Positions 1-64,000 of a DNA stretch of 64,000 bases are shown here, piece by piece. How positions within the stretch are numbered: position 1 is the stretch's first letter; each line of letters starts with the position of its first letter. The stretch covers positions 19,587-83,586 of the forward strand of contig JAFGCD010000138.1 of the NCBI GenBank assembly GCA_016932835.1, given 5' to 3'. The translations under genes were made by a program, and so were the position numbers. The stretch is from Sedimentisphaerales bacterium (GTDB lineage Bacteria; Planctomycetota; Phycisphaerae; Sedimentisphaerales; Anaerobacaceae). A model generated the notes under the pieces. It had not been told where the DNA came from. It ran no database searches and worked only from the letters and a program-made list of their open reading frames with translations.

Positions 1-2
1 AG

Positions 3-1211
3 CACACGAACCAATTAGCGAGAAAAGCTACCACGGCGAGTCAAACCAAGAGTGATTTTCTCGCAAACATGAGCCATGAAATCCGAACTCCAATGAATGC
101 CATAGTAGGCTTTGCCGAGGTTCTGGCCGACGAGAATTTGACGCCTGAACAAAGGGACCACGTGAACATTATCAAGGAATCGGCACGCAATCTATTGAAA
201 ACGATAAACGATATTCTTGACATCTCCAAAATCGAAGCGGGCAAGCTGACTACCGAGATTGCCGATTGTCGACTGGATCGGCTGCTCAATTCAATCGAGT
301 CTATGATGCACCCGCAAGCCGATGCCAAAAATCTCGAATTTCGTGTTTCTATGAGCAGTTCGCTTCCAAAACAGATACGCACAGACGCAATTCGCCTGCG
401 ACAATGTCTGATCAACCTTACAAGTAATGCAGTGAAGTTCACCAAGCAGGGCTATGTCTATGTTAACGTAAATCTCCAGAACGATAACGGCCGGCCTTTT
501 ATTCGCTTCGACGTTGAAGATTCCGGTACAGGAATAGCTCCGGAGGAACAGCAGTCGATATTCGAGTCATTTGTGCAGGCCCGCAGCAACAAAGCCGGCA
601 GCTTCGAGGGTACGGGGCTTGGATTGACCATAACCAGACACTTAGCCGAGTTGCTCGGAGGAACTCTCAGCGTAACAAGCCAGGAAGACAAGGGGTCGGT
701 ATTCTCGCTTGTGATACCTGCGGGCGTAGATATGAATAGTCAGCAAGATACCGAGGCATCGACGACTGAAAACGCCGAGCCCTACGACCAGACGGACCTG
801 GAAAACGTCAATTTCTCAGGCCGAGTCCTGGTTGCCGAAGATACGCTCACCAATCAGATGCTGATTAAGCTGCTGCTGGAGAAAATCGGTTTTGAGGTGA
901 CGATTGTCAGCGACGGCAGGGAAGCCGTGCGCAAGGGTATTGGCGAGCAATTCGATTTGATATTCATGGACATACACATGCCGAATATGAACGGTTATGA
1001 GGCCACGAGAGAGTTGCGCAAGGGAGGCGTTGCAACACCGATAATCGCCCTGACCGCCAACGCCATGAAAGGTGACGACAGAAAGTGCCTCGCCGCAGGC
1101 TGCAACGACTATCTGCCCAAACCAATCGACCGAAAATGGCTGCTTTGCGTCCTCCAGAAATACCTCGACCCGGTGAACCTGGCGGCTGACGGCACGACAA
1201 CGGCGCCATAA
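3..1211 (+). CDS. Hybrid sensor histidine kinase with C-terminal receiver domain (5' end cut by window edge)
   Basis: Reading frame is open from the window edge; H-box SHEIRTPMNAIVGFAEVL, ATPase motifs FDVEDSGTGIA and GTGLGLTI, receiver LIFMDIHMPNMNGYEATRELR ... PKPIDR. Confidence 0.93.
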   Translation, partial: HTNQLARKATTASQTKSDFLANMSHEIRTPMNAIVGFAEVLADENLTPEQRDHVNIIKESARNLLKTINDILDISKIEAGKLTTEIADCRLDRLLNSIESMMHPQADAKNLEFRVSMSSSLPKQIRTDAIRLRQCLINLTSNAVKFTKQGYVYVNVNLQNDNGRPFIRFDVEDSGTGIAPEEQQSIFESFVQARSNKAGSFEGTGLGLTITRHLAELLGGTLSVTSQEDKGSVFSLVIPAGVDMNSQQDTEASTTENAEPYDQTDLENVNFSGRVLVAEDTLTNQMLIKLLLEKIGFEVTIVSDGREAVRKGIGEQFDLIFMDIHMPNMNGYEATRELRKGGVATPIIALTANAMKGDDRKCLAAGCNDYLPKPIDRKWLLCVLQKYLDPVNLAADGTTTAP

Positions 1212-1270
1212 AGAAGACTGTAACAACAGAATCCAGGCGGCCAGCCCCCGCAAATTTCCAGCAGCCAGGC

Positions 1271-2281
1271 TCATCGCAGGGACAATTCGAGGACCAATTG
1301 CTCCATCGCCACCGTCGCTTTTGTTTTGCCGGTCTTGATGTCGTAGTCTGTCCGGCCGAGACGCTGGAGATACCCTCCGATCCGGGTCAGCGACATCTGC
1401 TGAATTTGGGCGAAGAACCTTTCCTTGTTCGACCAGATTCTCAGACTTTTTTCGATAGTCCCCCTGAAAGTACCCTTATCGAGCATAACTTTTGCCTGGA
1501 ACATTCTCCTCAGGTGAAATGCAAACGCTCCGACCACGGTATATTCGGAGCTTTTGTCGTCGGCAAACATTCGACGCAGCCGATCCACCGCTTGCGCAGG
1601 TCTGGCGGCGATGATCGCATCAATCACCTCAAAGGCGCCCAAGATACGATTGTGGCCCGTCAACGCCTCGATGTGCTCGGCTGTAATTGCCTTATCATCC
1701 GGTGCATAGACAGCCAGCTTATCGATTTCGCTGTACAGCCTGGGCAAGTCGTCGCCGAGAAGGTCAACAAGCAGTTCGGCGGTGTTCATGTTGAGAACCT
1801 TTTCGTGGGCCTCTCGGGCGTAGCCGGCCAATCGCCGGGACAGCTCCTGCCCCTTCGGCGGCGTCACGTCAATCAGCCTGCCCATCTTAGACAGCTTGCG
1901 GGCGAGCCTGGTAGTCGAAGTCCAATTGCGAACTACCAGCACGAGTATGCCGGTCGGACTGGGCCGGTCGAAATACTTCTCGAGCAGTTGGCGGTTATGG
2001 TCCTTCGAGATGAAATCGTCGGCGTTTCTAACAACGACCACTCGCCTGTCCGCCAGGAACGGCAGCGTCCGCAATTCATCAAGCACCACCGACAGCAGAA
2101 CATCCTTGCCATCGACATCGAGAAGTCCGGTTACTCTCTGCGAGGGCTCTATCAACTCATCGAGCAGCATTTGGGTCTGCGCGCCGACAAGAGAATCATC
2201 TTTACCCTTAAGCACATAGACCGGAACCGGTTCGCTTTTTGATTTGGTTCTGCTTTGTGGCATTTTAGCCCGTATCGCCAA
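1271..2281 (-). CDS. holA: DNA polymerase III subunit delta
   Basis: 336 aa; HolA-like pattern (VYVLKGKDDSLVGAQTQMLLDEL, LPRLYSEIDKLAVYA, IRIWSNKERFFAQIQQMS); directly downstream of gyrA. Confidence 0.8.
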   Translation of the reverse strand: MAIRAKMPQSRTKSKSEPVPVYVLKGKDDSLVGAQTQMLLDELIEPSQRVTGLLDVDGKDVLLSVVLDELRTLPFLADRRVVVVRNADDFISKDHNRQLLEKYFDRPSPTGILVLVVRNWTSTTRLARKLSKMGRLIDVTPPKGQELSRRLAGYAREAHEKVLNMNTAELLVDLLGDDLPRLYSEIDKLAVYAPDDKAITAEHIEALTGHNRILGAFEVIDAIIAARPAQAVDRLRRMFADDKSSEYTVVGAFAFHLRRMFQAKVMLDKGTFRGTIEKSLRIWSNKERFFAQIQQMSLTRIGGYLQRLGRTDYDIKTGKTKATVAMEQLVLELSLR

Positions 2282-2292
2282 CGACTGCCGCG

Positions 2293-4890
2293 CTATTCCG
2301 ATTTTCGTTTTTTCCCGGTCTTCTTCTCAGTCCTGGTTTTGGTCTTATCCTTATCGTTATCGGCATCTTCCGGCATAATTTTCTCTGCGGCTACAAGTTT
2401 ATCGCCGGGTTTTAACTTAATCAGCCGAACACCCTGAGTATTCCTTCCGATGGAACGAATCTCATCGAGTCCGGTCCTGATAATCATTCCTTTGGCCGTA
2501 ATCATCATGAGGTCGTCTCTACTTTGAACAGCCTTGAGCGCAACGACTTTGCCGTTCCTGGTCGATGTCTTTATATTCTTAAGGCCTACGCCCCCGCGAC
2601 TCTGAGGGCGGTAATTCTCTATGCCGGTCCGTTTGCCGTACCCGTTTTCACAAAGCGTAAACAGCGCCGCTTTCTCCTCGACGATCACCATTCCCACAAC
2701 CGCATCGCCGCTCCGCAGCTTGATGCCGCGCACCCCGCGAGAGGCCCGCCCCATCGACCGCACCTGATTCTCGTCGAAACGTATCGTCATGCCGTCACGC
2801 GTACCCAGGACGATGTGGTCCTTGCCTCCGGTCAGGTCCACTCCGATCAAATCGTCGCTCGGGTCCAGGTTAATCGCAATGACACCGCTCGCTCTCGGAT
2901 TACCATAGGCCGACAGGCGTGTTTTCTTGACAACGCCCTTACTCGTAGCCATTACGAGTTGCGATTCGGGTCCCTGCTCATCTTCAGGTTCGAAGCCGCT
3001 GACATTGATGATCGAAGCGACCTGCTGGTTTCCAAGATTGAGCAGATTAACGAGATTCCTGCCTTTACTCTGCCTGGACATGCTCGGAATATTATAGACC
3101 TTCAGCCAGTAGCATTTTCCGCGATTCGTGAAGATGAGCAGGTAGTCATGCGTCGAGGCAACAAACAGGTGCTTGATGAAGTCTCCTTCCTTCGTCACCG
3201 AGCCGATTATCCCCTTGCCGCCCCTGCCCTGCGTTCGGTAGGTGTCTATCGGCATTCGCTTGATATAGCCGCCGTGGCTTACGGTGACTATCACTTCTTC
3301 TTCGGCAATCAGGTCCTCGGCTTCGAGCAGCTCGGCCGCCGCTGTAATCTGTGTTCGTCTTTTATCAGTAAACTTATCTTTTATTTCGTGGATGTCTGTG
3401 ATGATATTATCCATCAATACCCTGTCGTTCGCCAGTATCGCCTCGTAACCGTCGATCTGTTCGGTAAGCCCGGCGTACTCTTTCGCCAGCTTCTCCATTT
3501 CCAGGCCCGTCAGCCTCTGGAGCTGCATTGTGAGTATGGCATCTGCCTGCGGGCCTGTCAGATAGTGCTTTCCCTTCTTCTTTTCCTCGATGAACGCCTT
3601 GGGGAGTATCTTCTTTAGCGTCGCCGACTCGGCCAGCTTCAAGGGCTTTTTCATCAGGTTGAGCTTCGCCGTGGGGGCATCGGGAGATTTCTTAATCAGG
3701 TCGATAATTTCGTCGATATCGCTGACCGCCAGGATAAGGCCTTCGAGGATATGCGCCCTGTTCCTGCACCTCTTGAGGAGGAATCGGCTCCGCCTTCGGA
3801 TCACGACCTTGCGGTGATCGATGAAGCAATTGAGCATTTCCTTGATGTTCAGCGTTTCCGGGCGGTTGTTGACAAGTGCAATATTCGCGATTGCGAAGGT
3901 CGTCTGCAGTGAAGTGTATCGGTACAGCTTGTTGAGGACGACTTCCGAATCGGCATCTCGCTTCAATTCGATGACGATTCGCAGCCCCTTGCGGTCCGAT
4001 TCATCTCTGACATCCGATATCTCGGTAATTGTCCCGTTCTGCACGCACTCGGCGATCTTCGAGACGATGGTCGTCTTTACGACCATATAGGGAATTTCCG
4101 TAACGACTATTCTCTCTTTGCCTTTTTTATTTGTCTCTACACTCAGCTTTCCCCTGACTGTAAGGTGCCCCCTGCCCTTTGTATAGGCATCTACTATGCC
4201 TTTTTTCCCGCAGATAACCCCGCCGGTGGGAAAATCCGGTCCGGGCAGGGCCTTCATAATATCCTTGAACCCGCACTGTGGGTCTTCGATAACGACCAGC
4301 AGCGCATCGCATATTTCTTTAATGTTGTGAGGCGGGATATTGGTCGCCATTCCAACGGCGATGCCCGTCGAGCCGTTGACCAGTAGATTCGGGAATTTCG
4401 CCGGAAGAACAACCGGTTCTGTACGTGTCTCATCGTAATTCGGCACGAAATCGACGGTATCGTAGTTCAAATCATCGAGCATCTCGGTAGCAGGGGCCGT
4501 CATTCGGGCCTCCGTGTACCGCATAGCCGCCGGCGGGTCGGAATCGATACTCCCGAAGTTGCCCTGCGGGTCAACGAGGGTATAACGCATGTTCCATTCC
4601 TGGCCCAGCCGAACCAACGTTCCGTAGGTCGCCTGGTCGCCGTGAGGATGGTAGTTGCCGCTCGTATCGCCGACGATTTTTGCGCACTTTCGATGCTTGC
4701 TCCGAGGCCCCAGATTCAGGTCGTTCATCGCCACGAGGATTCGTCTCTGCGAGGGTTTGAGCCCGTCCCGAACGTCGGGTAAGGCGCGCGAGACTATCAC
4801 GCTCATCGCATAGTTCAGGTATGAATTCTTAAGCTCGTCGAGGATACGCATATCCTCGAATTGCTCCTGCAATTGCTTGTTTTTTTCCAT
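2293..4890 (-). CDS. gyrA: DNA gyrase subunit A
   Basis: 865 aa; [51 protein letters not shown], GyrA-box-like QGRGGKG, repeated C-terminal pinwheel blades. Confidence 0.95.
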
Positions 4891-5091
4891 AAGTTCTCTG
4901 CTGTTTTCAGGGTAAAGATCAGTACCCGAATAGCCTACCGGCGACCGCAGGTAATGTCAAGAAAAGCCCGCAATTTCGAGCACTTTTCTCGTCACTTTTC
5001 GGTGCCGGCGTCCCTGGAATCGGCATATCCGGCGACCCCCGCCTCTGCCTGAGGCCGGCCCTGCCGGGGCCGGCTTAGGCGGTTCCCTTTG

Positions 5092-6213
5092 TCATAGAAA
5101 GGATTTCCAGAACCTGCAGACTTCCGCGGCGGCCCCGGGAAGCGAGAACTTTTCGACAGCGAACGTTCGAGCCTGCTGTCCCAGCCGGCTTCGAAATTCA
5201 CTATCCGTCAGCATCCTTCGGATCGCCGCTGTAAGCGCTTCAAGGTCATCCGGCCGAACCAACAAAGCCGAAACCCGGTCTGTCAGAATTTCTCCCGTCC
5301 CCCCCACTTCGGTAGCGATAATCGCCCGGCCGCACGATGCCGCCTCCAGCAATACACGCCCCAGAGGTTCCTGATGGGCCGTATGAACCAGGAGATCGAC
5401 TTCATTCAACAGCACCGGAACATCTTGGCGAAAGCCCAGACAAAACAATCGGTCTTCGATGCCGGCATCTCGAAAGATCAGCCGGATTACGCTTTCGTAG
5501 GCAGCGCTCTCCCTTTTCCGCGAGTGCCGTTGTCCTGCGAACAGGTAATTCGCCTCAGGGAATTCGCCGGCCAGCCGAGCCGCGGCATGTGCCAACAAGG
5601 TTTGTCCTTTGCGCAAGCATATCTGTCCGATGTTGGCACACAAGAGCGCGGCGTCGCCCAGGCCCAACTCATTCTTGAGAATTCCACTCTCCGGCGCTGG
5701 ACGAAAAATATCCGTGTCCACGCCATTATATATCACCTGCAATTTGTCGGGCAACAGCCCCTGTTCGAGATGGAACTTTCTGGTCGCATTGGAAACGGCA
5801 ATCAGCCCTGCGTTTCGATTCAAATCGCTGACGGCGGCCTTGCTCAACTTGACGATATCACGCAGGTGCGACGTACACCGCATCGGCAATCGCCCTGCAA
5901 TCCGGCCGACCGTGCGTCCCATGGAAAGACTGTTCGAATGCACCAAATCGGGGGAAACCCGGGTGATAAGTTCGACCAGATGGGAATTGATTTGCTCGAC
6001 GGATCGTTTTTGCCCGTTTCCGTCCCTTAACGTCAACGGCAACACCTTGATGCCGCATCCTTCCAATCGTCCTGTCAGCATCCCCGACACCGGAGCCGCG
6101 GCGACAAATTCGAATTCCGCTTGCCCGAGCTCTTTCAACACCGCCAGCATGGAAAACTCACCACCATTGAGCGTGGCGTATTCGAAAAGCAACAGGACCT
6201 TCGGTCGCATCAT
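5092..6213 (-). CDS. Glycosyltransferase family 4-type (GT-B) protein
   Basis: 373 aa; VIYNGVDTDIFRPAPESG, EPLGRVLLEAASCGRAIIATEVGGTGEILTD typical of GT4. Confidence 0.88.
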   Translation of the reverse strand: MMRPKVLLLFEYATLNGGEFSMLAVLKELGQAEFEFVAAAPVSGMLTGRLEGCGIKVLPLTLRDGNGQKRSVEQINSHLVELITRVSPDLVHSNSLSMGRTVGRIAGRLPMRCTSHLRDIVKLSKAAVSDLNRNAGLIAVSNATRKFHLEQGLLPDKLQVIYNGVDTDIFRPAPESGILKNELGLGDAALLCANIGQICLRKGQTLLAHAAARLAGEFPEANYLFAGQRHSRKRESAAYESVIRLIFRDAGIEDRLFCLGFRQDVPVLLNEVDLLVHTAHQEPLGRVLLEAASCGRAIIATEVGGTGEILTDRVSALLVRPDDLEALTAAIRRMLTDSEFRSRLGQQARTFAVEKFSLPGAAAEVCRFWKSFL

Positions 6214-6364
6214 ACCGGTACGCCTTTTTAGAATCGCTGAATCAACTGCTGCAAGCCGGATGAATTAGGACAATCGAAACCGGCATCCGGAAAGGCCGCA
6301 ACTCTTCGTTGTTGTTCTTACGAATTCAGGTATCGGCAACCTCTCGCCACCGCACCTTGAGCGG

Positions 6365-6500
6365 TCAATTCGATTTTTCCGGGCTTTTCTCACCCATCAA
6401 CTCTTTCAGTTTCGGCTCTATGGCCTCGGCCCAAATCTTGTACCCCCCGGGCGGCTGTGGACAGATGCGCCCGGCCTGGCTCGCACGCCGAGAGATAGTC
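6365..6500 (-). pseudogene. C-terminal remnant of an SGNH/GDSL hydrolase, frameshifted
   Basis: Minus-strand translation gives HLSTAAR in one frame and GGYKIWAEAIEPKLKELMGEKSPEKSN* in the neighbouring frame, resembling the HLSxxGYxxWAxAIxPxLxxLM block of GDSL hydrolases. The frame switches at a CCCGGGGGG run, immediately after the lepB stop codon. Confidence 0.45.
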
Positions 6501-8058
6501 AGTCGAGCATATCCTTGCCGCCGTATATCAAACGCATCTTCCCGACATTCGGAATCGCGGCAATCGGGAACTTCTCGAACGGCTTGAAGCCGCTGGGCCA
6601 ATAGACAAACAGGGCCTTGCCGACGAGATAGTCTCTCGGAACAACGCCGGGGCGGTAAAAAATACCGTTATTGGCCTTGCCCGGGCTTTGCCACCATCTG
6701 CCGTCCTGGCTGTTTGGACTGTTGTCGCCCAGGACGAAAAATTCGTCGTCCTCCAACACAAACGGCCTGCCTTCGGTAGCCCTGCTGCCGCCGCCTTCGG
6801 TGTAGTGGATATCGCGCAAGATAGCAACATGCGACAGCGTGAGTTTTCCGGAGCCGAAGATTTTGACCTCAGGCTCAATATCCGTTTCCCTCGGACCTGC
6901 GGCATTGGGATCGAGGCCGAGATCATAGGTCACCGTCTCAGAACCAAACTCAAAAACGAGCCGGTGATCGACGTTGGCGAACTTGAAAAGCGTCCACTTG
7001 TCACTTTCGGGCAGGCCGACCTGTTTATTGACAAGAACTGTTTCACTGTCGTCGGCTATTCTGCTGATAGCCATATTTCCGTCCGGGGCAATCGAGGCCC
7101 TGTAGGCAGTTTCGTACTTGCTGAGGCTTGCGCCTATGTGCCCGGCGTCTTCGGCGGATTTCGCATAGAAACGAATCATCAAATCGCTGCATGTGGGCCT
7201 GCGTTCATAATAGTCGGTTTTGTTGTATGCGTAGATTGCCTTGAAGTCGTTTCCGATGGATGAATCATACATGAGTGTATCAATTTGATCCGGCGGGCTG
7301 TGGAGGCTGAACACGGTCGGATTCCTGCTGTCGTTCGTAACCCACTGGGAATCGGGCCGGCCGACAAAGGGCTGACGCCAGGGCTTGTCGCCCGTGGCAC
7401 CGAAGACAGGCTCGTCCGGATTGACGGGGCGGCAGTCGTTGTCAAACACCGTCATCCACAACTCATTCTGGACCTTGGGAGGCTTTCTGCTGATTCTTCC
7501 GTCGATATAGACATCCCCGTCGATTATCTCGATCTCATCGCCGGGCAGGGCGACGAGCCGTTTTATGTAGTTAATGCGCGGCTCATTGGGGTTTTTGAAG
7601 ACAATCACATCCCACCGTTTGGGTTCGAAGAACTGATAGATGCACTTAAGTACGAGTATCCGATCACCGTTTGCAACGGTCATCTTGTCGGGGTGCGAAT
7701 AGCGATAGCCGCAACTGGGGCACTGTGTCCGAGGCGGAGTTACCGGCGCCGCCGGGACCGTATCATCGTTCAGACTCCGCCCGCTACTGTCTCTGTACTC
7801 GCTCGGCACGAATCCGTGCTCGTAGCTGTGCCCGCACTGGACGCATCGCAATCGAAAATGTGCGCCCTTGAGCGTGTCTGCCATACTCCCCGTCGGTATC
7901 CTGAAGGCCTCCATTACGAAGGCCCTGAATACGAAAGCGAGGATAAAGGCGGTTATCAGCCATTCGAACGTGTCGGCGATTTCTGCTGCTCTGTCTTTCT
8001 TCTTGGCGCGACGTTTCGTACCTTTATTTGCATTTTCTTCGCTGCTGCTTGAAGGCAT
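6499..8058 (-). CDS. lepB: Signal peptidase I with zinc-ribbon-like and large additional insertions
   Basis: 519 aa; TM segment then FRIPTGSMADTL (catalytic Ser), NYIKRLVALPGDEIEI (catalytic Lys), GDNSPNSQDGRWWQSP; CVQC and CPSC between the Ser and Lys boxes. Confidence 0.9.
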   Translation of the reverse strand: MPSSSSEENANKGTKRRAKKKDRAAEIADTFEWLITAFILAFVFRAFVMEAFRIPTGSMADTLKGAHFRLRCVQCGHSYEHGFVPSEYRDSSGRSLNDDTVPAAPVTPPRTQCPSCGYRYSHPDKMTVANGDRILVLKCIYQFFEPKRWDVIVFKNPNEPRINYIKRLVALPGDEIEIIDGDVYIDGRISRKPPKVQNELWMTVFDNDCRPVNPDEPVFGATGDKPWRQPFVGRPDSQWVTNDSRNPTVFSLHSPPDQIDTLMYDSSIGNDFKAIYAYNKTDYYERRPTCSDLMIRFYAKSAEDAGHIGASLSKYETAYRASIAPDGNMAISRIADDSETVLVNKQVGLPESDKWTLFKFANVDHRLVFEFGSETVTYDLGLDPNAAGPRETDIEPEVKIFGSGKLTLSHVAILRDIHYTEGGGSRATEGRPFVLEDDEFFVLGDNSPNSQDGRWWQSPGKANNGIFYRPGVVPRDYLVGKALFVYWPSGFKPFEKFPIAAIPNVGKMRLIYGGKDMLD

Positions 8059-8371
8059 GAATATCCTTCCTTATCAAAAGCCGGAGGCGGGCCTCCGGTC
8101 TCGACGGATTCGCGACAATATACATTTCATTCGTCCGTGCGCACGAAGAGGCTCCCGGCAATATAGCCGTATATGACGCCGGCCAAACCCAAGCCGAACG
8201 AATACAGAAACTCGGATTATGGCGACAAATCTTCAGCGGGTCAATAGGCTATTTTCTGCGCCAGAGCAGCATTTTGCGGATTGTCCGGTCCGCAGAGCGT
8301 CTCGCCCTGGCGTACAGCGCGGGCGATTAGGTGGGTTTTTCTCGAATATTCGGAATTTTGCCAAAAATTGC

Positions 8372-8400
8372 TTGATGTATAGAAGTCTTTACTGTATAGT
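8372..8400 (+). promoter_or_regulatory. Candidate sigma70-type promoter of the HU-like gene
   Basis: TTGATG-N17-TATAGT, 231 nt upstream of the HU ATG. Confidence 0.5.
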
Positions 8401-8630
8401 AAGTTGCAGTGTTTTGCGGCTTCCATTTTGCGGTCGGTTTCGAGGCTGACGAGAAGGACCGCTGGTTGCCCGAGGGTCTGCCGGAGAGACCGGTTCTTTG
8501 GAAACGCAGGTTAGTAGAGATGTATGATGGACTGTTGGTTAACAAAATGCGGTGGTTCGTTCTTCACCAGGGTCTCTACAGAATTGGTAATCCATATCTC
8601 AATAGCTCTTTCGTACAAGTGAGGTAGTAT

Positions 8631-8942
8631 ATGGCAACAGTTACAAAGAAGGAACTAATCGACCGAATTGCAGTAAGTACTCAAGCCAAACGAGTTGCAG
8701 TCAAACAGATAGTTCAGGCTTTTCTCGACGAGATCGTAAAAGAGCTAAGCGATAACAACCGTCTTGAATTTCGAGATTTCGGTGTCTTTGAAACGCGGAC
8801 CCGGGCCGCCCGAATCGCGCAAAATCCCAAGACGCTTGAGCGTGTCGAGGTTCCGGCAAAACGGACTGTTAAGTTCAAAATGGGCCGGCTGATGAAGGAA
8901 AATCTCCATACATCTATCAAAGGATCGGTCGATGCCGGTTAG
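8631..8942 (+). CDS. HU/IHF family DNA-binding protein
   Basis: 103 aa; MATVTKKELIDRIA..., LEFRDFGVFETRTRAARIAQNPKTLERVEVPAKRTVKFKMGRLMKE. Confidence 0.93.
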   Translation: MATVTKKELIDRIAVSTQAKRVAVKQIVQAFLDEIVKELSDNNRLEFRDFGVFETRTRAARIAQNPKTLERVEVPAKRTVKFKMGRLMKENLHTSIKGSVDAG

Positions 8943-9064
8943 TTAAATTCAACACGAACGGACACCAAATGATGTGAATTCGCCGGCCTGCAGGGACGGC
9001 GAGCCATACCGGGAATTCAAATTTTTGTTTGTTTTGGCAAATTGGCACTACAAAGGAGCGTTTC

Positions 9065-9289
9065 ATGGCTGAGGGTACAGTCAAGTGGTTCAACCCACGG
9101 AAGGGTTTCGGATTCATCGCCACACCCGACGGTCGCGATGTGTTCGTCCACTATTCATGTTTATCAGGTGACGGATATAAGACTCTTACAGAAGGTGATC
9201 CGGTCACTTTCGAGATAGTCGAGGGTGAAAAGGGTCCAAGGGCCGAGAATGTGGTCGCAGGATCCGATGCGGCAAGTCAGGAGCAATAG
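9065..9289 (+). CDS. Cold shock domain protein
   Basis: [40 protein letters not shown] Shine-Dalgarno upstream of the internal ATG at 9065. Confidence 0.95.
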
Positions 9290-9512
9290 AACCGGAGAGG
9301 CGGTTGCTAAGGTCCTGAACCACCAGGATATGTTTCAGGCATATCTTTGGCAGTATCTCCTAACCGTACTGTCGGAGTCAGACTGACTGAACAATGAAAT
9401 CCCGGCTGCATCGGGATGGGTTTTGATGACGGCTTCTCGTACGGCAATACCGGTCAAGCGGTGTTTTGCGCCGGTCGTCGGGTCTCGGAAGCCGGTGAGT
9501 TTAAGTAAGACA

Positions 9513-10148
9513 ATGAGTATGGTCCCTCCACAATCCGCTCTGGACTGCAATGTGCTTGTCCTCAACAAGCATTACATGCCGATCCGCATAGTCGGAGCGA
9601 AACGTGCTTTTTCTCTGCTCTGCCGCGAAATTGCCGAAGTGGTTTCGCTCGAAGAGGGCAACTACCTGAACTACGATTTTGAGAGCTGGTGCCAGGTGAG
9701 CCAGCTTCGCCGGCAGTTCGAACCCACAGGCCACGACTGGGTATCAACAGTCAGTTTTCATATCGCGGTGCCTCGGATTGTTCGACTGCTTTTCTATGAT
9801 CGCCTGCCTCGAAACGAGGTGAAATTCAATCGGCGAAATATCTTCGCTCGCGACAAGAACAAATGCCAGTATTGCGGGAAGCGTTTTGCGACGAGCGAAC
9901 TGTCCCTGGACCACGTGATTCCTCGCAGCATGGGGGGCAAGGCGGTTTGGAGTAATATAGTCTGTGCGTGTACGGACTGCAATGTCATGAAAGGCAGCCG
10001 AACGCCGAGTCAGGCAGGTATGACATTAATCAAGAAACCCGTCAAACCAAGGCACAACCCGCTTGTACACATCCACCTCGGGCACCAGCGCTACCGCTCA
10101 TGGAAGCAATTTCTCGACCACGCCTACTGGTCCGTAGAGCTGAAGTAA
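9513..10148 (+). CDS. HNH endonuclease
   Basis: CQYCGKRFATSELSLDHVIPRSMGGKAVWSNIVCACTDCNVMKGSRTP; likely internal start MSMVPPQSALDCNVLVLN. Confidence 0.9.
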   Translation: MSMVPPQSALDCNVLVLNKHYMPIRIVGAKRAFSLLCREIAEVVSLEEGNYLNYDFESWCQVSQLRRQFEPTGHDWVSTVSFHIAVPRIVRLLFYDRLPRNEVKFNRRNIFARDKNKCQYCGKRFATSELSLDHVIPRSMGGKAVWSNIVCACTDCNVMKGSRTPSQAGMTLIKKPVKPRHNPLVHIHLGHQRYRSWKQFLDHAYWSVELK

Positions 10149-10310
10149 CGCGGCACGACGACAGCGGTAAAGTCAGCCGTTCAAAACAACAGGACCAAAA
10201 ACTGGCAACAAAGCGGAAAATGCGTTATTGTTCGTAGCGTATGGACTCATGAAGGATAATTCCGAGAATTGAATTGTGGCAGGCTGTCGGCAGAATTAAG
10301 GAGATAGCGC

Positions 10311-11450
10311 ATGGCAGGATACACCGGCGTAATTTTAGGCATATCTGAAACCATTACAGAAATTGTCAACTATGAACTGGTGCGGGGCAACGCACTCTGG
10401 CGATTCGGACTCGTGCTTCTGGTAGTTCTGGTCTCGATGCTGAGCGGGCGCATCGTTCAGTTCTTTTTCAACGGTTACGCATCTCGCGCGGCGAAGAAAG
10501 AGCCTGACGGTCCTCGGGCCCTCCTTTTCAAGGCCCTGGCGAATCCGGCTTACGTTGCCGTTTTCGCAGCGGGGCTTTACTTCTGCAAGCTGCCGCTTGT
10601 TTTCCACAACGAAACGGGGATACGACTCGCAGTTGGCGAAACGTGGATGATGGTCGTTCGGGTGACGACGGCGGTCGCCGTGGCTTACGCGCTTTACAAG
10701 CTCGTCGATGTCGCCGAGTACTACCTCAACCGCCTGGTCGGGCGAACCGAGACAACTCTCGACGACATGCTGGTCCCTGCGATTCGGAAGTCTCTTCGGG
10801 TGACAATCGCCATAGTGGCGATTCTGCTTATCAGCGAAAATATACTGGGAACCAACGTCAAGAGCCTGCTGCTCAGTGCGGGGGTTGGCGGAATCGCAGT
10901 CGCCCTGGCGGCTAAAGACACCATAGAGAACTTCTTCGGCGGCATTACAATATTCGCAGACAGGCCCTTCCAGATGGGCGAAATGGTCAAGGTCGGCGAT
11001 CATACAGGCCCCATCGAGGAGGTCGGCATCAGGAGCACGCGGCTAAGAACACTGGAAGGACATCTTATCACCATTCCCAACAGCGTGATAGCGACGTCGA
11101 TGGTTGAGAATATCGGCAAGCGTCCCTATATCCGCAGGACATCCAACATAACGATCACATACGATTCGGGGCACCGCAAGGCCGGCAGGGCCGTCGAGCT
11201 TATCAAGGAAGTCCTGGCGGCGACGCCGGAGGCCAATACCGACCCCGATAAACCCCCACGGGTGTATTTCAGCGACTTTAACGACTGGTCGCTCAATATC
11301 TACATGAGCTACTGGGTCAAACCTGCGGACTACTGGGTCTGGCACGAAGTTAACGAGCGGGTGAACATGGAGATAATGAAGCGGTTCGAGGCCGAGGGAA
11401 TCGAATTCGCCTTCCCCAGCCAGACACTCTATGTCAAGAAAGACAACTGA
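10311..11450 (+). CDS. Mechanosensitive ion channel (MscS family)
   Basis: Multiple TM helices then LLLSAGVGGIAVALAAKDTIENFFGGITIFADRPFQMGEMVKVGDHTGPIEEVGIRSTRLRTLEGHLITIPNS. Confidence 0.93.
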   Translation: MAGYTGVILGISETITEIVNYELVRGNALWRFGLVLLVVLVSMLSGRIVQFFFNGYASRAAKKEPDGPRALLFKALANPAYVAVFAAGLYFCKLPLVFHNETGIRLAVGETWMMVVRVTTAVAVAYALYKLVDVAEYYLNRLVGRTETTLDDMLVPAIRKSLRVTIAIVAILLISENILGTNVKSLLLSAGVGGIAVALAAKDTIENFFGGITIFADRPFQMGEMVKVGDHTGPIEEVGIRSTRLRTLEGHLITIPNSVIATSMVENIGKRPYIRRTSNITITYDSGHRKAGRAVELIKEVLAATPEANTDPDKPPRVYFSDFNDWSLNIYMSYWVKPADYWVWHEVNERVNMEIMKRFEAEGIEFAFPSQTLYVKKDN

Positions 11451-11491
11451 GGCGCGCGGGCGGCAAACAGGGGGTCGAAAGGCAACGGCGC

Positions 11492-11523
11492 AAAAAAAAG
11501 CGAGAAGCACAATGGCTTCTCGC
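11492..11523 (-). terminator. Rho-independent terminator downstream of the secretin gene (end of pilus locus)
   Basis: Perfect 9-bp stem GCGAGAAGC/GCTTCTCGC with 6-nt loop; A8 on the plus strand gives a U8 tract on the minus-strand transcript. Confidence 0.9.
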
Positions 11524-11544
11524 CTGAAATCATCTTTGAATTTC

Positions 11545-13356
11545 TTACTTGTTATGTCTCTTCTCAATCCTCGTGAGAGGAACTTTGGGCATGCCGAAAT
11601 CGGTCGATCCATAGATATTTCTCTCACCGTCGGTCAACTCAGGCTCTTCGATGATCCACGTTGTCACGAAGACGACCAGCTCACTCGTAATATCCTCTTC
11701 GGACTCATAGCGGAAGAGCTTCTTGATAAGGGGCATGTCGCCAAGCAGCGGGACCTTTCGTATGTCCTGGCTGACCTCTTTCTTTCTCAGGCCCGCGAGG
11801 ACGACTGTCTGGCCGCTCTTTACCAGCAGCGTGGTTTCGGTCTCCCTCCTGTCTACGGAAGGCTGTGTATAGGTCACGTTTACGCCGGCTACATCGACAT
11901 CTTCGCCTTCGACACTGAAGGTGGGCTTGAGGATGAGCCTGACCATGTTGTCTGCAAGTGCGACATGGGGGGTGACTTCGAGTTCGACGCCGACTTCCCT
12001 GAACGCCGTGGTTCCGATGCTCCCGCCTGCCTGCGATTCCTGCAGCTCCTGGTACGGGATCTCGCGGATTGCCTTGAACAGCGCTTTTTCGTTGTCGAGG
12101 ACGAGCACCCGGGGATTGGCCAGCAGCTTGGCGCCGATCTGCTTCTGCAGCAGCGATAAGGTGAACTCCAGATCAACCGCGCTATTAAGCAGGCCAAACT
12201 TAATGACTCCGCCTTCGTCTTTGTCGAATCCGCCTCCCATGAAGGGTTTGCTTTTCCTGTAGGCGTTATTGAGCCACGTGCCCGAAATCGTTTTACTTAC
12301 CTGATCGCTCGAAGCAATTCCCGTACTATTGCCCGTAGTAGTGGTTGTAACAGTCGTGTCACCGGTAGTTCCAGCAGTACCGCTGGTCGTTTTGGCAGTG
12401 GTAGTATCCGTCGTAGTCCCTGCCGTTCCACTCGTGGTAGTTGTAACTATCTCGTCAACAACTCCCGTATTTGCGGGAGTAACGGTGTCAATTGTATCGG
12501 TAACAGTTCGAACCGTAGTAGTAGTCGGTCCGGCAGCACCAGTGGTAGTAAGCGTGCGTGTTGTGCTAGTAGTAGGCCCGGTTTCACCAACCGCAGTTAC
12601 CTCCCGATTAGATGAGGTACTGCTTGTCGTATTCCCTGTCTTTGTAACTGTGTCGGTTCCTGAAACCGTACTGATCGGCGTATTTCTTCCGATTTGCCAA
12701 TCGGCATTGACTTCGAAGCTGTCTTTGCTGGTGACGTCGTATATTCTTGCCTCGACGAGGACCTGGAGCGTCCTGCGATCGACCTTCTGTATGAAAAGCT
12801 CGATCTCCCTCATCTTCGTCTCTGTGTCGGTGACGATTATGTGGCTTGTTCCCTTGATGAATGACACCGAGCCCTTCTGCGACTTGAACTTGTCGAGGGC
12901 CTTGACGACTTCCTCGACATCCGCATAGACTATTTCGAATGTCTGGGTATGCAGCACTTCCGGTTTTTCGGCCTGCTCTTCGGATGTTATAACCCGGATC
13001 ATGTTCTGGCTGAGGACATAAGTGAATCCGTGAACGCTCAGAATATTGTTCAGGGCCTCTTCGAGGGGAACATCGGTGAGGGTGACCGTGACTTCTCCTG
13101 TGACCTTGGGGCTCTTGACGATATCGACATCGGCCTGGTCGGCGACGATTCGCAGGACGTCCTCGATTGCGGTCTTTCTGAACTCGACGCTTATTGTCTT
13201 GGTGAGCCGGTCTTCGAGGGTCTTCTGCGCTCCGTTGACATCGGGGTCGAGCGCGGCCTGGACGCCGCTGTCGGCAAAAGCCGTCGCGGCCAGGCATACT
13301 ACAGCACAGAGTGTGAAACACACAAATTTCTTGGGGCTTGTCGTTAGACTTTGCAT
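11545..13356 (-). CDS. Type IV pilus / type II secretion secretin (PilQ/GspD-like) with Thr-rich insertion
   Basis: Signal peptide; STN-like VSVEFRKTAIEDVLRIVADQADVDIV; secretin core LANPRVLVLDNEKALFKA ... GQTVVLAGLRKKEVSQDIRKVPLLGDMPLIKKLFRYESEEDITSELVVFVT. Confidence 0.9.
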   Translation of the reverse strand: MQSLTTSPKKFVCFTLCAVVCLAATAFADSGVQAALDPDVNGAQKTLEDRLTKTISVEFRKTAIEDVLRIVADQADVDIVKSPKVTGEVTVTLTDVPLEEALNNILSVHGFTYVLSQNMIRVITSEEQAEKPEVLHTQTFEIVYADVEEVVKALDKFKSQKGSVSFIKGTSHIIVTDTETKMREIELFIQKVDRRTLQVLVEARIYDVTSKDSFEVNADWQIGRNTPISTVSGTDTVTKTGNTTSSTSSNREVTAVGETGPTTSTTRTLTTTGAAGPTTTTVRTVTDTIDTVTPANTGVVDEIVTTTTSGTAGTTTDTTTAKTTSGTAGTTGDTTVTTTTTGNSTGIASSDQVSKTISGTWLNNAYRKSKPFMGGGFDKDEGGVIKFGLLNSAVDLEFTLSLLQKQIGAKLLANPRVLVLDNEKALFKAIREIPYQELQESQAGGSIGTTAFREVGVELEVTPHVALADNMVRLILKPTFSVEGEDVDVAGVNVTYTQPSVDRRETETTLLVKSGQTVVLAGLRKKEVSQDIRKVPLLGDMPLIKKLFRYESEEDITSELVVFVTTWIIEEPELTDGERNIYGSTDFGMPKVPLTRIEKRHNK

Positions 13357-13424
13357 AATACTTCCTTTGTCCAAATCAACGCTTACGTAATTCCGTTGTC
13401 CGGTCACGTTATCAGACTACGATT

Positions 13425-14240
13425 CTATGGCTCCACTTCCTGAGTCCACGTTTTTCCGTCTCTTTCAAATTCGACGTTCTTTTTTGTTATTTTGAGTATC
13501 TTCGCATCGGCAATGGTATCGCCGACATGTGCAATTCGAGTGCCGATGACCGCCGCGGGATTATCGGCGCTGAACAAAATTCCTTTTACGGTGAGTTCTC
13601 CCATTTTTGCGACAATCGCCTGAGTGTCGCCCGTCCCCGCTGCGGTTTGATTCCGGGCCGCAGCGGCATCGATCTTGGCCTGTGCTTCCTGCTGAGCCTT
13701 TGCTTCAATCCTTGCGACCATATCATCTGTAAGCTCCATCGGATCGCGAAGGCCCGCAGGATAGGGCTCTGGTTTCTGCCAGATCGGTTCGTCGGCAGCG
13801 GCGGCGGTATTGAGCTTTGGCACAGGTATCACCGGCGCTTTTACCGCAAACGAAGGCAGCCCGACGAATTTGGTCACTACGACAATGAACACCACAAGCA
13901 GCAGCGGCACTGCCAGCACCATTACTTTCTGCCTTGCCGGGCTGACCCCCGGCTTGGGAGCAAAGAGCTTTTTGGCAACCTGACCCAGGGGGCCTTTGGC
14001 CTCCGCGCCGGCTTTGAGTCTTGCGCCGCCTCTGGGCGACTGCCTGAACTGCTGGTAAGAGCCCGGAATCTGAGGATTCTGGACGGATGATGTCGATGGT
14101 CGCGGACTGTCATAACCGACTTTGGGCTGCTCGGAGCCCCGGTTCGCAGAGGCAGCGCCCTGGTCATTCGGAATGGGCACACCATCGAAGATCGACGATA
14201 TATTCTTGTGCAATCCTGACTTCTTCTTATTGTCGGCCAT
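13425..14240 (-). CDS. PilP-like pilus assembly protein
   Basis: MADNKKKSGLHKN..., one TM (KVMVLAVPLLLVVFIVVVTKFV), C-terminal MGELTVKGILFSADNPAAVIGTRIAHVGDTIADAKILKITKKNVEFERDGKTW; start overlaps the 3' end of the upstream ParA gene. Confidence 0.6.
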   Translation of the reverse strand: MADNKKKSGLHKNISSIFDGVPIPNDQGAASANRGSEQPKVGYDSPRPSTSSVQNPQIPGSYQQFRQSPRGGARLKAGAEAKGPLGQVAKKLFAPKPGVSPARQKVMVLAVPLLLVVFIVVVTKFVGLPSFAVKAPVIPVPKLNTAAAADEPIWQKPEPYPAGLRDPMELTDDMVARIEAKAQQEAQAKIDAAAARNQTAAGTGDTQAIVAKMGELTVKGILFSADNPAAVIGTRIAHVGDTIADAKILKITKKNVEFERDGKTWTQEVEP

Positions 14241-15078
14241 TATCTGTCTCCTCGGCCTGGTCGGCCTGGGCATTATCGGCTTCGGCTTCCAAATTTGAAG
14301 CCTCGGCATGCCCGTTGAATATCTCAGCCGCCAGAGCACTGTATTCGGCGGCCCCTCTGCTTTTTGCGGCATAAGTCATAATCGATTCGCCCGCACTCGG
14401 CGCTTCGGCCAATCTTACGGTCCTGTGCACGACGGTATCGAAAACAAGACTGCCGAAAAATTCCCTCATTTGCTGCTGCACCTGCTTGCTTAGCGTTGTT
14501 CTGTTCTCAACGAATGTCAGTAACAGCCCTAATATTTTGACGGTGCACGGGTGAAAACGCTCCCTGATGATGCTGACGGTTTCGAGAAGCTGTTTCAGTC
14601 CTTCCATTGCATAGTAGTGCACCTGAACCGGCACGACGACGTCGGTGCTGGCAACGAGCGCATTCAGCGTCAACATCCCAAGTGACGGAGGACAGTCGAT
14701 AATGCACACGTCGAATCGGTCACTTACCGTTTTCAGCTTTTCACCAAGGACAAATTCTCTTCCGAAGACCAGCGTCAGTTCAAGCTCCGCCCCGGCAAGC
14801 AGAATGTTGCAGGGTGCGAGTTTGAGAGTTTCTATGTTTGTGTCGGCTATGACCTCTTCCAATTCGAGTTGTCCGCCCGTCAGGGCGTCGTGGATAGTCC
14901 TGGTGAGTCTGTCGGGATTCAAGCCTAATCCGATGGTAGAGTGCGCCTGGGGATCAAGGTCAACTATCAGAGTTCGCAGACCTCTCTGCGCGGCAGCCGC
15001 GGCCAGATTCACGGCAGTAGTGGTCTTACCACAGCCGCCTTTTTGATTTGCTATTGCTAACGTTCTCATCATTACCAT
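14227..15078 (-). CDS. ParA/MinD-family ATPase (copy 2 in transcription order)
   Basis: Deviant Walker A NQKGGCGKTTTAVNLAA, VCIIDCPPSLGMLTLNAL; likely start MRTLAIANQKGG. Confidence 0.92.
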   Translation of the reverse strand: MVMMRTLAIANQKGGCGKTTTAVNLAAAAAQRGLRTLIVDLDPQAHSTIGLGLNPDRLTRTIHDALTGGQLELEEVIADTNIETLKLAPCNILLAGAELELTLVFGREFVLGEKLKTVSDRFDVCIIDCPPSLGMLTLNALVASTDVVVPVQVHYYAMEGLKQLLETVSIIRERFHPCTVKILGLLLTFVENRTTLSKQVQQQMREFFGSLVFDTVVHRTVRLAEAPSAGESIMTYAAKSRGAAEYSALAAEIFNGHAEASNLEAEADNAQADQAEETDNGRQ

Positions 15079-15135
15079 ACCTTAAACTCGTACCGAGTGT
15101 ATTCCTGGCCGTTTTTGCGATTCGCCTATATTTGT

Positions 15136-15981
15136 TTACCAGACTGCTTGAAACGCCTCCGTCTCCGCGAGTTTATGTGAATCCTCAGTCGTCTCGAACA
15201 TCTTCTTTTCTATTATCTCTTCGGCCAATGCCCTGTACTCCACAGCTCCCTTGCTTTTGGGGTCGTAGGTAAGAACAGGCTCGCCGGCACTTGGCGCCTC
15301 GGCAAGCCTCGTTGTTCTGTGAATAACGGTGTCAAATACGAGCTCTCCGAAGAATTCCCGCATCTGCCGCTGTACCTCTCTGCTCAGAGCCGTTCTTCTT
15401 TCGACGAATGTCAGCAGTACTCCGAGCGCCCCGAGGCCCTGATTGAACCGCTCTCGAACGATGTCAATGGTCTCGAGCAGTTGCTTGAGGCCCTCAAGAG
15501 CGTAATATTGTGTCTGAACGGGCACTACAACATCGTCACTGGCCACCAAAGCATTGAGGGTGAGCAGGCTCAGGGACGGCGAACAGTCGATAACACATAT
15601 GTCATAATTGCTGCTGACGGTACTGAGCTGTTGCGCCAGGACGTATTCCCTGCGATGCAGTTTTGCCAGTTCAAACTCGACTCCGGACAGCAGGATATTG
15701 CTCGGCACCAGGTCCAGCCCATCGATAGCGGTTCGCAGAGTGGCTTTTGCGATTGGTATTCTCGCCCTTGAGATCGGCAGGTCGGCCTTGGTTATTGCCT
15801 GGTAGATGGTCCTGTCCAGGTTATCAGGCTCGAATCCGAAAGCGAGCGTCGAATGCGCCTGCGGGTCCAGATCGACCAGCAGCACACGCTTGCCAAGCGC
15901 AGCAAATCCGGCGGCCAGATTGACGGCTGTCGTCGTCTTGCCGCATCCACCTTTCTGATTTGCTATTGCTATCGTTTTCAT
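15136..15981 (-). CDS. ParA/MinD-family ATPase (copy 1 in transcription order)
   Basis: MKTIAIANQKGGCGKTTTAVNLAAGFAALGKRVLLVDLDPQ, ICVIDCSPSLSLLTLNAL. Confidence 0.93.
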   Translation of the reverse strand: MKTIAIANQKGGCGKTTTAVNLAAGFAALGKRVLLVDLDPQAHSTLAFGFEPDNLDRTIYQAITKADLPISRARIPIAKATLRTAIDGLDLVPSNILLSGVEFELAKLHRREYVLAQQLSTVSSNYDICVIDCSPSLSLLTLNALVASDDVVVPVQTQYYALEGLKQLLETIDIVRERFNQGLGALGVLLTFVERRTALSREVQRQMREFFGELVFDTVIHRTTRLAEAPSAGEPVLTYDPKSKGAVEYRALAEEIIEKKMFETTEDSHKLAETEAFQAVW

Positions 15982-16023
15982 AGTTGCATGCCGTGATTCT
16001 GTTGCGAGATATCGCCTTTCGCC

Positions 16024-16593
16024 TCAGTTGGTTTCCTGCTTATTGACCAGTACGGCCAGCTTCAACGTTGCCGTGTGGTCCAACTCGGGGTCATCCGAAC
16101 GTGTAATCATGAATTTATCGACGAGTATGGCCGGCTCACGACGTTCCAGGGCATTCAGAAATGCGGCGAACTGGTGAAATCCGGCGACAAATCTGACCTC
16201 GAAATAGTTCTCCCCTATGCAATTGTACGCCGGGGTAGCCAAAGTAGAATGCTTTTCCTGACTCTCGATACTGAACGATCCGATCTGCCGACGGCTCGCA
16301 GTCTCGCTTATGTCAAAGGTAAGATTTGCGGCATTCTCGAAATCCACAACGAATTTTTGCAGTGTTTCCTGCAAACCGGTAACCTGCCCGGTGAGTCGAG
16401 CCTGGTTCTCCTCCTCGGCGGCTGCGACCGCAATATCGTAAGCCTTCTTCTGCTCGGCGAGTTGCATCGCCGCGGTCCTCTTTTGCTGCCCTTGCGGACG
16501 AAGCACAAGCATATACGCAAAAAAGAGCAGAATAGCACAAGCGGCCCATATCAGGCCAACGGTTGCATAGAATTTTCTCTTGTCAGACTTCAT
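16024..16593 (-). CDS. PilO-like pilus assembly protein
   Basis: Single N-terminal TM, coiled coil, C-terminal FEVRFVAGFHQFAAFLNALERREPAILVDKFMITR; follows PilN-like and PilM-like genes. Confidence 0.65.
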   Translation of the reverse strand: MKSDKRKFYATVGLIWAACAILLFFAYMLVLRPQGQQKRTAAMQLAEQKKAYDIAVAAAEEENQARLTGQVTGLQETLQKFVVDFENAANLTFDISETASRRQIGSFSIESQEKHSTLATPAYNCIGENYFEVRFVAGFHQFAAFLNALERREPAILVDKFMITRSDDPELDHTATLKLAVLVNKQETN

Positions 16594-16603
16594 ATAAGAC
16601 CCG

Positions 16604-17245
16604 CTATAGTTTTGGTTTGAACAGGCAGTTTATTTCGTAAGAAACGACTTCAAGGCCGTTAAGCGTGTCGGCCCTTTGATTGAAGGTTATATTCTCAAGC
16701 TTTGGTCCTACAGCAGCGGATGCCAGAAGACTATCCTTGAAGTCCCTGATATCTTTGTCAACGTCGGACTGCGGCGTCGCCACAACATCCATCCGTAATA
16801 CCGGAGCAGAAACCGTGACATCTCTGGTTCTTGCAGGGTCTTCTTTTATCGGAACCTTCAATCTTATAGAACGCTCCTTCACTTCAAGAGCCGTCAGAAC
16901 CACCGATTTCGGCATTTCCTCGACCAGTGTAGCCATGATTCCGGACCATTGTGTATGGCGACCGATTGCGTCCCTGACTTCGGAGAGACAGACTCCATAA
17001 GCAGCTTTGTCACGTTCCAGCGCCTTCTGTTTGGCTACCGCATCGGAGAGGTCGAGAGCCCTGTTCTTATATCTCACTGCAGCCCTCGATTGAATGGAAA
17101 CTGTGATTCTGTTGTGCAGGTATATACCGAACATCGCTATCGCCACCACCATGGGAATTGCAGTGGCAGCAGCAACGACAGCCATACTGCCCGCCTTAGT
17201 CTTCTCGGGAAGCCCCTCACCTTTGAGTAAGTCTATAGTAAACAT
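16604..17245 (-). CDS. PilN-like pilus assembly protein
   Basis: MFTIDLLKGEGLPEKTKAG..., one TM, coiled coil, HTQWSGIMATLVEEMPKSVVLTALEV; follows PilM-like gene by 2 nt. Confidence 0.65.
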   Translation of the reverse strand: MFTIDLLKGEGLPEKTKAGSMAVVAAATAIPMVVAIAMFGIYLHNRITVSIQSRAAVRYKNRALDLSDAVAKQKALERDKAAYGVCLSEVRDAIGRHTQWSGIMATLVEEMPKSVVLTALEVKERSIRLKVPIKEDPARTRDVTVSAPVLRMDVVATPQSDVDKDIRDFKDSLLASAAVGPKLENITFNQRADTLNGLEVVSYEINCLFKPKL

Positions 17246-17247
17246 AA

Positions 17248-18327
17248 TCAGATCGACCTCATAGCAAGCCCTGCGGCGACCGCCATCGCCGGGCCGCTTT
17301 TCTGCAACAAATTTCTCTGGAGAACGCCCCTGTGATTATTTCTTGTCTCGCTGCGCATTTTGTCAAACGGGTTCCACAAAACGGTCTCTACGGGAAGCTG
17401 CTTATTCAGCGTCTCGACAAAGCCGGCAGCGAGTGAAAAATCTCCGCACACAAACATTTTATCGAGCGGCTCGGACTTTTTCTGGGTATTGTAGTACCTG
17501 AGCGTCTCGCTGATGTCCGCGACGAGTTTCCCCGTAGCGCGTTGAAGACTTTCAGCATACTCCGATTGGTCCATATCCGCATTGCCGGTGAGAATTTGTC
17601 TGACGGTCTTTACAGGCAAACTCTTCTCGGCGGCTATCTTCTTGACGATATCTTCGCCTACACATATCAGGTCACGCACAAAAGGCCAGCCGTCGTCACT
17701 CATTATAGCCAGATTGGTATATGATCCGCCCACGTTCAAAATCGCGGTAGCCTGACCAGGCTCGGGTGTCTCGGTCTCTCTGAAGCAGTTCAGTGCCGCT
17801 AATCCGTCAACGTCCAGCAGAACACAGTGCAGCGATGCCTCTCTGGCCAAATACACCTTGCTTTTTATGAGAGCATTCGTAGCCGCGACCATGATTCCTC
17901 TCACATTGCTGCCGCCGTTTGATACCACCTGATAATCAACAGTGCTGTCTTCCGTTTTGAACGGGCAGACCTGAGAGGCTTCGAGCTGGACCGCACCTTC
18001 GACCTCTTCATCCGGTATCGAAGGAAACTCGAAATCGCGAACGGCAACCTCGGGCCCGCTGACACCGCAGACTGCGAGCCTCGTTTTCACGCCGCTTAAA
18101 TCGATGCATTCCCGAATTGTCCTGACGATATTCGCCAGTTTCTTTCGTTGGTTGTCGCCGTTGGAACCATTCGAAGGAATCTCCGCAATCGCACATGCCT
18201 TTACTGCGAAGCCCTCCTCTTCTTTTTGCAGGCGCACTATCTTGACCGAAGATGAGCCGATATCCAAACCGAGGACCACCTTCGACTCACGCTCAAGCCT
18301 GAATGACCGCTTCAAACCGAAGTCCAT
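17248..18327 (-). CDS. PilM-like actin-fold pilus assembly ATPase
   Basis: KVVLGLDIGSSSVKIVRLQK, EVAVRDFEFPSIPDEEVEGAVQLEASQVCPF, AILNVGGSYTNLAIM. Confidence 0.88.
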   Translation of the reverse strand: MDFGLKRSFRLERESKVVLGLDIGSSSVKIVRLQKEEEGFAVKACAIAEIPSNGSNGDNQRKKLANIVRTIRECIDLSGVKTRLAVCGVSGPEVAVRDFEFPSIPDEEVEGAVQLEASQVCPFKTEDSTVDYQVVSNGGSNVRGIMVAATNALIKSKVYLAREASLHCVLLDVDGLAALNCFRETETPEPGQATAILNVGGSYTNLAIMSDDGWPFVRDLICVGEDIVKKIAAEKSLPVKTVRQILTGNADMDQSEYAESLQRATGKLVADISETLRYYNTQKKSEPLDKMFVCGDFSLAAGFVETLNKQLPVETVLWNPFDKMRSETRNNHRGVLQRNLLQKSGPAMAVAAGLAMRSI

Positions 18328-18694
18328 ATTTCTTTCGCCTTAAATATAGTTAGTCGAAGACCAAAACAGTAATCACCGCCTCTTATCGACTCAATCAGAC
18401 CGGTGTTTTACTTGGAAATGACAATTTGAGTATTCTGTGTATTAGCGGGCCGGCCGGCTGCCAACGCCGGGCCGTGCGTCCCATAAGCAGCGAGCGAATC
18501 GGCACAGCCGGCCCTTGCAGTGTCAAAGAGGCAATCCAATAACAGGAGAATCAACGCCGCCGGAAACCTCTTCAGCACAGAGAACTCAGGTTATCGGGCC
18601 TTGTGAGGAAATGAGAATTATAAATAGCTCGGCTTGGTAAAGCGAATGAGTGATGGAGCAGAATCGTGGTTTGCCTGGAAATGAATATATTTTC

Positions 18695-20485
18695 TCAGCC
18701 GCCGGCTCGGTAGTCGTGCCAGCCGGCAGGAGCCGGGACGTATTTGCCTCGCAGCCAGATGTCGCCCGGCAGGATGCCTTCGAGGAGCCTCTCGTCGAAG
18801 TAGTAGTGTTTCAGATAGCCGTCACTGCCCACGAGTCCGACAACGCCTCGCACCGCCTCGACCAACGTCCCTCGCAGAACCAGATATGCCTGGCGAGGAG
18901 GATACGAAACGGTACTGGAGAATTCCTTTCTGCCGCCATAGTAGCTCTTTTGCACGTTCTCGGCGCCCCAGCCGCCTCCGCCTATGGTTATCGCGGCTTC
19001 GATGACGGTGGGGTTGGGCAGGTGTCTCTTGTGGTAGTTGGAATCGCCTTCGACGGACAGCGTATAGTCGGGCCTTCCGATGGGAACATACTTGAAACCC
19101 GGCGGCACGACGGGCTTGTCGTCAACATAGTCATAATCGCTCATGCCGGGATCGACGATCCTTACGACGCCCTGTGTAATCAGGCCGAGGACGCTGGTGT
19201 TGCTCTCCGAGGGCAGGCCGCCGTCCGCAGCCGGATCGTGCGCCCCGTCAACGACTACCGAATCGGCTATCCAGATGTTGCCGGAGGCGACTACGGTGAC
19301 ATTGCCTTTGACGGTGTCCTGGTTGGGCAGATTGGGGTCTCCACTGCCTATTATGACATTACCGTCAACATATATCTGCCCGCCCGGCTCAGATTCGTAT
19401 TCGCCGTATGACTGACTGACATAGGTATCGCTCAGGGGAACGACGAACCTTTCGCCGCTCGTATCGGCATTTTCAGGCATCAGGTGGTATGCGTAAATGT
19501 AGTATTTTTCGTATCTCGTGCCGTCGCTTCCCGGCTTGATCCTGAAATCCCAGGTTCTGCTGTCATAGCTCTGCATGAATCCGCGGACGGTGCAATTGTC
19601 GGTAATGCGGACCTTGCCTATTCCGGCATCGACGAAGAACTCGAGCTGAACCGCGGGCTGGCGGTTGATCGATGGTGCGGTAGCGACCGGCGAAAGGACA
19701 AACTTGTCTTTCGTGCTGTCTTTGAAACGGTTGGCCTTTATCTGGACCGCTTCTTCGTCGGTAATTCTGCTGTCGGGCTGCGAAAAATATATTCCGCCTT
19801 CGAACATGTCTAATACGGCGGCATACTTGTCGCCTCCGCCGTCGGTATATCGTTTCTCGCCCATGGTGACAAGCTGAATAAATTGCGGGTAGCCGCTGAT
19901 GTAGATATCCCTGTTATCGGGGCTGTCGTGGAGGTCATTGATGTGGAGCGGTATGTCGATTATCTCACCCGTGGCAAAGTTCACAGGGTATGTGTTGTAG
20001 CTGTCCGTCGGAACCCTGCACATTCCCATATCCCAGCCGCTCATGGCCTGCACGACAAGAACATCCACCGCCCTGGTGAATACTCCGCTGTGACCGGTGG
20101 AGATAACCTGATAGATGGGCCGATGCTTGAGAAACGTGAAGAGCTTGATCTGATACTCGCACCCGGCATCGGTGAAAGTCAAGGCGCCTTTGGTCCCGGA
20201 GACATTAGACTGAAGCGCGCTGAGCATATCCGGCTGCCTCCCCATCCAATGGACCGCTTTTTCGTAGCCGGCTTCGGCAGCGAGCATCGCGGCGGCTTCG
20301 CTCTTGAGCCTGATTGCCCGGTGTCTGGCGCCGTATGCCAGCGTCAGCATACCCAATCCGAGCGTTGTCAATATCACCATCGAGACGACGACCATGACAA
20401 ATGCCGAGCCATTCCTGGGCACGCTCAGCGGCGTACTGCCTTCTGGAAGCGAGTTTGTCTTCGATTTCAGATTTTGAGTTTTCAT
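18695..20485 (-). CDS. PilX-like pilus-associated protein (X4)
   Basis: MKTQNLKSK...RNGSAFVMVVVSMVILTTLGLGMLTLAYGARHRAIRLKSEAAAMLAAEAGYEKAVHWM then a beta-rich body. Confidence 0.6.
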   Translation of the reverse strand: MKTQNLKSKTNSLPEGSTPLSVPRNGSAFVMVVVSMVILTTLGLGMLTLAYGARHRAIRLKSEAAAMLAAEAGYEKAVHWMGRQPDMLSALQSNVSGTKGALTFTDAGCEYQIKLFTFLKHRPIYQVISTGHSGVFTRAVDVLVVQAMSGWDMGMCRVPTDSYNTYPVNFATGEIIDIPLHINDLHDSPDNRDIYISGYPQFIQLVTMGEKRYTDGGGDKYAAVLDMFEGGIYFSQPDSRITDEEAVQIKANRFKDSTKDKFVLSPVATAPSINRQPAVQLEFFVDAGIGKVRITDNCTVRGFMQSYDSRTWDFRIKPGSDGTRYEKYYIYAYHLMPENADTSGERFVVPLSDTYVSQSYGEYESEPGGQIYVDGNVIIGSGDPNLPNQDTVKGNVTVVASGNIWIADSVVVDGAHDPAADGGLPSESNTSVLGLITQGVVRIVDPGMSDYDYVDDKPVVPPGFKYVPIGRPDYTLSVEGDSNYHKRHLPNPTVIEAAITIGGGGWGAENVQKSYYGGRKEFSSTVSYPPRQAYLVLRGTLVEAVRGVVGLVGSDGYLKHYYFDERLLEGILPGDIWLRGKYVPAPAGWHDYRAGG

Positions 20486-20517
20486 AATACGTCCTCTCCC
20501 GCCATTACCCCGCCAAG

Positions 20518-21231
20518 TCACCTGGGCCACATATTTCGCAGCAATGTGGCGGTCATTACCCTAATTGCCTCGCTGTCTTCCGGGTCTGTCAGCACCACAT
20601 TGATCCTTACAGCGCCCTGCCCGACGCCGTTGAGCATGGTATGGCTGAAGGCCCCGTATTCGCCGTCCACCGAGACATTCTCGGCAAGGACCTGCGTTCG
20701 AACCCCGGAGGTATTCCTCGGGCCTCCGTCCTTCGGCGCCGCTCCGGGCGGATACGGCCCGTAGTCCACCTTGAGCTTATCGTCGTCCAAATAGAAAAGG
20801 GCATAGGCGGTCGCAATCTTGGTAGTGTCCATCACCTCGTGGCTGTCGTCGGAATCCAGCGGGACGTCCCAGTATCGAAATTCGACCGCGTCACCCCAGA
20901 CGACCTCCTCCGGGTGGGTGGTTTTCGGTTTGGCGGGCTTGAGTTTCTCGCCGTCGTATTCGTAAACCACATAACCGAGACGATTTGCCCTCCTGCCCAT
21001 ACTCCCGAATGCTATCGAAGCGGCCAGTGAATCGGACTTGATCTGCTTTGTAGCCGAGTCGTAACTCTTCTGCCATGCCCGGTTGCCGCTCATGACCACG
21101 GTGCCTGCGGTCAGCATTACTATCAGGCTGATAACGACAGAAAAGATCAACTCGATTAATGTCGCACCGGCGTTAGATCTGCATTTAGTCCTTTTCATTC
21201 CCATCAAGCTCCGTATTCGGACACCGGACAT
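20518..21231 (-). CDS. Prepilin-like minor pilin (PilW-type, copy 2)
   Basis: Type III signal G|ATLIELIFSVVISLIVMLTAGTVVMSGNRAW with E5. Confidence 0.72.
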   Translation of the reverse strand: MSGVRIRSLMGMKRTKCRSNAGATLIELIFSVVISLIVMLTAGTVVMSGNRAWQKSYDSATKQIKSDSLAASIAFGSMGRRANRLGYVVYEYDGEKLKPAKPKTTHPEEVVWGDAVEFRYWDVPLDSDDSHEVMDTTKIATAYALFYLDDDKLKVDYGPYPPGAAPKDGGPRNTSGVRTQVLAENVSVDGEYGAFSHTMLNGVGQGAVRINVVLTDPEDSEAIRVMTATLLRNMWPR

Positions 21232-21274
21232 TTCGGGACATCGCCCGGCTGATTTATTTCAACACCGCACCCGC

Positions 21275-21904
21275 CTAACCTCCCGAACCGTCGGCCCTGA
21301 CGTAGGTCGTTAAGACCACAGGCCGAATGCCGCCCAGCCAGGTAGTCGCTCGCATCGTTGCATCCTTCACTTTCCCGAAAGTAACGACGACTACAAGCTG
21401 CCTTAAACGCACAACGTCATCCGGATCGGAAGTGGGGATATCATTGTATTTGAGCGCCATTATCATAGGTGTATTGTCAACCTCTATGGCGTACGCTGTA
21501 CTATTGAGCGTTGTCCCGGCTTCGGCCGATGCCGCGGCATCGCTCGGCAGGGTGACCGGCGTGAACCCCAATCCCAGAGTCGAGGGGTCGTACTCGGTCG
21601 AGCCCCCCGTACTCTTCCAGTCTTCCAGCAGCAATTGCACAGTTCGAGTGGCGGTCGTTTGGGCGCGGGCTATCGCGGAATGTTTGGCGGCGTGGTATTC
21701 GTAACTCAATCCCCCCAGCGCCACGACGGCAACAGCAACGACACTGATCATCGCCTCTGCCAGCGTAACCCCCGCAGCAGACCTGAATCGATTTTTATGC
21801 ATGTTTTCTCTCCCCTCAGTCTTGCTTGGCCTTGTCAAGACAACCGCCAATTCCTCCCATCCTGCAACAAGCAGGAATCCACATTTTCTCGATACTTTAC
21901 GCAT
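21275..21904 (-). CDS. Prepilin-like minor pilin (PilV-type, copy 2)
   Basis: G|VTLAEAMISVVAVAVVALGGLSYEYHAAKHSA with E5; LLLEDWKSTGGSTEYDPSTLG parallels copy 1. Confidence 0.72.
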   Translation of the reverse strand: MRKVSRKCGFLLVAGWEELAVVLTRPSKTEGRENMHKNRFRSAAGVTLAEAMISVVAVAVVALGGLSYEYHAAKHSAIARAQTTATRTVQLLLEDWKSTGGSTEYDPSTLGLGFTPVTLPSDAAASAEAGTTLNSTAYAIEVDNTPMIMALKYNDIPTSDPDDVVRLRQLVVVVTFGKVKDATMRATTWLGGIRPVVLTTYVRADGSGG

Positions 21905-21969
21905 CCCTGTTCACCATCCTTTGGATTACGACAATCTCCGATAGTCTCCATCGAAAAACAATCTATCAA

Positions 21970-23274
21970 TTACTGTTCATACCACCTCTTCAGAACAAAC
22001 CTGACGGCCTGGTCATCCGGCTCGACTTCTTGCAGGGCGCCGTCATAGTAGAGGTTCCCGCCGCTCTTCATCTCGAAGCTCTCTGCGGTGAACGCGCCGT
22101 AGAGATGGCCGTCGGCCTTGACAATGACGTCTGCATTGGGTGCATAGAGCTGGCCGAAGTATTCGCTCTTGGCCTTGAGCTCCCAATCCTGCTTGACGTC
22201 TTTGCCTCGCCAGTTGCCCCAAAGCTTCAGGTCCGGCGGCGTGCCGAGATTATTGAATCCCATCGAGTTGCCCGCCTTGATATCGCCGTCAACGTATATC
22301 TCAAGCGAAGAGCCTTTCGCTATTCTGATTTCGCAGCCCTCGCCCATATCGATATCCCCGGTGATATGCATGACGACATCTCCGCCCTCTATTATGAGTA
22401 CGGTTGGTTCCGAGCTGTTTTTCAGTCGAATCGAGTCGTACCTGCCGCTCTGGGCCGGTCCTATAGTTATCGTCTCGCCCTTGGCGCTGATCGCACCCCT
22501 GTCGAACAAGGCAGGCGGATAAACCAGCGGAAATTCCGGTTCCTCGATCATCGGATAGCGAAGGCCGGTATCGGCGCCGAGGTCCTTTATTACGGTATCG
22601 ACGACTCCACCTACGCCGACAACGACGTTGCCGTCAATTGTAACGCCGTTATTGAGAACAATGGCATCGACATCGGTGCTTATGGTTCCTATCTCGAGGA
22701 AAATATCCGGGTCCAGATTCGTGGGGTCACGGCTGTCCCGGGCATCGACGAGTGTGTCGTTCTTCAATATTATGGCGTCCCGCACTAAAACGCCTGTATC
22801 TCCCCTGCCCTGCAGTCTTACCGTTCCATAGATGACTTGCCTGGCGGTTCCGCATCTTCCGATTGACATTATCACATAATCGGAATATTCCGGCGTAGCC
22901 GATTTGACATAATCTATCAGACCGGGTTCTTCGTATGACATAATATCACTGTAGATATGGCTGGCCTTGAAGGTGAAAACGGTGAAATTCGTATCGGAGC
23001 CCGGCAGTTCCATGCGGTAGTCCCACGGGAGATGGCCGTCCCACCCGTCCTCGAGCTTGTTGTTCATCCTCAATAAGGTTCTTGTCAGTCCGGCATCGGC
23101 GGCAGTGCGAGCAGCAATCTCATTAGCGGTGCGTATGGAAAAAATCCGGCTGGTCTGCCCGAGGCTCAAAACGCCGACACCCGAAAACAGCAGCAGCACG
23201 ACGGCAAAGAGCACCAGCGCCATCACTGAGCCGCGCTTCAGCCATTTCGAAGATTTCTTTTTCACCATATTCAT
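21970..23274 (-). CDS. PilX-like protein (X3), beta-helical C-terminal domain resembling DUF7305
   Basis: KRGSVMALVLFAVVLLLFSGVGVLSLGQTSRIFSIRTANEIAARTAADAGLT; LEIYVDGDIKAGNSMGFNNLGTPPDLKLWG ... GQLYAPNADVIVKADGHLYGAFTAESFEMKSGGNLYYDGAL. Confidence 0.65.
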   Translation of the reverse strand: MNMVKKKSSKWLKRGSVMALVLFAVVLLLFSGVGVLSLGQTSRIFSIRTANEIAARTAADAGLTRTLLRMNNKLEDGWDGHLPWDYRMELPGSDTNFTVFTFKASHIYSDIMSYEEPGLIDYVKSATPEYSDYVIMSIGRCGTARQVIYGTVRLQGRGDTGVLVRDAIILKNDTLVDARDSRDPTNLDPDIFLEIGTISTDVDAIVLNNGVTIDGNVVVGVGGVVDTVIKDLGADTGLRYPMIEEPEFPLVYPPALFDRGAISAKGETITIGPAQSGRYDSIRLKNSSEPTVLIIEGGDVVMHITGDIDMGEGCEIRIAKGSSLEIYVDGDIKAGNSMGFNNLGTPPDLKLWGNWRGKDVKQDWELKAKSEYFGQLYAPNADVIVKADGHLYGAFTAESFEMKSGGNLYYDGALQEVEPDDQAVRFVLKRWYEQ

Positions 23275-23742
23275 GTCCCCTGAGGTGTATTGCCATCAAT
23301 GAATAACTTGTCTTTTCCAAACCGTACCGCCAACGGCGGCACATTCTCCAAATACAAACCAAGCCCTCGCAGAGCTATTGCCTGCGTGACAGTTAGTCAA
23401 ACGCTGTTTGCCGGTGAGCATCCGAGCTTGAACAGACCGGCTGTTAAGGTGAGAATTCAATAGAATGGCTGCTTGCAAAGGTGTCTTCTCACCACCATCC
23501 TTCAAACAGTTATGATACCAGAATCAGGCGAGAATGTCAAGGGAATTGCGGGCGCAGGCGGGCTTATTGAGGAAATAAAGCGGAACCGAACGCCGATAAC
23601 AGGCAGGAAATGGGCCTTCGCCCCAGATTCGAACAATCCGCCGGGAAGGGAAGGTTTGGAAAACGTGCGGATTACCCCCGCTGCGCAGGCCCGGCAGGCA
23701 TTAGCAGCAGGCTTGAAAACCGGATTGACGCTGCAAGCCGGC

Positions 23743-25170
23743 TCAGCGCGCCTGAGGGGGCAATGAGACGGGCAGGGTCTTAGTAGCAGCCTCCGCGGCT
23801 GTATCCGGCAGGGACTGTGCCGCATCGGGAAGAGATTGAGCCGCATCCGGAAGCGATACCGCCACGGCGTCGCCCTCCCACCAGCGGGTAATCTCAAAAC
23901 CGGATGACCAGAAGTCCGGGGCCTGGTCTTCCAGCAATGAGACGTCATAGTGAAAATTGCTGGTTGCCCCCTGGGTGAAGCTGTCGCCAACGATCGCCCC
24001 ATATATCTCCAGCGCGCTCTTGACTACAATCGAAGCATTCGGCGCATATACCGCGCCGTAGAAGACGCCGCCGGTGGCAAAAGCGACGAGCGAGCAGGTG
24101 TCCAGGCCGTATATCTGGAGCCTCTTTGGGTCTTCGGTGAAATTGTTTATCATTGCGCCGTTTTTTGTGGTGAAGTTCCCGCCCAGATACAGAGTCAGCG
24201 AGGCATTAGGATTCTTCTCGTTAATCTGAATCGTCGCTGATTTGCCGAGGTTTATCGCACCGACGACATACATCGTAACAGGGCCGTCAATCGTTAACTC
24301 GCCTTTGCTCAGGGTCACCGCCTCGTACTTGCCGGATTTGGTAATAACCGTCGGCGCTGTTATCGTCGGCTGGGTCGGCAGCAGCCTTATCGACGCCGGA
24401 ACTTCTACCGACGGTACCTCTCGCTCCTCGGACATGGCGAAGGTATCGCCGGTAATCGTTGCCAGACTTGCACTGATGACCGAATCCGGGTCCCCGCTGT
24501 AGCCGACGACGACATCGCCATTAACGACGGCGCCCGGGCCTATCGTTATTGCCGCGGTCTCGGTGCTGTTGGTCCCGAGCTGCAGCGGGATGCCCGCCGT
24601 ATCCCCGTCTGTGTCGGAATTGAAGCTGTCAACCACGGTACCCGGCTTGAGATTGAGGCCGCTCTGTGTCGTGAATACTGCATACTCGAAGGGGCCGCCT
24701 GTTATTTCGACGTTGGCATTGACGGTCTTCTCGAACTGTCCGCAGCGACCGACGGAGACTATTGTCGTGCCGGTTCTGATTGCAGCCTCGAGACTGTTCG
24801 CCGTAATCTTATAGCTGTAAGTTGCATCAGAATTGGGTAGGAGCACATCTTCAGACCAGTCAAACGCCACAGCAGTTTCCGTGTCCCTGTTGGCGAGTCT
24901 ATGGTTCATTTCGGCGATAGCGATCTGCAGGCCTGCGTCTGCGGCGACCTGGGCGGAGATCTCGCTTGCAGTCCTGGCGGCATAGACCCTGGCCTGGAGG
25001 CCGCAACGAAGCATTCCCATGCCGAACACCATCAGCAATACTGTTACGATCAACACCAGGGCGAGAGCCGACCCCGATTGCCTGCTTCTGCGCTTCGTGT
25101 TCCTGTTCATTTTACACCTCCTGCCGGGCCCTGCGGCGAGCCCCCACACCGCCGGATAAGTAAACCACAT
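23743..25170 (-). CDS. PilX-like protein (X2), DUF7305-like C-terminal domain
   Basis: GSALALVLIVTVLLMVFGMGMLRCGLQARVYAARTASEISAQVAADAGLQ; LTLYLGGNFTTKNGAMINNFTEDPKRLQIYGLD...GAVYAPNASIVVKSALEIYGAIVGDSFTQGATSNFHYD. True start probably MNRNTKRRSRQSG. Confidence 0.65.
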   Translation of the reverse strand: MWFTYPAVWGLAAGPGRRCKMNRNTKRRSRQSGSALALVLIVTVLLMVFGMGMLRCGLQARVYAARTASEISAQVAADAGLQIAIAEMNHRLANRDTETAVAFDWSEDVLLPNSDATYSYKITANSLEAAIRTGTTIVSVGRCGQFEKTVNANVEITGGPFEYAVFTTQSGLNLKPGTVVDSFNSDTDGDTAGIPLQLGTNSTETAAITIGPGAVVNGDVVVGYSGDPDSVISASLATITGDTFAMSEEREVPSVEVPASIRLLPTQPTITAPTVITKSGKYEAVTLSKGELTIDGPVTMYVVGAINLGKSATIQINEKNPNASLTLYLGGNFTTKNGAMINNFTEDPKRLQIYGLDTCSLVAFATGGVFYGAVYAPNASIVVKSALEIYGAIVGDSFTQGATSNFHYDVSLLEDQAPDFWSSGFEITRWWEGDAVAVSLPDAAQSLPDAAQSLPDTAAEAATKTLPVSLPPQAR

Positions 25171-25344
25171 AACCGGCTTATCGGCTTATTCGCCCGCCTA
25201 CTTTGCCTCTTACTAACGGAACAAAACGTCTGCTGCGACGGCAACTCGCTTTATAGGACGCACCGTTCGTTTGTCTCTGCAACAACCTCGGATGTTTGTT
25301 TGCAGCATAGATAAAGTATCGAGATGCCGCATAGAATTCGCCCG

Positions 25345-26619
25345 TTACAGTTCCCACCAACGTTCGATTTCGAATTTTCGAGGCCAGAAGTGGGCCTGTT
25401 CGGCGCCGAGGGCCGCGTCATAGTGGAAATTGCTCGTCGAGCCCTGGGCAAAGACATCAGCCACAATCGAGCCGTAAATCTCAAGGGCGCTCTTGAGGTA
25501 GATGGCTGTTTCGGGGGCGTAGATTGCACCATAAAACACCCCCGCAGTGGCGAAGCTCATCGTATCGCACGAATCGAGGGCGTATATCCTGAGTCTGGTG
25601 GGGTCTTTGGAAAGGTTGTTTATCATGCCACCGTTTTTGCTGTAGAGATTGCCGGCAAGGTACAGCGTAAGCGATGCGTCGGGGTTCTTGTCGTTGATCT
25701 CTATGGCGGCGGAGTTGCCCAGGCCGATGTCGCCGGTGATATACAGAGTGACAGAGGCGTCGATAGTGACGATCCCGCCCTTGTCCAGGCTGATGGCGGA
25801 ATACGCTCCGGAATCCTTGACGACTATCGACTCCCGTATGGTAGGCTCCGGCCGCAGCGTCCTGAGCCATACGGGAACGGAGACCGGGTAAAGCTCGCGC
25901 TGCTCGGACATTGCCGTGGTCGTGCCGGTTATCTTCGCCTTGTCGGCGCTGATGACGGCATCGGGGTCCGCTCCGAAGCCTACTACTACATCCCCGTTTA
26001 TAACCGCCCCTTTTCCGACAGTTACCGAGGCATTCTTGGTGCTGTTGGTGGCAATCTTAAGGGATGCCGGCGCGCCGGGGCTGCGGGAATCGTACGCATC
26101 GACGATAGTATTGGGCTTCAGTACCATTGCGCTTTGTGCGAATACCGCATATTCAAAGGGCCCGCCGTTCAACTCCATAAGTGCATAGACCTGCTTCTCG
26201 GCGAAACCCGCCCGGCCGATTGACGTGATCTTCGTCCGGCTGTCCATGGCCGCGGCAAGGCCGTTAGCATCGATGTAATAACTGTAAGTGGCCTCTGAAT
26301 TCGGCAGCAATACCTCGACGGGTTCCGAGAACGAGGCGCGGGGGTCCTGCTGGATATCCGCAAGCCTGGTGTTCATTTCATGAACGGCTAATTGCAGGCC
26401 TGCATCGGCGGCGACCTGGGCGGCTATCTCATTCGCCGTCCTGGCCGCGTACGTGCGGGCCTGCAGGCCAAGCCTGAGCATACCGACCCCGATAACGGAA
26501 AGAAGCACGATAGCAATAATCAGCAAAGGCAACACGGAGCCGTGCCTCAGCAAGCGCAGCTTTTTCATTGCGCGGACCTTTCGCAATATCCGGATCATCA
26601 TCGGTTCTATAATCAGCAT
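25345..26619 (-). CDS. PilX-like protein (X1), DUF7305-like C-terminal domain
   Basis: GSVLPLLIIAIVLLSVIGVGMLRLGLQARTYAARTANEIAAQVAADAGLQ; clear paralogue of X2 over its whole length. Confidence 0.65.
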   Translation of the reverse strand: MLIIEPMMIRILRKVRAMKKLRLLRHGSVLPLLIIAIVLLSVIGVGMLRLGLQARTYAARTANEIAAQVAADAGLQLAVHEMNTRLADIQQDPRASFSEPVEVLLPNSEATYSYYIDANGLAAAMDSRTKITSIGRAGFAEKQVYALMELNGGPFEYAVFAQSAMVLKPNTIVDAYDSRSPGAPASLKIATNSTKNASVTVGKGAVINGDVVVGFGADPDAVISADKAKITGTTTAMSEQRELYPVSVPVWLRTLRPEPTIRESIVVKDSGAYSAISLDKGGIVTIDASVTLYITGDIGLGNSAAIEINDKNPDASLTLYLAGNLYSKNGGMINNLSKDPTRLRIYALDSCDTMSFATAGVFYGAIYAPETAIYLKSALEIYGSIVADVFAQGSTSNFHYDAALGAEQAHFWPRKFEIERWWEL

Positions 26620-26685
26620 GTTCCCACCCCGGTATCTTCGGCTGATCGGGCGAACAGTCTATCACCCGGCCGGCCCCCATGAAAA

Positions 26686-27267
26686 TCACGAGCCGTTATG
26701 CATAACGGCTGATGTGACAACGACTATATCCTGAGAGCCGTCGTCGAGTGTAAGCACCATCTGGGCCGAGTGCCCCTGTGACTTGAATACGCATGAAGAG
26801 ACATTCATGCAGACAATCTCAGTTCGCAGACGCGTCTTCGGATTCGTACTCCCGGGCACCCAACTGCCGTGCTCAATCAGAAATATCCCGTTTGTCGAAT
26901 AAAGGCGAGCATAACGATCAACAATCGGCGCGGTGCTTGTCGAGTAATAGTAAACCTCGAGCCAGTTGCCCTCAGGATCGATCTGGTACAGGTGCCTGGT
27001 GGCATTGCGAACTACCCGGTCGAAGGCCTTGCGGGCGGCATAACTGTCGGTTACGACGTCGGCATAAACCTTTTCGTAAGCCCTATGCCAGCCTCGCACG
27101 CCGTCCGCAATGGCAGTGCCAAGCGCCAGTATGACGATAAGAACGATTACCATCGCCACCATCAGCTCGGCAATGGTCAATCCGGGCCTGGCGGAAGTCG
27201 ATCGGGTTTTGTGATTCTGTAATTTCATCCTGCAGCCTCGTTTGGCAGGCTCTTTATTGGGCGACAT
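26686..27267 (-). CDS. Prepilin-like minor pilin (PilW-type, copy 1)
   Basis: G|LTIAELMVAMVIVLIVILALGTAIADGVRGW with E5; likely start MKLQNHKTRS. Confidence 0.72.
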   Translation of the reverse strand: MSPNKEPAKRGCRMKLQNHKTRSTSARPGLTIAELMVAMVIVLIVILALGTAIADGVRGWHRAYEKVYADVVTDSYAARKAFDRVVRNATRHLYQIDPEGNWLEVYYYSTSTAPIVDRYARLYSTNGIFLIEHGSWVPGSTNPKTRLRTEIVCMNVSSCVFKSQGHSAQMVLTLDDGSQDIVVVTSAVMHNGS

Positions 27268-27748
27268 ATGTCGTGAGTCTGAATGTCTTATCCATCACGA
27301 CAATACCGGCTGAATCCGTGCTGCTTCTGCCCTGGGCCCAGGCAACAACCGTATTCAGCGCCCTCAAGCCGGAAGTGGTCTCATCGTCTTTCCATGAAAG
27401 CGACACCCAGTAGTCGCCGTCGTTGGCGGTGATCTTATATCGGCCCAGCGGTGTAAAGCCGAATGGATACTCAGGCCCCGTGGTCGATGTATCGATCTCG
27501 ACATCCGAACCTAAATGGGCCGATGGATCATACGTCGTAACCAGATCATAACCACGACCTCGCCAGCTCTCGCAGAGCAGCAACGCGATTCTCGCGGCGC
27601 TGCTCTGGAGAGAGGCCTTCCGCGTGTCCATAGCGGAGTAGTACCTGTATCCCGAGGCGCCAAGCACCGCTATCGATACGATGACAATGGCTGCCATCAC
27701 CTCGATCAAGGTAATGCCAGCCAGGGACTTAGGTCGCTTAGAAGCCAT
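27254..27748 (-). CDS. Prepilin-like minor pilin (PilV-type, copy 1)
   Basis: G|ITLIEVMAAIVIVSIAVLGASGYRYYSAMDTRKA with E5. Confidence 0.75.
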   Translation of the reverse strand: MASKRPKSLAGITLIEVMAAIVIVSIAVLGASGYRYYSAMDTRKASLQSSAARIALLLCESWRGRGYDLVTTYDPSAHLGSDVEIDTSTTGPEYPFGFTPLGRYKITANDGDYWVSLSWKDDETTSGLRALNTVVAWAQGRSSTDSAGIVVMDKTFRLTTYVAQ

Positions 27749-27837
27749 ACCTAACCTCCCAAAGATTGTCTATAACGAATGTCTGTCAACGGAGACCTCG
27801 CTAATAAGGCCTCCGTCACACAGGCAATATATTACTT

Positions 27838-28260
27838 CTACGTTCCCGCAGCGAAAGTGCCGGCCTGATTCAGTGTGTAGCTCGGCGGATTCGAAGGAGC
27901 ATCGGTGCCGCCGCCGGCTGTGCAGGTAATGGTGAAGGTGATGGGCGTTGCGGTAATATCGACCGCTGTCAACGCGAAATCACCGTCGGCGAAATATGTG
28001 CCCGTCAGGTCGCCTGTGGCAAAACCCAACGCCGTCGCGCCGGTGCCGATTATCGCAGTGGGATTAGTCCCGCTTGCGCCCTTCTCGGCGGCATAGGCCC
28101 GGATCGCCGTGGCGATACTGCCCATCATAGCCTTGCCTTCCGACCACTTGGCAGCATCAATCCGTCCGCGGAGGATCGGAATTGCTACCGCAGCCAGAAT
28201 ACCGACAATCAGAACAACGACCATCAGTTCGATCAGTGTGAAACCCTTTTTGCTCTTCAT
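27838..28260 (-). CDS. Type IV pilin-like protein (candidate major pilin)
   Basis: MKSKKG|FTLIELMVVVLIVGILAAVAIPILRGRIDAAKWSEGKAMMGSIATAIRAYAAEKG; AGGAG Shine-Dalgarno upstream. Confidence 0.9.
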   Translation of the reverse strand: MKSKKGFTLIELMVVVLIVGILAAVAIPILRGRIDAAKWSEGKAMMGSIATAIRAYAAEKGASGTNPTAIIGTGATALGFATGDLTGTYFADGDFALTAVDITATPITFTITCTAGGGTDAPSNPPSYTLNQAGTFAAGT

Positions 28261-28334
28261 TGCAAGTTCTCCTAAAATACCAGTGTCCTCAATTGCCCCG
28301 TTTGTTCAATCTGCCATCCTTGCTGAGATTGCCT

Positions 28335-28363
28335 ATATTAACATCATCGACAAGATTTTTCAA
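28335..28363 (-). promoter_or_regulatory. Candidate sigma70-type promoter of the pilin gene
   Basis: Minus strand TTGAAA-N17-TAATAT, 75 nt upstream of the pilin ATG. Confidence 0.6.
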
Positions 28364-28423
28364 CTACTATAGCCGCATTTCCTGTTTTTTTTTTGCACTC
28401 ACCCTCGGTGCATAATAGTGAGC

Positions 28424-29635
28424 CTACTTGGTTACTTCCGACATGGTAAAGATAGGCAGATACAGCGCAAGCACTACAACCAATACAATCATCCCAACCG
28501 TTATAATCATAATAGGTTCGAGCAGGGCCATCATTGTAGCGATCATGGCTTCGACTTTACGCTCGTAGTGGTCGCTGGTTCGCTCAAGAACCGTAGGCAG
28601 CGAACCGCTTTCTTCGCCCACCTGTATCATTTTCGTAACCATGTTCGGGAAAAAACCGGCCGCAGCGACACTCAAAGAGATGTTTGAACCTTCGACTATC
28701 TGCTCTCTTGTGCGTTTCACCGCGTCCTTTATGATATCGTTGCCGCTCATCGTGGAAAGGATGTCCAGAACCTCAAGAACCGAGACGCCAGCAGCGAGCA
28801 AGGTGGCCATGGTCCTGCAGAACGTCACAAGAAAGACCTGCTGCAGCAGCTTGCCGAAAAGAGGCAGGCCAAGTACAAGTCTCGAGAAGATGTAGTGGCC
28901 GGTCCTGGTCTTATTGAAAAGGGTCGCTCCGATAATGACTAATAAAACGCCGCCAGCCATGTAATGTAGATTGAAGCGCATCATATCGTAGAAACCCATG
29001 AATCCCTTCGTAAATGCGGGTAACTCGCCGCCAATCTGGTCGAATATTACGCGAAAACGCGGGATGATAAACGCCATTATGAATATGACAATAAGGACAA
29101 TGAACCCGAATACGAAGATCGGATAGGCAATCGCCCCCTTGACTTTTTTGGCTAATTTGTCGCGCCCTTCGAAGTATTCGGCCAGCTTCCTAAGGGCCGA
29201 AGCGAGATTACCGCTGGTCTCGCCGGCCAGTATGATAGCACAACACATCTCATTGAAGACCTTCGGGAACTCCGCGGCACATTCCGAAAAGGGCTTGCCT
29301 TTCTTGATCTTCGTCGAAATTTCTTCCAAAACCCTGCGAAGGGTCAGCTGTTCGATATCCTCGGCAGTTGTATCCAGGGCCGTGGTAATCGGAATACCTC
29401 CCTCGAGCATGGTGGTTAACTGCCAGCAAAGAGCTGCAAGGTCCGCAGATTTGATCTTCCCGGTATGCGATCTCATCTGGGCCTGCTCGGTGCCGATGGT
29501 GATCTCATTGACACTGACGGGAGTGAAACCCTGCTCACGAAGCCAGCCGAGGACGTCATTTGAAGATAAGGCCTGTGTAAGCCCTTCTCTTCGACTCCCC
29601 CTTACATCTCGAGCTACATACCTGTAGTTTCTCAT
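28424..29635 (-). CDS. pilC: Type IV pilus / T2SS inner-membrane platform protein (PilC/GspF family)
   Basis: MRNYRYVARDVRGSRREG, LCWQLTTMLEGGIPITTALDTTAEDIE, FCRTMATLLAAGVSVLEVLDILS, VGEESGSLPTVLERTSDHYERKVEAMIATMMALLEPIMIITVG. Confidence 0.92.
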   Translation of the reverse strand: MRNYRYVARDVRGSRREGLTQALSSNDVLGWLREQGFTPVSVNEITIGTEQAQMRSHTGKIKSADLAALCWQLTTMLEGGIPITTALDTTAEDIEQLTLRRVLEEISTKIKKGKPFSECAAEFPKVFNEMCCAIILAGETSGNLASALRKLAEYFEGRDKLAKKVKGAIAYPIFVFGFIVLIVIFIMAFIIPRFRVIFDQIGGELPAFTKGFMGFYDMMRFNLHYMAGGVLLVIIGATLFNKTRTGHYIFSRLVLGLPLFGKLLQQVFLVTFCRTMATLLAAGVSVLEVLDILSTMSGNDIIKDAVKRTREQIVEGSNISLSVAAAGFFPNMVTKMIQVGEESGSLPTVLERTSDHYERKVEAMIATMMALLEPIMIITVGMIVLVVVLALYLPIFTMSEVTK

Positions 29636-29900
29636 CTGACGAATCCAAATCCTGTTCTTAGCATGTTCCGATAACTGTGGCTTTCTGCTAAATACGCACT
29701 TTGCCCGGCGTAACGCCAATCAACATCGACTTTGGAGAACATCAAGTTTAGCAAAATCCACCCCAGTTCAATCCACGCTCTCGTCAGAGCACACAGAAGG
29801 TCTTGTTATCTGAACTATACAGAAAGTCCCTTGCGTTCTCTGAGCAAAAACGGACGTTTCATATATCACATCGCGCAGCTTCCGGCGGCCCCGGAAACGG

Positions 29901-31694
29901 CTACCCCTTTTCTGAGAATGTCACACTTAGAACCTCTTCGGCGGTGGTCAGACCCTGCAGCATTTTGCTCACACCGCTGTCAAGCAGGCCTCCGTGACCT
30001 TTATTGCGTGATTCGGCCCTGATTTGAGCCTCACTGCACCCGGCTACTATCATCTCGCCCATATCGTTATCAACAGTAAGGAATTCGAAGATGGGCAATC
30101 TGCCGAGATATCCGGTCCCACCACAGACATTGCAGCCCTTGCCGTGGTAGAACACGGCGTCCGCGGCCTGTTCGGCGCTTATTTTCAAGCTTGTCAGCAC
30201 TTCTTCACTCAGGTTTATCGGTTCTTTGCAACGGTCACATATCTTCCTTACAAGTCTCTGTGCAATGACCATGTTCAGACTCGAGGCGAGCAGGTAACGC
30301 TCGATTCCCATATATACGAGCCTGCTTATGGCGCTGGGAGCGTCGTTTGTGTGGAATGTGCTGAGCACCAGATGCCCTGTCAGCGATGCCTTTATTGCAA
30401 TCTCGACGGTTTCCTTGTCACGAATCTCCCCTATCAGGACTATGTCGGGATCCTGGCGGAGAATTGCCCGCAGACACCTCGCGAAGTCGAGGTCGATTTC
30501 GGGTTTGACTTGAATCTGATTGATCCCGGCGAGCCTGTACTCGACCGGATCCTCGACGGTGGTGATATTCTTCTTGGGGTCCTTCAGGTAATTCAAAGCC
30601 GAGTACAAAGTCGTACTCTTGCCGCTTCCGGTAGGTCCCGTTACGACTATAATGCCATGCGGCCTTGCCAGCATACTCTTGAACTGCTTGAGGGCATCCG
30701 GTTCGAAACCCAGTTGGTTCACATCGTGGTTTACACCGGCGGCATCGAGGATTCGCATCACGACCTTCTCGCCGTATATTGTGGGGATTACGGATACGCG
30801 AACATCTATCGCTCTTCCGGAGGCCTTGATCTTGAAACGCCCGTCCTGGGGCAGCCTGCGCTCGGCGATGTCCATCGACGAGAGAATCTTGATCCTGGCG
30901 GTGACAGCGGCCTGCATCTTTTTGGCGGGCGGAACCATGTTCCGAAGCACCCCGTCAATTCGCATACGCACTACAGTCGATGTCTCCTGCGGCTCGATAT
31001 GAATGTCACTGGCCCTGCTCTTGACCGCCTGGCTCAATAGCAAATCCACAAATCGGATCACGGGCGCTTTTGTGGCGGCTAATTCGCTGCTCAAGTCGGA
31101 ATCGTTGATGTCTTCGAGCAGTGCATCGTCCTCGCTGATATCCGAACCTACCTCCACTTCCACCAGGTCCCGCAGTTGCTGCTCTTCGATGTCGGAACCG
31201 TGATAGACCAAGCCGATAGCACGCCGTATTTCTCTCGGAGAGCTGATCGCAACCTTGACCTGCCGTTTCATCTTCAGTGTAACGGTGTCTATGGCGATAA
31301 CATCCAGCGGGTCGGCCATTGCTATGAGAATCCTGCCGTCATCCTCGCCCAGGGCTACAAGGCAGAATCTCTTGGCAATGCTCTCCGGAAGACTGCGAGC
31401 GACATCCATGTCTATGGTGCTTATGTCTTCCAGCTTGACATAATCCATGGACAGGTGTTCCGCGAGCGCATGAGTGACATCCGCATCGCCGAGTATGTTC
31501 AACTGGAGCAGTATTTCGCCAAGCCGACCGCCTTCCTGCCTTTGGGCATCGAGCCCGTTTGCTAACTCCTCGCGAGTCAGCAGCCCTTTAGAAACGAGCA
31601 ATTCGCCGAAAAGGCGATTGGCGCCTGCCCCGGAAAAACCCGTAATCTGTGCGGCATCCATCCGCTCATCTCCACCTTGAACAGCGTCGTCCAT
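29901..31694 (-). CDS. pilB: Type IV pilus assembly ATPase (PilB/GspE family)
   Basis: Walker A GIIVVTGPTGSGKSTTLYSALN, ITTVEDPVEYRLAGINQIQVKPEIDLDFARCLRAILRQDPDIVLIGEIRDKETVEIAIKASLTGHLVLSTFHTNDA. Confidence 0.95.
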   Translation of the reverse strand: MDDAVQGGDERMDAAQITGFSGAGANRLFGELLVSKGLLTREELANGLDAQRQEGGRLGEILLQLNILGDADVTHALAEHLSMDYVKLEDISTIDMDVARSLPESIAKRFCLVALGEDDGRILIAMADPLDVIAIDTVTLKMKRQVKVAISSPREIRRAIGLVYHGSDIEEQQLRDLVEVEVGSDISEDDALLEDINDSDLSSELAATKAPVIRFVDLLLSQAVKSRASDIHIEPQETSTVVRMRIDGVLRNMVPPAKKMQAAVTARIKILSSMDIAERRLPQDGRFKIKASGRAIDVRVSVIPTIYGEKVVMRILDAAGVNHDVNQLGFEPDALKQFKSMLARPHGIIVVTGPTGSGKSTTLYSALNYLKDPKKNITTVEDPVEYRLAGINQIQVKPEIDLDFARCLRAILRQDPDIVLIGEIRDKETVEIAIKASLTGHLVLSTFHTNDAPSAISRLVYMGIERYLLASSLNMVIAQRLVRKICDRCKEPINLSEEVLTSLKISAEQAADAVFYHGKGCNVCGGTGYLGRLPIFEFLTVDNDMGEMIVAGCSEAQIRAESRNKGHGGLLDSGVSKMLQGLTTAEEVLSVTFSEKG

Positions 31695-31835
31695 CCGTTT
31701 CTCTTTTCCCTAAACGAGCCGGGCGGGGCGCACTAATCGATCCGTGAATGTACACCTTCCCTCAGATGCTCGCAGTGAATGCACCGCCTTGATCCCATTC
31801 TCCGAACGGTTTTTTTGGGCTGTGGTATCACTTAA

Positions 31836-31863
31836 ATTATACAACAAAACATACAAAGAGCAA
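31836..31863 (-). promoter_or_regulatory. Candidate promoter for the pilB-led transcription unit
   Basis: Minus strand TTGCTC-N16-TATAAT upstream of pilB. Confidence 0.45.
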
Positions 31864-32128
31864 ACACGGCGCCCTGCCGATTACACATTCACAGAACGCA
31901 TGAACGCCCTTTTCACATGCTCGTTCTATCGGAGAAATATTGGCCCGGCTTTTGTCAAAACCCGAAGATTGCGATGAGGTATTGATCCAGCTCTCAAGGC
32001 TATCGACAGGGGTTTTTACCGGTCCCTGCAAGCCGCCCGATTAATTCTCGGCGCGCGTTATCGAGAGAGTTAAACATACTAACGAATGAGCTTTGGTTTG
32101 CAATCGGGAAAGATTTACACGAAAAGTC

Positions 32129-32157
32129 TTGACTATGCGGCTGGAAAGATTCATAAT
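32129..32157 (+). promoter_or_regulatory. Promoter of tRNA-Leu
   Basis: TTGACT-N17-CATAAT ending 13 nt before the mature tRNA start. Confidence 0.7.
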
Positions 32158-32170
32158 CGTGCCGTTTTCC

Positions 32171-32254
32171 GCGGATGTGGCGGAACTGGCAGACGCGCAG
32201 GCTTCAGGTGCCTGTGTCCTTCGGGACGTGGAGGTTCGACTCCTCTCATCCGCA
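32171..32254 (+). tRNA. tRNA-Leu (anticodon CAG at 32205-32207)
   Basis: Acceptor GCGGATG/CATCCGC + A, anticodon arm CAGGC-TTCAGGT-GCCTG, long variable arm, T-arm GAGGTTCGACTCCTC. Confidence 0.95.
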
Positions 32255-32471
32255 ATGGGCTAATTCCAAGTATTCGGAAGCCCTTTTCACGGGGGAAAGC
32301 ACGGATTTCTCGGCTTTTTTGCTCACAAAAAGCCGGTGATTTAACGGAAACCGCCCGAAACGGCCGATAACATATCTAAGTTACCGGTATGCGTTCGCCA
32401 ATACCCAAACGCCCTCGGCCGAATACCGCCCGCGAGGTAATCAGGAGATTGGCGGCTCGGTGGAAGTGATA

Positions 32472-33269
32472 ATGATAGAAATCCTGCAAGATTTTGAACA
32501 TGCATCAGAGCGGCTGAGTCCGCTGATTCTGATTGCTCCGGGCATCCTGGGCGTGGCCATCGGACTGTTTATCTGGCTTGGAGGATTTGGTCTCAGAAAA
32601 CAGTTGCTCCTGGCTGCCGGCGGTATAGTCGGGGCTGTATTGGGGTATTTTGTCATCGGGCCCCAAACAGTTTCCGTCGCCGGTCTCGCCTGCGCAGGCG
32701 CTTTCCTGGCGATAGTCTTCGAAAGGTTTTTTATCGGAGCATTGTCAGCCGTACTGGCGGTGGTTGTGACCTTTGCGGTGCTTGCCAGGCCGTATATCGG
32801 AGATGTTGGCCCGATACCAAAACATGCCCAGGCCGAAGCGTTGAATTCGGCACAAAGCGCTACCCTGGTGGAATCGTACGCGGTACAACTGGCCGAATCC
32901 ACAAAACAAACCTGCTCGCAGATGCCGAACTACAACTGGGCGATGCTGGTCGCAGCAGCGGTGGCGGGGATGATAGGCGGCTACGCCTTCCGCCGAACAG
33001 CCTCGGCTGTCTCCTGCGCAACCCTCGGAGCCATGCTGATCTTCGCAGGGGCAATCCTGCTGTTACTGAATAAGGGCGGCAATCCGATCACAAGCATCTT
33101 CAACAGCTCGCCGGTTTATGCTATTGTGCTTGGTGCAATGGCAGCCTTAGGAACCGTCGAGCAATTGATACTCTATAGACCGAGAAAACAAAAATCGAGA
33201 AAAACCGGAAAATCAGACAGGACCGACGGTGAATCACAATCCGCAGGGCAAACCTGGCGGACCTCTTAG
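32472..33269 (+). CDS. Multi-TM membrane protein (TMEM198/DUF4203-like, tentative)
   Basis: Several hydrophobic Gly-rich helices (LIAPGILGVAIGLFIWLGGFGLRKQLLLAAGGIVGAVLGYFV); start MIEILQDFEHAS. Confidence 0.55.
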   Translation: MIEILQDFEHASERLSPLILIAPGILGVAIGLFIWLGGFGLRKQLLLAAGGIVGAVLGYFVIGPQTVSVAGLACAGAFLAIVFERFFIGALSAVLAVVVTFAVLARPYIGDVGPIPKHAQAEALNSAQSATLVESYAVQLAESTKQTCSQMPNYNWAMLVAAAVAGMIGGYAFRRTASAVSCATLGAMLIFAGAILLLLNKGGNPITSIFNSSPVYAIVLGAMAALGTVEQLILYRPRKQKSRKTGKSDRTDGESQSAGQTWRTS

Positions 33270-33327
33270 TCGGCGCCGGGCGGGTGTAGTCGCCGCCGAA
33301 CCGAAAACGAATTTAGGAGACAGATAT

Positions 33328-34005
33328 ATGGATTGCCTTACAATACTCGCACAGGCCGCAGACAGCACAAGCTCAGGGGGCGCAGTCGTCCCGATCGAAT
33401 CGTTCTGGCAACACATAACGTCACTGGGCCAACTCGAAGCATTCATGTTTGTGTCCTTTGGGGTAGTATGGCTTTTTTACGGATGGCGGGTCTTTAAGGT
33501 GCTGGTCGTAATCAGCTTTGCCCTGCTCGGCTTGGCGATGGGAACCGCGGCAACAGGGATTATTCACGGCATTCAGAATAAAATGGTCGGAGGCGTTATA
33601 GGTATGCTGGCGCTTGCGATTCTATCGGTCCCGTTGATGCGATGGGCCGTAAGCCTGCTTGGCGCGATGGCCGGCGCGATATTCACCGCAGGAATATGGT
33701 ACGCATGCGGACTTAGCGAGAAATATATCCTGGCAGGGGCACTTATCGGAATGGTCGGAGGGGGAATGATTTCATTTATCGTTTTCAGGATAGCAGTGAT
33801 ACTCTTTACCAGCATGGGCGGCGGCGCGCTCGTACTGACCGGCGCCCTGGCTCTTCTATACCGATACAGTTCTGCGCAGGCGCAGATGGAACACGTCATA
33901 ACCCATCAAAAATGGGTCTTGCCTGTAGGACTCATGGTGCCGATGCTGGTAGGACTTATAGCACAGCACAAGTTCGTCAAAGGCTCCAAAGAATGGGAGA
34001 TATGA
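33328..34005 (+). CDS. Multi-TM membrane protein (TMEM198/DUF4203-like, tentative)
   Basis: AGGAGA Shine-Dalgarno, start MDCLTILAQAAD; VSFGVVWLFYGWRVFKVLVVISFALLGLAMGTAATG ... SLLGAMAGAIFTAGIWYACGL. Confidence 0.6.
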   Translation: MDCLTILAQAADSTSSGGAVVPIESFWQHITSLGQLEAFMFVSFGVVWLFYGWRVFKVLVVISFALLGLAMGTAATGIIHGIQNKMVGGVIGMLALAILSVPLMRWAVSLLGAMAGAIFTAGIWYACGLSEKYILAGALIGMVGGGMISFIVFRIAVILFTSMGGGALVLTGALALLYRYSSAQAQMEHVITHQKWVLPVGLMVPMLVGLIAQHKFVKGSKEWEI

Positions 34006-34059
34006 TTTCCGGCCCGGCAGTGCGCGCCCGGAGAGATCGATTCACCCGCCCGGCTCGCC

Positions 34060-35283
34060 CTATTTCGCCTTGATGTCATAACACATCAAGGCATTTCCGT
34101 GCCGGATGTAAAGCCGACCATCGGAGATCGACGGGTGGCCCCAGTGCTCGTTGGTTCCTTTCTTTATCTCGAACGAGCTTACCATTTCATACCCTGCCGG
34201 GTTGATCTTCACCAGCCCAAGAGTTCCTTTCTCGCCGTAGCAGTAAAGCAGGCCGTCAACATAGATAACAGCGCCTTTTCCGACGAGATTATCGGTGAAT
34301 TTGACCTCTCCCGAAGCCAATTCAACACAGGTCCAGACGCCGCGTGTACCGGCGCCGTGAATATTACCATTAACCAGAACAACTCCGCCGTGATGAACAT
34401 CGAGAGTTTTCTCAGACCATTTTTTCGATGACTCTTTGCCGTCCGCGGAGATCTCGAACATGTGGCCTCCGTGGCGGTAGCCGTTCGTGACATACATCAT
34501 GCCGTTTTCGTAGGCGGGCGTAACGGCGCTTATGTCGTAGCTGACCTTGTTCGGGTGTCGCCAGAAGATCTCGCCCGTCTTCATGTCGATGCCGACGATG
34601 GACTGCTCCACCATCGTCAGGATAATGCGATTGGGTCCTCTGTCTATTGCTATCGGAGAACAGTAAGCCGAAAGCTCGCTGAGGCCTTTTGAAGTCCAGA
34701 CAGTCTTACCTGTCATCTTGTTAAGCGCTGCGACGGTGGCGTCTTTACCGCCGGGAGTGCAGATAACCTTTTCGCCGTCTATAAGGACCGATTCGGCGAT
34801 TCCCCACCGTATATTTTTCCCGCCGAACTCTTCGAGCGTATCTCTGTGCCAGATATGCTTGCCGGTCTTGGCGTTGTGGCAAGCGATACGTCCCAGGCCG
34901 CTCATCAGGTAGAGCCTGTCGCCGTCGATTGTCGGCGTCGTGCGGGTTCCGGGGTTGGCGCCCTTCCAGCCGGGACCGTAAGTGACTTTCCATTTCACGT
35001 CGCCGTTGAGGTCGAAGGCAAAGAGGATGCCGTCGTCGCCCACAACACCGGTAGTATAGACAAGACCGTCCGCAATGGAAACGGACGCATAACCATTGCC
35101 GAGCCCCTCGAATGACCACAATTCCTTCGGCCCTGCATCGGGCCATTTCTTCACCAGGCCGGTCTCACCCGACAGGCCGTCCCGAGTCGGCCCGCGAAAC
35201 TGCGGCCAATCGACAGCACCGGCGATTGAAGACAGACACAAAACGACCGACAAGACTATGGTTGTTATTCTTGTATATTTCAT
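34060..35283 (-). CDS. PQQ-like beta-propeller repeat protein, secreted
   Basis: Signal peptide; DWPQFRGPTRDGLSGETGLVKKWPDAGPKELW, repeated GDRLYLMSGLGRIACHNAKTGKHIWHRDTL. Confidence 0.9.
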   Translation of the reverse strand: MKYTRITTIVLSVVLCLSSIAGAVDWPQFRGPTRDGLSGETGLVKKWPDAGPKELWSFEGLGNGYASVSIADGLVYTTGVVGDDGILFAFDLNGDVKWKVTYGPGWKGANPGTRTTPTIDGDRLYLMSGLGRIACHNAKTGKHIWHRDTLEEFGGKNIRWGIAESVLIDGEKVICTPGGKDATVAALNKMTGKTVWTSKGLSELSAYCSPIAIDRGPNRIILTMVEQSIVGIDMKTGEIFWRHPNKVSYDISAVTPAYENGMMYVTNGYRHGGHMFEISADGKESSKKWSEKTLDVHHGGVVLVNGNIHGAGTRGVWTCVELASGEVKFTDNLVGKGAVIYVDGLLYCYGEKGTLGLVKINPAGYEMVSSFEIKKGTNEHWGHPSISDGRLYIRHGNALMCYDIKAK

Positions 35284-35571
35284 TTGATTCGGCTTCCTTT
35301 TCTCTTCTGAAAGAACAATATCTTCTGATAGATCACGGGTTGCAGCATCCGGAGGGCCGGGCCCTGCAATATCGCCCGGAAAAGACTATCGTATGCCGAG
35401 GCAGAATGCAACTGTTTTGAATCCGCTAATTTTTCCAGGCCGCAATGCCGCCCCGTCTCCGAGCAACGCTGTCTGCACGGCTTATGCAGGTAATTGCAAC
35501 GAATAGGCAATAGTAGTATAGTGGTCTGTGCTGAAAAACTGATGAATACTTACATAATCGAGGACCGGACA

Positions 35572-37575
35572 ATGAGAAAAACGACTCTGACGCCTGCAAT
35601 TTTGCTGCTACTGTCCCTGGTGTTTTCAGGCCGGGCAGCCTCGGTGATTCGGGGCCAACAAAACAGCGACCCCCCGGAACGGAAAAACGATTTGTGGCGG
35701 TCACTGCAGCAGAAACAGCGCAAATCGCCCTCGCCGGATGCGAGCCATCCCGGCAACGTATTTGTGGACGGCGAGAAGGTTCGCATAAAGATCGGCGGCG
35801 ATGTGTCACCGCAGGCGGCTCGCTGGCAAGCTCAGGATGACGGCGGAAATGTCATCGCCGAGGGCGCTTTCGAGGGCGGCAATCGAAATGTCGATCTGGG
35901 CGAACCCGGCATCGGCTGGTATCGAATCGGATTCATGGACGGCAACGGCGGGGAAGTCGGCTGGACGACGGCGGCGGTCCTGGCAAAACAGGCAAACCCC
36001 ACAGCACAGGATTCGCCGGTATGTGTCGATTCGGCCACGGCATGGTTTGCGAGCAATAACCCCGACCGGCAGGAGCGATTCGCTCAATTAGCAGCCCTGG
36101 CGCAGGTGAACTGGATTCGCGACCGAATGAGCTGGGGCGGTATTCAGCGAGGTCTGGACGATTTCGCAGATAATACAACCTATGACTCAGCCGCGTCGCT
36201 CCAGGCAAAATATGGTTTGAAGGTCCTCCAGGTATTTCACGACAGTCCGGGCTGGGCGGCCGACAGGCAGCTCGACGGCAGCGAGGGCCCCAAGCGCTTC
36301 ACGCGAGACCTGAGAGTCCTCTACAAATTCTGCAAGACTATGGCCCAGCGATACAAGGGGCGCGTCCTGGCGTGGGAGCCGTGGAACGAAGCCAATATAA
36401 CCGTCTTCGGCGGGCACACAATCGACGAGATGTGCGCCCATCAAAAGGCCGCGTATCTCGGCTTCAAGGCAGCCGATGCGAAACTGACCGTCTGCTGGAA
36501 CGTCTATGCCGGGGCGGGCACTCCGCTGCACACGCAAGGCGTTATCGAAAACGAAAGCTGGCCTTACTTCGAGACGTACAACATTCACTCTTACCAGAAG
36601 CCCGAGAAATACATCGAACAGTTTACCCCCGCCAGACAGGCCGCCTGCGGCCGGCCAATATGGATTACCGAATGCGGCGTACCCCTGCCCTGGCAGACGG
36701 GCGGGCCCTGGCACGAAATATCACCAGAAGACCAGATCAAGCAGGCACAATTCATCGCCCGATCCTATGCGAGCAGCCTCTTTGCAGGGGTAAACCGGCA
36801 TTTCTTCTTCATACTGGGCAACTACGGCGAGCGCAATATCCAATTCGGGCTGCTTCGTCACGACCAGACGCCGCGCCCAGGCTACGCGGCCCTGGCAGCG
36901 ACCGGGCGATTCCTGAATGGGGCCAGGTGCCTCGGAAGATGGCGTCAGCGCAACGATGAGGCGGTAATGGTTTACGCATTCGACTCGGCGCCTGACGGCA
37001 AACGAAACGATGTGCTTATAATCTGGTCACAACAGCCCAGCGAATGGTCGCCGCCCGGAGAAATGCACATCAAGGCTGTTTACGACTATCTCGGCCGGCC
37101 CATAGGAAGAAATATCCCGCAAAGCATCGGTATCAGTCCCCTGTATGCGGTACTGGAGAGCGGGGCAGCGGAGAAACTGCAATTGGAACAGCCGCTCCGC
37201 ACCTCGGAATTTCGCACGGGCAAGGCATCGCCGATTGTCCTTCAGCTTCAAATGCCGCACATCGCGACAAATCTCGACAAACAGGCGCATATCGTCGATG
37301 TTCAAAGCGAAACCAAACTCGATATCTTCGCATACAACTTCAGCGACGAAGCGGTCGAGGGGGTAGTGATTGTCGAACAGGTTGCGGGTGGATTCAGGCT
37401 CTCGCCCGAGCGAATGCAAGTAACTCTTGCGCCAATGGATAGAAAACGGCTGCCCATCAGCCTGAAAGCAGAAGACACCGGTGAAGGGACATCATCAGAC
37501 GGATGGATCAAACTGCAAGGCCGGTTCTCACAAGGCCGGAGCAGCGTCCTAGCCTTTCGCCTGGTCTCAAAATAG
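35572..37575 (+). CDS. Clan GH-A-like glycoside hydrolase (GH39/cellulase-like), secreted
   Basis: Signal peptide MRKTTLTPAILLLLSLVFSGRA; acid/base motif AWEPWNEAN, nucleophile motif PIWITECGVPLP in a TIM-barrel pattern. Confidence 0.7.
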   Translation: MRKTTLTPAILLLLSLVFSGRAASVIRGQQNSDPPERKNDLWRSLQQKQRKSPSPDASHPGNVFVDGEKVRIKIGGDVSPQAARWQAQDDGGNVIAEGAFEGGNRNVDLGEPGIGWYRIGFMDGNGGEVGWTTAAVLAKQANPTAQDSPVCVDSATAWFASNNPDRQERFAQLAALAQVNWIRDRMSWGGIQRGLDDFADNTTYDSAASLQAKYGLKVLQVFHDSPGWAADRQLDGSEGPKRFTRDLRVLYKFCKTMAQRYKGRVLAWEPWNEANITVFGGHTIDEMCAHQKAAYLGFKAADAKLTVCWNVYAGAGTPLHTQGVIENESWPYFETYNIHSYQKPEKYIEQFTPARQAACGRPIWITECGVPLPWQTGGPWHEISPEDQIKQAQFIARSYASSLFAGVNRHFFFILGNYGERNIQFGLLRHDQTPRPGYAALAATGRFLNGARCLGRWRQRNDEAVMVYAFDSAPDGKRNDVLIIWSQQPSEWSPPGEMHIKAVYDYLGRPIGRNIPQSIGISPLYAVLESGAAEKLQLEQPLRTSEFRTGKASPIVLQLQMPHIATNLDKQAHIVDVQSETKLDIFAYNFSDEAVEGVVIVEQVAGGFRLSPERMQVTLAPMDRKRLPISLKAEDTGEGTSSDGWIKLQGRFSQGRSSVLAFRLVSK

Positions 37576-37606
37576 AATCCTGTCTGAACAAATGGAGTGC
37601 ATGATT

Positions 37607-39016
37607 ATGAACGCCGGAATACATCGCAGGGATTTTCTCAAGAATACAGCCGCAGGAGCAGGATTGGTTATCCTGGGCAACAGCCGAAACGCTTTCACAT
37701 ATCAGGCCAACGAAAAACTCAACGTCGCACTGATCGGGGTCGCCGGCCGAGGCAACTGGTTCGTCTCGGCGATTCCTAATGTCGGGGCGAATGTCGTGGC
37801 GATGTGCGACGTCAACGAGCGTAAAGCCGCCAATTCATTCAAGGAGATCCCCCAGGCCAGGAAGTATTTCGATTTCCGCAGGATGCTCGACGAGATGGAC
37901 AGGCAAATCGACGCCGTCACCGTAGCCACTCCTGACAATACCCACGCGGTCATCTCGGCGGCGGCGATCAAGATGGGCAAGGGCGTGCTGTGCGAGAAAC
38001 CGCTGACACACGACCTCTTCGAGGCCCGGCGAATGCGCGAACTGGCTGCGAAACACAAAGTCGCCACGCAAATGGGCAACCAGGGCACGGCCAGCGAAGG
38101 TTTTCGCCGGGCCGTCGAGATCATCCAGGCCGGCCTGCTTGGTGACGTGCGAGAGGTGCACGCATGGAATACCGGCGGCGGCGCCGGCGACCGCCCGATG
38201 CCAGTCGAAGAACATGCGATTCCGGACTATATCCACTGGGACCTCTGGCTCGGACCCGCCAAATACAGGCCGTATAACTCCAGATGGATGGACTGGCATA
38301 CATGGCGCGACTTCGCTACGGGAAATCTGGGCAACTGGGCATCGCACACGATGAACGTGGCCTTCAAAGGTCTCGGAATCGATACGCTCTGGCCAAGCCA
38401 GCCCGAAGCGAACGATACCGCGAACAAACCAGTGATAAGCATCGAGGCGGAGGTCTCCGGATACCACAAGGCGACATTCCCGAAATGGGAAATAATCCGC
38501 TACGACATCGGCGCCCGTTGGCTCCGCACAGGCAGGGACATGCCGCCGGTGCGTATCAACTGGTACAACGGCGGCGGGCAGGCCCCGGGCCCACGTGCCA
38601 AAATCGAAGAGATGATGGGCAGGCGACTTGACTGGGGCGATGCGGGCGAAAAAAAGTGGGACGACCACGCGGGCTGCCTGCTCGTCGGGACGGAGGGAAT
38701 GCTGCATTCAACCGGGCATAATACGTCTTATACGCTGCTGCCCGCTGATAAATTCGAAGGATTTGAAAAACCACAGCCCACGCTGCCCCGCTCGCGCGGA
38801 CACGAAGCCGAGTGGATCGAGGCGTGCAAAGGCGGCCCCGCAGCAATGTCAAATTTCGATTATGCCGATCCGTTGGCGGAATTCGTTCTGCTGGGCAATG
38901 TCGCCACGCAGTTCGAAGGCCGAATCGATTTCGACCCGATGGAAATGAAGATCACAAATAATTCAAACGCCCACGACGCCCTGTACCGCGAGTACCGAAA
39001 AGGGTGGTCGCTGTAG
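37607..39016 (+). CDS. Gfo/Idh/MocA-family oxidoreductase with Tat-like signal
   Basis: MNAGIHRRDFLKNTAAGAGLVILGN, LNVALIGVAGRGNWFVSAIP, VLCEKPLTHDLFEARRMRELA. Confidence 0.9.
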   Translation: MNAGIHRRDFLKNTAAGAGLVILGNSRNAFTYQANEKLNVALIGVAGRGNWFVSAIPNVGANVVAMCDVNERKAANSFKEIPQARKYFDFRRMLDEMDRQIDAVTVATPDNTHAVISAAAIKMGKGVLCEKPLTHDLFEARRMRELAAKHKVATQMGNQGTASEGFRRAVEIIQAGLLGDVREVHAWNTGGGAGDRPMPVEEHAIPDYIHWDLWLGPAKYRPYNSRWMDWHTWRDFATGNLGNWASHTMNVAFKGLGIDTLWPSQPEANDTANKPVISIEAEVSGYHKATFPKWEIIRYDIGARWLRTGRDMPPVRINWYNGGGQAPGPRAKIEEMMGRRLDWGDAGEKKWDDHAGCLLVGTEGMLHSTGHNTSYTLLPADKFEGFEKPQPTLPRSRGHEAEWIEACKGGPAAMSNFDYADPLAEFVLLGNVATQFEGRIDFDPMEMKITNNSNAHDALYREYRKGWSL

Positions 39017-39046
39017 GCCGCGTAGTCGAGCGAAGGAGGATTCATT

Positions 39047-40012
39047 ATGTCAAGCAGGCATTTCATAACAGCGGTCGCCGCCGCTGCGATACTTGCTCCT
39101 CTGCATATTTCACACGCGCAGTTGAGCGAGCAGCAGAAGCGGCTCATCGATTCGGCCGTCCCCGAGAAGGCGACTGTCACACCAAAGCAGCCCCGGCGGG
39201 TGCTTATCTGGAATACCCCCTTCATGGAGCAGTCGCCGCACAAGGGATACACTATCCCGCAAGCCGAATATGCGATGAGGCTGCTCGGCAAAAGAACAGG
39301 GGCCTTCGAGCCGGTCGTCAGCGACGACGTTGCCATGTACCTGCCCGAAAACCTCAAGAAATTGGACGCGATAATAATGAACAACAGCAACGGCCCCTGG
39401 ATTCGCCCGACCGAGAAGGACATGGCCAAGTTCAAGAATTACGGCGATGATATCGACGCTGCAGAGAAGATGCTTCGAAAGAGCCTGCTCGACTGGGTCG
39501 CCGACGGCGGCGGAATCGTTGCCTATCATCATGCAGTAGGCGGCAATACTCACTGGGGCGAATTCCTCGAACTGCTCGGCGCCGGATACTGGGGACATCC
39601 CTGGAATGAGGAGGTCGCCGTCAAGCTCGATGAGCCCGACAATCCTCTGCTTGCGGCCTTCGAAGGCGAGGATTTCCGCATAGCCGAGGAGATATTCCAG
39701 TTCCGCGAACCCTATTCGCGAGAAAAGCTGCGGGTGCTCTTGTCGCTCGATACGAAAAAGACCAATATGACCGTCCCCTGGATTCACCGCACCGATGGCG
39801 ACTTTGCTCTGGCCTGGATTAAGCAGCACGGCAAAGGCCGGGTATTCTACTGTGCGTTCGGCCATCGCACCGAGATTTGGTGGAATAAGCCAATCCTGCG
39901 ATTCTACCTCGACGGGATACAGTTCGCGACCGGCGATTTGAAGGCCGATACGACACCGAGCGGACCGATTAAGCCGATACCGCCGGCCAAGGCCGTCGAA
40001 ACGCAATCATAA
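39047..40012 (+). CDS. ThuA domain-containing protein
   Basis: Signal peptide; RVLIWNTPFMEQSPHKGYTIPQAEYAMRLLG, VADGGGIVAYHHAVGG, YWGHPWNEEVAVKL, GKGRVFYCAFGHRTEIWWNKPILRFYLDGIQFATGDL. Confidence 0.85.
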   Translation: MSSRHFITAVAAAAILAPLHISHAQLSEQQKRLIDSAVPEKATVTPKQPRRVLIWNTPFMEQSPHKGYTIPQAEYAMRLLGKRTGAFEPVVSDDVAMYLPENLKKLDAIIMNNSNGPWIRPTEKDMAKFKNYGDDIDAAEKMLRKSLLDWVADGGGIVAYHHAVGGNTHWGEFLELLGAGYWGHPWNEEVAVKLDEPDNPLLAAFEGEDFRIAEEIFQFREPYSREKLRVLLSLDTKKTNMTVPWIHRTDGDFALAWIKQHGKGRVFYCAFGHRTEIWWNKPILRFYLDGIQFATGDLKADTTPSGPIKPIPPAKAVETQS

Positions 40013-40036
40013 AGGCCTTCCGATGGCGGCTCCATC

Positions 40037-40786
40037 TCAGCCGAAGATGTCCTTACGGCGGCGCAGCTCCGCGAAGACTTCGGAATCCGGAGCATCGGGC
40101 ATGGCAAGGGCGGCCTTGACTTCGCCGCAGGTCGCTCGAAGGAATATATTAGTCTCTTTCTCGCGAGATATCGTCGAAGGAGGGGCAAAATCGCCGCTTC
40201 CAAGCAGCCCTTGCACAGCCTTATTGCCCGGCTCAATTGTCAGTGCGAATTCGTAGTTCTCCTGTGTGTAGTCGTGGCCCGGATAGACAAGCGTATCTTC
40301 GGGTAAAGCAGCAATCTTGCCCAGAGAATCCCACATGGTCCGAGCGTCGCATTCGAGCAGCCTGCCGCAGCCGCCCGTAAAGAGAGTATCGCCTGTGAAC
40401 AGCATCCCGCACTCACCCTCGAACGGTCCGACGTAATAGCAGACCGAATCAGCCGTATGCCCGGGAGTAGCAAGGAGTCGAACACGCACAGGCCCCAATT
40501 CCATTGTCTCGCCGTCGCCGATACATCGGTCCACGCCGGAGACCCGGCTGCCGCGTAACGCAACTACTTCGCAGCCGCTCGCGCTCTTGACCCTGCCGGC
40601 GCCCTGGACATGGTCGAAGTGATGATGCGTCAGCAGTATCGCCGAAAGAGTCAGGCCCCTGGCTTTGAGAATATCGAATACGGCCGTGCTGTCGCCGGGA
40701 TCGACTACGAATACGACCCCGCCGACATGTTCGCAGAGGTAGATGAAGTTATCGTCGAAAGCGCGGATTGTAGTTACTCGATTCAT
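40037..40786 (-). CDS. Metallo-beta-lactamase-fold hydrolase, hydroxyacylglutathione hydrolase-like
   Basis: DNFIYLCEHVGGVVFVVDPGD, THHHFDHVQGAG, TPGHTADSVCYYV, LFTGDTLFTGGCGRLLE, VYPGHDYTQENYEFAL. Confidence 0.88.
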   Translation of the reverse strand: MNRVTTIRAFDDNFIYLCEHVGGVVFVVDPGDSTAVFDILKARGLTLSAILLTHHHFDHVQGAGRVKSASGCEVVALRGSRVSGVDRCIGDGETMELGPVRVRLLATPGHTADSVCYYVGPFEGECGMLFTGDTLFTGGCGRLLECDARTMWDSLGKIAALPEDTLVYPGHDYTQENYEFALTIEPGNKAVQGLLGSGDFAPPSTISREKETNIFLRATCGEVKAALAMPDAPDSEVFAELRRRKDIFG

Positions 40787-40877
40787 GCAGCCGCCTTGCT
40801 CTGAGAAGGTTTTCAAGCGGGGTATAATCTTACCCACGAACGCCCTCGCCGGTCAAGCCAAGCAGGCGACGATCTGA

Positions 40878-43772
40878 TCAATCACAGAAGTAGTGCGATG
40901 CGAAAAATGTGAAATCTGCGAAATCCACGACCCCGTCGCCGTTGAGATCCGCAACGATCTCGTACAGCGGGACATGAGAGCTTTCGACCGGTTCTGTATC
41001 GGCCGGATTGTACTCCTCGCTCGGTGTCAGCAGGATGCAATCCATTCTTGCCCCGTCCTCGCGCATCCATATATCTACCCTGTGCAGCCCCGCCGAGGAA
41101 ATAAGAATCATCGGACGGGAGCTATCAGCACACCGCGAAACCCAACTGAACGCGGTCGCCCCCTTCAACTCAACATCGAGGCTCAGGTCCGAACTGGTAA
41201 TGTTATTCTGCCCCGCGGCGGCGTACTGGTGCACCTCAACGGAAAGAACGTTATCCCCGGCTGCGAGGAAATTAGGGTCGATGTCGAAACCGAAATAGGT
41301 ATCCTCCTCAGAGCCGCCGGCCGCGTGATCTCGGACTATCGTCTCGTAGCTCAGCGGGCCTGAGGGCATATTAGTCCGGGGCAACTCGTGCCCGTTGAGA
41401 TACGAGGCGGCGCCGTCGTCACGCAATACAGAAAAGGCCAGCGAGGTAAAGTCGGCGGGATTGTCAACTGTAAAGTGCTTGCGAAAATATGTCGTGATGT
41501 ATTTGTTGTTGCGGTCGTTGAGGTCGTTGTCCTCGTTGGGACCGAAACGGACCTCGGTGATCTCTCCGTCGTCGCCGTATCCGAGTCTGGCCCGACCCGT
41601 TCGCCAGGAGGCGTCGTCAAATGCTCTTTCGGCCCAGCCGGCCTGCTCGGCCCCGATATCGAGATAAAGCCAGCCGTCGCTGCCCTTCTCTATCAGCAGT
41701 TCTTCGTGAGGCTCATTGAGCATGGCCTCTTTGCCGGGCGTGCTTAAAACTGTTCCGTCAAGGCCATAGTGCAATGTATCCGATTCGGAATCAACAGCAG
41801 AGGCCTTGAGCCAGAGGTAGTATGTGCCCGGCGAGGTGAAGTTCACCAGATAGCTCAGCCGCGGTGAATCGGTTTCGATATTCGCGTCGAGCACGAGGCC
41901 GCTATCCGGAACGGCCTGCATGCACCTCTGCCCCGAAGCCTCAGCGCTGCTGCTCCTTAACCATACAGCAGGGTAACCCGCTCCGAATCCGCCTGCGCGT
42001 CCGGAGAAGTGCTCGGCTTCTAAGAAGATGTTTGCATCCGTCTGGGAATGAATGCAGCAGTCGAGCCATTGGTCGCTGAGCACAGCCGCATCTCTCAGAC
42101 CCACGGACCTGTCGCCGTCGATGTCACCGGCCACCTTGTCCGCAGGTATCTTGACAAGCTCGACTCCGCCCGGTATTCCAAGATTGCCGAGGTATTGCTT
42201 GTCGGTCGGGTTGTTCCAATGCTCGTGCACTCCGAGGCTCGCCATGGCCGTGCCGTCTCTTTCCGGGTCGTAGAATGTCCCCGAAGGAGGAACATCGGCA
42301 AGAGCCGCTTCATGAAGGTAGTCGTCGGCGCCCTGGTGCGCCGGCCCGGCGGCCTCGGGCCATTCCGTAACCAGAAAATCGAATCCCACCGAGTCAATTG
42401 CCACCTGGTCCTGCGAAACGAATATGCTTGAAGGCCAGTCGTCGTTAAAGGGTGACATCTGCCATTTCTTCGGCAGGTTTTCCGGGTAACCGATTGCGTG
42501 CTTGCCTCCATAGAGACCGTCGATCATCGCCAGAAATGTCTTGCCGCCGACGTCCCGGTGGCCCATCAGGTCCACCATGTCGCGATAGCTGCCTGAAGCA
42601 GGAACAGCATATGGACAATCCGAATGCATGTCGTAGTAGCCTGAATCGGTCGGCCCGCGCAGCGAACCGAAATGGTTTTTCCCGCAAAGGGTAATGCCGG
42701 CCTGGTTGTAATGGCCCTTGAAGGAGGCCAGGTTGATGAAATAGTCCGCATCGACATAAGACTGAAGCACATAGTCCTGATTCTTGCCGTCGGCCTTGGT
42801 TGTGCTCCAATAGAACGGAGTGGTGGATTTCTGTATCTTGGTCCGATTGTAGTATCCCCGATAGTCGAGATAACGAACATCGGGGAAATCCGGGTGGATC
42901 ATGTCGTAGAACTCATTGCACCACATACAGATGGGATCGCCTATCGAAATGTCCGACTCGGCCACACCCACGATATTCACCAGATGGTCCAGCAAGGCGT
43001 GCATGACATGCGGCGAACATATTGCATATTCCGGCGTATGGTCAACGAGATCATAGTCGGTATTGCCCCAGACCGAAATCATATCGACGAAGTTGACCTT
43101 GATCATGATCTTCTCGCCCCCGGCGTATCCGCGGTCGCCTCGGCCCTTGTCTTTGTTGAAATATCGAAAGAGCAGTTCCCAGGCCGGAGCGATGTCCCGC
43201 TCGCCAGCCAGTGCCATAATGGCCTCGGCCATCATCTCATCGACGACGTTCTGGTCGGTGTGGTCGTTCTGCCACCAGTAGCCGTCGCCGACACGCGGGC
43301 CTTGCCAGTCTGTCGCATTGGGGTCGTGCACCCAAACGACACGCCCCGGATGAACTCCCCTGCCGATACCGATAGGATTATTAACCGTATGCGGTTCGGC
43401 GGCCTTCGCCTCTTTCTGGCCGGTCAGTATCGCCGAAACCCACAGACACCCGACACTAAGAAGCATGCACGCAACGCCGAGAATATAGCGGCTGCGTAAG
43501 AAAGATTTTCTTGCCTTGCGAAACGCCGCAGCCGAACCGAACAGCCCCAACAACCAGACCACAAAACCAGACGCAAGAGGAAACGCAACTCTCTGGCAGG
43601 GATAAGTCGCACGCGAAGGCTTCGGGATTACCCTGATGAGAAACCATACCAGAGAAACCAAACCCACGATCGGCATAAGCCATATCAGCCGGGGGCGCTT
43701 GAAACGGAACCACAAAGGCGCAGACGCCTTCGGGCAAGGCTTTGAGTTTCGCGCATCTTCGTTGAGCATCAT
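40878..43772 (-). CDS. DUF362-like protein with N-terminal TM segments, CBM-like middle region and two dockerin-like motifs
   Basis: DUF362-like body (GEKIMIKVNFVDM, YFINLASFKGHYNQAGITLCGKNHFGSL), then GDIDGDRSVGLRDAAVLSDQWLD and, at the C-terminus, DLNGDGVVDFADFTFFASHYF. Confidence 0.7.
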   Translation of the reverse strand: MMLNEDARNSKPCPKASAPLWFRFKRPRLIWLMPIVGLVSLVWFLIRVIPKPSRATYPCQRVAFPLASGFVVWLLGLFGSAAAFRKARKSFLRSRYILGVACMLLSVGCLWVSAILTGQKEAKAAEPHTVNNPIGIGRGVHPGRVVWVHDPNATDWQGPRVGDGYWWQNDHTDQNVVDEMMAEAIMALAGERDIAPAWELLFRYFNKDKGRGDRGYAGGEKIMIKVNFVDMISVWGNTDYDLVDHTPEYAICSPHVMHALLDHLVNIVGVAESDISIGDPICMWCNEFYDMIHPDFPDVRYLDYRGYYNRTKIQKSTTPFYWSTTKADGKNQDYVLQSYVDADYFINLASFKGHYNQAGITLCGKNHFGSLRGPTDSGYYDMHSDCPYAVPASGSYRDMVDLMGHRDVGGKTFLAMIDGLYGGKHAIGYPENLPKKWQMSPFNDDWPSSIFVSQDQVAIDSVGFDFLVTEWPEAAGPAHQGADDYLHEAALADVPPSGTFYDPERDGTAMASLGVHEHWNNPTDKQYLGNLGIPGGVELVKIPADKVAGDIDGDRSVGLRDAAVLSDQWLDCCIHSQTDANIFLEAEHFSGRAGGFGAGYPAVWLRSSSAEASGQRCMQAVPDSGLVLDANIETDSPRLSYLVNFTSPGTYYLWLKASAVDSESDTLHYGLDGTVLSTPGKEAMLNEPHEELLIEKGSDGWLYLDIGAEQAGWAERAFDDASWRTGRARLGYGDDGEITEVRFGPNEDNDLNDRNNKYITTYFRKHFTVDNPADFTSLAFSVLRDDGAASYLNGHELPRTNMPSGPLSYETIVRDHAAGGSEEDTYFGFDIDPNFLAAGDNVLSVEVHQYAAAGQNNITSSDLSLDVELKGATAFSWVSRCADSSRPMILISSAGLHRVDIWMREDGARMDCILLTPSEEYNPADTEPVESSHVPLYEIVADLNGDGVVDFADFTFFASHYFCD

Positions 43773-43978
43773 CTGCCTGTCTCCTTTATATATGACAAGG
43801 ATAGCAGGATACGAGGCAAATCTCCAGTAAATTCCTCCGCCAAGCGGACTTCGCCTCTGCCTGGCGATCAACGTAAGTCGGAATTCGCAGGGAAAAACCA
43901 AGATGGGGCATGCTTCGAAAGTGAGAAAAACGCCGCCGGTGCCACCCGCAAAAAGGCGAATCCGGAGCGGTGATTCTC

Positions 43979-44419
43979 TCAGCCCAGGCCGGTAATACCC
44001 TTCAGGAATTGAAAAACGCCGGGGCCGAGAATGATAAAACCGACAATCGCCGAGCCCACCGCGCTAATGAGCACCGCACCGGCGGCAACATCTTTCGCCT
44101 TCTCCACGAGAGGATGAAACTCCAGAGAAGCAACATCCGCCAGAAACTCCAGGGCTGTATTCAAAGCCTCAGCGGTCCATACCGCCATAATCGCCAGAAC
44201 CAGCCAGCACCATTCCCCGGCCGAAAGACCGACAAGAAAACCAACGAGGACCACAAGCGCCGATGCAACGGCATGAAGCCAGGCATTGTGCTGGCTCTTG
44301 AGCATAAGGGCCACCCCGCGAATTGCATAGGTGAAGCTCAATGCCCGCCCGCGCAGCGAGAAACCCTTTCTATTGCTTTCCCAATGGTCAACCGTCTTGT
44401 TCTCAATATCCGGAAACAC
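43979..44419 (-). CDS. dgkA: Diacylglycerol kinase / undecaprenol kinase family
   Basis: GFSLRGRALSFTYAIRGVALMLKSQHNAWLHAVAS, MAVWTAEALNTALEFLADV, VEKAKDVAAGAVLISAVGSAIVGFIIL. Confidence 0.9.
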   Translation of the reverse strand: MFPDIENKTVDHWESNRKGFSLRGRALSFTYAIRGVALMLKSQHNAWLHAVASALVVLVGFLVGLSAGEWCWLVLAIMAVWTAEALNTALEFLADVASLEFHPLVEKAKDVAAGAVLISAVGSAIVGFIILGPGVFQFLKGITGLG

Positions 44420-44635
44420 GCCGGGAATCTCCTTTTCTTACGGTACTATCTAAAGAATCATATCGGCGTATGACAGTGCATGTCTTGAATAGTGACCTGG
44501 AGTTGACGGCGGAACAACCGGCGCCGGGGTGAATATATTTTCACTTTTTTCCCGCTTACAGGTCGAATACAATACAACTCGGCCGAATTGAAGGCCGTCT
44601 CAACAAAGATAATTCAGTGCTTCAGGAGGTTCGAT

Positions 44636-46015
44636 ATGACCGGAAGCAAAATGAGCAGACGCCGATTTCTAAGAAAAAGCGCGGCTGCAGGTTTGGCAGC
44701 CGGCTCGATGACCCTGCCACTTTTTGTCGGTCCTTCGGCCCTCGGCAAAGCCGGCAGCACAGCGCCCGCAAATCGCATCACTCTTGCATCTATCGGCGTC
44801 GGCGGGATGGGAACGAATAACATGCGGGCGTTCCTTGCCCAAGAGGACGTCCAGGTTGTCGCGGTGTGCGACGTGGTAAAGGCAAACGACCAGTACGGAC
44901 ACTGGTATAAGAAAGGTTGGAACGGGGCATGGTTCGGACGCGAGCCGGCCAGAAAAATCGTCGAAGACCATTACAGCCAGCGCAACCCGGCCGGACAATA
45001 CAAGGGATGCGATGCCTACATCGATTTTAGAGAGATTATCAGCCGGGACGATATCGATGCGGTCTGCATTACAACGCCCGATCACTGGCACGCGATACCC
45101 GTGATAATGGCGGCGAAAGCAGGCAAGGGAATTTACTGCGAAAAGCCGCTGAGCCTGACGGTCGCTCAAGGTCGCGCCATGGTCGAGGCCGTCGAGCGGT
45201 ACGGGACGGCCTTTCAAACAGGTACGCAGCGGCGGTCCAGCAGCGTGTTTCGTTTCATCTGCGAATTGATTCGCAACGGGCGAATCGGCAAGCTCAAAAA
45301 GGTCTCGGTATGGATAGCCCCCAACAACAAGCAGGCCCCGCCGAGAGACTGGCAGCCCATGCCCGTACCCGATTGGCTCGACTACGATATGTGGCTCGGA
45401 CCGGCGCCGTGGGCGCCTTACCACAAGAACCGCTGCCTCTATACGTTCCGCTTCGGCCTCGACTATTCCGGCGGACAGACAACCAATCTCGGCGCCCACT
45501 ATGTCGATGTCGCCCAGTGGGCCAATGACACAAGCGAAACCGGACCGGTCGAATTCGAGGACCTCGGCGGCGAGTATCCGCAAGACGGCTTGTTCACAAC
45601 CGCCACGAAAGTCAACTACCGGGCGCGATACGCCAACGGCGTCGAATTAACCTGCCAAACCGACCCCAATGAACATATGCGTTTCGAAGGAACGGATGGA
45701 TGGATCGAGGCCAAAGGCGAGAAGATGACATGCAGCCCTGCGTCGCTGCAGAAAACGGTAATCGGCCCGAACGAAACGCATCTATACGAAAGCAACGATC
45801 ATCACCGCAACTTTATCGACTGCATCAAGACGGGCCGACAGACCGCCGCACCCGTCGAGATGGGACATCGCTCGACGAGCATCTGCCACTTAGGCAATAT
45901 CGCAATGACACTCAAACGCAAACTGCACTGGGACCCGCTCGCGGAGCGATTCACCGACAGCGACCGGGCCAACCGAATGCTCGCCCGCGCGATGCGAAGC
46001 CCCTGGCGCCTTTAG
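44636..46015 (+). CDS. Gfo/Idh/MocA-family oxidoreductase with Tat signal
   Basis: MTGSKMSRRRFLRKSAAAGLAAGSMTLP; ITLASIGVGGMGTNNMRAFLAQEDVQVVAVCDV; GIYCEKPLSLTVAQGRAMVEAV. Confidence 0.92.
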   Translation: MTGSKMSRRRFLRKSAAAGLAAGSMTLPLFVGPSALGKAGSTAPANRITLASIGVGGMGTNNMRAFLAQEDVQVVAVCDVVKANDQYGHWYKKGWNGAWFGREPARKIVEDHYSQRNPAGQYKGCDAYIDFREIISRDDIDAVCITTPDHWHAIPVIMAAKAGKGIYCEKPLSLTVAQGRAMVEAVERYGTAFQTGTQRRSSSVFRFICELIRNGRIGKLKKVSVWIAPNNKQAPPRDWQPMPVPDWLDYDMWLGPAPWAPYHKNRCLYTFRFGLDYSGGQTTNLGAHYVDVAQWANDTSETGPVEFEDLGGEYPQDGLFTTATKVNYRARYANGVELTCQTDPNEHMRFEGTDGWIEAKGEKMTCSPASLQKTVIGPNETHLYESNDHHRNFIDCIKTGRQTAAPVEMGHRSTSICHLGNIAMTLKRKLHWDPLAERFTDSDRANRMLARAMRSPWRL

Positions 46016-46037
46016 CTCTGCACGCACTTAAGCGATA

Positions 46038-46799
46038 CTACTTGACGTTCAACCCGCGGCCTCGCAGATACTCTTTCAATTCCGGTATCCCGATTATGCC
46101 GAAATGGAAGACCGAAGCAGCCAGAAGCACTGTCGCGCCGGCCTCGACGGCATCGTAAAAATGCTCCATTTTCCCCGCCCCGCCTGAGGCTACTATGGTC
46201 GCCGAACACGCATCGGCCATAGCCTTGATAACGGGCAGGTCGAACCCGGTCTGCGCGCCGTCCCCGGCTTTGCTCGTCGGAAGTATGACGTGAACCCCGA
46301 ATCCATCGACCTTCTTCGCCCACTCGATGGCGTCGGAGCCGGTAGCTGTCCGCCCCCCGTCGATATAGACTTCGTAGCCTGACGGCAGTGACTCGTTCAC
46401 ATCCACATCAATAGCGACCGTAACCTTCTCCGGGCCGAATTCGGCGAGCATCTCCTTGATTATTTCGGGCTTGCGAAAGGCGGCGCTGCTTGTGGAAATC
46501 TTATCGGCGCCGGCTTCCAGCACGGCCGCTGCCGAGGCGACATCGGATATGCCGCCGCCCACCGTAAATGGAACCGTCGCAGCTTCGGCGACATTCCTGA
46601 CGACTTCCAGCATCGTCGGACGATTCTCCACGGTAGCCGTTATATCCAGCAGGGCAATCTCGTCGGCCCCGGCCCGGCAATAAGCTTTTGCGCATTCGAC
46701 CGGGTCGCCGGCATCGCGAATATCAACGAAATGAACGCCCTTAACCACCCTGCCGTTTTGCATATCAAGGCACGGCATAATACTGATCTGCTTATCCAT
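46038..46799 (-). CDS. hisF: Imidazole glycerol phosphate synthase subunit HisF
   Basis: IMPCLDMQNGRVVKGVHFVDIRDAGDPVECAKAYCRAGADEIALLDITAT, PFTVGGGISDV, VASGGAGKMEHFYDAVEAGATVLLAASVFHFG. Confidence 0.95.
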   Translation of the reverse strand: MDKQISIMPCLDMQNGRVVKGVHFVDIRDAGDPVECAKAYCRAGADEIALLDITATVENRPTMLEVVRNVAEAATVPFTVGGGISDVASAAAVLEAGADKISTSSAAFRKPEIIKEMLAEFGPEKVTVAIDVDVNESLPSGYEVYIDGGRTATGSDAIEWAKKVDGFGVHVILPTSKAGDGAQTGFDLPVIKAMADACSATIVASGGAGKMEHFYDAVEAGATVLLAASVFHFGIIGIPELKEYLRGRGLNVK

Positions 46800-46832
46800 A
46801 TATTTGTTCTCCTTCGTCTTCGAATTCTCTTG

Positions 46833-49800
46833 TCACTTGATGCCTGCATGATAGCTTTGCAGAGACCGAACGCCCGCAGCTTCTGTCTTACCGGCAGCGA
46901 CACCCTTGGCCGCCGCCGCCGCTGCAGCCGTAGTGGTGATATACGGTATCTTGTAACTGATAGCCGCCTTCCTTATGTAAGAATCGTCATACTGGCTTCG
47001 CTTGCCTACGGGGGTATTTATTATCAACTGAATCTCATTGTTCTTGATAGCATCGACAATATTGGGTCTGCCCTCGTGAACTTTGAGAACCTTCTTCGCC
47101 TTGATACCCTTGTCGGTCAGATGTTTGTACGTCCCGCCGGTCGCAAGTATTTTGAACTTCACGTCGCTAAACGATTTGGCAATATCTGCGATGGATGTCT
47201 TGTCGGGATCGGCAACCGTTATCAGTACCGTTCCCTTCGAAGGCAGAGGCTGCTGGGTGGCTTCCTGGGCTTTTGAGAAGGCCAGGCCGTACGAATCGGC
47301 CAATCCGAGGACTTCGCCGGTCGAACGCATTTCCGGGCCAAGCAGCGGGTCGACTTCCGGGAACATGTTGAATGGAAAGACCGCTTCCTTGACGCCGAAG
47401 TGTTTGAATTTCTTGTGCTTCAAGTTCAACTCGGCCAGTTTCTTGCCGAGCATAACCTGCACGGCCAGACGCGCCATCGAAATCCCGCAAACCTTGGAGA
47501 CAAGCGGCACGGTTCTCGATGCCCGCGGATTCGCTTCGAGAACGTAAACCGTATCATCGGCTATTGCATACTGCATATTCATCAGCCCGACAACGTTCAG
47601 TTCAACGGCGATTCTCCTGGTGTATTCGCAGATAGTGTCGATATGCTCCTGCGGTATCGAGACCGGGGGAATTACGCAGGCCGAATCCCCTGAATGCACG
47701 CCGGCAAGCTCAATATGCTCCATAACAGCAGGGACAAAAGCATCGGTCCCGTCGGCGATGGCGTCGGCCTCGGCCTCAATCGCGTTGACAAGAAATTTGT
47801 CTATCAAGATCGGCCTTTCCGGCGTTACTTCCACGGCCGCAGCTACGTACTCCCGCAGCATATCCTCATCGTGAACGACCTCCATCCCGCGTCCGCCGAG
47901 GACATATGACGGCCTTACCATGAGTGGGTAGCCGATTCGCCCGGCAATCTTCAGAGCCTCGTCGAGGTTGCTCGCCATGCCCGAATCGGACATCGGTATT
48001 CCCAGCTTCTTCATCATCGCCTGGAATCGGTCGCGGTCTTCTGCCAGGTCGATCGTCTCCGGGGACGTACCGATTATCTTGACCCCCGCTTCTTCGAGTT
48101 GCCGGGCGATATTCAGAGGCGTCTGTCCGCCGAACTGCACGATTACCCCTTCGGGCTTCTCCTTTTGATAGATGCTCAGCACGTCTTCGACAGTCAGAGG
48201 CTCGAAGTAGAGCTTGTCGGAAGTGTCGTAGTCCGTTGAAACGGTCTCCGGATTGCAGTTGACCATTATCGTTTCCAGACCTTCGTCGCGCAGAGTAAAA
48301 GCCGTATGCACGCAGCAGTAGTCGAATTCGATCCCCTGCCCGATTCTGTTTGGCCCGCCGCCTAGAACCATGACTTTGCGATTCTTCGTCACGCCGACCT
48401 TGTCCGGCGCATTGTATGTGGAGAAGTAGTAGGCTGCGTCTTCGACACCGCTGACCGGAACCGGCTCCCATCCTTCAACAACGCCGAGCTTCGTCCTCTG
48501 TCGGCGAATCTTCTCTTCCGTAGTATCGAGAATACGGGCAAGATAGCGATCCGCGAATCCGTCCTTCTTGGCCTTGGTCAGGAGATCATCCGGTATCTTC
48601 TTGCCCCTGTGCTTGAGCAGTTCCTCCTCAAGCGAGACAAGCTCGGCCATCTGTTCGATAAACCACTTCTTGATGTGCGTTTTCTCGAACAACTGATCGG
48701 GCGTAGCTCCCTTCCTGAGAGCCTCGTACATAATGAACTGACGCTGGCTGGTAGGCGTACTCACGAGCGTCATCAACTCATCCAACGGCAGCTTGTTGTA
48801 ATTCTTGACGAAGCCCAGCCCGTATTTGCCGTCTTCAAGGGAGCGAATCGCCTTTAGAAACGCCTCCTTGTAATTCTTGCCGATGCTCATAACTTCGCCG
48901 ACGGCACGCATTTGCGTCCCGAGCTTGTCTTCGACACCCTTGAACTTCTCGAAGGCCCAGCGGGCAAACTTCACGACGACATATTCACCCGAAGGCGTAT
49001 ATTTTTCGAGAGTCCCGTCCCGCCAGTACGGAATTTCGTCGAGTGTCAGCCCCCCGGCCAACAGAGAGGAGACAAGCGCAATCGGGAATCCCGTGGCCTT
49101 CGAGGCCAAAGCCGAGGACCGCGAAGTTCGCGGATTGATCTCGATTACCACAACACGCCCGGTCTTTGGATCGTGGGCGAACTGGATGTTTGTGCCCCCG
49201 ATGACCTCGATTGCATCGACGATATCATAGGAGTATTTCTGGAGCCTCTGCTGTAATGCCTCGTCGATGGTGAGCATCGGGGCAGTGCAGTACGAATCGC
49301 CCGTATGGATACCCATCGCATCGACGTTTTCAATGAAGCAAACCGTGATTTTCTGGCTCTTCGCATCTCTGACGACTTCCAGTTCCAACTCTTCCCATCC
49401 GAGCACGGATTCCTCGACGAGAATCTGGCCGACCAGACTGGCCGAGAGCCCTCTTGCCGCAACGGTTCGCAACTCATCAACGTTATAAACGAGCCCGCCG
49501 CCTGTGCCGCCCATGGTGTAGGCTGGACGAATGACGACGGGATAGTCAAGGTCAGCAGCGATTTTCTCGGCCTCTTCGACGCTGAACGCCGGCTCACTCT
49601 TAGGCATTTCGATACCTAATTTGTCCATCGTCTTCTTGAATTCGATCCTGTCCTCGCCCCGCTCTATAGCGTCAACCTGGACTCCTATTACCTTTACGCC
49701 GTACTTTTTCAGTACGCCTGCCTTGTGGAGTTCCGAAGAGAGATTCAGTCCGCTCTGTCCGCCGAGATTGGGAAGAAGTGCGTCCGGACGTTCCTTCTTG

Positions 49801-50033
49801 ATGATTTCCGTCATCCGCTTGAGGTTGAGCGGCTCGATATACGTTACATCAGCCATTCCCGGGTCGGTCATGATTGTAGCGGGGTTCGAGTTGACCAGAA
49901 CTATCTCGTAGCCTAACTTGCGAAGGGCCTTGCAGGCCTGGGTCCCGGAATAATCGAATTCACAGGCCTGCCCTATAATAATGGGACCCGAACCAATAAT
50001 CATTACCTTCTTGATGTCTTTCCGCTTCGGCAT
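46833..50033 (-). CDS. carB: Carbamoyl-phosphate synthase large subunit
   Basis: MPKRKDIKKVMIIGSGPIIIGQACEFDYSGTQACKALRKLGYEIVLVNSNPATIMTDP; two ATP-grasp halves; C-terminal MGS-like domain; GGAGGA Shine-Dalgarno at the internal ATG. Confidence 0.96.
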   Translation of the reverse strand: MPKRKDIKKVMIIGSGPIIIGQACEFDYSGTQACKALRKLGYEIVLVNSNPATIMTDPGMADVTYIEPLNLKRMTEIIKKERPDALLPNLGGQSGLNLSSELHKAGVLKKYGVKVIGVQVDAIERGEDRIEFKKTMDKLGIEMPKSEPAFSVEEAEKIAADLDYPVVIRPAYTMGGTGGGLVYNVDELRTVAARGLSASLVGQILVEESVLGWEELELEVVRDAKSQKITVCFIENVDAMGIHTGDSYCTAPMLTIDEALQQRLQKYSYDIVDAIEVIGGTNIQFAHDPKTGRVVVIEINPRTSRSSALASKATGFPIALVSSLLAGGLTLDEIPYWRDGTLEKYTPSGEYVVVKFARWAFEKFKGVEDKLGTQMRAVGEVMSIGKNYKEAFLKAIRSLEDGKYGLGFVKNYNKLPLDELMTLVSTPTSQRQFIMYEALRKGATPDQLFEKTHIKKWFIEQMAELVSLEEELLKHRGKKIPDDLLTKAKKDGFADRYLARILDTTEEKIRRQRTKLGVVEGWEPVPVSGVEDAAYYFSTYNAPDKVGVTKNRKVMVLGGGPNRIGQGIEFDYCCVHTAFTLRDEGLETIMVNCNPETVSTDYDTSDKLYFEPLTVEDVLSIYQKEKPEGVIVQFGGQTPLNIARQLEEAGVKIIGTSPETIDLAEDRDRFQAMMKKLGIPMSDSGMASNLDEALKIAGRIGYPLMVRPSYVLGGRGMEVVHDEDMLREYVAAAVEVTPERPILIDKFLVNAIEAEADAIADGTDAFVPAVMEHIELAGVHSGDSACVIPPVSIPQEHIDTICEYTRRIAVELNVVGLMNMQYAIADDTVYVLEANPRASRTVPLVSKVCGISMARLAVQVMLGKKLAELNLKHKKFKHFGVKEAVFPFNMFPEVDPLLGPEMRSTGEVLGLADSYGLAFSKAQEATQQPLPSKGTVLITVADPDKTSIADIAKSFSDVKFKILATGGTYKHLTDKGIKAKKVLKVHEGRPNIVDAIKNNEIQLIINTPVGKRSQYDDSYIRKAAISYKIPYITTTAAAAAAAKGVAAGKTEAAGVRSLQSYHAGIK

Positions 50034-50494
50034 GACAAAATCCTCCTGTGATTTTCTGTGTACACCGTCACAAATTACAGCGGCAACCCGGAATGATGCG
50101 GAGATTTTCTGACTATCGCAAGCCGCACCGGTGCTTCGGAGCTCGAACTTTCCCGTGACGATTTGCAGGAAAGTCGAGGCAACAATAAGGAGCAATCGGC
50201 AGTAGTGCAAGGACTTTTTTGGCCATGTTCGCCTTTCAAATACCCTTTCTAATGGGCTAAGACAGCCGTTAGACTGCGAATAAGCCCCATATTCACAATC
50301 AACGCCGTCCCCGGAAGTACGCGCCAAGCCGCCTGAATACCAAGGACTGTGAACTCTAATACTACTGATCCTTGCCGTAGCAAGGCGGATTTTAGCGGGA
50401 AAACAGTGGAAATTGTGAGATAAACATGGTAAAATGATGTGTTGGTATTCGTAAGAAATATTGTGAAGATGCGTATTTGTGAAATCCCCACAAT

Positions 50495-50506
50495 GGAAGC
50501 GCTTCC
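50495..50506. promoter_or_regulatory. LacI-family-like palindromic operator
   Basis: Perfect 12-bp palindrome GGAAGCGCTTCC in context TGGAAGCGCTTCCG, ~70 bp upstream of the CotH/LTD gene. Confidence 0.4.
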
Positions 50507-50573
50507 GTCCGCCAAATGTGGCGATTGAGCCGACACGCCGAATTAGGTCCTGGAATCGTTTGATAGAGGTGCG

Positions 50574-53500
50574 ATGGTGAACACTCTCAATGACCTATCC
50601 GATCAGGGGAACTTCTATCCGTCTGCCGTTCAGTTTACGGCTTCGATCAAGCAACCTGGCAGGCCCGCACAAAATGCCCGTCTGCAACCAAGGGCGCTAA
50701 TCGCACTGTTGTCGTTGCTGGTTCTCTTCGGGGTCTTCGTCTGCCCGGCCGGGGCTCAGCCGAGACCCTTGCTGGTCTATGCCGCTGCGGCACTTCTCGG
50801 CGATACGACCGAACCGTTTGACGTCACAACTCCATCCGATGCTCTCGTTCCTGTGCCAAGCGACGGCGATTGGCCTGATAACGAGACGCCCTGGATGGCA
50901 ATCGACGATAATGTCGGCACCAAATACCTGAACTTCAGAGGCAACACTCAGCCGACCGGTATTCGAGTTACACCCTCGACACCAGGGTCAATCGTCAGGG
51001 GGCTTTCGTTCACGACGGCCAATGATTCTCCGGAGCGTGATCCTGTCGCCTATGAACTCTACGGATCCAACACCAGTATCAACGGGCCGTACACCGAAGA
51101 CAACCTGATCCACAGAGGCGAAATAGCGGACTTCAAACAAGCTGTTTCCTGGCCCCGAGATGCGAAAAATAACACGCCTATACAGTTCCCGAACAACACT
51201 GCGTACGCTCATTATCAGTTGTTGATTACGGAGGTCCGGGACCCGGGCAGCGCAAACAGTATGCAAGTCGCCGAGATCGAGTTGCTCGGAGGCCCGTCGG
51301 GCGGCTGGCCCCCCGCAGTCGATGCCGGCGACGACAGAATCGTTATCCTGCCGAATACTACCGTCAAACTGGACGCGAGCGTGGAATACTTCGGAGATTA
51401 TCCGGAACTGCTTACGATGCAATGGTCTATTGAAAGCTGGCCGAGCGGTGTGGAAGCCGAAGACGTGGTCTTTGAGCCGAATGAATTCGTCGAAGACCCG
51501 ACCGTGGAATTGCCTCCGGTTCCAGGCCCCTATATACTCAAACTCTACGCAACGGACGGAGAAGCCGAATCATCCGATTTGGTGCACATAGCAATTGTCG
51601 AATCGATGTGTCCCGTAGGGAATTTGAATGACGACTGCGCGGTCAATGGGTCGGATCTGCTGATCATGGCGGATAACTGGCTGGTCGATTCGGGTTCGGC
51701 CGGAGGCCCCCTCGGCGATCTGAACGGTAAGGACGGCGTCGAGATGACCGACTTTACGCTGCTGGCGGAGAACTGGAAAGACGAAGGCCCCCAGGTCGTC
51801 ATAAATGAGTTCATGGCTCTCAACGACAGCAAATATCCGCTCGAAGCAGGAGAAATCCTCGACGAAAACGGTGACTCATCCGACTGGATCGAACTGCACA
51901 ACACCACAGGCATAGCCATATCGCTAAAAGGGTGGTACCTAACCAACGATCCCGGCGACCTGACGGGATGGGAGTTCCAGGATGTGGTGCTCGAACCTGA
52001 TGAGTATCTGGTTGTTTTCGCTTCGGGCAAGGATCGTGACGATCCTGAAGGCGAACTGCATACCGATTTCAATCTCAGCGGCGATGCCGGTTATCTTGCC
52101 TTGGTTAAGCCTGACGGTATCACCATCGCGCATTCGTATGACTATCCGCAGCAGTTCCCCGCCATCTCATACGGTCTTGCCGCACCGGGCGGTTCCACCT
52201 ATACCGACGAGGAACTGATCAGCGAAAATGCCCAGGCCTACGCATTGATACCCCAGAACGATTCCCTCGGGACCACATGGATACAGCCCGGCTTCACACC
52301 TTCGGGCTGGAAGGAAGGACGAACCGGCATCGGCTACGATTACCCGGGCCTGGTGGGCCTCGACGTCGCCGAAATGCGTTACGACAACCGGACGGTTTAT
52401 ATTCGCATCCCGTTTGAAATCTCGGACCTTACCGGTCTGCGAGACCTGGTTCTGCAGATGAAATACGACGACGGCTTTATCGCATACATCAACGGCAATC
52501 CTCGCGCCGCAGGAGCCAACGACCCGGTCAGCCCAACCTGGAATTCCGGCGCCGAATTCGGCCACGACGACAGCCTGGCAGTCAACTTCGTCGATTTTCC
52601 GCTTCCGGAAGAACACCTTGCCGAGCTGCAAATCGGGCAGAATGTCCTTGCCATACACGGCTTGAATTACCTCGTAAACAGTTCCGATCTTTTGATTACG
52701 CCCCGTCTAACCGCCCGGCGTTACGGCAGCAGCAGTATCGGCTCGCTTGCCCAGGGCTTCTTTCGAGACCCCACACCGGGCTATTCCAATGCCGGAGGCA
52801 TCGCCAACCTCGGCCCTGCCGTCCGCAACGTGACAGAAAATCCCATCCCGCCCAACGAGAGCACAAACCTGGTAATATCCGCCCAGGTATCACAGACCTA
52901 CGACCCGGTTGCATCCGTAACTCTGCACTATCGCATCGGTTTCGGATCCGAAGCCGAGGTCGCAATGATTGACAACGGCGTCTATCCGGATACGCTGTCG
53001 GGCGACGGCGTTTACGCCGCCGTCATCCCGGCGTCGGCATATTCGGCGGGCGATATGGTACGATGGTACGTCACGGCGGTGGACAGCGGCTCAGTAACCA
53101 CACGCGAGCCGATGTTCCTCGATCCGCTCGCCTCGCCCGAGTATTTCGGCACAGTCATATTCGATCCGGGTATAATCACAGCGATGCAGGTATTCCAGTA
53201 TTTCGTCCAGAATGTCTCGGCAGCAGGCACACGAACAGGCACTCGCTGCTCGGTCTTCTTCCTCAACGAATTTTACGATAATGTTTTCATTCGTCTGCGT
53301 GGCGCCAATACGACCCACGGGCGGAAATTCGAATTCAACGACGGTCACCACTTCCGTTTCGACCCGAGCATCCCGCGAGTCGATGAGATTAACCTGAACG
53401 AAAGAGGAGCGGATTCGACCTCGCTTCGGCAGCCCCTGGCATGGGAGACGTATTACAATGCCGATGTCCCGGCGTCGCTTTCTTTCCCCCTGCACGTGCG

Positions 53501-56210
53501 GCGCAACGGCAGTTACCTCGCCGTGAGGATTTTTGTAGAGCAGCCCGACCGGGACCTGCTCCGTCGTAACGATCTGGACCCCGACGGCGCGTTGTACAAG
53601 CTATACACGGACTTTACTCACGGGAACATAAGCGATGAGCAGGTTCCCCGCAAGAAGACCAGGCTGGATGAAGACCTGAGCGACCTTCAGGCCCTCGCCG
53701 ACGGCATCAATCCCTCCAATCCCAACCGCTTTACTTACATGTTCGACAACGTCAATATCCCGGCGATTATCGAATACTGGGCCTCAACGGTAATCATTCA
53801 CGATAACGACCAGACTCATAAGAACTATTACGGCTACCGCGACACCCGCGACCCCAGCAACAATCCCAACGGAACAAACGAATGGATGTATCTGCCATGG
53901 GATAAGGACCTTACCTTCGGAGTAACCGGCATCGACGACGATATGCCCGGCGACATACGCTCCCCCAGCCATCCGTTCTACGGCTGTTCGGAGCACCAGA
54001 AGATCGACTACAAGTGGAACGGCCTGATCGACGCTCTTTTCGATAATGCCGTAACACGCCAGATGTACCTGCGCCGCCTGCGAACGCTCATGGACGATTT
54101 GCTTCAGCCTCCGGGAACGCCCGCGATAGAACTCAAGTTCGAAAGACGCATCAACGAATTGAAGGCCGCAGCACAGCTTGAACTCGGAAGCACCACATGG
54201 AACAACGACGTAGAGTGGATTAAGAACACCTACATGGTAAGGCGGCGCCAGCATCTGTTCGTAAATCACAGCATCCACAACCCCGGCTACGACCAGAATG
54301 CCGGAATCCCGGACAGCCAGCCCGCAAGTCCGACGATCACTATCGGCTCAATCGACTACAATCCGGCCTCGTGGAACCAGGATGAAGAATATATTGAGCT
54401 GGTCAATCCCAATACCTATGCCGTGGACATCACCGGCTGGAAACTCGACGACGCCGTCGAGCACACCTTTGCACCGGGAACTGTGATCCCAGCAGGCAGC
54501 TCTATGTACGTCACCCCGGATGCATATTCGTTCCGCAACCGCTCGGCAAGCCCCACCGGCGGCCAGCAGAGATTTGTCCAGGGCAATTACAAAGGACATC
54601 TCTCCAGTTGGGGCGAAACAATCAATCTCTATAATGCAAACGACGACCTTGTGGACACGCTCACATATCCGGGTACGCCCAGCGACGCACAGCGATATCT
54701 CCGGATTACCGAAATCATGTATCACCCCGCCGATGCCGACACCAACAGCCCTTACAACGATGAAGATTTCGAATATATAGAACTCAGGAACATCGGCGAG
54801 ACGCCGCTTTCCCTGATTGGCGTGAAGTTTACCGATGGGATCGATTACAATCTGCCGAGCATCAGCCTGCCCGGCGGCGAACATCTGCTGGTCGTCAAAA
54901 ACATTGACGCATTCAACTCGCGATATTCCGCCCCCGGCGGCACGCTGATCGTAGGCCCATACGACGGACAGCTTTCCAACGGCGGCGAAAAAATAAGCCT
55001 CGATGACGCCACCAACAGCACCATCCTCGAATTCAGCTATTCGGACGGCTGGTTCGACGTCACCGACGGAAATGGTTTCTCGCTCACCGTCCGCGACGTC
55101 AACGACCCCAACCTCGAACAATGGGACAGCAAGAGCGGCTGGCGAACGAGCGTATATCCCGGAGGCTCCCCAGGCTGGGACGACAGCGGCCTTATCCCCC
55201 TGCCGGGAACAATCGTCATCAACGAGGTCCTTGCACACTCCCACGACGAGGCATCCGACTGGATAGAACTCTACAACACGACAAATCAAACCGTCGATAT
55301 CGGAGGATGGTTCATCACCGACAACGAATCCAATTTCATGAAGTATGAAATCGAAGAAGGCGCCGAGATCGGCCCGTACGGATATTTCGTCTTATACCAG
55401 GACCCCAATTTCGGCGATACCAACGACCCCGGAACACACGAGGCCTTCGCACTGAGCGAAAACGGAGAGACAGTCATCCTGCATGTCGGCGCAGGAGGTG
55501 AATTGATGGGTTTTATGGACGAGGAAAAATTCGACGCATCCGAAACAGGCGTAGCGTTCGGACGCTACCAGAAGAGCACCGGAACATACAACTTCGTGCC
55601 GATGGAAAGCAACACTCCCCGCGAGGAGAACGCCTATCCGAAAGTCGGCCCAATAGTCATAACGGAACTGATGTACCATCCGCCTGACCCATGCGCCGGC
55701 GACCCCGCTGAGTACGACGACGACGATTTCGAATACATCGAACTCCACAATATCACCGACTACCACATCACGCTGCAGGAATATGACGACAATCTCGGCA
55801 TATATGTCCCATGGCAGATAAAGGGAGTGAGCTTCACATTCCTGCCGGGAACGACAATACCCGCGCACGGTTATCTCGTGGTCGCGAGAAATCCGCTGGC
55901 GTTCATGTATCGCTACGGTTCTCTACCCGCAGGGATGCTCCACGGACCATGCGGAAAAATGCAGAATGACGGTGAGGAAATACAGCTCTCCAAACCCGGC
56001 GATGAAAATTTCGATACACCCGAAGTCGGAGACTACTATATGATTCGCGTGGATCGAGTAAACTACAGCGACGGCTCACATCCCGTCGGCGAGGACCCAT
56101 GGCCCATAGGTCCCGACGGATGGGGCTATTCCCTAACGCGAACCTGGCCCGAGCTCTACGGCAACGACCCCAACAACTGGACCTCGCAGACGCCCTCGCC
56201 CGGAGGATAA
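50574..56210 (+). CDS. Giant secreted CotH-kinase / lamin-tail-domain protein with discoidin-like and dockerin-like regions
   Basis: 1878 aa; CotH motif NDQTHKNYYGYRDTRDPSNNPNGTNEWMYLPWDKDLTFG; several LTD-like units (VINEFMALND..DWIELHNTTG, ITEIMYHPADADTN..DFEYIELRNIGE, VINEVLAHSHDEASDWIELYNTTN, ITELMYHPPDPC..DFEYIELHNITD); dockerin-like LNDDCAVNGSDLLIMADNWL...LNGKDGVEMTDFTLLAENW. Confidence 0.85.
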   Translation: MVNTLNDLSDQGNFYPSAVQFTASIKQPGRPAQNARLQPRALIALLSLLVLFGVFVCPAGAQPRPLLVYAAAALLGDTTEPFDVTTPSDALVPVPSDGDWPDNETPWMAIDDNVGTKYLNFRGNTQPTGIRVTPSTPGSIVRGLSFTTANDSPERDPVAYELYGSNTSINGPYTEDNLIHRGEIADFKQAVSWPRDAKNNTPIQFPNNTAYAHYQLLITEVRDPGSANSMQVAEIELLGGPSGGWPPAVDAGDDRIVILPNTTVKLDASVEYFGDYPELLTMQWSIESWPSGVEAEDVVFEPNEFVEDPTVELPPVPGPYILKLYATDGEAESSDLVHIAIVESMCPVGNLNDDCAVNGSDLLIMADNWLVDSGSAGGPLGDLNGKDGVEMTDFTLLAENWKDEGPQVVINEFMALNDSKYPLEAGEILDENGDSSDWIELHNTTGIAISLKGWYLTNDPGDLTGWEFQDVVLEPDEYLVVFASGKDRDDPEGELHTDFNLSGDAGYLALVKPDGITIAHSYDYPQQFPAISYGLAAPGGSTYTDEELISENAQAYALIPQNDSLGTTWIQPGFTPSGWKEGRTGIGYDYPGLVGLDVAEMRYDNRTVYIRIPFEISDLTGLRDLVLQMKYDDGFIAYINGNPRAAGANDPVSPTWNSGAEFGHDDSLAVNFVDFPLPEEHLAELQIGQNVLAIHGLNYLVNSSDLLITPRLTARRYGSSSIGSLAQGFFRDPTPGYSNAGGIANLGPAVRNVTENPIPPNESTNLVISAQVSQTYDPVASVTLHYRIGFGSEAEVAMIDNGVYPDTLSGDGVYAAVIPASAYSAGDMVRWYVTAVDSGSVTTREPMFLDPLASPEYFGTVIFDPGIITAMQVFQYFVQNVSAAGTRTGTRCSVFFLNEFYDNVFIRLRGANTTHGRKFEFNDGHHFRFDPSIPRVDEINLNERGADSTSLRQPLAWETYYNADVPASLSFPLHVRRNGSYLAVRIFVEQPDRDLLRRNDLDPDGALYKLYTDFTHGNISDEQVPRKKTRLDEDLSDLQALADGINPSNPNRFTYMFDNVNIPAIIEYWASTVIIHDNDQTHKNYYGYRDTRDPSNNPNGTNEWMYLPWDKDLTFGVTGIDDDMPGDIRSPSHPFYGCSEHQKIDYKWNGLIDALFDNAVTRQMYLRRLRTLMDDLLQPPGTPAIELKFERRINELKAAAQLELGSTTWNNDVEWIKNTYMVRRRQHLFVNHSIHNPGYDQNAGIPDSQPASPTITIGSIDYNPASWNQDEEYIELVNPNTYAVDITGWKLDDAVEHTFAPGTVIPAGSSMYVTPDAYSFRNRSASPTGGQQRFVQGNYKGHLSSWGETINLYNANDDLVDTLTYPGTPSDAQRYLRITEIMYHPADADTNSPYNDEDFEYIELRNIGETPLSLIGVKFTDGIDYNLPSISLPGGEHLLVVKNIDAFNSRYSAPGGTLIVGPYDGQLSNGGEKISLDDATNSTILEFSYSDGWFDVTDGNGFSLTVRDVNDPNLEQWDSKSGWRTSVYPGGSPGWDDSGLIPLPGTIVINEVLAHSHDEASDWIELYNTTNQTVDIGGWFITDNESNFMKYEIEEGAEIGPYGYFVLYQDPNFGDTNDPGTHEAFALSENGETVILHVGAGGELMGFMDEEKFDASETGVAFGRYQKSTGTYNFVPMESNTPREENAYPKVGPIVITELMYHPPDPCAGDPAEYDDDDFEYIELHNITDYHITLQEYDDNLGIYVPWQIKGVSFTFLPGTTIPAHGYLVVARNPLAFMYRYGSLPAGMLHGPCGKMQNDGEEIQLSKPGDENFDTPEVGDYYMIRVDRVNYSDGSHPVGEDPWPIGPDGWGYSLTRTWPELYGNDPNNWTSQTPSPGG

Positions 56211-56293
56211 GTCGCTGGGTTACTGGAAAAACAGGGGCGGCAAGCAGACCAGTCGCATTGACACCGGCTGAGAATCTTGCGCCAGTGCGCAAG

Positions 56294-56328
56294 AAAAAAG
56301 CCCTGATTCAGACTTTCTCAATCAGGGC
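56294..56328 (-). terminator. Rho-independent terminator downstream of csrA
   Basis: Perfect 9-bp stem GCCCTGATT/AATCAGGGC, 11-nt loop; plus-strand A6 gives U6 on the minus-strand transcript. Confidence 0.88.
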
Positions 56329-56371
56329 GATAACAAACCGTTCTCTGGATTATCCCGAAAGGGGCCAGGTC

Positions 56372-56653
56372 CTACTTGTGGGGCTGGGGTTCCTTCTCTG
56401 GCTGTTCTTGTGCTACTTTCTCAGGTTTGGCTTTCACTGCTTTGCCGGCTTCTTCGGAGGGTGTTTCGCCGGCCTGCTCGGCAGCAGCCTTTTCACGCTG
56501 AATTGTATCGTATATTTCCCTGCGATGAACCGGAATTTCTCTCGGAGCAGTTATGCCCAGGCGGACTTTATCCCCCCGAACATCCACTATGGTGATCTCA
56601 ACATCGTCACCGATCATAATCGATTCATCTCGCTGTCTGCTAAGAACCAACAT
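56372..56653 (-). CDS. csrA: Carbon storage regulator CsrA with C-terminal extension
   Basis: [54 protein letters not shown] followed by a ~35-aa low-complexity tail. Confidence 0.95.
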
Positions 56654-56977
56654 TTCTAACTCCTTTTGTCGGCTGGTATTACGTTCTTTTCTACGAGTAT
56701 CGCCGGCTTAGCATGAATACCGGTTAACCTCGCAAGCAGCTATCTGCCGGCCTTCGGATAACTTCCGTTCACTAAAACGGTCCGTGGGCCGCAGGACTTT
56801 AGCCAACTATATCTTCGGCTAATTCTGAGACCAAAAACAAGCATTTTTGTTCTTGTTTGCCAAAGCTGACCCGATTATAAGACCTGAAAAACGTAAATTC
56901 AGCGATTATAAGCAGTTATACAAAGAAAACACGCCGTGAAAAGACGCGGGGATGTGGAAATCACGCAGATATTTGAA

Positions 56978-57874
56978 TCATATCTCGTGCTTGTGCCAGT
57001 AATCGTACCGAATCGCCGTCCAATAACCGGCGACTGCGCCAAAAATTCCGAGGGCCACAATCTGTATGGGCAGTACGGCAAGAGCGGTATTGGAGAAGAA
57101 CGCAGCCGGCCAGTGCTGGGCGAGGTGAGCGAGTACATCACCCCCGGCGTAGAAGCTGACCGCGAAAGGAGTGAGCAAAGCAGTGCCCAATACAGGCCAT
57201 ACATAACCGGCATCGAGAAAAGTCTTGACTATGAAAGCAGCAATCCCGAAGGCGACGAAAACACCGAATACTATCTGTCCTATCGCCGGCTGCCCCATAA
57301 CCGAGCCTATGGACCCGTTGCTCATTCTGGTGTCCTGCGCGAGCCTGCCCAGGGCCAGTTGAGCAATCAATACAGAAACGACAAGTGCGACAGCCCAACG
57401 TAAGTACAGGGCGGGTTGCGGCTTAGGCCCTTTCTTAGACTGAGACGGCAAAGGGCTGGACCGAATTCGCTGCCCGCACAACACGCCGACAAACCCGGCG
57501 CCTGCCACTGCAAGCCAGAAAAGCGGCTCCCACTTCAGCCCGGCCACCAATGCCTCCCTTTGATCGACGGCGGGGTGCATTTGAATCTGCGAAGCCATAT
57601 TGCCGGTGCGAATAGCCCATATAGCCAAACCCGACGGCGCCGCCAGGATGCCGATTTCTCGTCCGTAGGGCCAGGAGACAAAGTAGCCGATCAGGCCGGC
57701 TGCGAACGCCAGGGCCAGCAGGATCGCCCCTCCCGCAACGCTCAGATTGCCGAAACGAACGGCCCCGAAGGGCTCTGCAGGCGCCGCTAAAGGCCAGGCG
57801 AGAATGCCAATCAGCACGACTCCTACTGCCGCCGCCCCGGCTATTCGAAACTTCATAGACCACGATAGTTCCAC
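56978..57874 (-). CDS. Hypothetical multi-TM membrane protein
   Basis: 298 aa with repeated hydrophobic helices; no family recognised. Confidence 0.6.
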   Translation of the reverse strand: MELSWSMKFRIAGAAAVGVVLIGILAWPLAAPAEPFGAVRFGNLSVAGGAILLALAFAAGLIGYFVSWPYGREIGILAAPSGLAIWAIRTGNMASQIQMHPAVDQREALVAGLKWEPLFWLAVAGAGFVGVLCGQRIRSSPLPSQSKKGPKPQPALYLRWAVALVVSVLIAQLALGRLAQDTRMSNGSIGSVMGQPAIGQIVFGVFVAFGIAAFIVKTFLDAGYVWPVLGTALLTPFAVSFYAGGDVLAHLAQHWPAAFFSNTALAVLPIQIVALGIFGAVAGYWTAIRYDYWHKHEI

Positions 57875-58065
57875 TACAAAATCCCCTTAACTAAACCGCC
57901 TACACAATACCATGTATATCCGCCGCAGGCAACAAGAAATAGCACAAAGACAGCAGCAAATCCCGCCAATAATCAGACCTCCGTATCTTGCCGGAAGAGC
58001 GAGCAGAGACTACAATGACGTGCCGACCACCAACTGCGTTCTCCTGATAATATGCTGGCCGATGG

Positions 58066-58545
58066 GTGCGTTTTTCGATGAAACGGGATTGGTTTTACAT
58101 CTGGGTATTGCCGCTTTTATGGTGCGGATTCACCGTCGTCTCCTATTTTCATCCCGGCGATGAGCACGCATTGTTCGTGCTCGGTTCGATAGCAGGGACC
58201 TGGATTTCCTTCTTCGTCGGCTTTCGCGGACCCGCAAGCTTACTGACGGTAATAGCAGCGGGGATGGTCGTCCTTGCACTGGGAGGACTCCTGCTTGATC
58301 TGCTCCGAATAAGAAAGAGGTGGTGGTTCTCTCTGTTCGCCGCCCTGGCCGTGTTACTGTTCATCCAGCAGTACTTCGAGTATGGATCGATAAAGAGAAT
58401 GGCAAACAAGAATCGCTATGTTACCGCTGTCGTCGCCGCCGTGTGTAATTGGAGTATGTACCTCGCCGTCATCCTTCTGATTATTTCAGGTTCGATCAAA
58501 GTGTTGGTCGCCAGGCTGAAGCACAAAACCACTGTGCAGGGATAG
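58066..58545 (+). CDS. Hypothetical small membrane protein
   Basis: 159 aa, about four TM helices (WVLPLLWCGFTVVSYF, LFVLGSIAGTWISFFVGF, LLTVIAAGMVVLALGGLLLDLL, WSMYLAVILLIISGSIKVLV). Confidence 0.55.
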   Translation: MRFSMKRDWFYIWVLPLLWCGFTVVSYFHPGDEHALFVLGSIAGTWISFFVGFRGPASLLTVIAAGMVVLALGGLLLDLLRIRKRWWFSLFAALAVLLFIQQYFEYGSIKRMANKNRYVTAVVAAVCNWSMYLAVILLIISGSIKVLVARLKHKTTVQG

Positions 58546-58601
58546 CCATCGTCTGCAATCCGAAATCATATCGATTCGCGGATTTTCAAGATGTTTTTTG
58601 C

Positions 58602-58630
58602 TTGACATTACCGGAGAAGTCCGGTATAAG
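58602..58630 (+). promoter_or_regulatory. Strong sigma70-type promoter with palindromic operator in the spacer
   Basis: TTGACA-N17-TATAAG; spacer and -10 contain TACCGGA-GAAG-TCCGGTA (58609-58626). Confidence 0.75.
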
Positions 58631-58635
58631 AGCGG

Positions 58636-58771
58636 CGTTGGATCGAATCCAACGTATGGAGGAGGGCATGGAAAGCCGTTGAGCCGCTTCGACTTTTCCC
58701 GCCCTCAAGGATTAAGGCCGGTCGCCGTAGGTCCGTTCAACTACGGCTCGACAGGAAGTTGATGAAAAGAT
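58636..58771 (+). promoter_or_regulatory. Structured 5' leader of the STAS gene
   Basis: Hairpins CGTTGGAT-CGA-ATCCAACG (58636-58654), GAGGGC/GCCCTC (58662-58667 with 58701-58706) and GCCGTAG-N10-CTACGGC (58724-58747). Confidence 0.45.
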
Positions 58772-58786
58772 CAGGAGGTGGCCGTT

Positions 58787-59122
58787 TTGGGTATCCAATA
58801 CTGGACTCACGACATAGTGATAGTGGACCTGCCGGAGGAACCGCAAATCAGTGATGAACTCGATGGGGTCGCGGAAATTGTCTCTGCAGGCCGGGGTTGC
58901 GCGGTCGTGCTGGATTTCTCCGAAGTTGATATTGTAACTTCATCAAGCCTCTCGAAACTGCTGGAATTACAGAGACTGGTCGCCAACGCAGGCCGACGGA
59001 TTATCCTGTGTTGTCTCGATACCGCAATCGAAGGTATCCTGAAGGCGGCAAATCTCGAAGGATGTTTCGAACTTGCCGACGAAAGGTTTATCGCCCTGAC
59101 GACCATAGAGATGATAGGATAG
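58787..59122 (+). CDS. STAS-domain protein (anti-sigma factor antagonist-like)
   Basis: IVIVDLPEEP...GCAVVLDFSEVDIVTSSSLSKLLELQRLVANAGRRIILCCLDTAIEGILKAANLEGCFELADERFIAL; AGGAGG Shine-Dalgarno fits a TTG start at 58787 (ORF track starts at GTG 58778). Confidence 0.8.
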   Translation: MGIQYWTHDIVIVDLPEEPQISDELDGVAEIVSAGRGCAVVLDFSEVDIVTSSSLSKLLELQRLVANAGRRIILCCLDTAIEGILKAANLEGCFELADERFIALTTIEMIG

Positions 59123-59334
59123 CCGATTCTCGGCATCTATTGGCGATTTAAGACCACGACCGCCGCTGCTTATGCCGCTCGTCCGCATTTTTTCTTGAAA
59201 ATTTCCCGCCAATAAGATAGACTAATCCCCGCTGGCAGCGAGAATAGGGAGTGGACTTATGGACCTTCCTTCGACGCTCGCCGCCTTTGAAGTCCGCCTT
59301 CCCGGCGACAAGACTTTGAGAGGAAGATTAGGAA

Positions 59335-62300
59335 ATGAAAACGGGAGCAAATCCGACAATCGGCCGGGTGCTTTTGCCTCTGCTGTTTGTTCTTACTCCG
59401 CCCGTACTGTCACACGCCGGCCAGATTCCCTCGTCTCCTTACTGGAAAGAAGAGATTGTCTTTCCCGCCGAACCTTTTCGAGCCGGAGGCACGCTGTACG
59501 GCGAGCCGCGCTGGGTCAAGTTTACGATTCTCACCGAACCTTACGATCCGAACATCGTCTATTTCCAGGACTGCCGGGAATACAAATTCCACTACAATTT
59601 CGCCGCCGACCTCGTTACGCCGTTTCTCGGCATGACAACACAGCAGTTTGACGCCGCCACGCTGTACGCAACCGGCCAGCAGGGCATACTCGGAGCGGTT
59701 GTAATGCCCCCCGATACGGGCTGGCCTCCGCCTCCGGCTTATCCCGAATATGGAATCCAGTTTGTCCGGTGCGACCCATATACAAGAGAAGAAATCGTCG
59801 AATTATTTCAAACTGTTAAAGCGAGCGTGGTCGCCGATCCCGCCGTGCAGGTATTCTACTTCCCGACCTACGAGCAAACGCCTGTCGCCGAAGCCAACCG
59901 CGACTGGTTCGAGTCACAGGGTATTAGCATAAGTTCTTCTGCACGCTGGACACAGGGCAATGCCATCTACTCGGCAGGCTGGGCGATGGGGCGCCTCAAA
60001 TACTTCGAGGCCCATAACATCACCTACGCCTATCAGACAGGCCTGCTGGAGCCGAACGACATCCTGCTGACCGACGGCGTCACCGCCGAGGTCCCTCTCG
60101 TGGCAGGGATTATCTCGCTCGCCCCGTCAACGCCGAATTCACACGTCGCTATTCTCGCAAAAACCTACGGCGTGCCGTTTGTCCACCTGGCGGTATCCGA
60201 GGATATCGACCGTGCCTGGGAACTTCTGGGGCAAAGACTGGTGCTGCGGGCATTCGAGGGATGGGAGCAAACGGACGTTCGACTAATCCAAATCGAAGGC
60301 GTACTCGACGAGACGGCCATCGCAGAGATACTCGAGCTGAAAAGACCCGCCGACCTGGAAATAACACTCGTAGCCGCCTTCGGCGCATACAGCGCATCGA
60401 CCGACGGACTGGGACCTTCGGACGTCAACCACTTCGGAGGCAAGGCATCGAACTTCGGAATACTGCGGGCTGCAATCCCGGACAACTGTCCCGTTGCAGC
60501 GGCCGTTTCGTTCGATCTCTGGAATGAATTCCTCGACCAGAACCTCGCCACCGGCAAGACGCTGCGAGAGGATATCGCCGAACGCCTCAGCCCATACAGC
60601 TATCCCCCCTCGGACATGGCCGCACTGTCGAGCCGGTTAGGCTTCATCCGCAGCATGTTCACCGCCGACTATATTACCACCTTCACCCAGACGCAGAAGG
60701 ACGCCGTTATCGCCGCCCTTCAAGACCCGCAGTACGGCTTCGATCAGAACAGGAACATTCGCTTTCGAAGCTCCTCAAACGTCGAGGACAGCAACAACTT
60801 CACTGCAGCGGGCCTGTACGACAGCTACAGCGGCTGCCTGGCCGACGACCTCGACGGCGACACAGCGGGACCATGCCTCTGCGACCCGGAGGAGAACAAC
60901 GAAAGAGGCGTCTTCCGGGCGATACGCAAGGTATTTGCGAGCTTCTACAACGACAACGCATACCTCGAACGCCTGCTCCACGGAATCGATGAAAACACCG
61001 TGGGCATGGCAATCCTCGTACACCACTCCTTCCCCGACGAGATCGAGCTTGCCAACGGCGTCGCCACCCTTGAAAAGCAGTACAGCAGCAGTTGCAGCAT
61101 CAACATGGTGACCCAGGCCGGCGCCGTCTCGGTGGCCAATCCCGAAGACGGCTCTATTCCTGAAGAGGTTCGAACGTATTGCTCGGGTTCCAACGTGTAT
61201 CCCAACCTGGTCAGGCCGTCGAATCTTGTCCCCCTCGGTGCGACCGTGCTCCAATGGCAGGATGAATACGTAGCCCTGGCCGATCTTCTGGTCGCCGCCG
61301 CCGATGAGTTTGCCCGCATTACAGGCAAAACCCAATACACGCTTGATTTCGAATATAAGAAAGTCGCACCCGAAGGCAAGCTCGTCGTCAAGCAGATTCG
61401 CGAAATTCCACGGGCGGCTAATACGCCGAGCGTGCCGACTTTTCTTATCAGCGGATCTGTAGAATACTGCACATTCCAGGGTGAGTACGGGACGGTCTTC
61501 GCAGCCCACCGGCTCAAATCGCGATGGAGCTTCGATACGAAAAGTCTCTGGTTGTCCAGAGAGAACCTCGCCGAAACCTTATATACCGACGTAACGCTCG
61601 AATATAAAGACCGCAACCGCATCCGGACAATTGCAGGCAGAATCGACGAATGGCCCTTTGCCGGTCACAGCCTCGAAGACGAATACGAGGAACACTGGGT
61701 CAGGACGCTCGATTCATGGCTGATGCACCATTTGCCGAATCCAACGACTATTGCATTGAACACCACCCAGATACCCACCCTCGTCAAAACCGACGAAAAC
61801 CCCATATTAATCTATGCCGACCTGCCCGAACCGTATGTCCAGGCTGAATACGCCGAGCCTGTCCCGACCCGCGACTACACCGGCTACACAACTACGACCT
61901 CCGAGGCCGCCTCTCTCTGCCGGCGCCCGGAGCCTCAAGAAGGCGACCTTCTGCAGCATAGAAGTATGGAACTCGCAGAAGGATCCATCTTAATCGATAC
62001 CACATTCTACTGGCCTCCGGAACCCACGGGTATCGTGGCAGGTTATACCGCGCCGCTTGTTCGCTGGGTTGAGACGGTAATTACGGGCTATACAACCGAA
62101 CCGATCGTCCTCCAGGGCTGGTACTCCCAAACATATCGCCCCGAGCACCACAATTTCGCCGAGAACTTCATCTTCGAGCCTCAACTCGAACCCGGCATCT
62201 CACCGGCCATCCTCACCGAACTGCGAGCCAGGAATATTCGCATGATATACGTCTATGGACAACCTGTATGGAACGGCGAGGAATACTCATATGAAGCTGC

Positions 62301-62517
62301 GGAATTTGCAATATACGGTTTCGACGACAAGTCCTTCCTTGCAGCGGATATAGACGGCGATAAGGACGTGGACGGCATCGATTTCGCAAAATTCGGCTCC
62401 AACTGGAACCGGGCAGTCTGTGACGACTGCGACGGCGCCGATCTGACCGGAGACGGGTGCGTCACAGCAACCGATCTATGGGAGCTTGCGGCAACCTGGC
62501 TGGATGAAATAGAGTAG
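59335..62517 (+). CDS. Secreted PEP-synthase / water-dikinase-like protein with C-terminal dockerin-like repeats
   Basis: Signal peptide (RVLLPLLFVLTPPVLSHAG); phosphohistidine-domain-like PLVAGIISLAPSTPNSHVAILAKTYGVPFVHL; PPDK/PEPS N-terminal ATP-grasp-like FGGKASNFGILRAAIPDNCPVAAAVSFDLW, NIRFRSSSNVEDSNNFTAAGLYDSYSG, VGMAILVHHSFPDE; C-terminal DIDGDKDVDGIDFAKFGSNW...DLTGDGCVTATDLWELAATWL. Confidence 0.75.
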   Translation: MKTGANPTIGRVLLPLLFVLTPPVLSHAGQIPSSPYWKEEIVFPAEPFRAGGTLYGEPRWVKFTILTEPYDPNIVYFQDCREYKFHYNFAADLVTPFLGMTTQQFDAATLYATGQQGILGAVVMPPDTGWPPPPAYPEYGIQFVRCDPYTREEIVELFQTVKASVVADPAVQVFYFPTYEQTPVAEANRDWFESQGISISSSARWTQGNAIYSAGWAMGRLKYFEAHNITYAYQTGLLEPNDILLTDGVTAEVPLVAGIISLAPSTPNSHVAILAKTYGVPFVHLAVSEDIDRAWELLGQRLVLRAFEGWEQTDVRLIQIEGVLDETAIAEILELKRPADLEITLVAAFGAYSASTDGLGPSDVNHFGGKASNFGILRAAIPDNCPVAAAVSFDLWNEFLDQNLATGKTLREDIAERLSPYSYPPSDMAALSSRLGFIRSMFTADYITTFTQTQKDAVIAALQDPQYGFDQNRNIRFRSSSNVEDSNNFTAAGLYDSYSGCLADDLDGDTAGPCLCDPEENNERGVFRAIRKVFASFYNDNAYLERLLHGIDENTVGMAILVHHSFPDEIELANGVATLEKQYSSSCSINMVTQAGAVSVANPEDGSIPEEVRTYCSGSNVYPNLVRPSNLVPLGATVLQWQDEYVALADLLVAAADEFARITGKTQYTLDFEYKKVAPEGKLVVKQIREIPRAANTPSVPTFLISGSVEYCTFQGEYGTVFAAHRLKSRWSFDTKSLWLSRENLAETLYTDVTLEYKDRNRIRTIAGRIDEWPFAGHSLEDEYEEHWVRTLDSWLMHHLPNPTTIALNTTQIPTLVKTDENPILIYADLPEPYVQAEYAEPVPTRDYTGYTTTTSEAASLCRRPEPQEGDLLQHRSMELAEGSILIDTTFYWPPEPTGIVAGYTAPLVRWVETVITGYTTEPIVLQGWYSQTYRPEHHNFAENFIFEPQLEPGISPAILTELRARNIRMIYVYGQPVWNGEEYSYEAAEFAIYGFDDKSFLAADIDGDKDVDGIDFAKFGSNWNRAVCDDCDGADLTGDGCVTATDLWELAATWLDEIE

Positions 62518-62531
62518 CCTTACGCGAGATC

Positions 62532-63818
62532 TTACTCGGCATGGGTGGTCCCGGATGTCGCCTCGGCGGGCGTCTCCGCAGACTTACCTTTGGAATCAGC
62601 CGAACCTTTATTTCCATCCTGCTCAACGGATTTGCTCTCGACGCTGGCCGAACCGGTATCGCCGCTCGACGAATCACCCTCTGCCCCCTCGGCATCTTCG
62701 CCCTCGGCGTCTTCGCCGGACGTCTTGTGCCCGCCATCGACATAACAGCCGTGATTAACGACTGCATCCTCGCGAATATAATCCGTAATCTTCAGAAAAT
62801 GCTTGGCGGGAATCAGCCTCTTGTTCGGCTTATCTCCGAACACTATCTGAAGAATTTTCTTCCTCTGGGGTTCTCTCGGCTCGAATTCATATTCTATCTC
62901 GAAGCCGTACTCTTTAATCAGGTCAAAATTCGGCGCCGGATAGGAAACCGCTTCGGCCCCGGCGCACTCGGACAAGGCAGGAACCAGCCACGGAGTAATC
63001 ACCCCGTCGTCCATGCCTATATCGAAGTTCCTGGCCTTCATATCCATGAGAAACAGAAAATCACCGGAAAACCAAAGTCCCCGCACGCTGTTCGAGGCCT
63101 TTCTCGCCGTCCGCCCGGACTGTGGAACCAATGGCTTCAACTCCTGATTCAGCGCAATAGTGAACGCCTCGTCGAATTCATGCTCGGTGTCACGCAGCGC
63201 CTTGGCCGCAACGTATGTCCCGAAAAGATCCGAAAACGAATCCTCCCAGGCAAACGCCGATGGAAACTCCGGATATATGCCCGTGCTGCGGTAGCCGAAC
63301 CATGTGATTATCTCGTGCCACGCCCCGCCGATATACGCGAAATACTGCCCAAGGCTGACGGCGATGTCTTTTCTGATTCGATTCTTCTCATCGGCCGGCA
63401 AGTCTTTCCACCAATCCGGATACGTCAGTTTGACGTAGTGGCGAGAAGCCTCCTTGAGCCTGAATGAGAATTCCGTCTTGTCCTTGTTGAGCTGGTTGAG
63501 GATATTTGCGGTTGTATAGGCCGTCCAGTCCGCAGCCTTGCGAACGTGGGCAATATCAATATGGCCTGCTTTGCAGGTATATACTATGCCGTTCTTCTCC
63601 GTCCAGCCGTTGTAGTATCCGTGTCTGCCTATACTCTCCGCATCCAGAAACATCGTCCCTAAGGATGTGCTGGCATACCGGCCTACCCTGCCTCGCGGAG
63701 GCGCCATAACGCTCCCCCCTTCGAAACCCCCGCCATCGCAGCCGGCATGAAACAACAGGAAAAGACACGAGACAATCGTGACGGCTTTTTCCACATTGAC
63801 CTGATAAGTGTCTTTCAT
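62532..63818 (-). CDS. Exported protein resembling DUF4056, with acidic low-complexity C-terminal tail
   Basis: N-terminal export signal (AVTIVSCLFLLFHAGC); GRVGRYASTSLGTMFLDAESIGRHGYY, GIVYTCKAGHIDIAHVRKAADWTAY, AWHEIITWFGY; tail GEDAEGEDAEGAEGDSSSGD. Confidence 0.6.
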   Translation of the reverse strand: MKDTYQVNVEKAVTIVSCLFLLFHAGCDGGGFEGGSVMAPPRGRVGRYASTSLGTMFLDAESIGRHGYYNGWTEKNGIVYTCKAGHIDIAHVRKAADWTAYTTANILNQLNKDKTEFSFRLKEASRHYVKLTYPDWWKDLPADEKNRIRKDIAVSLGQYFAYIGGAWHEIITWFGYRSTGIYPEFPSAFAWEDSFSDLFGTYVAAKALRDTEHEFDEAFTIALNQELKPLVPQSGRTARKASNSVRGLWFSGDFLFLMDMKARNFDIGMDDGVITPWLVPALSECAGAEAVSYPAPNFDLIKEYGFEIEYEFEPREPQRKKILQIVFGDKPNKRLIPAKHFLKITDYIREDAVVNHGCYVDGGHKTSGEDAEGEDAEGAEGDSSSGDTGSASVESKSVEQDGNKGSADSKGKSAETPAEATSGTTHAE

Positions 63819-63927
63819 CTGCTCTATTCCGCTTTTGCCAAAGCCGATGATTCGGCCCCGATGTCCCGTCCGTAACGTCTCTCGGCATCCCGTCTGATGT
63901 GGTTCATAATAACGTCGAACTGAACTA

Positions 63928-63999
63928 CCACCGGCTGAAGCCGGTGGGTTTTTCTCGGCGGACTAAACCGCCGACTGAAGGAAATAACGGCTGAAGCCG
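63928..63999. repeat. Cluster of short TGAA-loop palindromes (REP/RAYT- or IS200/IS605-like intergenic repeat), truncated by window end
   Basis: CCACCGGC-TGAA-GCCGGTGG (63928-63947) followed by T5; TCGGCGG-ACTAAA-CCGCCGA (63955-63974); CGGC-TGAA-GCCG (63988-63999). CGGCTGAAGCCG occurs twice. Confidence 0.6.
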
Positions 64000-64000
64000 A

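Follow-up and report, generated by a model that had tools for sequence, protein, structure and literature searches.

A swivel-first, dikinase-like enzyme, probably exported, from a Sedimentisphaerales bacterium

Within a 64 000-nucleotide stretch of Sedimentisphaerales DNA (the window), an open reading frame at 59335–62517 on the plus strand encodes a 1060-residue protein, P0001, which is probably an exported and catalytically competent dikinase-like phosphotransferase that would pass phosphate from ATP to His270 and on to an extracytoplasmic acceptor. P0001 represents a real family of exported-looking, swivel-first dikinase-like enzymes that has no name; no Pfam or NCBIfam family covering its arrangement was found, and the open-licence literature searched held no description of the family or of exported dikinases. 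Its signal-peptide-like start is followed by a swivel domain with His270, an ATP-grasp domain, a C-terminal region and two dockerin/EF-hand-like repeats; all features of the gene are given in window coordinates on the plus strand. A Shine-Dalgarno-like GAGGAAG, read directly, lies 5' of the ATG (59320–59326). The gene has orthologues at 60–61% identity and is under purifying selection, with a dN/dS between two 88%-identical orthologues of 0.21 overall (about 0.2), 0.09 in the swivel and 0.09–0.22 across the N-terminal, swivel and ATP-grasp domains. Family copies listed in the genome search with the core profile are uninterrupted by stop codons. The initial annotation had already reported the reading frame and a candidate His270 at 60142–60144, and the position proved exact.

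PEP synthase and PPDK carry the ATP-grasp before the His domain; plant GWDs have the His domain before a C-terminal ATP-grasp. As first described, P0001 has the latter order, with a phosphohistidine swivel domain at residues 204–345 (59944–60369) and a PPDK_N-type ATP-grasp at residues 357–694 (60403–61416), and this order is kept in every full-length relative. The Pfam PPDK_N match (PF01326; residues 365–577, E = 4.9e-14) is above its cut-off, and PPDK_N is found in all 20 family members. Two other Pfam matches fall just under their cut-offs: PEP-utilizers (PF00391) at residues 246–283, with an E-value of 0.002 or, using the isolated region, 1.5e-4, and Dockerin_1 at residues 1004–1051, with an E-value of 8e-4 and 19.9 bits against a cut-off of 22.9. 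Both are backed by the relatives, because the family swivel profile aligns His270 on the catalytic His of PEP synthases and GWD-like proteins, and Dockerin_1 is matched by 9 of 20 relatives (best E = 4.9e-7). Predicted structures were unusable for fold assignment (pLDDT 27 for the full-length protein and 37 for the N-terminal domain), and searching the PDB with profiles of the swivel, N-terminal and C-terminal domains turned up no credible relative.

The residues expected of a working dikinase are in place. His270, the putative phosphate carrier, is invariant in 18 of 18 homologues, and K370, R478, S497, D671, E673, Q687 and R689 of the ATP-grasp lie at known ligand positions. In an alignment with Escherichia coli PpsA and Streptomyces RPH, six of these (K370, R478, S497, E673, Q687 and R689) correspond to RPH Lys22, Arg117, Thr136, Glu297, Gln309 and Arg311, and D671 aligns with the acidic residue two before Glu297. 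The position of RPH Thr136 is a conserved Ser (S497) in the family and that of D671 is either D or E across the 18 members, with K370, R478, N482, E484, D485, S497, E673, Q687 and R689 as invariant as His270, two Streptomyces proteins included. The ATP-grasp profile aligns with canonical dikinases at an E-value of 7e-27 (hhalign), and P0001 has both marks of the mechanistic dikinase class that combines ATP-grasp and phospho-His swivel, namely the ATP ligands and the swivel His. In RPH, Lys22 is required for activity, the Lys22Ala variant being inactive, and phosphate transfer is lost in Arg117Ala and Thr136Val (PMC4844700). Since RPH Glu297Ala remains active (PMC4844700), conservation of the Glu297 equivalent alone is weak evidence.

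These residues also bear on the suggestion, made in the initial annotation, of a catalytically repurposed fold. Such a protein would bind nucleotides or other ligands outside the cell, or hydrolyse scavenged ATP, without phosphorylating an acceptor. The scarcity of ATP outside the cytoplasm would suit it, and RPH variants that are unable to transfer phosphate still hydrolyse ATP (PMC4844700). Pure binding, however, needs neither the His nor the ATP ligands, which are invariant in the 18 homologues from many genera; because they are intact in all relatives, a dead or repurposed fold becomes less likely, and we consider it quite improbable.

Among known dikinases, GWD and PWD (GWD1_pHisD, PF22973) resemble P0001 in placing the swivel His before a C-terminal PPDK_N-type ATP-grasp, in a GAGLYDS-like motif in the ATP-grasp, and in the SH-type swivel, which as a profile is nearest to GWD swivels. 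By hhalign, the family swivel profile matched GWD-like swivels, a comparison set drawn from other genomes in the phylum, at an E-value of 1e-10 and PEP-synthase swivels at about 1.7e-4 to 2e-4, each time catalytic His on catalytic His; with only four sequences in the canonical PEP-synthase profile, this gap is indicative, not exact. The GWD signal comes mainly from distant members, because the swivels of five close members alone matched both sets about equally (1e-4). Some distant members also match GWD1_pHisD in Pfam, below the cut-off. P0001 differs from GWD and PWD in its N-terminal domain, in ATP-grasp motifs that follow the PEP-synthase order where GWD1-like proteins are permuted, and in an exported-looking start, an extra C-terminal domain and a dockerin-like tail. 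The GWD signature region, KLH..(T/G)P(D/E)D, occurs in 0 of 22 family members versus 8 of 8 GWD-like proteins. As this region is absent from all 22 and P0001 has no Pfam match to GWD1_pHisD, the protein, which would work like a GWD, is by its sequence not a GWD. In ATP-grasp trees the family forms one clan, distinct both from PEP synthase/RPH and from the GWD-like proteins; the Streptomyces proteins are nearest (82–90% support). The root of these trees is not fixed, and descent from GWD is therefore not claimed.

Of the 392 genomes from the phylum, 7 encode plant-like GWD homologues, with GWD1_pHisD scores up to 127 bits, a KLHNNTTPDD region and the motif FRSDSNGEDL. Their loci include L129:5579-12795 (G374), L130:4320-15123 (G354), L133:1618-8841 (G094), L134:6006-9563 (G032) and L137:5908-9465 (G343). 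They are often paired neighbours, one with the permuted GWD1 ATP-grasp order and its partner with the PEP-synthase order. The open-licence literature searched yielded no paper dealing with glucan, water dikinase in Planctomycetes.

An envelope or extracellular dikinase, as first proposed for P0001, is the most likely reading from sequence comparison; the accompanying idea that it may be polysaccharide-directed fared less well. In a narrower form of the preferred reading, P0001 would be a bacterial extracellular counterpart of GWD and PWD that solubilises or marks a polysaccharide. The domain order and the GWD-like swivel are consistent with this, as are the below-cut-off GWD1_pHisD matches of distant members and the paralogue's fusion to a beta-helix, which is a fold often seen in polysaccharide lyases. 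Pfam detected neither CBM20 or CBM45 starch-binding domains nor any other recognised carbohydrate-binding domain in P0001, however, and the missing signature region, an N-terminal domain with no similarity to GWD and the lack of a conserved gene neighbour also argue against it, as does the Streptomyces cousin, whose gene adjoins one for an ATP-grasp ligase and one for an MFS transporter, a setting reminiscent of small-molecule biosynthesis. We regard this form as unlikely, and naming a glycan as the acceptor would be a guess.

PEP synthase and PPDK share with P0001 the ATP-grasp and phospho-His swivel with equivalent residues, but P0001 has the reversed domain order and is predicted to be exported. 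Pfam found no PEP-utilizers_C barrel in P0001, and its equivalog scores are far under the cut-offs. Similar in logic are RPH and the two-component phenol-type dikinases (HpeHI, CreHI and PpsAB), which share the route from ATP to His to acceptor, the ATP ligands and a replaceable acceptor domain. The order in RPH (ATP-grasp, drug (RIF)-binding domain, His) nevertheless differs from that of P0001, which scores 14.5 bits against 999 for RIF_Ptrans_rph; no similarity in the acceptor domain was seen, and neither RPH nor HpeHI is described as exported. Since RPH and HpeHI show that the ATP-grasp/swivel pair can adopt new acceptor domains (PMC4844700, PMC12167813), another narrower form of the preferred reading is an exported protein or small-molecule dikinase acting by similar logic, for example on secreted metabolites or other surface proteins. 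The biosynthesis-like gene cluster of the Streptomyces cousin fits this form, yet no conserved transport or resistance genes lie beside the family genes examined, and FG-GAP and dockerin modules suggest surface or polymer contacts. We put it forward tentatively, as a possibility on the doubtful side.

The Streptomyces cousins, WP_331760287.1 and WP_142270066.1, are plasmid proteins annotated as ‘PEP/pyruvate-binding domain-containing protein’. They share the order of N-terminal domain, swivel and ATP-grasp, together with His86, His270 and the ATP ligands, but are without the signal peptide, C-terminal domain, dockerin and Cys insert. On both plasmids (L048:4382-9062 and L049:4163-8990), an ATP-grasp protein, the swivel-first cousin and an MFS transporter are encoded consecutively, resembling a small biosynthetic cluster.

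The N-terminal domain of P0001 (residues 40–203; 59452–59943) is common to all full-length members, the two signal-less Streptomyces proteins among them. In the family alignment, His86 (59590–59592) is invariant, as is Gly120. The domain has no Pfam or PDB relative, and its matches in the six genomes searched are confined to family genes, of which one, lying at the edge of a contig, is a fragment. Minimal members have little beyond this N-terminal domain, the swivel and the ATP-grasp, so the N-terminal domain is probably the best candidate for acceptor binding. The C-terminal domain (residues 697–1000; 61423–62334) is family-specific, with a YxxxxHN motif (Y934, H939 and N940); it has no credible PDB or Pfam relative, and none was found outside the family in the six genomes. 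Members that have it (18 of 18) also carry a Cys-flanked acidic insert within the ATP-grasp, in P0001 CLADDLDGDTAGPCLC (residues 501–516; 60835–60882), which is a candidate disulfide and Ca2+ loop. Minimal members are without it; overall the insert occurs in 18 of 22 relatives and is missing in L041–L044 and the Streptomyces proteins (L048/L049). The conserved insert would fit an oxidising compartment. The dockerin-like tail seen in the initial annotation consists of the two repeats DIDGDKDVDGIDFAKF and DLTGDGCVTATDLWEL (62344–62508). A cellulosome reading of this tail is not supported, because no cohesin (PF00963) is detectable in the 93%-complete genome.

Export, also part of the first description, is supported from several sides. 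The N-terminus, MKTGANPTIGR-VLLPLLFVLTPPVL-SHA (59335–59418), combines a short run of basic residues with a hydrophobic segment and a cleavage site resembling SHA|G, and it is positive by a signal-peptide heuristic that is weak, as 57 of 198 neighbouring background ORFs (29%) pass too. Relatives carry N-terminal fusions to FG-GAP repeats (E-values to 5e-101), P_proprotein (P-domain) or Beta_helix; FG-GAP repeats and the P-domain are modules of extracellular proteins. These fusions and the dockerin-like tail lend more support to the predicted export than the heuristic does. Were the signal peptide misread, P0001 would be cytoplasmic, in line with the signal-less Streptomyces cousins and the weakness of the heuristic. 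The modules fused to relatives, the dockerin-like tail, the conserved Cys pair and the lipobox-like LTAC start of the paralogue all stand against this, making it very improbable. We know of no ATP source outside the cytoplasm, which counts against an exported dikinase.

With the core profile, members of the family turned up in 20 of the 392 genomes sampled from the phylum, which to judge by the Phycisphaerae orthologues is probably Planctomycetota, and in 14 of 267 genera. The distribution of the family is patchy, as it is missing from all ten genomes listed from the same order. The close orthologues are in two contigs titled Phycisphaerae bacterium, a 48% relative is in genome G135, and distant relatives (28–31%) are multi-copy within one class of the phylum. 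The 57%-identical paralogue lies on another contig of the same genome (G000:C49:15666-18668; L045:8161-12762), its dikinase-like core placed behind a right-handed beta-helix (E = 4e-21). Viral contigs scanned with two profiles had no relatives. Other PPDK_N genes exist separately in the genome of P0001. One 874-residue ORF (G000:C75:15191-16315; L095) has a strong PPDK_N match and is perhaps not an ordinary PEP synthase, because it fits poorly with PEP synthases in a tree (branch 5.18).

The close relatives share no conserved gene neighbour; the exception is a short ORF present in the near-identical contigs L009 and L010. Upstream in the window, positions 50574–56210 encode an 1878-residue exported-looking protein with a CotH kinase domain, five lamin-tail domains and a weak dockerin repeat. 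CotH was rejected as a conserved neighbour; it is matched 9 times in this genome and 62 times in G064. On the minus strand at 56372–56653 is CsrA (E = 3e-25) with a Lys/Glu/Pro-rich C-terminal extension, and at 62532–63818 a convergent gene encodes a DUF4056 protein (E = 2e-29) with a lipobox-like start and an acidic repetitive tail.

By analogy with RPH, HpeHI and GWD, the last serving as mechanistic analogue for the route from ATP through His to acceptor (PMC12892837), the ATP-grasp of P0001 would bind ATP, the swivel would dock and His270 accept the beta-phosphate, and AMP and Pi would be released. The swivel may then move to an acceptor site, whose likeliest location is the N-terminal domain with its invariant His86, and an extracytoplasmic acceptor would be phosphorylated there from His270. 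The C-terminal domain and the Ca2+-type dockerin-like tail could locate the enzyme on the surface or in a complex. More speculatively, the family may be extracytoplasmic dikinases whose own acceptor domain serves to phosphorylate a surface or extracellular polymer; this possible but far from favored proposal implies an ATP supply outside the cytoplasm or use of environmental ATP.

ATP-grasp/phospho-His dikinases are otherwise cytoplasmic or plastid enzymes, and few extracytoplasmic kinases are known. If P0001 is active, this dikinase class would reach the cell envelope or beyond, beside those few, and whether these bacteria use ATP outside the cytoplasm would become testable with a single purified enzyme. 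The family would also show one more way of providing the swivel mechanism with an acceptor domain, and its GWD-like swivel is relevant to the origin of the plant starch dikinases.
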